DNA from: a virus
IMG/VR virus record: IMGVR_UViG_3300044956_000680
Coordinates: 1-28,587 of that record
DNA length: 28,587 nucleotides
Direction: 5' to 3' (one strand)
The translations under genes and the position numbers were made by a program. Positions 1 through 28,587 of the stretch are shown here, piece by piece (the first letter of the stretch is position 1; every line of letters begins with the position of its first letter). The notes under the pieces were generated by a model. It searched no databases. It saw only the letters and a list, made by a program, of their open reading frames with translations, and was not told where the DNA came from.

Positions 1-501
1 GCCAGTTTCAGGATTGTATGATGGTACATAATTGCCGCCCACAGGCTGAGGTGCAAGCCTGATAGTCTGCGGTTGATTGTTAAGAGGTGGTATGCTGTAG
101 GGATTGTCTGCTGGTAATTGATTTATTATTGTGCTGCCTGGTGGAACCTCTTGGGTTAGTTCAGTGTCGACGGCTGCAGGATCTGGAGGATTGCTGACCA
201 GCAAGGGTGTTCTACCTTGTACCACTGGACCTGGTGGGATCTGCGAACTGGTTATTTCTACCTGTTGCAATGGAACTAACGGGTCTACAGGAACTTGTGG
301 ATTTGGCGGGTTAGTTGCTGTGGTAGCATTGGCCAAAGCTACATTTAATAAATATATTTGATTGTTGAGAACGTTGATCTGCTGTTGTACTGCTTTGGCT
401 GATTGTGACCCAGCAGGCAAGGATTCAAGATTGTTTTCCAACGACCTGACTGTTGCTTGTTTTGAATTGATCTGTGCTTGTATCTGCGCTGTTGAGGCCA
501 T
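1..501 (-). CDS. Virion-type protein with coiled N-terminus and Pro/Asn-rich tail, partial (runs off left edge)
   Basis: An open frame reads from ATG at 501 down to base 1 without a stop: 167 codons, 3' end missing. The first ~55 residues (MASTAQIQAQINSKQATVRS and on) are rich in Gln, Asn, Ala and Leu and look like a short coiled coil. The rest is rich in Pro, Val and Asn with PPNPQVPVDP-like stretches, as in linkers of phage structural proteins. No enzyme motif is seen. The start is supported by AAGGGA 5-10 bases upstream and by a late-promoter octamer at 518-525, the same arrangement as the fibre genes at the other end of the window. The plus-strand frames over this stretch are low-complexity shadows. 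The family is not recognised; a structural role is inferred from promoter class and composition. Confidence 0.7.
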   Translation of the reverse strand, partial: MASTAQIQAQINSKQATVRSLENNLESLPAGSQSAKAVQQQINVLNNQIYLLNVALANATTATNPPNPQVPVDPLVPLQQVEITSSQIPPGPVVQGRTPLLVSNPPDPAAVDTELTQEVPPGSTIINQLPADNPYSIPPLNNQPQTIRLAPQPVGGNYVPSYNPETG

Positions 502-517
502 AGTAGTTCCCTTCATG

Positions 518-525
518 TATTTACC
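518..525 (-). promoter_or_regulatory. T4-type late promoter octamer GGTAAATA
   Basis: On the minus strand the octamer is GGTAAATA. Its last base lies 17 bases before the ATG at 501, leaving an ~11-base leader that contains AAGGGA. The same octamer variant precedes the gene at 28352. Confidence 0.55.
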
Positions 526-561
526 GGCAACAAAAACGGCTAAGTTAATCGCACAAAAGGT

Positions 562-589
562 TTGACAACGGCAGAGAGTGTTGTATAAT
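562..589 (+). promoter_or_regulatory. Sigma70-type promoter for gp55
   Basis: TTGACA (562-567), a 16-base spacer and TATAAT (584-589) match both consensus hexamers perfectly. Transcription would begin near 596, giving a short leader with AGGAG at 601-605 before the TTG start at 614. Host RNA polymerase could read it before any phage sigma factor exists, as expected for the gene of the late sigma factor. Confidence 0.8.
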
Positions 590-613
590 AACTACACTAT
601 AGGAGAGCACATC

Positions 614-1513
614 TTGGCTACAGCATCACTTGGCCCTGCGCCAGCAAAAAAAGTAAACTATCTCAATAACCGAGATATCCTCAAAGAAATACACCTTAGC
701 AAGAACACATATTGCAGTTATCTTGACCCTGTGAACGATCATCAATATGACATCATATTGCCCAGTCTTGGCAAGATCAATCAACGCACCATTGCAGAAG
801 CCCGACGCAATCGTGCTGACCGTATCAAACGCGAAACTGGAGAAGTGTTAAACGAAAAAAAGATACCGCACACTGACCTTGTGTTTCGCATCACTTGTTG
901 GGATCACATACCCAAAGCACCCAAAAAACCCACCAAAGCACAGGCCAAAAAGCAGAAGTTAGACGAACTGTTGGCCTTGGAAGACGAAGAAACCAGCGAT
1001 CTAGATGAGCTGGTAGAAGTACCTGTGCTGGACATGAATCATGTGAGATTGAACTTTCCACCATTTTTTCACTATCGTTTGGATGAAGGAAAACAACCGT
1101 TTTTGGTAGGAAAATCGCACTGGAAGGGTACCTTAGATGGGGGCAAGTTCTGCAGAGATCACGGCAAAATGACCAATAAACTGGCCACTATGTTTATCAA
1201 ACTCTGTGAAAGATATGCCACTAGAAGCAACTGGCGTGGCTATACATACAACGAAGAAATGTGCGGTCAAGCCTTGCTACAGCTATCGCAAATAGGTCTA
1301 CAGTTTGATGAGAACAAGAGCCAAAATCCCTTTGCTTACTACACAGCAGCCATCACAAACTCGTTTACTAGAGTATTAAACATTGAAAAGAAGATGCAAA
1401 ACATCCGCGATGACATCCTGGAGATGAACGGATTGAATCCTAGCTGGACACGCCAATACAGCGAAAGTCATAACAAAACAGCCGAAACGGTTGCAAACAG
1501 CTCAGACGAATAG
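614..1513 (+). CDS. 55: Late-transcription sigma factor, T4 gp55 family
   Basis: The product directs RNA polymerase to late promoters. The C-terminal part (about residues 186-285) has the sigma-like segment of gp55 proteins: a helix with LATMFIKLCERYATRSNWRG, then QNPFAYYTAAITNSFTRVL, a basic NIEKKMQNIRDD stretch and NPSWTRQ. The middle (~90-150) is Lys- and Glu-rich. At 299 residues it is longer than T4 gp55 (185), the extra being N-terminal. The frame stays open back to a GTG at 578, but that codon and the following ones overlap the -10 hexamer and could not be in the mRNA. TTG at 614 has AGGAG 8 bases upstream and is the better start. gp47 follows 12 bases after the stop. The many late-promoter octamers in this window are the expected targets. 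Confidence 0.85.
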   Translation: MATASLGPAPAKKVNYLNNRDILKEIHLSKNTYCSYLDPVNDHQYDIILPSLGKINQRTIAEARRNRADRIKRETGEVLNEKKIPHTDLVFRITCWDHIPKAPKKPTKAQAKKQKLDELLALEDEETSDLDELVEVPVLDMNHVRLNFPPFFHYRLDEGKQPFLVGKSHWKGTLDGGKFCRDHGKMTNKLATMFIKLCERYATRSNWRGYTYNEEMCGQALLQLSQIGLQFDENKSQNPFAYYTAAITNSFTRVLNIEKKMQNIRDDILEMNGLNPSWTRQYSESHNKTAETVANSSDE

Positions 1514-1519
1514 TATAAT
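1491..1519 (+). promoter_or_regulatory. Sigma70-type promoter for gp47, abutting its start codon
   Basis: TTGCAA (1491-1496), a 17-base spacer and TATAAT (1514-1519) lie at the end of the gp55 gene. The predicted first transcribed base is at or within two bases of the A of the gp47 ATG (1526), so the transcript would be essentially leaderless. No Shine-Dalgarno sequence precedes 1526. Confidence 0.55.
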
Positions 1520-1525
1520 CACTAG

Positions 1526-2542
1526 ATGGGTAATCTATTTAAAAAAGCTGCCATCTTCACAGATATACATTTTGGATTGAAGTCAAACAGTCAACTACAC
1601 AACGATGATTGTTTGTCTTTTGTTCACTGGGCTACTGCCAAAGCTCGAGAAGAAGGTTGCAAAACATGCTTGTTTCTAGGTGACTGGCACAACAACAGAT
1701 CCAGTATCAATATTGTTACTTTGCAATATAGCCTACGTGCCTTGGAACACCTCAATGACAACTTTGAACGTGTGTATTTTATTCCTGGCAACCACGATCT
1801 GTATTATCGAGACAAACGTGATGTTCAAAGTGTAGAATGGGCCAAGCACTTGCCTCGTATCCAGATCTGTAATGATTGGTTCAGCGACGGTGATGTTGTG
1901 ATCGCTCCCTGGCTTTGTGGAGATGATTACAAACGCATTCCCAAGCTAAAAGGCAAGTATATGTTTGGACACTTTGAACTGCCTGGATATCTAATGAACG
2001 CAATGGTAGAGATGCCAGATCATGGAGAAATAAAGCGTGAAGATCTTGGAGGATTCGAACATGTGTTTACAGGACATTTTCACAAACGACAGACTAAGAT
2101 AAATATCACCTACATCGGTAATGCGTTCCCTCATAACTACGCAGATGCTGGTGACGACGAGAGAGGACTTACAATACTGGACTGGGGAAGACCGCCTGAA
2201 TTTCATGCTTGGCCTGATCAACCAACGTACCGCGTATATGGACTCGCCAATCTCATTGACAACGCTCAAACCCTTCTTAAGCCCAAGATGCATGTACGTG
2301 TCAATCTAGACATTGAGATTAGCTACGAAGAAGCTAACTATATCAAAGAAACTTTTATCAAAACATACGATTTACGTGAGATGGCATTGATTCCAAACAA
2401 GACTGCTGGAGTTAGCGAAGACCTAGCTCCCGGAGAAACTAAGTTTGAATCTGTGGATCAAATTGTTACAGATCAGATCACTAATATTGAGTCAGAGTTT
2501 TACGACAACAAGTTACTTTTAAAGATTTACCAGAATCTATGA
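1526..2542 (+). CDS. 47: Recombination endonuclease subunit gp47 (Mre11/SbcD-like)
   Basis: This is the nuclease half of the gp46/gp47 complex that resects double-strand ends for recombination-dependent replication. The calcineurin-like phosphoesterase motifs appear in order: TDIHFG (residues 12-17), LGDWHNN (51-57), PGNHDLYY (87-94), FGHFE (~149) and TGHFHKRQ (~183), supplying the Asp, His and Asn ligands of the two-metal site. Its length of 338 is close to T4 gp47 (339). The stop overlaps the next ATG as ATGA. In T4 the partner gp46 lies close by; here two radical SAM genes separate the pair. The start has no Shine-Dalgarno, so translation may be leaderless from the promoter at 1491-1519 or coupled to gp55. 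Confidence 0.93.
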   Translation: MGNLFKKAAIFTDIHFGLKSNSQLHNDDCLSFVHWATAKAREEGCKTCLFLGDWHNNRSSINIVTLQYSLRALEHLNDNFERVYFIPGNHDLYYRDKRDVQSVEWAKHLPRIQICNDWFSDGDVVIAPWLCGDDYKRIPKLKGKYMFGHFELPGYLMNAMVEMPDHGEIKREDLGGFEHVFTGHFHKRQTKINITYIGNAFPHNYADAGDDERGLTILDWGRPPEFHAWPDQPTYRVYGLANLIDNAQTLLKPKMHVRVNLDIEISYEEANYIKETFIKTYDLREMALIPNKTAGVSEDLAPGETKFESVDQIVTDQITNIESEFYDNKLLLKIYQNL

Positions 2543-3708
2543 TTTCCGAAACATTCTGTGTTAACCCTTGGATAACATTGCATGCTAAAACATCAGAGGG
2601 ATTCAACCCATGTTGCTTGTTTAGATCATCAATCAACTGTAATTCTGTCAATGAATACATTAACAGTGACGAGCTAAAATCAATTAAGAGTGATTTACTG
2701 AACGGCAAGAAAATTACAGATTGTAATGCTTGCTGGAATCAAGAAAAACTAGGTTTAGTTAGTAAACGTCAGCGTGATAACCAAACGTACAGCAAGATCT
2801 TTCAAGTACTCAACCAAGATTTATCTAATACACATGGTAACTTTGTTGAGTATTATCTGCGACTAGGTAATCATTGTAATCTGCGATGTACAACATGTAA
2901 TGACCAAGCCAGCTCTGGTTGGATTAGCGAGAACAAAAAATTTAATTTGCCAGCAGGCCCAGTAGTATCATTGGATAACAATGCTGACGTATGGGATCAT
3001 TTAAAAACTCATGCTAGTACTATCGGTGCGATAGAATTCGTAGGTGGTGAACCATTTATGATTAACAGCGAGCAACAAGTTGCTGTGCTCAAATGGCTGG
3101 TTGATAATAATCATGCTAGACACATTAGGCTCAAATATAATACTAATGGGACTAGGATGCCCACTGAGCAATTAGTTTTTTGGAAATTTTTTAAAGCCAT
3201 TGAAATAAACGTTAGTGTTGATGGGGTGAAAGAACAGTTTGAATATTTGCGATTTCCTGCAAAATGGAGCGATGTGGATTTTAACATTAAATGGTATCAG
3301 CAACTACAACAAACTCTCCCGCAACTAGAACTAACAGTAATCACAACTGTTAGCATTTTAAACATTGGTTACATAGACCAAATTCTAGATTACTGTGCAA
3401 CATTAAAGGTAAAAATTTTTATGAACATGCTCAGACGCCATGATGGACATTTCCATCATGGCCTCGAAGGTCCGGCTATCTTAAATTTGTATAATTTAGA
3501 TAATCGCATCAAATCTTGGATTTTGACTAGGATTGCGCACGTAACGCATCCTAGTATTACAACAATTTTAGACAACTTTTCAGCTATACCAGGGGAAGTT
3601 AGTGGGTCCATGATATTAAATTTTCTTACTAAGTTAGATCAACGTAGAGGATTAGACGTACGAAAGACGTTTCCAGAGTTAGTACAATGTTTAGAATCGC
3701 TGACATAA
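2539..3708 (+). CDS. Radical SAM protein with N-terminal Cys-rich (twitch-like) region
   Basis: A member of the radical S-adenosylmethionine superfamily: Cys113, Cys117 and Cys120 form the CX3CX2C motif (GNHCNLRCTTCN) that binds the [4Fe-4S] cluster, and VGGEPFM (168-174) is the SAM-binding GGE-type motif. Unusually, the extra cysteines lie before the barrel (Cys7, Cys25, Cys26, Cys34, Cys62, Cys65; note PCC and DCNACW), resembling the auxiliary-cluster region of phage twitch-domain radical SAM proteins. The substrate is unknown. It starts inside the gp47 stop (ATGA) and overlaps the next gene by 22 bases, so it is translated as part of the recombination operon. The DNA is visibly more AT-rich than gp46 or gp47. 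No precursor peptide lies next to it. Confidence 0.88.
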   Translation: MISETFCVNPWITLHAKTSEGFNPCCLFRSSINCNSVNEYINSDELKSIKSDLLNGKKITDCNACWNQEKLGLVSKRQRDNQTYSKIFQVLNQDLSNTHGNFVEYYLRLGNHCNLRCTTCNDQASSGWISENKKFNLPAGPVVSLDNNADVWDHLKTHASTIGAIEFVGGEPFMINSEQQVAVLKWLVDNNHARHIRLKYNTNGTRMPTEQLVFWKFFKAIEINVSVDGVKEQFEYLRFPAKWSDVDFNIKWYQQLQQTLPQLELTVITTVSILNIGYIDQILDYCATLKVKIFMNMLRRHDGHFHHGLEGPAILNLYNLDNRIKSWILTRIAHVTHPSITTILDNFSAIPGEVSGSMILNFLTKLDQRRGLDVRKTFPELVQCLESLT

Positions 3709-4676
3709 CCACAATAGACATCGAAAGCATTAATAATTGCAATGCTGAATGTCCTCTTTGTTTGCGCGGCGCAAAGATGAAAACCAACGACATATTGGAT
3801 TGGGACAAAGTAGTCTCTAACATCCCAATGTCAGTGTGGAGAACCGTTAAACACATCAATTTTAACGGTACAACCGGCGACAATTTAATGCATCCGCGCA
3901 TCAACGACATTGTGATATGGACTTGTGAGAATACTTCGGCATTTATTAGCCTGCATACTAATGGTGGTATTCGGGATACCTCATGGTGGCATACTTTTGG
4001 TGCTCAGTTAAAATGTTATCAACATCGTGTGGTGTTTGGAATTGATGGTTTAGACGATACCCACAGCATTTATCGAGTGGGTACAAATTGGCAAAAGGTT
4101 ATAAACAATGCAACCGCGTTTATCCAAGGTGGCGGTAATGCAGAATGGCAATTTATTATTTTTAAACATAATGCACATCAGGTTGAACAGGCTAGAGAGT
4201 TAAGCCAGCAATTAGGGTTTAAAAAATTCTTTGTTATATTTCAAGATCGTTTTGATCAGTCAGGTCAAGTTATTAGCAAAGATAACATCATAGAAAAATT
4301 TGATATTGTAAACACTGATTTTCCGATACTAGTTAAGTCAAGTTCTAACAACATAGAAAAGAAGATAGCAAAAAGTAACAAGGTTATTACTTGTCGCAGT
4401 CAACAAGTTGGTTGGATATCAATATACGCTGACGGTACTATATGGCCTTGCTGTTGGCTCATGGGTTGGCACAAAGCTAATCACTTTCAACAATTCTCTT
4501 TGATCGATTATCACTTTAAAAAAGTGTTAAAAATTGACTTCTGTCAAATAAGCATCTATAATAGTGACTTAGAGGCTATCATCAATAGTAATATTTGGCA
4601 GGAAAACTATACCAACAGTTTTAGAAACAAACCAAATCCAGTATGCTTACAACAATGTTCAGATAACAAAGAATGA
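3687..4676 (+). CDS. Radical SAM protein with SPASM-like C-terminus (copy A)
   Basis: Cys18, Cys22 and Cys25 (NNCNAECPLC) form the CX3CX2C cluster site right at the N-terminus. The C-terminal half carries an ITCRS cysteine, then ADGTIWPCCWLMGWH and a final CLQQC, a SPASM/twitch-like set for a second iron-sulfur cluster. It is clearly related to the gene at 6396: both have TNGGI or SNGGI followed by a WWH, FGIDGL or FSIDGL, and a GGGNAEW or GGGSAHW segment. The substrate is unknown. It starts within the end of the preceding radical SAM gene and its TGA overlaps the gp46 ATG. It shares the AT-rich composition of that neighbour, which suggests the two arrived together. Confidence 0.88.
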   Translation: MFRIADITTIDIESINNCNAECPLCLRGAKMKTNDILDWDKVVSNIPMSVWRTVKHINFNGTTGDNLMHPRINDIVIWTCENTSAFISLHTNGGIRDTSWWHTFGAQLKCYQHRVVFGIDGLDDTHSIYRVGTNWQKVINNATAFIQGGGNAEWQFIIFKHNAHQVEQARELSQQLGFKKFFVIFQDRFDQSGQVISKDNIIEKFDIVNTDFPILVKSSSNNIEKKIAKSNKVITCRSQQVGWISIYADGTIWPCCWLMGWHKANHFQQFSLIDYHFKKVLKIDFCQISIYNSDLEAIINSNIWQENYTNSFRNKPNPVCLQQCSDNKE

Positions 4677-6436
4677 TTCACATTCGAAATTTAACAGTTA
4701 AAAACTTTATGAGTGTGGGCAATGCCACACAAGGCATTGACTTTGACCGCAACGATCTTACACTTGTTTTAGGTGAAAACTTAGACTTAGGCGGCAATGG
4801 CTCTAGAAACGGCACTGGCAAGACTACCATTATCAATGCTCTAAGCTATGCGCTCTACGGACAAGCTCTAACCAACATTCGCAAAGACAATCTAATCAAC
4901 AAGACCAACAGTAAAAACATGTTGGTCAGTTTGGAGTTTGCTATCAACGGCCGTGATTATAGAATCGAACGAGGACGTAAACCCAATGTTCTCAAGTTTT
5001 ATGTCAACAATGAAGAACAAGCAGCCACTGACGATGCACAGGGCGATAGTCGTGAAACTCAAGATGCTATCGAATCTGCACTGGGCATGACTCACAACAT
5101 GTTCCGGCATGTACTGGCCTTGAATACCTATACCGAACCGTTTTTGAGTTTGAAAGCCAATGATCAGCGAGCTATCATTGAACAACTGTTGGGCATTACC
5201 TTGCTGAGTGAACGTGCTGAGCGCATCAAAGAACTCAACAGAGAAACCAAGGATGCTATCTCTCAAGAAGAGATGCGTATTCGTGCAGTACAAGAAGCCA
5301 ACAAGCGCATAGAAGAACAAATAGAAAATCTGCGCCGTAGGCAAACTTTATGGAAAACCAAACATGAGGAAGATACGGCCAAGCTTCAAACAGCTCTCGA
5401 CGAGCTCAATAAGATCAACATTGAAGCAGAGATACAAGCGCATAAAGATCACAAGATTTGGGATCAGACGCGTAAGGACATTAACGACTTATCTAGCCAG
5501 ATCAGCCGTACGAAACTCGATGTGGACCGTGAAAAGAAAAGCATTGAAAAACTTATCAAAGAGATTGCGACTCTTGAGAGCCATACCTGCCATACCTGCG
5601 GGCAACCATTCCACGACAATAAGCACCAACAGGTATTGGAAGGAAAGCAGACGGATCTAGCAACGGCAAGAACGTCTTGCCAAAAACATAGCAACTTGTT
5701 ATCAGAGTTGGAGACAACCCACCAATCCTTGGGCGTGTTAGGCAAGCCCCCAAAGATGTTTTACGATGCAGAAGAAGACGCTATACAACATCGAGCTAAC
5801 TTGGACAATTTGCAACGTCAACTAGATGTCAAGGCACAGGAAGTAGATCCTTACAGTGAACAGATTGAAGAAATGTCAGGTCAAGCGTTGCAGGTAGTAA
5901 GTTACAACACACTCAATGAACTCACAAGATTACAGGAACATCAAGATTTCCTGCTCAAGCTGTTAACTAACAAAGACAGTTTCATTCGAAAAAAGATCAT
6001 TGAACAAAACTTGAGTTATCTCAATGCTCGTCTTACACACTATCTTGATAGGATTGGATTACCACATCAGGTCATATTCCAAAACGATCTATCAGTGGAA
6101 ATCACCGAGTTGGGTCGAGACTTGGACTTTGACAATCTCAGTAGAGGTGAACGCAATCGCTTGATACTTTCAATGAGTTGGGCATTCCGTGATGTATGGG
6201 AAAGTTTGTATCATCCTATCAACGTGCTATTCATTGACGAACTGGTAGATTCGGGTATGGACACTCAGGGTGTGGAAAACAGTTTAGCTCTGCTCAAGAA
6301 GATGAGTCGCGAGCGTCGCAAGAGTATCTGGCTTGTGAGTCACAGAGATGAGCTAGCCGGTCGTGTAGAAAACATATTAAAGGTTGTCAAAGAAAATGGC
6401 TTCACCAGCTACAACACAGATGTTGACATCGCGTGA
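4673..6436 (+). CDS. 46: Recombination endonuclease ATPase subunit gp46 (Rad50/SbcC-like)
   Basis: The ATPase half of gp46/gp47. Walker A is at residues ~43-52 (SRNGTGKTT). Long coiled-coil arms surround a zinc-hook CHTC with Cys306 and Cys309. Near the C-terminus are the ABC signature (LSRGERNRL), Walker B (INVLFIDELVDSG) and a WLVSHRDE switch. Its length of 587 is close to T4 gp46 (560). The ATG sits in the stop of the preceding radical SAM gene (ATGA), so expression is coupled to it. The next radical SAM gene begins inside its 3' end. GC content is visibly higher than in the two genes before it. Confidence 0.94.
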   Translation: MIHIRNLTVKNFMSVGNATQGIDFDRNDLTLVLGENLDLGGNGSRNGTGKTTIINALSYALYGQALTNIRKDNLINKTNSKNMLVSLEFAINGRDYRIERGRKPNVLKFYVNNEEQAATDDAQGDSRETQDAIESALGMTHNMFRHVLALNTYTEPFLSLKANDQRAIIEQLLGITLLSERAERIKELNRETKDAISQEEMRIRAVQEANKRIEEQIENLRRRQTLWKTKHEEDTAKLQTALDELNKINIEAEIQAHKDHKIWDQTRKDINDLSSQISRTKLDVDREKKSIEKLIKEIATLESHTCHTCGQPFHDNKHQQVLEGKQTDLATARTSCQKHSNLLSELETTHQSLGVLGKPPKMFYDAEEDAIQHRANLDNLQRQLDVKAQEVDPYSEQIEEMSGQALQVVSYNTLNELTRLQEHQDFLLKLLTNKDSFIRKKIIEQNLSYLNARLTHYLDRIGLPHQVIFQNDLSVEITELGRDLDFDNLSRGERNRLILSMSWAFRDVWESLYHPINVLFIDELVDSGMDTQGVENSLALLKKMSRERRKSIWLVSHRDELAGRVENILKVVKENGFTSYNTDVDIA

Positions 6437-7289
6437 CATAAAAGTATTGCACCTAGAGCCCACCGATGTGTGTCAGGCAGAGTGTGCTCTTTGCGCTCGA
6501 GAAACTGATGCTGACTTTGACAAACGTAGTAAACATCAACTTTCTGTAGAAATGTTAGAACACTTGTTACCTAAAGGATTTGTTGCCAAACTAGAAAAAA
6601 TGTTCATGTGTGGTAACTATGGAGATCCAGCTGCAGGCAATCATACTATTGCTATCTATGAGTGGTTCAGAAAACAAAATCCCAACATTGTGCTAGGCAT
6701 GAACTCCAATGGTGGCATTGGCACTACGTTTTGGTGGCACTCACTGGCACAGATATTAAATCAACGCAACGACTATGTGGTGTTTAGTATTGACGGTTTA
6801 GAAAACACCAACAATGACTATAGAGTCAACGTCAACTGGAACAAACTCATGCAGAATGCGGAAGCTTTTATTGCCGGTGGCGGTTCTGCACACTGGGATA
6901 TGTTGGTTTACCGACACAACGAACATCAAGTTGATGCTTGCGAGCAGTTAGCCCAAGATATGGGATTTAAATGGTTCCGCGCCAAAGTCAGCAAACGACC
7001 ACTAATCAAAGATTTAGAATCTCCTGTGCATTGGCATCTACCACAACAACAAGCACGAAAAATCAGTTGCCATGCTCTCAACGAGCAAAGCATCTACATT
7101 GATGCACAAGGACAGGTAAGTCCTTGTTGTTGGTTGGGGAGCAGACAACGCAACTTTGTTACAGATTTTGATGAAGTACAAAGTTCATGGACTAGCTTGA
7201 ATCCCAACATTGTATGTTTGGATGCATGTGGTACAGAAGATATTGAGACTAACTTTGATAAACAATGGCAACTAGAAAAAGCATTATAA
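6396..7289 (+). CDS. Radical SAM protein with SPASM-like C-terminus (copy B)
   Basis: Counting from ATG 6396, Cys26, Cys30 and Cys33 (DVCQAECALC) are the CX3CX2C site. The C-terminus has ISCHAL, GQVSPCCWLGSR and CLDAC, the same second-cluster pattern as the gene at 3687, and the barrel sequences align along their length, so the two are paralogues. A TTG at 6384 is also in frame, but AAAGG directly abuts it. ATG 6396 has AAAGA a few bases upstream and is preferred, though the start stays uncertain between 6384, 6396 and 6420. The 5' end overlaps gp46 by 41 bases. A GIY-YIG gene follows. Substrate unknown. Confidence 0.88.
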   Translation: MASPATTQMLTSRDIKVLHLEPTDVCQAECALCARETDADFDKRSKHQLSVEMLEHLLPKGFVAKLEKMFMCGNYGDPAAGNHTIAIYEWFRKQNPNIVLGMNSNGGIGTTFWWHSLAQILNQRNDYVVFSIDGLENTNNDYRVNVNWNKLMQNAEAFIAGGGSAHWDMLVYRHNEHQVDACEQLAQDMGFKWFRAKVSKRPLIKDLESPVHWHLPQQQARKISCHALNEQSIYIDAQGQVSPCCWLGSRQRNFVTDFDEVQSSWTSLNPNIVCLDACGTEDIETNFDKQWQLEKAL

Positions 7290-7299
7290 AGGAACTAAA

Positions 7300-7386
7300 A
7301 TGATAACTACAACTCCATGTCATGGCTTTTTGAATCACGCCAAATCACAGAACTACCCGAAGAATGTGCTGGATTTGTTTATTTGA
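7300..7386 (+). other. Short out-of-frame ORF carrying the Shine-Dalgarno of the GIY-YIG gene
   Basis: AAAGGA (7288-7293) is ideally spaced for the ATG at 7300, which opens a 28-codon frame (MITTTPCHGFLNHA...) ending at 7386. The GIY-YIG ATG lies 17 bases downstream in another frame, without its own Shine-Dalgarno. The ORF may only load ribosomes, or be chance. Confidence 0.3.
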
Positions 7387-7757
7387 TCACTAATAAACAG
7401 ACTGGCAGGATGTACATTGGCAAAAAACTGGCAAAGTTCAAGAAAACAACTTACAAAGTAGTCAAACTCAAAAACGGCAAAAAGAAACGCCGAAAAATAC
7501 GTGGCACTATAGATTCGGATTGGCAAACATATTACGGTAGTTCTCCAGAGTTATCTCGAGATGTTGAACTGCTAGGCACAGAAAACTTCTTACGCGAAAT
7601 CTTATACTACTGTAGTACCAAGGCTGAATGTAGTTACATAGAAGCTCGCGAACAATTCTCTAGACGTGTGTTGGAATCAGACGATTACTACAATGGACAC
7701 ATACAAGTCCGTGTACATGGAAGTCATATTAAGGGAAAAATAAACAGTGAGAGATAA
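7317..7757 (+). CDS. GIY-YIG nuclease
   Basis: A small DNA endonuclease of the GIY-YIG superfamily. The diagnostic strands are GFVYLITNK (residues 19-27) and MYIGKK (32-37). A basic loop (KKKRRKIRG) follows, then DWQTYYGSS, FLREILYYC and the metal-binding Glu109 in SYIEAREQF. At 146 residues it is little more than the catalytic domain; no DNA-binding tail like that of I-TevI is seen, so target specificity is unknown. It could be a homing-type or a repair-type nuclease. It lies next to the structured RNA region at ~7890-8320, and a homing link can be proposed but is not shown. Translation may depend on the Shine-Dalgarno 24 bases upstream through the short ORF at 7300. Confidence 0.82.
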   Translation: MSWLFESRQITELPEECAGFVYLITNKQTGRMYIGKKLAKFKKTTYKVVKLKNGKKKRRKIRGTIDSDWQTYYGSSPELSRDVELLGTENFLREILYYCSTKAECSYIEAREQFSRRVLESDDYYNGHIQVRVHGSHIKGKINSER

Positions 7758-7881
7758 AGTAGTTTTTGCCGGATGTTCATACACTGCAGGTAATGGGTGG
7801 ATGGACGCCAACCCTGGAATCAATACTAACCAACTATTTGCAACACAGATAAAAAATTTCTTTGACAAAAATACTTTTTAG
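7747..7881 (+). pseudogene. N-terminal stub of an SGNH/GDSL-hydrolase-like phage protein
   Basis: GTG 7747 opens a 44-codon frame overlapping the end of the GIY-YIG gene. It reads MRDKVVFAGCSYTAGNGWM..., matching the first strand and nucleophile turn of phage SGNH-like proteins (FAGCSYTAG, where GDSxTxG is the classical form; Cys replaces Asp before the Ser). It stops at TAG 7879 after IKNFFDKNTF. The other SGNH blocks (the Gly, Asn and DxxH motifs) do not occur downstream. Either the gene was cut off when the following non-coding segment arrived, or this is a real 44-residue peptide. Confidence 0.5.
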
Positions 7882-7891
7882 GTAATAGAAG
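7862..7891 (+). promoter_or_regulatory. Possible sigma70-type promoter for the RNA region
   Basis: A perfect TTGACA (7862-7867) is followed 18 bases later by TAGAAG (7886-7891; 4 of 6 matches to TATAAT). It would start transcription near 7898, at the edge of the stem-loop-rich segment. The -10 is weak, so this is tentative. Confidence 0.3.
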
Positions 7892-8320
7892 GCTCGCACA
7901 GGCCGATATCGTGTGCTCACGACAAGGGGTTTAAATACGCCCGGACGGAAGTCTCATCGTACCAATGAGCACTCAATCAGTATCCTTAACAGGACCACGA
8001 TCGCAAAACCTGCGGTTTGATTGTTTGAACAGAGTGACTAAAGGGAAAAAGACGTGCTAGTGATAGCACACGGTTTGTATGTATGTTAGCGTATAGATAC
8101 AAGCCCGCCGTTGTATAAAGACACAACTCGAGGTACCGGACAACCGCCTCTGTAATGTTGTAACGCTAAGTGACTGAGTCGACTCGGATGATGACACTTC
8201 TTTGCCCTGCGCGGGCAAAGTGTGACCAAACAATCTGGATGATAACTGTTATCTCGCTTCGCTCGACTTAATAGTATTCATGAGCGCAAGCGAAATGAAT
8301 AGAACTGCGTAGCAGTTCTC
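7890..8320 (+). ncRNA. Candidate large structured RNA, family unknown
   Basis: About 430 bases with no credible reading frame on either strand but many strong stem-loops. (a) 7913-7919 pairs with 7966-7972 (GUGCUCA/UGAGCAC) and encloses 7943-7954, whose loop is GGAA. (b) 7983-7994 UCCU/AGGA. (c) 8006-8018 AAACC/GGUUU. (d) 8054-8069, 6 bp with a GUGA loop. (e) 8072-8105, 9 bp plus an inner 5 bp with a UUAG loop and a 2-base bulge. (f) 8110-8127 GUUGU/ACAAC, with a second ACAAC (8140-8144) and GUUGU (8157-8161) allowing a pseudoknot with GAGG/CCUC (8130-8150). (g) 8174-8187. (h) 8200-8220, a perfect 8 bp. (i) 8241-8253. (j) 8275-8301. (k) 8301-8319. The GGAA and GUGA loops are GNRA only when read on the plus strand, which sets the orientation. 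I do not recognise a known family. Group I and II intron cores, RNase P and tmRNA signatures were not found. Confidence 0.6.
8275..8319. terminator. Hairpin pair between convergent operons, possible bidirectional terminator
   Basis: TATTCAT/ATGAATA (8275-8281 with 8295-8301) is followed by AGAACTGC/GCAGTTCT (8301-8308 with 8312-8319, loop GTA), just before the stop of the minus-strand gene at 8330. There is no long U-tract on either side, so termination efficiency is doubtful. The hairpins may instead be the 3' end of the structured RNA. Confidence 0.35.
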
Positions 8321-8329
8321 AAAAGAGCT

Positions 8330-8668
8330 TTATGATTTAATGTTATCTGGCCAATCACGAAATAGTGCGTGTTGTATATTGCCAGCAACAAACTGATTAA
8401 ATGACTTATGTTTCTCTTCGAGTTCTCCTTGTTGAGGAACAACTCTCTGGAATGCACTTTCTATTTGCCCCATGTCATTGAACTCCATGAGTATCATCCA
8501 CTCTGGCATGTCAGCTATGCTACGGAATCCCATTTTGCAACGTGTGATTCTGTATGATACCATTTTGTCTTCAGCCACTAAGTGATCAAAGAACTTCTTC
8601 ATGTTATTGACCCAGTCTATGTCGCTGATGTCTCCCTCTTTGTCTGCCCAGATTGTGTAAATGTCCAT
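8330..8668 (-). CDS. Small DUF6614-like protein
   Basis: 112 residues beginning MDIYTIWADKEGDISDIDWV, with an internal RITRCKMGFRSIADMPEWMI strand pair and a C-terminal HALFRDWPDN. This resembles a family of ~110-residue alpha/beta (ferredoxin-like) bacterial proteins known as DUF6614, which share the R-L/I-TR-x-K-x-GF pattern and the final FRDFP/WPD motif. The function of that family is unknown to me. The ATG at 8668 lies 3 bases after the amidinotransferase stop with AAGG upstream, so the two are co-translated. It is the last gene of the minus-strand operon. Confidence 0.6.
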   Translation of the reverse strand: MDIYTIWADKEGDISDIDWVNNMKKFFDHLVAEDKMVSYRITRCKMGFRSIADMPEWMILMEFNDMGQIESAFQRVVPQQGELEEKHKSFNQFVAGNIQHALFRDWPDNIKS

Positions 8669-8671
8669 TTG

Positions 8672-9712
8672 CTAGCCTTTTGTAAAAAAATCTTGCATTG
8701 CGCCTTCTCTATGTAAGTCACTGGTAATGCAATGCAATCCGCCGTCCCAAAAGAATCTGTGTCTAAACGGGACAATATGCGGAGTAATGCCGTAGCGTTC
8801 AAGAGCGCGGAATACAGTTTCGTTGTAGTTGAACACTAAGACATTTTTTGGATCAATAATCAGCATGTTAATGTCAAACACAGTTTCTGATACATCACCT
8901 AGCCAATGATTAAGATAATGGTCAACATAGTTGACCACTTCTTGATCCTCTTCAAACCCTGGAATCCACCATTTACCTCGATGTTTTCGATTTGCAAACT
9001 TCATAGTAAGAATATTCTTGTTGTCGCCATCTTTAGCAAATGTCATGTTGGGAAGATATATTACCTCCCAGCCTGGAAAAGTTTTTTCGTAAGTTGGCGC
9101 ATCGTACCCGCTGATAATCAATCCTGGTGCAACAACACAACAAGTTCCGTCGTAGTGCCCACCTGTGTCAACAACATGGTTCCTCGTGTAAGGAAAATGT
9201 TGATTTAACTCTTGTTGATATGTTGTCAACGGTCGATTATAATATTCTGTACCAAAAAATAAATCCTTGCCTAATCTAATAATCTGTGCACCGTTGATCA
9301 ACGCTGGATTCCAAGAGTCAAGTATTGCGTTGCCTTGACCTTTGACATGATCAAGAATATTATCATAAACGCCTGGTCCTGAGTAATACCATTTGTAGTT
9401 TTTGTTGTAACAAGCATGATAAAACTTAGTGCCTACAGTGGTCATAATATCTCTGGGAGTCATCGGCGGCCTAAAAAACTTCTTTGTAGATTCGTCAAAT
9501 GGATTGCTAGGTAACGTAGGCCTAATGACAGTGACTCCAAAATCACTAAGTTTTTGTTCGATTGCTAGAAAGTCTTCTTCTGTTTCTTTAGCCATGTGTT
9601 GAAACAGGCTTCTAACATGCGGACTTTTAATATAGTCATAAAACTCTGGACTGTAACTACGTCCTAAAACACATACTTGCAACGGATCCCAGTGCTGAAA
9701 AACAGAATACAT
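8672..9712 (-). CDS. Amidinotransferase-family protein (glycine amidinotransferase-like)
   Basis: A member of the guanidino-group-modifying (GME) fold. GGHYDG (184-189) supplies the catalytic His186 and the nearby Asp188, VFDINMLIID (278-287) is a family strand, and GGLHCITSDLHREG (324-337) contains the nucleophile Cys328 in the HCxTxDLxR context typical of glycine/arginine amidinotransferases. Length 346 is near the family norm, and all key residues are present, so it is probably active. The donor is likely arginine by family. The acceptor is unknown. It sits in the operon of baseplate genes gp26 and gp51, between a GNAT-like and a DUF6614-like gene, which suggests a small-molecule or protein-modifying role acquired by the phage. 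Confidence 0.85.
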   Translation of the reverse strand: MYSVFQHWDPLQVCVLGRSYSPEFYDYIKSPHVRSLFQHMAKETEEDFLAIEQKLSDFGVTVIRPTLPSNPFDESTKKFFRPPMTPRDIMTTVGTKFYHACYNKNYKWYYSGPGVYDNILDHVKGQGNAILDSWNPALINGAQIIRLGKDLFFGTEYYNRPLTTYQQELNQHFPYTRNHVVDTGGHYDGTCCVVAPGLIISGYDAPTYEKTFPGWEVIYLPNMTFAKDGDNKNILTMKFANRKHRGKWWIPGFEEDQEVVNYVDHYLNHWLGDVSETVFDINMLIIDPKNVLVFNYNETVFRALERYGITPHIVPFRHRFFWDGGLHCITSDLHREGAMQDFFTKG

Positions 9713-9716
9713 TTTA

Positions 9717-10157
9717 TTACACCATTGGCCCTAATAGCTCAAACCCATCTATTTCTTGTTTGTATAAATGTGCCTGCTCGAGATAAAGATACTCAAATCC
9801 CCGAGCTTTGTAGATAGCACACTCTGTTTTCATTGTTTCGATGCCCAGTCTAGTTTTGGGATTGTGATAAGTCCACGCAAACTGATCGCACAAGGCATTG
9901 CGTTCATCGTACCGCCGTATCAAAGAGAACGCAACCATTTGTCCTTGATCAAAGTAGCCTATGACATCAGTCATTGGGTCTGTGTATCTGCTGTGGAACA
10001 TAGGCATCACTGATCCAAAGTGTTTGTAGATACAATAGGCACGATAGATGTTATCTAACTCTTGTATTTGCTCTGCTGTGGGAATAAGATACCCCCACTC
10101 TACTGTGAGTTCATAGTTGGTTTTGGCTAGATCAATCCTGGCAAAGTGATAACTCAT
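9717..10157 (-). CDS. GNAT-like protein
   Basis: 146 residues. The order of secondary structures (N-terminal helices around EQIQELDNIYRAY, strand VIGYFDQGQMVAFSLIRRY, strand ALCDQFAWTYHNPKTRLGIE, helix, then FEYLYLEQAH) resembles the GCN5-related acetyltransferase fold, with RLGIETM in the place of the acetyl-CoA loop. The canonical Q/RxxGxG/A loop is poorly matched, so enzymatic activity is uncertain. Its ATG overlaps the stop of the upstream gene (ATGA) and its stop lies 4 bases before the amidinotransferase start, so they are co-translated. Acetylation of an amino-acid-like substrate together with the amidinotransferase is possible but only inferred. Confidence 0.55.
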   Translation of the reverse strand: MSYHFARIDLAKTNYELTVEWGYLIPTAEQIQELDNIYRAYCIYKHFGSVMPMFHSRYTDPMTDVIGYFDQGQMVAFSLIRRYDERNALCDQFAWTYHNPKTRLGIETMKTECAIYKARGFEYLYLEQAHLYKQEIDGFELLGPMV

Positions 10158-10657
10158 TGTCTGGGATCCCCTCGATGCTGGAACAGTGCCTGCAAGTAGT
10201 CTTCCGGCCAGGCATCGTAGAATCCTTTGTTGGCCATGGTCTTTGCTTTGGCATTGAGATCGCTGAGACTCTGAACCAGAGCCAGTGCATACGTACCTTG
10301 ATTCATGATCAGGCCGTTGACATTTTCTACATCTTCAGGGTGATCTTCCAAAGCCAGCATGTCGTTGTGTAGTAAAAACTCTGTGTTGGCCGAGTGCAAA
10401 CTGGCACTGAATAGAGCATGATTCCATTCTTTGGGATCATACACATAGATAATAACTTCCTTGCCGCCCATGCCCATTCTAGCTTGGTTTTTTAAATCAA
10501 AGTAGGGATTCATGCCCAGATACACTTCGTAGCTGTTTTTCAATCTAGAACTGCGAGCATACGGACAAGGTGGAAATCCGCCCAGTGCAGGGTGCGGAAC
10601 TTCTACAAAGTTCACAATCCAGTCTTCGATGTCTTTTTTAACTTGATCTATGTTCAT
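10154..10657 (-). CDS. Conserved-looking phage protein of unknown function
   Basis: 167 residues, starting MNIDQVKKDIEDWIVNFVEV. A striking segment is HPALGGFPPCPYARSSRL (residues ~22-39), whose CPYA recalls the CPFA motif of DUF1415-type proteins, followed by EVYLGMNPYFDLKNQ and a strand EVIIYVYDPKEWN. No transmembrane segment or catalytic signature is evident. It shares one base with the upstream gp51-like stop/start (TAATG) and four with the downstream GNAT-like gene, so it belongs to the same translational chain. Function not assigned. Confidence 0.7.
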   Translation of the reverse strand: MNIDQVKKDIEDWIVNFVEVPHPALGGFPPCPYARSSRLKNSYEVYLGMNPYFDLKNQARMGMGGKEVIIYVYDPKEWNHALFSASLHSANTEFLLHNDMLALEDHPEDVENVNGLIMNQGTYALALVQSLSDLNAKAKTMANKGFYDAWPEDYLQALFQHRGDPRQ

Positions 10658-10845
10658 TAGAAATGCGGCAGGCCTGTTTTCTTTGTAGTTTCTAGATTTT
10701 CTTTAACTAAATCGCTGATAATCTCTCTCTCGCCCCAACTGAGATTCAATGCTTCTTCGTATGTCAAGCCTCCTCGCATGTACCAACACAACTTTAAGAC
10801 ATCTGCTCTAATAGCTTTGATTTCTTTATCGTTTTGATCAACCAT
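10657..10845 (-). CDS. Small baseplate hub assembly protein, gp51-like
   Basis: 62 residues with AIRADVLKLCWYMRGGLTYE and GEREIISDLVKENLETTKKT. This resembles the short proteins annotated beside gp26 in cyanophages and other marine T4-like phages as baseplate hub assembly (gp51-like). It is much shorter than T4 gp51 (249 residues), so the T4 name is by position and short similarity only. It lies 26 bases after the gp26 stop. A Shine-Dalgarno is not obvious. Confidence 0.55.
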   Translation of the reverse strand: MVDQNDKEIKAIRADVLKLCWYMRGGLTYEEALNLSWGEREIISDLVKENLETTKKTGLPHF

Positions 10846-10871
10846 CTTGGCAATGCGCTCAGGACCCGAGG

Positions 10872-11714
10872 TCAGGAGGCGGAGACGAAAAAATTTGAAA
10901 CATCCATGGTAAACGGAGTTTCATACTGTTTGGTACAGCCCTGACAAGTGATGTGCAACGGTTTGAGCTCAGAAACTTTCTTAAGTTCAGCCATGTGATC
11001 TCTAATGCGATCAAATGTTTCTTTCTCGCAGTTTCTAATGTACTCTTCGATATACTCTGTTTCAACAACCATTTCTCCATCGGCTTGTATCATTGCAATA
11101 CTTTGTGCCATGGCTTTGACAGTCATATTTGTGAGTTTGGCAAAAGCCTGACTGAGACGTTGAACTTTTTCTTCTTCGGGTATATCTGCGGTAGGTAAGA
11201 GTTCAATGAGTTTTTGATCTTGGAACTGGTCCATGGAGTTGGCGTTGACCTGTTGATAGCTCAAGGGCTTGAAGTATATTTGAATGTCACCTAGTTCCAC
11301 TGTGGCAGTGTAGTCTGGACTCTTGATGTTGTCTATAACATTGCGTAGATCCAACCCAAATGAGTTTTCGTGTTGACAGTGAGGACATGCACTTTCAAAC
11401 TCCATCTCGTGTCCGTAGCTGGCAATACGAATAGCAACCAGCACAGTGTCAAGGTCAATAGCTGGAATCTGCCAACCGTCTTTAATGGCAGGAATACAAC
11501 TGGAAATCACCGTGGCAATGGCTGCACCGTTGAACAATGCATCGCTAGTGCGGTACGTGATCTCGTCCATGGCAGTCATTGGATACACCGCTAACTCTCG
11601 ATTGGCAGGCATTTCTAATGCACCTGGCGGATAAAAGTTGCCATCAGATGGCAACTTGATGTAGATAGCAGGCTGTCTAAAGAACCTGCGCAAGGGGTTG
11701 TTGGTTTCTGGCAT
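10872..11714 (-). CDS. 26: Baseplate protein, T4 gp26 family
   Basis: 280 residues with the features of the T4 baseplate gp26 family of marine myoviruses: an N-terminal FFRQPAIYIKLPSDGNFYPP motif, MTAMDEITYRTSDALFNG, and a zinc-ribbon-like pair of CxxC motifs (Cys110/Cys113 in CPHC, Cys257/Cys260 in CQGC). It would act in hub assembly at the centre of the baseplate. AAGGA precedes ATG 11714. It is the first gene of the minus-strand operon and divergent from the tape measure gene. A late-promoter-like GATAAGTA lies upstream on the minus strand (11747-11754). Confidence 0.8.
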   Translation of the reverse strand: MPETNNPLRRFFRQPAIYIKLPSDGNFYPPGALEMPANRELAVYPMTAMDEITYRTSDALFNGAAIATVISSCIPAIKDGWQIPAIDLDTVLVAIRIASYGHEMEFESACPHCQHENSFGLDLRNVIDNIKSPDYTATVELGDIQIYFKPLSYQQVNANSMDQFQDQKLIELLPTADIPEEEKVQRLSQAFAKLTNMTVKAMAQSIAMIQADGEMVVETEYIEEYIRNCEKETFDRIRDHMAELKKVSELKPLHITCQGCTKQYETPFTMDVSNFFVSAS

Positions 11715-11724
11715 TTTTCCTTAC

Positions 11725-11732
11725 CATAAATA
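11725..11732 (+). promoter_or_regulatory. T4-type late promoter octamer CATAAATA (tape measure)
   Basis: CATAAATA stands 8 bases before an ATG (11740) that opens a 10-codon ORF, and 33 bases before the tape measure ATG (11765). The expected transcription start is about 11738. Confidence 0.65.
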
Positions 11733-11739
11733 TTAGTGT

Positions 11740-11772
11740 ATGTTTGTACTTATCTACGTAGATTATGGCTGA
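11740..11772 (+). other. 10-codon upstream ORF overlapping the tape measure start
   Basis: ATG 11740 reads MFVLIYVDYG and stops at TGA 11770-11772, so it spans the tape measure ATG at 11765 in another frame. There is no Shine-Dalgarno for either start. Ribosomes starting at the extreme 5' end and stopping at 11772 could restart at 11765. It may be chance. Confidence 0.3.
11747..11754 (-). promoter_or_regulatory. Possible late promoter octamer GATAAGTA (gp26 operon)
   Basis: The minus strand reads GATAAGTA, like the TATAAGTA and CATAAGTA octamers at 20106 and 20252, with a 33-base distance to the gp26 ATG at 11714 and AAGGA in the leader. It would make this a divergent late-promoter pair with 11725-11732. 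Confidence 0.4.
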
Positions 11773-14149
11773 TTTAGAAAACTCGACCGAATTACTTAAA
11801 CAAGCTCTAGACGAGATTAGAACCAGTTCAACGCTGAGTTCTGCTACTTTGCTCAAACTGGGCAAGGCAGCTGATGCTTTGAACAAAGATTTTAAAGAGT
11901 CTGAAAAAGCCATAGAAGGTGAAACAGACCAACGACTTTCTCTAGCCAAAACACTGAAGTCTTTTGCCAAAGACATGGGCAGTGCGGCTCAGGCCGCAAG
12001 AGAAAATAGAGAAGATTTTCGCTCTCTAAAACCCGCTGTTGATGCTTTTGGTACAGCGGCCAAATACAGTGCTGCCAAAGTAGGTGATGCGATAGCCAGT
12101 GTTGGCGAAGCAATCAGCGGTCTGAGCATGTTCCTTGGCCCCAAAGGCAAAATAATTGGTATGGTCGTTGGTGGTGTTTCGACTATCACCGGCGACATAA
12201 TGAAAAAGTACGGCGAGGCTGCCGTGGAGTTTGCTCAGGCGTATGGCAAGTTTGCACTAGACGAAGTACAAAGAGTTTCTGGTGCTTTCCGAGAAATAGC
12301 CCTGGTTGGCGGCCTAGCCGGTACCAGCATCGACGGATTTGCAGATCAAGCTCGAGCACTAGGCTTGAGCATGGATCAGTATGCTAAGTTAATAGGCAGA
12401 AACTCTGAAACTCTGGCCGCATCGGGTGTTACCGTTAGCCAAGGTGCTAGAGTACTAAGGCAAATAACTACAGCAGGCACAGCGTTTGAACAACAGTTTT
12501 TCAAGCTGGGATTTAGCTTTGAACAGCAAACAGAGTTTTCAGCTAAGTTCCTCGGATTTCAACGAAATCTGACCAAGATAAACTTTGACGATACCAAAGC
12601 TCTCAGCGAAGCCAATCGCAAGTATTTAGCACAAGTTGATGAGTTAGCCAGACTTACAGGTCAGAACAGAGACAAGGTTGCAGCCGACCTTGAAGCCATG
12701 AGTCGTGAACTGCGATTTGGTGCTACCTTGGCCATTGCTGAACAAAAGGGCACAGCAGGGGCTATTACTAAAACTGCTAAACTTCTAGAAACACATGGTA
12801 GCAAAGAACTAGCAGAAGGATTCAAAGATATTTTTGGTGGCGCCACTACTGAGCGTAGTCAAGCACTCATGGCAGCTACTAACAACAGAGCGGCTGCCAT
12901 TGCTGAAGATCTTGAAAATGGCAAGATCAACGAAATCGAAGCCATGCGCCAGTTACAGCAGGCAGTACGAGAAACTAGACAAGCCCTGGGCGCTGATGAG
13001 TTTGAGCGCAGGGTAGGCAAGCTGGGTACTGTACTAGATCCGATGTTAGTGGGCATGCGTAGCCTCAGCGTAGCACAAGATCTCAATGCACAAACACTGG
13101 GCAAAGCCACTGCTGAACAAAAAAGCGATGCTGAGGCCACAGGCAAGAACGTACAAAATCTTTTTCAAGCACAAAAAGTTCTTAGAGACTTTGCTGTGCA
13201 GATAGATGAAATAGTGATGGAAAAACTATTTCCTACTATGGCGCAGAATGTACGTCAGCTCACAGAAGTATTGTCAGCCGGTGCCAATAAGTTAGCTGAA
13301 ATACTAGGAGTCAAAATAGTTAGAGAACCCACTGCACCTGCTACTCCTGTGCCACCTCCTCCGATTACAGGTGAGCAAGTTAACCAAAGACGCCAAGCCG
13401 CAGGACAAGCACCGTTAAGCCTAGAAGCCGCTGAAGCCCAGGCCGGCAGAGAAGCAGTTCAGCGCGAAATAGAACGTCGCAATAGATCCAGGCGCGAAAG
13501 AGCACAACGTAATGCACCATACGGAGCTGCCGGACCGGCTCAGACACCTGCATCAACTGCACCTGGCAGTGATGAATTAGCAGGGTTGAATATCAAGAGC
13601 GCAGAGTCTGTGGGCGGTGGCGCCGCAAGTCCTAAGTTGATTGAACTAGCTAAGAAGATACAGGAAATGTATCCTACTGCTACATTTACAGCTCTTAATG
13701 ACGTATACCATCAAGTAAACCATGTAAACAGCAAGCATACTAGAGGGTTAGCTTTAGACTTCACTACTAATCCTCCGCCAATGGATCTTGCACAGGCTTC
13801 TGAAATAAAGCGTAGCATCCAAGGTCTAGGATTTGCTTCTGTAAAAGATGAATACTTCGCAGATAAAAATAGATACACAACCGGCGGGCACTTCCATGCA
13901 GAACTGGCCTATGGTGGGGTAGTGTCTGGACCCAAATCAGGATATCCTACACTGTTACACGGCACAGAAGCAGTGGTTCCACTGCCAGGCGGACGTAGTA
14001 TACCTGTTGAAATGACAGGCATGACAGACAAGATTGGTGAACAAATGGCAATGATGAATCAACAGATTGATCGATTTGATCAAATGATTAGTCTTCTACA
14101 ATCTAGTGTAGACACACAACAAAAGATATACCGAGCCACCGCAGGCTAA
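11765..14149 (+). CDS. Tape measure / tail-length protein (gp29-like) with C-terminal LAS metallopeptidase domain
   Basis: 794 residues. The N-terminal ~100 are Ala/Lys/Glu-rich helix. Residues ~100-145 are Gly/Ala-rich and hydrophobic (AISGLSMFLGPKGKIIGMVV), as in tape measure membrane segments. Long helical repeats follow to ~490 and a Pro/Arg/Ala-rich linker to ~620. A domain at ~620-720 has the zinc signature of LAS-type peptidases (M15/VanY-MepA): HxxGxAxDF with His658 and Asp665 in KHTRGLALDF, and HFHAEL with His709 and His711. The end has the common tape measure motif YPTLLHGTEAVVPLPGG. It would set tail length and cleave peptidoglycan peptides during genome entry. It is larger than T4 gp29 (590). 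Position between gp26 and gp20 fits. The exact T4 equivalence is inferred. Confidence 0.8.
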   Translation: MADLENSTELLKQALDEIRTSSTLSSATLLKLGKAADALNKDFKESEKAIEGETDQRLSLAKTLKSFAKDMGSAAQAARENREDFRSLKPAVDAFGTAAKYSAAKVGDAIASVGEAISGLSMFLGPKGKIIGMVVGGVSTITGDIMKKYGEAAVEFAQAYGKFALDEVQRVSGAFREIALVGGLAGTSIDGFADQARALGLSMDQYAKLIGRNSETLAASGVTVSQGARVLRQITTAGTAFEQQFFKLGFSFEQQTEFSAKFLGFQRNLTKINFDDTKALSEANRKYLAQVDELARLTGQNRDKVAADLEAMSRELRFGATLAIAEQKGTAGAITKTAKLLETHGSKELAEGFKDIFGGATTERSQALMAATNNRAAAIAEDLENGKINEIEAMRQLQQAVRETRQALGADEFERRVGKLGTVLDPMLVGMRSLSVAQDLNAQTLGKATAEQKSDAEATGKNVQNLFQAQKVLRDFAVQIDEIVMEKLFPTMAQNVRQLTEVLSAGANKLAEILGVKIVREPTAPATPVPPPPITGEQVNQRRQAAGQAPLSLEAAEAQAGREAVQREIERRNRSRRERAQRNAPYGAAGPAQTPASTAPGSDELAGLNIKSAESVGGGAASPKLIELAKKIQEMYPTATFTALNDVYHQVNHVNSKHTRGLALDFTTNPPPMDLAQASEIKRSIQGLGFASVKDEYFADKNRYTTGGHFHAELAYGGVVSGPKSGYPTLLHGTEAVVPLPGGRSIPVEMTGMTDKIGEQMAMMNQQIDRFDQMISLLQSSVDTQQKIYRATAG

Positions 14150-14150
14150 C

Positions 14151-14158
14151 GTTAAATA
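14151..14158 (+). promoter_or_regulatory. Late promoter octamer GTTAAATA (portal), 8 bases from start
   Basis: GTTAAATA ends 8 bases before the portal ATG (14166), with GCACTATG at the start codon and no Shine-Dalgarno. The predicted leader is 0-3 bases. Confidence 0.5.
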
Positions 14159-14165
14159 TAGCACT

Positions 14166-15959
14166 ATGGCAGAAGATAAAAAAGGTTGGAAAAAGTATTT
14201 CAAGGTAGCTAACACTGCCGGGCAGATGAGTCCTATATCGGGCAACATTCCCCGTGGACGAAACTACGGCACAGGCTACGGCACCGAAGGCCAAGCACAA
14301 ACTGAGTTTGCTTTCCGTAACTATGCCAGTCGGTTACCTGAAGTATATGTGGGCCACCCTAACCGTATGGAACGCTACAATCAGTACGAAAACATGGACG
14401 GTGATTCAGAAATCAACGCCTGTTTGGATATTGTAGCAGAGTTTTCAACACAGACCTGCAAGGCCAATGGCACACCGTTTGAAGTGGGGTTTTTGGAAAA
14501 ACCCACAGACAACGAAGTAGACATCATTAAAAAACAACTGCAACAGTGGACCAAGCTCAATAAACTGGACAATCGCATTTTCAAGATGTTCCGCAATGTG
14601 CTCAAGTATGGCGATCAAGTATTTGTGCGAGATCCAGAAACTTTTGAGATGTTCTGGGTAGACATGACCAAGGTAGCTAGAGTAATCGTCAACGAATCAG
14701 AAGGCAAACGACCCGAGCAGTATGTGATTCGTGACATCAATCCCAACTTTCAAAGTCTTGCTATCGCAGCCAAGACCACTAACGATTATAACACACAACC
14801 ACCATCGGGTGGTTATTCTGCACCCTACAACTATACAGCACCCAATGCACCTAACTCTTCAGGACAGAGTCGTTTTCAACGATCGGTAAATGAAACCTGC
14901 ATTGACGCCAAGCATGTGATACACCTCAGTTTGTCAGAAGGCCTAGATTACTACTGGCCATTTGGACAAAGCATCTTAGAGATGATCTTCAAGGTGTTCA
15001 AGCAAAAAGAACTGCTGGAAGATGCTATCTTGATCTATCGTATCAGTCGTGCGCCCGAGCGCAGGATTTTTAAGATTGACGTGGGCAACATGCCCAGTCA
15101 TTTGGCTATGCAGTTTGTGGAACGAGTAAAAAACGAAATTCATCAGCGTCGCATACCATCAAACACTGGCGGCAGTGCCAACATCATGGATGCTACCTAC
15201 AATCCACTCAGCATCAACGAAGATTACTTTTTCCCACAAACAGCTGAAGGGCGCGGATCAGACGTAACTACTCTGCAAGGCGGCCAGAATCTAGGCGAAA
15301 TCGATGACTTAAAGTATTTCAACAACAAGATGTGTCGCGGTCTGCGTGTGCCTAGTAGCTATTTGCCCACAGGCCCAGATGATTCAGACCGCCCTATGAA
15401 TGACGGTCGTGTAGGCACTGCGCTGATACAGGAATATCGTTTCAACCAGTATTGCGAACGGCTACAACGCCAGATTTGTCAAAAACTAGACGATGAATTC
15501 AAGATGTTCCTACGTTGGAGAGGCTTTAACATTGATGCTGGCCTGTTCAGCATAAAGTTTGCACCACCACAAAACTTTGCAAGTTATCGCCAGGCCGAAC
15601 TGGATACCACTAGGATGACTGCATTCCAAGGCTTGGAAACATTGCCTTATCTCAGCAAGCGTTTCTTGATGAAACGCTATCTTGGACTCAGTGAAGATGA
15701 GATCAACGATAACGAACAGATGTGGAAAGAAGAGCGCGACGAGCCCAAACTGCAAACACAGAGCGGACAGGATCTGCGTAGCGTAGGTATCAGTCCTGCA
15801 GATTTAGAAACTGATATAGAGGCCGGTGAAGAAGTTGCGGCAGCCGTTGCCGCACCTAAAGGTGGTATCGCGGCACAGGGTACCATAACACCAGGTGCGC
15901 CTGCGCCCGGTGGCGTAAGTCCTGCTGGTGGCGTAGCTGCACCTGTGCCCACAATCTAA
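14166..15959 (+). CDS. 20: Portal vertex protein gp20
   Basis: Portal of the head, through which DNA is packaged and ejected. 597 residues (T4 gp20: 524). Recognisable blocks include YENMDGDSEINACLDIVAEF near residue ~80, RNVLKYGDQVFVRDP, SEGLDYYWPFGQSILE, a RAPERRIFKIDVGN segment and FFPQTAEGRGSDVTTLQGG before LRVPSSYLPTGPDD. The last ~60 residues are Ala/Pro/Gly-rich. It heads the T4-order head module and is followed by the core protein genes. The start has no Shine-Dalgarno but sits against a late promoter. Confidence 0.93.
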   Translation: MAEDKKGWKKYFKVANTAGQMSPISGNIPRGRNYGTGYGTEGQAQTEFAFRNYASRLPEVYVGHPNRMERYNQYENMDGDSEINACLDIVAEFSTQTCKANGTPFEVGFLEKPTDNEVDIIKKQLQQWTKLNKLDNRIFKMFRNVLKYGDQVFVRDPETFEMFWVDMTKVARVIVNESEGKRPEQYVIRDINPNFQSLAIAAKTTNDYNTQPPSGGYSAPYNYTAPNAPNSSGQSRFQRSVNETCIDAKHVIHLSLSEGLDYYWPFGQSILEMIFKVFKQKELLEDAILIYRISRAPERRIFKIDVGNMPSHLAMQFVERVKNEIHQRRIPSNTGGSANIMDATYNPLSINEDYFFPQTAEGRGSDVTTLQGGQNLGEIDDLKYFNNKMCRGLRVPSSYLPTGPDDSDRPMNDGRVGTALIQEYRFNQYCERLQRQICQKLDDEFKMFLRWRGFNIDAGLFSIKFAPPQNFASYRQAELDTTRMTAFQGLETLPYLSKRFLMKRYLGLSEDEINDNEQMWKEERDEPKLQTQSGQDLRSVGISPADLETDIEAGEEVAAAVAAPKGGIAAQGTITPGAPAPGGVSPAGGVAAPVPTI

Positions 15960-15965
15960 TAAATA
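15958..15965 (+). promoter_or_regulatory. Late promoter octamer AATAAATA, 8 bases from start
   Basis: AATAAATA overlaps the portal stop codon and ends 8 bases before the ATG at 15973 (ACACTATG). There is no Shine-Dalgarno; the predicted leader is 0-2 bases. Confidence 0.6.
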
Positions 15966-15972
15966 CAACACT

Positions 15973-16191
15973 ATGATGCTACTAGAGTTTTTTCAAAAAG
16001 ATCCTGCGGGTTATCAAGATGTCGAAGACGATAACTCTCAACCTCAGCTAGGGCAACTACGCAAAACCAAACTCACACTGCGTCAGATCAACAAACTGCG
16101 CAGGATGAACGATGTGCGCACCTTTGAATACAAAGAAAAACTCAAAGACGTCAAACGACAGTACATGCCCCCGGCCGCTACAGCAGTTTAA
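15973..16191 (+). CDS. Small prohead core-like protein (gp67 position)
   Basis: 72 residues: an acidic N-terminus (MMLLEFFQKDPAGYQDVEDD) and a basic helical C-terminus (LRQINKLRRMNDVRTFEYKE and on). Short proteins of this kind sit between gp20 and gp68 in marine T4-like phages. T4 gp67, an 80-residue prohead core protein, has the same place, but sequence similarity to it is not evident to me, so the assignment rests on position and size. ATG 15973 and ATG 15976 are both possible starts. Confidence 0.6.
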   Translation: MMLLEFFQKDPAGYQDVEDDNSQPQLGQLRKTKLTLRQINKLRRMNDVRTFEYKEKLKDVKRQYMPPAATAV

Positions 16192-16206
16192 TCGCGGTCT
16201 TATCTC

Positions 16207-16235
16207 GGTAGAAATATCATTTTCTACCACTTTTA
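16207..16235 (+). terminator. Possible intrinsic terminator after the small core gene
   Basis: GGTAGAAA (16207-16214) pairs with TTTCTACC (16221-16228) over a 6-base loop, followed by ACTTTTA. It is a good 8-bp stem with a short U-tract, in the 115-base gap before the acidic core gene. Confidence 0.45.
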
Positions 16236-16267
16236 CCCCATAAACCACTATGTTTTTTGTAATATTG

Positions 16268-16275
16268 CTTAAATA
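16268..16275 (+). promoter_or_regulatory. Late promoter octamer CTTAAATA (acidic core protein)
   Basis: CTTAAATA ends 32 bases before ATG 16307. The leader contains GGAGG at 16296-16300. Its TTAAATA core matches the portal promoter. Confidence 0.5.
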
Positions 16276-16306
16276 TTAAACAGAGCCATAACTTTGGAGG
16301 AATCTT

Positions 16307-17086
16307 ATGAACAAATTTGAACAGCTCATTGAATACGTCATCAACGACGAAGAGCAAAAAGCTCGCGATCTTTTTCACGAGATCGTTGTTGAAAAAAGCC
16401 GCGGTATCTATGAAGAACTGATGGCTGAAGAAGAAGCTAATGACGAAGATCTTGACGAAGAAGAACTTGACGAAGCTAATGACGAAGATCTTGACGAGTC
16501 TATGATGGATAAAATGGGCGGCGATCAAGCCGATGACCTTATTGATGACATTGAGACTGAAGAACAAGGCTTGTCAATGGAAGGCAAAGAAGAGTCTGGT
16601 GAAGATCTAGAAGATCGCGTGGTTGATCTTGAAGACAAACTCGACGAACTCATGGCTGAATTTGAAGCTCTAATGAGCGACGACGGCCAAGAAGGCGAAG
16701 ACGAAATGGACATTGAAGTTGGTAACGATGACATGGCTACCGACGGTATGGATCAAACCGACATTGCAGATATGGACCTAGAAGATGAGACCATGGAAGG
16801 GCTTGAAGAAGCCATCAATCTAAAAGCCGCTCCTGCTCCGGTCAAGTCTGAAGAAGTCAATATCAATAAGAAATCCACTGTTGCTGCCAACAGCGGTGCA
16901 AGAGGCATGGATGGCAAGCCTGTGATGAGCCACGGCGCTGACGAAAAAGGTCGCCCAGCTCCTACAGCTAAAGACATGATTGGTAATGTACAAAATGCTC
17001 CAGCAAAGAGCACAGTTAAGCAATCTCCTGCTACCAAGCCACAATCAGCACAGGCTACTGGTGTAAACACCAAGAGCCCTTACTAA
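16307..17086 (+). CDS. 68: Acidic prohead core protein, gp68-like
   Basis: 259 residues. The N-terminus NKFEQLIEYVINDEEQKARD followed by LFHEIVVEKSRGIYEELM is the conserved start of gp68-type prohead core proteins. The middle (~40-170) is extremely Asp/Glu-rich with EDLEDRVVDLEDKLDELMAE as a probable coiled coil. The last ~80 residues are Lys/Ala/Pro-rich. It would form part of the scaffold core degraded by gp21; several L/I-x-E sites (T4 protease specificity) are present. T4 gp68 has 141 residues, so this one is enlarged, partly by an in-frame 39-base tandem duplication. GGAGG gives a strong ribosome site. gp21 follows 17 bases later. Confidence 0.72.
   Translation: MNKFEQLIEYVINDEEQKARDLFHEIVVEKSRGIYEELMAEEEANDEDLDEEELDEANDEDLDESMMDKMGGDQADDLIDDIETEEQGLSMEGKEESGEDLEDRVVDLEDKLDELMAEFEALMSDDGQEGEDEMDIEVGNDDMATDGMDQTDIADMDLEDETMEGLEEAINLKAAPAPVKSEEVNINKKSTVAANSGARGMDGKPVMSHGADEKGRPAPTAKDMIGNVQNAPAKSTVKQSPATKPQSAQATGVNTKSPY
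16433..16497 (+). repeat. 39-base-period direct repeat inside the acidic core gene
   Basis: An identical 26-base unit occurs at 16433-16458 and 16472-16497, encoding EANDEDLDE twice. The 39-base period adds 13 codons in frame. The identity at DNA level suggests a recent duplication. Confidence 0.9.
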
Positions 17087-17103
17087 TAAGTTAGTTCAAG
17101 GTT

Positions 17104-17727
17104 ATGGCTCGTTACCTAAGAGAACACCTTACTTTCGACGCTGCGCGCATTGTTGTTGAGAGCGTCGATGGTAAGGACCTTTATATGAAAGGTATCTGCA
17201 TTCAAGGTGGAGTTAAAAACGCTAATGAGCGTGTATATCCTGTTAGTGAAATTGAACGTGCTGTTAAAACTCTTAACGAGCAGATCAATGGTGGATATAG
17301 TGTTCTAGGTGAGGTTGATCACCCAGATGACCTTAAAATCAACTTAGATCGTTGCAGTCATATGATCACAGAAATGTGGATAGATGGCCCCAACGGCTAT
17401 GGTAAGCTCAAAATAATTCCAACACCAATGGGTAATTTGGTGCGCACCATGTTAGAAAGTGGTGTGAAACTAGGAGTTTCAAGCCGCGGTAGCGGAAACG
17501 TTAACGAGGCCAATGGACAAGTCAGTGACTTTGAAATCGTCACTGTCGATGTTGTTGCCCAACCCAGTGCGCCCAACGCATATCCAACAGCAGTTTACGA
17601 AGGCTTGATGAACATGAAATATGGTCATCGAGTGTTAGAAATAGCAAAGGATGCTGGTGAGGACAATAAGGTACAGAGATATTTGAGAGACGAGGTAACT
17701 CGATTGATCAAAGATCTCAAGATTTAG
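17104..17727 (+). CDS. 21: Prohead maturation protease gp21
   Basis: Serine protease (S77 family) that cleaves scaffold and capsid proteins after L/I-x-E. Catalytic blocks are GEVDHPDD with His73, and KLGVSSRGSG with the Ser126/Ser127 pair, followed by FEIVTVDVVAQPSAPNAYP containing the acidic partner. Length 207 matches T4 gp21 (212). AAGG lies 5 bases before the ATG. It stands between the core protein and the scaffold in the standard head-gene order, and gp22 starts 9 bases after its stop. Confidence 0.93.
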   Translation: MARYLREHLTFDAARIVVESVDGKDLYMKGICIQGGVKNANERVYPVSEIERAVKTLNEQINGGYSVLGEVDHPDDLKINLDRCSHMITEMWIDGPNGYGKLKIIPTPMGNLVRTMLESGVKLGVSSRGSGNVNEANGQVSDFEIVTVDVVAQPSAPNAYPTAVYEGLMNMKYGHRVLEIAKDAGEDNKVQRYLRDEVTRLIKDLKI

Positions 17728-17736
17728 GAGAAATTC

Positions 17737-18825
17737 ATGCTAGATGCCATCAAACCGTTACTAGATAGCGACCTAATCAACGAGGAAACTCGTACAGCAA
17801 TCTCAGAACAATGGGAACAAAAGCTGAACGAAGCTCGCGAGGTGGTACGTGCAGAACTAAGAGAAGAGTTTGCACAACGCTATGAGCATGACAAACAAGT
17901 AATGGTGGAAGCCCTAGATCGCATGGTAACAGAAGGTCTCGCCGCAGAGATTCAAGCCGTGGCTGCTGAAAAGCAAGCATTGACAGAAGATCGCGTCAAG
18001 TTCAACGTCAAGATGAAGGAATCAGCTACAAAGTTCAACGACTTTATGGTTTCTAAACTTGCCGAAGAGATTGGCGAACTGCGTAAAGATCGCAAAGTTC
18101 ACACAGAATCAATCAATAAACTTGAAAGTTTTGTTGTAAAAGCTCTTGCTCAAGAAATTCGTGAGTTTGCACAAGACAAACGTGAAGCGGTGGAAACCAA
18201 AGTACGTTTGGTACGTGAAGCTCGCAAACAGCTTGAAACTTTGAAAGCACGATTTGTAAAAGAATCTGCAGACAAGATGAGCCGTTCTGTAGCCAAGCAT
18301 CTCAAGGCTGAACTCAGTCAACTCCAGGAAGACATCAAAGTTGCTCGTGAGAATAACTTTGGTCGTCGTATTTTTGAAGCGTATGCCGCAGAATTTGGTG
18401 CAACTCACCTCAATGAGAACACAGAAATTCGTAAGCTCAACAGCATCATCGCTACCAAAGACCAGAAGTTGGCCGAAGCCATCAAGTTCACCGAGAAGGC
18501 CAAAACTCTCGTTGAATCAAAAGATCGTGAGATTCGCATAATCCGTGAATCCAATGAGCGAGCAAAGCTCATGGACGAACTGCTTGGACCTCTCAATGAG
18601 GAAAAAGCTGGTGTTATGAAGAATCTCCTCGAAAACGTTCAAACATCTCGCTTAAAGAACGCTTTCGAAAAATATCTACCAGCTGTACTAGCAGATAACA
18701 AACCAGCAAAAGCCAAACAAGTGATTGCTGAGAGTGTTACTGAAGTCACCGGTGATAAATCTGCAAAGGTTGTAGCGGAAGATCGCAGTAATGTGATTGA
18801 CCTCAAACGCCTGGCAGGGCTCTAA
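17737..18825 (+). CDS. 22: Major prohead scaffold protein gp22
   Basis: 362 residues, almost entirely charged alpha-helix with heptad patterns (for example EQWEQKLNEAREVVRAELRE and REARKQLETLKARF), as expected for the internal scaffold around which gp23 assembles. Many L/I-x-E sites offer gp21 cleavage points. It is longer than T4 gp22 (269). A strong AGGAG precedes the ATG. It sits directly between gp21 and gp23. Confidence 0.85.
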   Translation: MLDAIKPLLDSDLINEETRTAISEQWEQKLNEAREVVRAELREEFAQRYEHDKQVMVEALDRMVTEGLAAEIQAVAAEKQALTEDRVKFNVKMKESATKFNDFMVSKLAEEIGELRKDRKVHTESINKLESFVVKALAQEIREFAQDKREAVETKVRLVREARKQLETLKARFVKESADKMSRSVAKHLKAELSQLQEDIKVARENNFGRRIFEAYAAEFGATHLNENTEIRKLNSIIATKDQKLAEAIKFTEKAKTLVESKDREIRIIRESNERAKLMDELLGPLNEEKAGVMKNLLENVQTSRLKNAFEKYLPAVLADNKPAKAKQVIAESVTEVTGDKSAKVVAEDRSNVIDLKRLAGL

Positions 18826-18851
18826 TTCTTAGGAAGGAAGAAGGAGACATT

Positions 18852-20048
18852 ATGTCACAAGAACTACTAGAAAGCCGTTGGGATGAGACCAAAGAAGCCC
18901 TCATGGAAGGTTTGAATGGTGCTCGCCGCAACACAATGGGTGTTATTCTCGAAAACACTCGCAAGTATTTGAAAGAGAACGCAAGTTCTGGTTCTACTGT
19001 TTCTGGTAACATCGCCACACTTAACCGTGTGATTCTGCCAGTTATTCGACGTGTTATGCCAACTGTTATCGCTAACGAGTTGGTTGGTGTTCAGCCAATG
19101 ACAGGTCCAGTAGGACAAATCCACACATTGCGTGTACGTTATGCCCAGAGCTTGACAGACAACTCAGCCGCACAAACATCAGTTACAGCTGGTGAAGAAG
19201 CACTGAGCCCATTCAAGATTGCTCAAGCATACTCAACAGTGCCTAAGGACACTGGTACTGCCACCACTTATACTGGTGCTGCTACTGCTACCCTTGAAGG
19301 TAACGGTGGTAAGCAGATCAGCGTTCAGATCTTGAAGCAAGCTGTTGAAGCAAAGACACGTAAGCTACAAGCTCGTTGGACATTTGAAGCCGCACAAGAT
19401 GCACAAGCTATGCACGGTATTGATATTGAAGCAGAAATCATGGCTGCTTTGGCTCAAGAAATCACAGCTGAAATTGACCAAGAGATCCTCTTGTCACTCC
19501 GCACTCTTGCCGCAACAGAGTTTACATACAACCAAGCTACTGTATCAGGTACAGCTACATTCGTTGGTGACGAACACGCCGCTTTGGCAGTGTTGATCAA
19601 CCGTGTTGCAAACTTGATTGCTCAGCGTACACGTCGTGGCGCTGGTAACTTTGCTGTTGTATCTCCAGCTTCGTTGACTGTTCTTCAGTCAGCAACAACT
19701 TCTGCTTTTGCTCGTACCACAGAAGGTACCTTCGAAGCACCTACAAACACCAAGTTTGTTGGTACATTGAACGGTGCAATGCGTGTGTTCTGCGATAGCT
19801 ACGCTAACGACAGTACACCAGTTCTCGTTGGTTACAAAGGTGCAAGCGAAACAGATGCAGCCGCATTCTACTGCCCATACATCCCATTGATGTCAAGCGG
19901 TGTTGTACTTGATCCTACAACATTCGAACCAGTAGTCAGCTTTATGACTCGCTATGGTTACATCGAACTTACAAACACTGCAAGTTCGTTTGGTAACGCT
20001 GGTGATTATGTTGGTGAGATCGCTGTATCTAACCTCAGCTTCAGCTAA
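18852..20048 (+). CDS. 23: Major capsid protein gp23
   Basis: HK97-fold shell protein of the T4 supergroup. Recognisable blocks are NRVILPVIRRVMPTVIANEL followed by VGVQPMTGPVGQIHTLRVRY, then RKLQARWTFEAAQDAQAMHG, EIDQEILLSLRTLA, and a C-terminal FMTRYGYIELT. At 398 residues it is shorter than T4 gp23 (521). YLKE (residues 39-42) is a candidate gp21 processing site in the N-terminus. AAGGAG gives a very strong ribosome site, and an intrinsic terminator follows the stop, fitting high expression. Confidence 0.95.
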   Translation: MSQELLESRWDETKEALMEGLNGARRNTMGVILENTRKYLKENASSGSTVSGNIATLNRVILPVIRRVMPTVIANELVGVQPMTGPVGQIHTLRVRYAQSLTDNSAAQTSVTAGEEALSPFKIAQAYSTVPKDTGTATTYTGAATATLEGNGGKQISVQILKQAVEAKTRKLQARWTFEAAQDAQAMHGIDIEAEIMAALAQEITAEIDQEILLSLRTLAATEFTYNQATVSGTATFVGDEHAALAVLINRVANLIAQRTRRGAGNFAVVSPASLTVLQSATTSAFARTTEGTFEAPTNTKFVGTLNGAMRVFCDSYANDSTPVLVGYKGASETDAAAFYCPYIPLMSSGVVLDPTTFEPVVSFMTRYGYIELTNTASSFGNAGDYVGEIAVSNLSFS

Positions 20049-20051
20049 TCC

Positions 20052-20067
20052 AAACACGAAAGTGTTT
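20052..20067 (+). terminator. GNRA hairpin just after the gp23 stop
   Basis: AAACAC/GTGTTT with a GAAA loop lies 4 bases after the gp23 stop and 7 bases before the terminator. It may protect the 3' end of the capsid mRNA or assist termination. Confidence 0.5.
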
Positions 20068-20074
20068 TGATCTC

Positions 20075-20098
20075 AAAAACCTGCTTCGGCGGGTTTTT
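20075..20098 (+). terminator. Intrinsic terminator of the head operon
   Basis: AAAAACCTGC pairs with GCGGGTTTTT over a TTCG tetraloop, and the 3' arm ends in a run of T. It is a textbook rho-independent terminator behind gp23. Confidence 0.9.
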
Positions 20099-20105
20099 GT
20101 TTGGC

Positions 20106-20113
20106 TATAAGTA
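20106..20113 (+). promoter_or_regulatory. Late promoter octamer TATAAGTA, 6 bases from an ATG
   Basis: TATAAGTA ends 6 bases before the ATG at 20119, so the predicted first transcribed base is that A. The arrangement is the same as at 20252. Confidence 0.55.
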
Positions 20114-20118
20114 TTAAC

Positions 20119-20256
20119 ATGATTTCAAAAATTAACTTTGGTATAGGAACTCCGGCACCACGACTACAAGCTCCTGTTGGCAATCCAATAGGCCATCTAG
20201 TATCAAAAACATTACCACCTCCTGCTAATCATAGTTTGGTAGTAAAAACACCATAA
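20119..20256 (+). CDS. 45-residue Pro/Gly-rich ORF of unknown function
   Basis: The frame reads MISKINFGIGTPAPRLQAPV and ends ...LVVKTP (45 residues). It is rich in Pro, Gly and Val, with no Cys, no Trp and no evident helix or signal peptide. There is no Shine-Dalgarno, but a late-promoter octamer lies exactly 6 bases upstream, and its stop overlaps the octamer of the next gene. It lies just after the capsid terminator. A small virion-associated protein is possible. Chance cannot be excluded. Confidence 0.45.
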   Translation: MISKINFGIGTPAPRLQAPVGNPIGHLVSKTLPPPANHSLVVKTP

Positions 20257-20259
20257 GTA
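20252..20259 (+). promoter_or_regulatory. Late promoter octamer CATAAGTA, 6 bases from start
   Basis: CATAAGTA overlaps the stop codon of the small ORF and ends 6 bases before ATG 20265, predicting transcription from the start codon itself. Confidence 0.55.
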
Positions 20260-20264
20260 TTGCA

Positions 20265-21332
20265 ATGCAAGATCTGCATTGGCGCTATAATTTCAATACC
20301 GGCAAGTTTGACTTTGTTGAAAACAATCCTCAACAGCATTATGAACCGTTGCTCAAGCATGTTCATAGGCCCACATTAGTCATTGACATAAATCTAATAT
20401 CAGCTGAAGACATTGAATCCTATGCTACCGAAGTTTTAGATAGAGCGTCGGCTAGCATGGTAAAGTTCAATCAGGTCATCTTTGACGGCACACAAGATCC
20501 TGTGAATGATTACACAGAAAAAGTTAAAGTATTGGATGAGTTTTCTCGAACCAAGGGATTGAAATCATATCTTGGTTTGAGTCAGTTTACTTTACAATCA
20601 CATAAGCATATTCAAGAAATAAACTATCCTAGCTGGTTATTTGTTTTTAAAAAGCAACAGTTACCAAAAGCTAACTTTGGTTCAAGACAACATGTTTTCA
20701 GTTGTCTTAATAGGAATCCAACATTTCACAGACTGATATTATACACTTTGATCAAGCGGGCAGGATTGCTAGATCATTTTGTTTACACTTTTTACGATCG
20801 CTGTCCCTATCAGGGATTTAAAATGACACCGCATCACTATCGCAATGTCAATAAGTTTGTTAATCAAGAGCTGTACAGTCAGTGTTTAGAAAGCCTAGCT
20901 GATTTTCCATTGGCTTGGTCTGGTGAACAACAAGGAGTTAATGATCATAGTATCAATCATCCTGCCTATCAGGATACATGGTGTAACATTGTTACAGAAA
21001 CATCAGCAGTAGTTAGCTTTACCAGTGAAAAAATTTGGAAGCCTATTGCGGCAGGGCAGCTATTTTTAATAGCAGGAGCTCCGGGCACAGCTTCTTGGTT
21101 ACAGAAACTGGGATTCTACACATTTGATGACAGCTATGATTTTGAGTATAAAATACAGAGTCGATTGGAAATGATCGTTGATCGTGTGCTTGAGCATGCT
21201 GAAAATCCCGAAGCTTGGTGGAAAGCCAATCGGTTCCAAATAGAACACAACTATCACTGGTTCCATTCGGGTAATGTTGAAAAAAGCATACTAGATCCTT
21301 TGGTATCCCAGCTTAATGGCGAAACTTCATAA
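20265..21332 (+). CDS. Putative glycosyltransferase (GT-B, fucosyltransferase/exostosin-like C-terminus)
   Basis: 355 residues. The C-terminal half has TETSAVVSFTSEKIWKPIAA (ending at ~260) followed by GQLFLIAGAPGTASWLQKLG and FYTFDDSYDF. This pattern (E/SEKIWKPI...G.P.i..G......L...GF.TF) is the nucleotide-sugar-binding half of several GT-B enzymes such as GT10-type fucosyltransferases. The N-terminal half is unfamiliar. Donor and acceptor are unknown. The gene follows the major capsid gene and has its own late promoter, so modification of a virion protein is a reasonable guess; host surface sugar modification is the alternative. Confidence 0.6.
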   Translation: MQDLHWRYNFNTGKFDFVENNPQQHYEPLLKHVHRPTLVIDINLISAEDIESYATEVLDRASASMVKFNQVIFDGTQDPVNDYTEKVKVLDEFSRTKGLKSYLGLSQFTLQSHKHIQEINYPSWLFVFKKQQLPKANFGSRQHVFSCLNRNPTFHRLILYTLIKRAGLLDHFVYTFYDRCPYQGFKMTPHHYRNVNKFVNQELYSQCLESLADFPLAWSGEQQGVNDHSINHPAYQDTWCNIVTETSAVVSFTSEKIWKPIAAGQLFLIAGAPGTASWLQKLGFYTFDDSYDFEYKIQSRLEMIVDRVLEHAENPEAWWKANRFQIEHNYHWFHSGNVEKSILDPLVSQLNGETS

Positions 21333-21335
21333 ATA
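21328..21335 (+). promoter_or_regulatory. Late promoter octamer CATAAATA (virion protein)
   Basis: CATAAATA overlaps the stop of the preceding gene and starts a ~90-base leader before ATG 21427. CATAAATACT is identical to the motif at 24268. Confidence 0.7.
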
Positions 21336-21344
21336 CTATTACAC

Positions 21345-21398
21345 AACGCAATAATGCGTTTTATGCAGGACACCACCTGCGTAGCGGCTAGAACCCGC
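21345..21398 (+). promoter_or_regulatory. Three tandem stem-loops in the 5' leader of the virion protein gene
   Basis: AACGCA/TGCGTT (21345-21360), ATGCAGG/CCTGCGT (21363-21382, one G-U pair) and GCGG/CCGC (21384-21398) follow one another and leave the AAAGGAG ribosome site free. They may stabilise the mRNA of a highly made protein or regulate translation. Confidence 0.5.
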
Positions 21399-21426
21399 AT
21401 TGGACTTCTTTAAAGGAGAAAACAAA

Positions 21427-22275
21427 ATGGGACGTCCTCTCAAAATACAAAAATATGGCCCTGCGCAGGGTATTACTTATCCAAATAACACATCAGCCAA
21501 TGTACCAGCAGCCGCTGTTCCTATTGATCAAGGTTATCCACAGTTCAGTCAGTTGACAAATCCTGTGTACTATTCTTCACTGACTGCCGACAACTTCTAC
21601 GGCGTAGTAGGTGGCACAAGAAGCACAGCAACTACAGCAACTTTTCCAGTGATCAAAGTTTTAGTGAACATTGCACTGCCAGACGGTACTGGTCAAGGTC
21701 AAAATGTTGGTTATATCATACGTCAAAAAGGCGCACACAAATATCTGGTAGGCAGCCTTGACCTTGTTCAAGATGAAGACATAGTAGTTGGTGCAGCCTA
21801 TCGCATTAACAATCTAGATACCACAAACTGGCAACAGATGGGTGCTCCAGCAGGTGCTATAGTTGGCACAATCTTTACTTGTACAGCTCTTTGCGCCAAC
21901 CCACAGAACGGTAATGCCAACCTTGTTGGACAATGTGTTCTTACCAGCGACCTAACACTAAGCAATCCTGGTACTATGAGCATCAGCTACGCAGTTGGCG
22001 GCGACTCTACAGAAGTTGCTGTTTCCAAGTTGACCAACAAGTTCTTGCAAGGTTGGGCAGGATTTACCAACGCCGCGGGCACATCTCTAACAACATACGA
22101 TTCAGGCGGCAACAACGCAGGTGAAGTTGATTATTCAGGCGAAACTACTTTCTTGTCCAACTTCTTCACAGACGAAGCAGACGCCGAAGCTACAAAGTCT
22201 GGTGCTGATGCTCAAACATTCAGCAACGGCACAGGCGATATTGAGTTGGCACAAGTTGAGAAGTGGACTTCATAA
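21427..22275 (+). CDS. Virion structural protein of unknown position
   Basis: 282 residues, starting MGRPLKIQKYGPAQGITYPN and rich in Gly, Asn, Thr and Ala, with beta-strand-like alternation (YIIRQKGAHKYLVGSLDLVQ). Proteins with the MGRPLKI start are common in marine T4-like phages as uncharacterised structural proteins. The ATG at 21427 has AAAGGAG at ideal distance; a TTG at 21400 in frame has none. The strong late promoter, structured leader and strong downstream terminator point to an abundant protein such as a decoration or neck component, but the position in the virion is inferred only. Confidence 0.6.
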   Translation: MGRPLKIQKYGPAQGITYPNNTSANVPAAAVPIDQGYPQFSQLTNPVYYSSLTADNFYGVVGGTRSTATTATFPVIKVLVNIALPDGTGQGQNVGYIIRQKGAHKYLVGSLDLVQDEDIVVGAAYRINNLDTTNWQQMGAPAGAIVGTIFTCTALCANPQNGNANLVGQCVLTSDLTLSNPGTMSISYAVGGDSTEVAVSKLTNKFLQGWAGFTNAAGTSLTTYDSGGNNAGEVDYSGETTFLSNFFTDEADAEATKSGADAQTFSNGTGDIELAQVEKWTS

Positions 22276-22290
22276 ATTTGTACTGACTTA

Positions 22291-22325
22291 AAAATCCTCA
22301 CTGCTATATACAGTGAGGATTTTTT
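22291..22325 (+). terminator. Intrinsic terminator overlapping the ribosome site of the next gene
   Basis: AATCCTCACTG (22293-22303) pairs perfectly with CAGTGAGGATT (22311-22321) over a 7-base loop, followed by T at 22320-22325. The 3' arm contains GAGGA (22315-22319), the only Shine-Dalgarno of the gene starting at 22326, directly after the U-tract. Confidence 0.88.
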
Positions 22326-22913
22326 ATGACCATAGCAATCGTATTGGGAAACGGCCGTAGTAGAATGGGTATACCGCTTGATGCGCTCAAACAGCAGGGC
22401 ACTGTATATGCCTGCAACGCCATTTACAGAGAGTTCACTCCAGATGTACTCATAGCCACAGACATGCCCATAGCACAGGCTATACAAGAATCTGGATATG
22501 CACAGCAACACAGATTTTACACTCGAAAACCCATGCCCGGGCTTGGTGCGCAAAGACTAAGCAAAGAATACTATGGCTTCAGCTCGGGTCCCAACGCAGT
22601 GGGTCGTGCTTGTCAGGATGGTTACACTAGGATTTTCATGCTGGGTTTTGATCTTGGAACAACCAATGGACAGTTCAATAATATCTATGCTGACACTGAG
22701 TTTTATAAAAACAGCACCGCTCCGCCCACATTTGCTGGCAACTGGGTAAAACAGATAGCACAGATATGCAAAGATTACAGCACTTGTGAGTTTGTGCGTG
22801 TGATGGGCCCAGAAAGTGCCACCATACCAGCACTGGGAGAAATACCCAACATGCGCACAATGACAATTTTGGATTTCAAAGACCGCATAAATACTCCTAG
22901 AGGCCTGCTATGA
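22326..22913 (+). CDS. Rossmann-like protein (MptE/DUF115-like N-terminus)
   Basis: 195 residues. The N-terminal TIAIVLGNGRSRMGIPLDAL resembles the nucleotide-binding loop of MptE/DUF115-type proteins and sialyltransferase-like folds. It is followed by a strand-Asp pattern (TPDVLIATDMPIA) and a later FSSGPNAVGRACQDGYTRIF and MLGFDLGTTNG. Such proteins occur in marine T4-like phages between structural genes; a sugar-related role is possible but unproven. Its Shine-Dalgarno is buried in the terminator hairpin upstream, so translation from readthrough transcripts should be low. The stop overlaps the next ATG (ATGA), and the late promoter of the next gene lies inside its 3' end. Confidence 0.6.
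   Translation: MTIAIVLGNGRSRMGIPLDALKQQGTVYACNAIYREFTPDVLIATDMPIAQAIQESGYAQQHRFYTRKPMPGLGAQRLSKEYYGFSSGPNAVGRACQDGYTRIFMLGFDLGTTNGQFNNIYADTEFYKNSTAPPTFAGNWVKQIAQICKDYSTCEFVRVMGPESATIPALGEIPNMRTMTILDFKDRINTPRGLL
22886..22893 (+). promoter_or_regulatory. Late promoter octamer CATAAATA (fibre gene)
   Basis: CATAAATACT lies inside the 3' end of the previous gene, 17 bases before ATG 22910. The short leader carries AGAGG at 22899-22903. Confidence 0.65.
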
Positions 22914-23518
22914 CATCATACAAACGCATTGACGGTGATTATTACATCACCACTATTAATCCAGGGGACAATGTCTACATTCAAACCCATACAGTTGATG
23001 TAGCTGGTAACCTTACGGTGTCAGGAAACTTGACCTATATCAATGTTACAGAGCTCAACATCACTGATCCATTCATACTGGTCAACGCATCAAACACCGG
23101 TACTTATCAATCAAATTCTGGTTTGCTCACACATAAGACCAGCTCAGATTATGCAGGCATAAGATACAACAACAATTCAGGTAGCTGGGAGCTCAGTACC
23201 AGTACAGGCTCTAGCGGTACCACTGGCACTTGGAGTCCTATTCCTGCCGGTGCCAACACAGAGATACAATACAACAACGATGGCGCACTGGGGGCCAATG
23301 CCGCATTTAAGTTTGATTATGCAACCAGTCGCTTGACAATCAACGGTACTACAGTCTTGGGGTATACCAACATTCCGCCTGCAACTGTAGCAAACTCTGC
23401 TACAATGGTAGCAAACATTCCCGGCAGTGGTGGCACAGGTATCTATTTTAATAACAATAGCAATCAAGACGAGCTAATCAGCAAGAGCAAAGCCATTGTG
23501 TTTAGTATAATATTCTAA
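22910..23518 (+). CDS. Fibre-type structural protein with a GNL-EDP module
   Basis: 202 residues. The segment LTVSGNLTYINVTELNITDP (residues ~35-56) is the same module found twice in the 1329-residue fibre protein and again in the partial gene at the right edge. A second shared motif is AGANTEIQYNNDGALGANAA, which matches a stretch of the large fibre (SNTEIQFNFNSDFGASAN). It is rich in Asn, Thr, Ser and Gly and probably a trimeric beta fibre segment. The end (KSKAIVFSIIF) is hydrophobic. Starts in the stop of the previous gene. Confidence 0.7.
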   Translation: MTSYKRIDGDYYITTINPGDNVYIQTHTVDVAGNLTVSGNLTYINVTELNITDPFILVNASNTGTYQSNSGLLTHKTSSDYAGIRYNNNSGSWELSTSTGSSGTTGTWSPIPAGANTEIQYNNDGALGANAAFKFDYATSRLTINGTTVLGYTNIPPATVANSATMVANIPGSGGTGIYFNNNSNQDELISKSKAIVFSIIF

Positions 23519-23528
23519 GGAAATCAAA

Positions 23529-23843
23529 ATGACGATTCAAGTAGGCAACGTAACAACATCAGCCGCATCAGTGTACACCAGTTCAGGTAATACTGCTATT
23601 ACATTTTTGAGTCTGTGTAACTATTCTGCAGGCAACGTCACTGCTAATGTATACGTAGTACCAAGTGCAGGTTCAGCAGGCAACACTAATGTAATTATTA
23701 ACAACATCAACATTACAGTGGGTGACACATATCAACTGTATGCTGGTGCAGAAAAGTTGTTGTTGGAAAACGGCGATAGTGTACAAGTAGATGCCAACGT
23801 AAACAATGCCATCACAGCAGTTACCAGTTACGCATCAATCTAA
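23529..23843 (+). CDS. Small structural protein of the fibre cluster
   Basis: 104 residues, MTIQVGNVTTSAASVYTSSG onward, all beta-prone and rich in Asn, Val and Thr, with an ITFLSLCNYSAGNVTANVYV core. It resembles short beta-sandwich virion proteins encoded among tail fibre genes. AAGGA precedes the start. Its TAA overlaps the next ATG by one base (TAATG), so the next gene is coupled to it. Function within the virion is not known. Confidence 0.65.
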   Translation: MTIQVGNVTTSAASVYTSSGNTAITFLSLCNYSAGNVTANVYVVPSAGSAGNTNVIINNINITVGDTYQLYAGAEKLLLENGDSVQVDANVNNAITAVTSYASI

Positions 23844-24265
23844 TGGGATACTTTGTCAAAAATCGCAGGCTACAAAGTGGCAGTTCCAGCATCGTAGTGC
23901 CTGCTGGAGATTCTGCTGATCGTCCAGTGGCTCCGGTTTTTGGCAGTTTTCGATACAACACAGACATAGGCACATTGGAGTTTTTCAACGGTACTGTATT
24001 CAAACAAGTTGGTCTTGGCGGCGAGCTCAATGTTGACGTATACTCTACCACAGGCGATGGCTCAACACAGACATTCAGCCTAGCTAATACCACTGCCATA
24101 TCAGCCAACGATCAAGTCATAGTGTTTGTAGGGTCAATCTATCAAGCACCTACCACAAACTACATCATCACAGGAGCAGGTTATGACATAACTTTTGGAT
24201 CTGCACCGCCTGATGGTGAACCAATCAACGTCATCAGAAACCTCGTCGCACCCAGCCAGCCCTAG
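23843..24265 (+). CDS. Stand-alone copy of a tail-fibre module
   Basis: 140 residues. It aligns along nearly its whole length with residues ~929-1045 of the large fibre protein encoded next: VPAGDSADRP matches VPVGNTAQRP, FRYNTDIGTLEFFNGTVFKQ matches MRFNSTNLVLEIWDGTKWVL, and TGDGSTQTFSL with NDQVIVFVGSIYQ matches DGDGSTVAFVL with AGILVSVNGVSQI. It is therefore a structural domain made as a separate protein, perhaps a fibre-attachment or adaptor element. Confidence 0.7.
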   Translation: MGYFVKNRRLQSGSSSIVVPAGDSADRPVAPVFGSFRYNTDIGTLEFFNGTVFKQVGLGGELNVDVYSTTGDGSTQTFSLANTTAISANDQVIVFVGSIYQAPTTNYIITGAGYDITFGSAPPDGEPINVIRNLVAPSQP

Positions 24266-24267
24266 CC

Positions 24268-24275
24268 CATAAATA
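24268..24275 (+). promoter_or_regulatory. Late promoter octamer CATAAATA (large fibre)
   Basis: CATAAATACT ends 16 bases before ATG 24291. AGGG is in the leader. Confidence 0.7.
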
Positions 24276-24290
24276 CTAAAAGGGTGATCA

Positions 24291-27200
24291 ATGGCAATTC
24301 AAAGAGTTTCCGGCAATATTCTGCAGGACAACCTGCAACGTGGCGCTAATCTAAGTATTCAAGGTAATCTAGCCTATTTTGACGTGACCAACAATCGCGT
24401 TGGTATTCTCACGTCAGCTCCCCAGGACGAGTTTGAAGTTGTTGGCACAGCCAATGTGTCTAACGTGCGCATTACATCGGCCACTGCCAACAGTATTTTC
24501 TATGCAGGTGCTACACAACTGGCTCTGACCAGTTCTGCGTTTACTTTTGACGGTGTAAACGTATTTACATCAGGAAATGTACAAGCCATAGGCAACATTG
24601 AAGGTGGCAACATTATATCAGATGGTGCTGTTATTGGCAACGGCAAAATCAGTGGTAATCTTGTAGTTAACAATCTTACAGTTAACAACACTCTTTTGGG
24701 AAATATTATTTCCGCATCTGGTAATGTCACAGGCACAAACATCATATCCAACGCTGGTATCTTTGGAGCCACTGTCAACGTCACAGGTAATGCCAGTGTT
24801 GGTAACTTGACTATTACCAGTGCCACAGCCAACCGTTTATTATACACTGATACCACCAACAATGTTGCCACCACAAATAATTTAACGTTCGATGGCACAA
24901 CATTGATACTGACAGGCATAGCCAATGTTAGTTCTACAATGTTGGTTGGAAACCTTTACAGTACTGACGTGATCAATGCTGTGGGCAATATCACTGGTGC
25001 AAATATTGTATCCAATGCTGACATCAGTGGAGCCACACTTGGCATTGCCGGCAATGCGGCTGTGGGCAACATACTCACTGACGGCTATTACTTTGCCAAC
25101 GGTACCCCTGTGGATTTTCAACAACCCGCTGGTTCCAATACTGAAATACAGTTTAACTTCAACAGCGATTTTGGCGCATCTGCCAATCTAACCTACGACC
25201 AAGCCACAAACATATTCCAGGTTGGATTTGGAAACAACGGTATCATTCAAACTGATAGCCTCACAGTCACAGGTACCATAGTTGGTGACGATATCACTGC
25301 ACAAGGCAACCTACAAGTCAATGGTGATACCATAGTTGATGGTAATCTCACAGTCAACGGTGATTTGGTCTACAACAATGTGACCAATCTCAACATTGAA
25401 GACCCAATCATATCCATGGGTCGCGGTGCCAACAACACACCACTGGTCAGCAACGACAGCAAGGATCGTGGTGAACAACTTTGGTTTTACAACGGTATAG
25501 AAAAATCTGCGTTTATTGGTTATGATAACTCTGCTGGCAACCTCATAGCCGCAATAGATGTCTCTATAGCCAACGAAATAGTTACTATAAACCAGTATGG
25601 CACTTGGCAGACCGGAAATCTCTACGGCCAATCTGCGTTGATCACAGGCAACGTAGATGCAGCCAATATCAGTTCAACAGGAAACATTTTAGTAATCGGC
25701 AATGTCATTGCTGGCAACGTGATATCATCAGGTGCAGTGATTGGCAACGTTCAGATCACTGGTAACCTCACAGTGGCCAATCTCACAGTCACTGATTACT
25801 TCCTTGGTAACACAGTTAACATCAGCAATACTATAACTGCATTGGGAAATATCCAAGGTGGTAACTTGATATCAAATGCCAGTGTGTCTGCTGGAACCAC
25901 TATCAGTGCTACAGGTAACATCACTGGTGGCAATGTTGTTTCAAATGCTGCAATCAGCGCCACAACTACGGTCAGCGCCACTGGCAATATCACCGGTGGA
26001 AACTTAGTCAGTAACGCTGATATATCAGCTTCCAATGCTGTGTTTGCCAATGTTAATATTACTGGTGGCAACATCATATCCAACGGGTTTGCCAGTATAG
26101 CCACAACAGTGTCAGCCACAGGCAACATCACCGGTGGTAATATTGTATCTAATGCAAGAATAGTTGGAACCACACTAGACATCTATGGCGATACATTAGT
26201 GGCTGGTAACTTGACAGTTCAGGGCAACTTGACCTACATTAATATTGATGACTTACGAGTTGAAGATCCTGTCATCCAACTGGGTGGTGGAGCCAATGGC
26301 AATGCCCTGGTTACCAATGATGGCAAGGATCGTGGCACACTGCTCACCTACTATGCTACAGAACCAGGCAATGCGTTTGTAGGATGGAACAACAGTTCTG
26401 GCAATATGATCATTGCTGATGATGTATCTATCGCCAATGACATAATCACAGTCAATGCTTTTGGTACCTTCCAGGCTGGCAATATCTATGCTGAATCAGC
26501 AGTGATCAACGGCAATGTCAGTTTTGGTAATATATCAACACCGGGCCAAATTTCTGCTACCGGTAACATCACAGGTGGCAACCTAGTATCCAACGCTAAC
26601 ATTTCTGCAGCCACTGCTATCTTTGCCACTGGTAATATCACCGGTGGTAATGTTATCAGCAATGGTTTTGTAAGCGTGGCTACCGTAGTAAATGCCACAG
26701 GCAACATTACTGCTGGTAATGTTGTAAGCAATTCTGCTGTTTCAGCCGCTACTACGATTAGTGCCACGGGTAACATTACAGGCGGCAATATTGTCAGCAA
26801 TGCATTGGTCACAGGAGCCAATGTTCAGATTACTACACTCACACCTAACCGTGTAGTGTATGTTGGCACTGATGATTATTTGGTTGACAGTGCTAACTTT
26901 ACCTTTGATGGTGCCAATCTTATATTGTTGGGCCGTGCCAACATTGACAACATAACCATTGACGGTACAACCATTGTCAGCAATGCCAATGTTTCAATTG
27001 CAGCCACTTCTGGAAACATACTACTGACTCCTGGATCAACTGGCGTCACACAGATCAGTTCAACTACAGCACTCACAGTACCAGTAGGTAATACAGCCCA
27101 AAGACCTGGATATCCAGATCAAGGTGCGATGAGATTCAATAGTACCAATCTTGTCTTAGAAATCTGGGATGGTACTAAGTGGGTGTTGGTAGGACAGGAT

Positions 27201-28280
27201 CTAGCTATTTTGACCAGCCAAATCATCGACGGTGATGGTAGCACTGTGGCATTTGTGCTCAATAAGGATACCACCGCGGCCGGCATCCTGGTCAGTGTCA
27301 ACGGTGTGAGCCAGATTCCTGACGCAAGCTATGGGGTAACTGGAAATGTAATCACATTTACAGAAGCTCCACAAGTGTCAGATGCTGTGGAAGTACGTTT
27401 TCTGACCCAAATCACAACAGTGACTGAAATTACAAATATATTAGGCAATGCTATTGTAGCTGTTGCTGCCACTGTATCGCAGGTTGATATCACAGGTAAT
27501 CTGTTGCCCACTGCCAATGTGACCTACGATCTGGGAAGTTCAAGTCTGCGTTGGAAAGATGGATATTTTAGTGGTAACTCAATCACGTTAGGTAACATCG
27601 TACTGAAGAATACCACTGGAAATACATTGGCATTTTTTGGTCCAGATGGAACTACTCCTGCCACGATTTCCGCCCAGAACATTGACATTACAAATATTGC
27701 CAACGGAACTTCTAATGTACAGACACTGAGCTCTGGAACAGTGAATATCAGTGCTGGAGGCAATGCTAATGTAGTGTCAGTGGCCAACGGATCTGTGACA
27801 GTCAAAGCAGATATACTAAACGGACAAGCCAACGGCGTGGGCAATATTGGTAGTGCCAGCACTTATTTCAATACTGTATTTGCCAAAACTACATCTGCAC
27901 AGCACGCTGACTTGGCTGAATATTTTGAATGTGATGGATCCTACGACACTGGAACTGTGATGATTTTTGCTAGAGACACAGAAGTAACTAGGTCTTTGCA
28001 GTATGCTGATCAACGGTTGGCTGGCATTGTTTCTACAGATCCTGCATTTACTATGAATTCTTCACAGCCTGACTCTGTGCCCATTGCCATGGCTGGGCGT
28101 GTGCCTTGCTGGGTAGTGGGTCCTGTGACCAAAGGCGATGTTCTTACCACAAGTTCTCAAGCAGGTCACGCAGAATTGTTGAAAAACTCTGACTGGAAAC
28201 CAGGTGTTATAGTGGGCAAAGCATTGGAATCGGCACCTGCAGGCAGTCATAAAATCATGGTTGTGGTGGGTGCTTGGTAA
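24291..28280 (+). CDS. Large repetitive tail fibre protein
   Basis: 1329 residues, built mainly from degenerate ~20-residue units of the type SATGNITGGNIVSNA, which should wind as a trimeric beta-helical shaft. Two larger modules of ~120 residues (about 350-470 and 640-760) duplicate each other (NLNIEDPIISMGRGAN versus DLRVEDPVIQLGGGAN, each followed by a ND..KDRG motif). Residues ~929-1045 repeat the separate 140-residue protein encoded upstream. The last ~130 residues begin AQHADLAEYFECDGSYDTGT and continue with GIVSTDPAFTMNSS and RVPCWVVGPVTKGDVLTTSS; the DLAEYFE/GIVS pattern resembles the C-terminal chaperone-like domains (peptidase G2 type) of phage fibres and spikes. The receptor is unknown. 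Confidence 0.8.
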   Translation: MAIQRVSGNILQDNLQRGANLSIQGNLAYFDVTNNRVGILTSAPQDEFEVVGTANVSNVRITSATANSIFYAGATQLALTSSAFTFDGVNVFTSGNVQAIGNIEGGNIISDGAVIGNGKISGNLVVNNLTVNNTLLGNIISASGNVTGTNIISNAGIFGATVNVTGNASVGNLTITSATANRLLYTDTTNNVATTNNLTFDGTTLILTGIANVSSTMLVGNLYSTDVINAVGNITGANIVSNADISGATLGIAGNAAVGNILTDGYYFANGTPVDFQQPAGSNTEIQFNFNSDFGASANLTYDQATNIFQVGFGNNGIIQTDSLTVTGTIVGDDITAQGNLQVNGDTIVDGNLTVNGDLVYNNVTNLNIEDPIISMGRGANNTPLVSNDSKDRGEQLWFYNGIEKSAFIGYDNSAGNLIAAIDVSIANEIVTINQYGTWQTGNLYGQSALITGNVDAANISSTGNILVIGNVIAGNVISSGAVIGNVQITGNLTVANLTVTDYFLGNTVNISNTITALGNIQGGNLISNASVSAGTTISATGNITGGNVVSNAAISATTTVSATGNITGGNLVSNADISASNAVFANVNITGGNIISNGFASIATTVSATGNITGGNIVSNARIVGTTLDIYGDTLVAGNLTVQGNLTYINIDDLRVEDPVIQLGGGANGNALVTNDGKDRGTLLTYYATEPGNAFVGWNNSSGNMIIADDVSIANDIITVNAFGTFQAGNIYAESAVINGNVSFGNISTPGQISATGNITGGNLVSNANISAATAIFATGNITGGNVISNGFVSVATVVNATGNITAGNVVSNSAVSAATTISATGNITGGNIVSNALVTGANVQITTLTPNRVVYVGTDDYLVDSANFTFDGANLILLGRANIDNITIDGTTIVSNANVSIAATSGNILLTPGSTGVTQISSTTALTVPVGNTAQRPGYPDQGAMRFNSTNLVLEIWDGTKWVLVGQDLAILTSQIIDGDGSTVAFVLNKDTTAAGILVSVNGVSQIPDASYGVTGNVITFTEAPQVSDAVEVRFLTQITTVTEITNILGNAIVAVAATVSQVDITGNLLPTANVTYDLGSSSLRWKDGYFSGNSITLGNIVLKNTTGNTLAFFGPDGTTPATISAQNIDITNIANGTSNVQTLSSGTVNISAGGNANVVSVANGSVTVKADILNGQANGVGNIGSASTYFNTVFAKTTSAQHADLAEYFECDGSYDTGTVMIFARDTEVTRSLQYADQRLAGIVSTDPAFTMNSSQPDSVPIAMAGRVPCWVVGPVTKGDVLTTSSQAGHAELLKNSDWKPGVIVGKALESAPAGSHKIMVVVGAW
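24590..26820 (+). repeat. Degenerate ~60-base repeats encoding the fibre shaft
   Basis: Units coding for (A/T)TGNITGGNxVSNA recur every ~20 codons, most densely at 25900-26160 and 26560-26800. DNA copies differ by many synonymous changes, so the repeat is old and kept at protein level. Confidence 0.85.
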
Positions 28281-28316
28281 AAAACCATACACAAAACCAT
28301 TTTTTTTTAATGTGCC

Positions 28317-28324
28317 GGTAAATA
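28317..28324 (+). promoter_or_regulatory. Late promoter octamer GGTAAATA (right-edge fibre gene)
   Basis: GGTAAATA ends 28 bases before ATG 28352. The leader has AGAGGAG at 28334-28340. The same octamer variant drives the minus-strand gene at the left edge. Confidence 0.55.
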
Positions 28325-28344
28325 TTATCATAAAGAGGAGCGAC

Positions 28345-28371
28345 ATGTTTTATGCCAATCACACGAATTAA
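28345..28371 (+). other. 8-codon ORF overlapping the right-edge fibre start
   Basis: ATG 28345 (MFYANHTN, stop at 28369-28371) lies 4 bases after the Shine-Dalgarno and overlaps the fibre ATG at 28352 in another frame. Third case in the window of a short out-of-frame ORF over a true start. Confidence 0.3.
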
Positions 28372-28587
28372 AAATAACCAAGTTACCGATGCATCAGCCG
28401 GTAATATCTTCCTGGGTATCAATGCCGCAGTAAAACTGCAAGATCACTCAATTACTGCCGGAAAGATTGCTAACAGCCTGGTCTACGGATCAGACCTTAC
28501 TGTTACAGGCAACCTTACAGTCAATGGTCAAACCACAACCATAGACACTGTCAGTGTTGTTATTGAAGATCCTATTCTTTATTTGGC
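28352..28587 (+). CDS. Fibre-type structural protein, partial (runs off right edge)
   Basis: 78 complete codons, 3' end missing. It starts MPITRIKNNQVTDASAGNIF, then LQDHSITAGKIANSLVYG, a receptor-binding-tail-type N-terminus. The end, LTVTGNLTVNGQTTTIDT and VVIEDPILYL, is the same GNL-EDP module as in the genes at 22910 and 24291. The frame from ATG 28345 stops after 8 codons, so 28352 is the start, 11 bases from AGAGGAG. Probably another tail fibre. Confidence 0.75.
   Translation, partial: MPITRIKNNQVTDASAGNIFLGINAAVKLQDHSITAGKIANSLVYGSDLTVTGNLTVNGQTTTIDTVSVVIEDPILYL

Follow-up and report, generated by a model that had tools for sequence, protein, structure and literature searches.

Positions 7880 to 8320 of the window, the 28,587-nucleotide stretch of viral DNA analysed here, encode a structured RNA of a kind found in a large set of uncultured phages. 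It is probably the product of a stand-alone, trans-acting, modular large noncoding RNA gene belonging to giant freshwater T4-like phages. That the RNA is independent, and not a cis-element of a neighboring message, is likely. The source DNA is a 28.6-kb piece of an uncultured phage that encodes a T4-type portal and major head protein; judged by its head genes, the phage is closest, among cultured ones, to giant T4-like phages (XbC2, Kaldavass, Phosso, PA5oct, Atu_ph07, and 121Q, for example). The family name and the habitat hint at Polynucleobacter or Limnohabitans as possible hosts. Only the first third of the RNA was known before, as Polynucleobacter-1, and the remaining two thirds, the pseudoknots, the swappable front half, and the endonuclease neighbor are new. 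A short, poorly explained Rfam entry thus becomes a complete RNA ca. three times longer, with a defined fold.

The region had been described, from the sequence alone, as an unassigned stretch; however, positions 7891-8026 (+), 136 nt, match Polynucleobacter-1 (RF01718) over model positions 1-141, with a cmscan score of 87.5 bits against a cut-off of 37. The sequence-only reading thus missed that the first 136 nt belong to a catalogued orphan family, and also that a GIY-YIG endonuclease gene, here called SegE, abuts the RNA. The other ~300 nt of the RNA have no Rfam match. GOLLD, ROOL, HEARO, and the known introns gave no Rfam match at any E-value up to 5, in agreement with the earlier failure to recognize either GOLLD or ROOL. 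Conservation spans ~7880 to 8320 in more than 200 phage contigs, so that the 7882-8329 first proposed was nearly, but not exactly, the extent of the RNA; the ends are taken from the limits of conservation, with the 5' end placed to within 10 nt on either side. A degenerate pattern made from the Rfam match retrieved at least 119 loci from IMG/VR, and a second pattern, made from 8132-8155, retrieved at least 120, mostly new, both counts being lower bounds because exact degenerate patterns were used on the collections. Every 3'-domain locus with enough upstream sequence also carries a recognizable, often diverged, 5' part. Thus, the whole RNA is a single unit.

The sole description of Polynucleobacter-1 comes from a 2010 survey, which listed it in Burkholderiales and rated it "probably" an RNA and "probably" cis-regulatory (PMC2864571). 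Its bacterial occurrence was not reproduced here: in bacterial genomes, the patterns gave 22 hits, none of which was confirmed by a 3'-core model and none of the 18 scanned by Rfam, an absence that holds at the sensitivity of exact patterns. There was no model match in 369 Gammaproteobacteria genomes, and no match when two members of the family were compared, as nucleotides, with cultured phages and plasmids. Rfam likewise revealed no RNA in six phages related to that of the window or in six that encode SegE homologues. The pairing of SegE with the RNA is restricted to an uncultured freshwater phage group; the SegE homologues of cultured phages lack the RNA.

To assess covariation, we redistributed the observed substitutions along the tree (an in-house version of the R-scape approach, run with 40-60 replicates, and not R-scape itself). 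Against this null, 154 sequences yielded 41 significantly covarying column pairs across the whole RNA, 32 of them Watson-Crick/wobble. We also drew a structure by hand, with 18 helices and 102 pairs, and counted it on 70 diverse sequences: 84.1% of cells are paired, versus 70.1% after shuffling (equaled in 0 of 500 shuffles) and 36-45% with slid partners, and 83 pairs have changes on both sides, with 972 two-sided cells versus 318 when shuffled. Because this structure was drawn partly from overlapping data, the tree-based test is the more independent of the two. Well-paired columns hold 295 G-U but 26 A-C cells, which identifies the + strand as the RNA strand. Folding energy is less informative: 7882-8329 folds better than shuffled sequence on the + strand, albeit modestly (z -2.5, with 1 of 100 shuffles as good), and the - strand folds no worse (z -3.45). 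Energy alone therefore proves little, and the proof lies in covariation and the G-U excess, which together uphold the earlier proposal of a large structured RNA.

Four helices, those starting at 7881, 7891, 8086, and 8110, form pseudoknots (Table 1), the first of them lying partly outside the Rfam model. The three hairpins singled out at the outset (8054-8069, 8072-8105, and 8200-8220) are real and are kept as helices in homologues. Duplicate GUUGU and ACAAC elements had been suggested to allow alternative pairing or a pseudoknot; the pseudoknot exists, with 8110-8114/8140-8144 crossing 8123-8127/8157-8161, whereas the alternative cross-pairings are not kept. A proposed 7-bp pairing of 7913-7919 with 7966-7972 did not survive comparison: the strands are complementary here, but the pairing is kept in 67% of homologue cells, versus 99% and 94% for the helices it would displace. 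A further loop-loop pairing, 8009-8011 with 8042-8044, is suggestive from the sequence comparison. The loop of the 7980-7996 hairpin is replaced by GNRA or UUCG in relatives. Within its stem, columns 7983 and 7995 show a non-Watson-Crick covariation (U/C versus C/U), in which an A-U pair and an A.C pair swap.

Table 1. Features of the RNA and its locus, in window coordinates (x, crossing).
Feature	Position	Strand	Evidence or remark
SegE-like GIY-YIG endonuclease gene	7317-7757	+	PF19835 SegE_GIY-YIG, 112 bits; constant upstream neighbor
Putative remnant of an SGNH-like cargo gene, 44 codons	7747-7881	+	Intact homologues in the slot in L299, L301, L304
Whole structured RNA, ~440 nt	7880-8320	+	Conserved in 68-154 non-redundant phage loci; strand from G-U excess
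Pseudoknot, GGUA with loop UACC	7881-7884/7960-7963	+	4/5 pairs with two-sided changes; column pair 7884/7961
H-type pseudoknot	7891-7916 (7891-7894/7901-7904 x 7896-7900/7912-7916)	+	Hand-drawn helices and covariation
Hairpin P2	7926-7928/7940-7942 in window sequence	+	Column pair 7925/7941 covaries
Hairpin P3	7951-7970 (7953-7957/7965-7969 and 7951/7970)	+	Loop occupied by pseudoknot
P4	7974-8023 (7974-7978/8019-8023)	+	Encloses hairpins 7980-7996 and 7999-8004/8012-8017
Possible extra pseudoknot	8009-8011/8042-8044	+	Match of at least 3 nt in 62/89 vs ~49 in shuffles
Hairpin P6, GUGA loop	8054-8069	+	Column pair 8055/8068 covaries
Long hairpin P7	8072-8105	+	Two-sided changes in all 10 pairs
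Pseudoknot of P7 loop	8086-8091/8164-8169	+	94% paired, 6/6 pairs covary
Pseudoknot core	8110-8114/8140-8144 x 8123-8127/8157-8161 and 8130-8133/8147-8150	+	99, 92, 99% paired
Direct repeat R1 (ACTCGGATGATG)	8182-8193	+	Shared hexamer
Hairpin P11, between R1 and R2	8200-8220	+	Hand-drawn helix 15
Direct repeat R2 (ATCTGGATGATA)	8233-8244	+	Shared hexamer; covariation
Hairpin P13, inner GCAA-capped stem	8275-8301	+	Hand-drawn helices 16-17, by eye, and type-II columns; alignment poor there
3'-terminal hairpin P14, no U-run	8302-8318	+	Hand-drawn helix 18 and covariation
Convergent DUF6614 gene, bounds locus	8330-8668	-	PF20319; neighbor also at many type-I/type-II loci

The same genomic slot can hold a different RNA. 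Eighteen SegE loci match the 3'-core model over the 24-nt core only; there, the slot is occupied by an RNA (type II, the form in the window being type I) whose 5' domain is unrelated and has no Rfam match, but whose 3' part has the same GGTACCGG...ACCGCC core, R1/R2, P11, P13, and P14. Scanning identified at least 120 type-II loci (including L312, L317, L303, L275, L299, L287, and L352-L471), with SegE upstream and DUF6614 or other type-I neighbors downstream. Among 81 non-redundant type-II RNAs we found 21 covarying pairs, 12 of them Watson-Crick/wobble, and the type-II RNA is a new RNA family in its own right. A third form, at ~3150-3720 in L322/L324, follows SegE and a small ORF; its R1 equals its R2 (ACATGA), and the L324 copy has no Rfam match at E<=1. 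Long contigs carry type I or type II, never both: all 11 type-II contigs examined lack RF01718, and of 19 type-I/SegE contigs, 18 have no type-II core; the remaining one, G018, is type II without RF01718. The occurrence of three types with the same 3' module at the same locus indicates that the 3' module is shared and the 5' domain exchangeable. Moreover, since a sister RNA, absent from Rfam, occupies the same slot, these large phage RNAs make up a family whose front halves can be swapped.

The shared 3' module contains two direct repeats that evolve in concert. The R1 and R2 hexamers are identical within each RNA (170 of 170 type-I and 80 of 80 type-II RNAs, 250 of 250 in all) and differ between phages, with eight variants in all. 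For columns 8186/8237, the tree requires 29 changes per repeat, and all 29 fall on the same branches with the same change; 8190/8241 and 8192/8243 are concerted in the same manner. The letters beside the repeats remain different (CTC versus TCT), an observation that speaks against simple gene conversion. We found no third RNA column that tracks R1/R2, and a helix joining the segments just ahead of the two repeats was set aside, with one or two positions doing better than shuffling. As for coupling with the protein, no SegE residue tracks the repeats convincingly: one C-terminal SegE column follows 8190 beyond the tree null, and the other repeat positions are at or near it. A box C/D assignment of R1 (sR12, E=2.8) was rejected because the box letters vary freely. 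It would be something of a long shot that identity is maintained by parallel like-with-like base pairing, or by a shared partner with ever-changing specificity. If the shared-partner reading is true, the RNA would confer specificity on an RNA-protein machine, perhaps one that includes the GIY-YIG endonuclease, that distinguishes self from rival phages at the exchangeable locus. The concerted repeats are a covariation pattern beyond ordinary base pairing that is directly testable by mutation.

SegE lies immediately 5' of the RNA, on the same strand, in 175 of the 195 loci that have an upstream ORF; the median gap is a few bases, and SegE often overlaps the 5' end of the RNA. In the converse test, the GGTACCGG core was found downstream in 73 of the best 80 loci fetched by SegE alone, and an independent model also finds the core. 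The other seven comprise two that are short or cut inside the RNA, two with the third form, L310, L315, and L325; in L310, the 5' domain is present further downstream of SegE. L325/G012 encodes a SegE 70% identical to that of the window but set among different genes, and its 164-kb contig gave no RNA match. In some loci, SegE and the RNA are separated by a cargo gene of ~1 kb that resembles an SGNH hydrolase, a methyltransferase, or a sulfotransferase, and the ORF at 7747-7881 is plausibly the decaying leftover of such a gene, judging from the relatives in which it is whole. Conversely, the RNA occurs without SegE: in L005, L089, and L095 a PDDEXK_15 nuclease is directly upstream instead, and one 327-kb phage contig, G006, has four RF01718 RNAs (L338-L341) away from SegE. 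The G006 copies have a different 3' part without R1/R2, and thus may be a different RNA. The existence of RNA copies without SegE indicates that the enzyme is not needed by the RNA.

This tight linkage suggests one alternative, in which the RNA is a 3'-UTR element of the SegE message, with a role in protecting, terminating, or regulating that upstream mRNA and no existence apart from it. Consistent with this idea, no promoter is seen between SegE and the RNA, and a search for a late promoter of the RNA itself found none; since the RNA has no promoter of its own that we could find, it could simply belong to the SegE transcript as its 3' UTR. P14, which lacks a U-run, and the examined cultured phages, which lack the RNA, also count against a stand-alone RNA. 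However, the RNA is bigger and more knotted than a terminator or stabilizer requires, the missing U-run argues against a terminator as well, and the RNA is retained without SegE, beside a PDDEXK nuclease, or after a cargo gene. We therefore regard a 3'-UTR element as unlikely.

A second possibility is a ribonucleoprotein made of SegE and the RNA, in which R1/R2 would serve as twin binding sites or guide-like elements, as in IscB/omega-RNA and TnpB/reRNA. The linkage to SegE is tight in both type I and type II, the identity of R1 and R2 would suit a dimeric partner, and the SegE column that tracks 8190 points in the same direction. Nevertheless, R1/R2-bearing RNAs also lie beside PDDEXK nucleases, both the L325/G012 SegE and the cultured-phage homologues lack the RNA, coupling is at or near the null at the remaining repeat positions, and a variable segment of guide length is not seen. 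HEARO/omega-RNA and TnpB reRNA are likewise structured RNAs encoded beside a nuclease ORF, but neither matches here; the nuclease is of the GIY-YIG type, the RNA comes after the ORF, no guide segment is seen, and, in the case of HEARO/omega-RNA, the linkage differs in not being obligate here. Because some loci have SegE or the RNA alone, a shared particle is possible but disfavored, and we consider it improbable. On balance, we lean towards an endonuclease that exploits the locus over one that acts with the RNA.

The published rating of Polynucleobacter-1 corresponds to a third alternative, a cis-regulatory leader or riboswitch for the downstream gene. In 101 of 184 loci, the gene that follows the RNA is encoded on the other strand, as is the convergent gene in the window, and the downstream genes are mutually unrelated. 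When the next gene is on the same strand, a late-promoter-like nATAAATA, the form that precedes structural genes in the window, stands between it and the RNA in 64 of 81 cases, versus 0 of 97 when it is on the opposite strand. Since the following gene either runs the other way or comes with a separate late-promoter-like site, the RNA is not its leader, and a cis-regulatory role is very improbable. Although the full-model match and the freshwater origin agree with Polynucleobacter-1, the Rfam model covers one third of the RNA and none of the present pseudoknots, and the RNA, in most of the phages examined, is not a leader and has no conserved gene after it. The cis-regulatory position, a guess of 2010 and not a defining property of the family, is absent from the phages examined, and for these the presumed role is corrected. 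It is hardly credible that the RNA is a self-splicing intron, or another ribozyme mobile element, that relies on SegE for homing: a homing-type endonuclease beside a knotted RNA is the usual intron picture, but no Rfam intron core model matches, no host gene is interrupted, SegE lies outside the folded body, and the genes on either side are intact, often convergent, and do not represent two parts of a single gene.

The RNA resembles other large phage RNAs in several respects. GOLLD has a constant 3' region and a less conserved 5' region, and ROOL, also phage-borne, is large, ornate, and pseudoknotted, and is not known to have a protein partner (PMC12286853). Like GOLLD, the present RNA is large, multi-pseudoknotted, and phage-borne, with a conserved 3' and an exchangeable 5' part; unlike GOLLD, whose model it does not match, it is about half the size, is not linked to tRNA genes (found nearby in 1 of 56 loci), and lies beside a GIY-YIG endonuclease. 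It shares large size, ornate form, and pseudoknots with ROOL, but is shorter, is not tRNA-linked, and has no match to that model either. It contains no ORF of 60 or more amino acids on the + strand.

These features suggest how the locus may work. The RNA would be transcribed in the same direction as the upstream SegE-like gene, probably jointly with it, and would end at P14. It folds into a compact body with at least four pseudoknots and combines two parts, a 5' domain that can be exchanged (Polynucleobacter-1 in the window) and the common 3' module with R1/R2. Free-standing Seg homing endonucleases of T4-like phages sit beside conserved loci that they cut. The neighbor here is of the same kind (PF19835), but it adjoins an RNA gene, in a combination limited to the uncultured freshwater group. 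Different 5' domains replace one another at one genomic slot, and, by analogy with the Seg enzymes, the adjacent endonuclease plausibly drives this exchange by cutting rival versions. The RNA itself would act in trans, most likely as a structural or RNP scaffold during infection, a role also proposed for GOLLD and ROOL; assembly into an RNA-only oligomer, also argued by analogy, is conceivable but rather doubtful. Alongside GOLLD and ROOL, the locus thus offers another, independent system for studying the function of such RNAs and the generality of oligomer formation.

Two other RNAs were observed along the way. The only tRNA gene near the RNA is a tRNA-Pyl-like (CUA) gene, possibly a suppressor tRNA, ca. 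100 nt before it in L216 (12170-12246). Elsewhere in the window, positions 21344-21429 (+) match the Rfam freshwater-2 RNA (RF02980, 76 bits) right after an nATAAATA at 21328; this RNA overlaps the start of the ORF at 21400-22275 and is probably the leader of that late gene.
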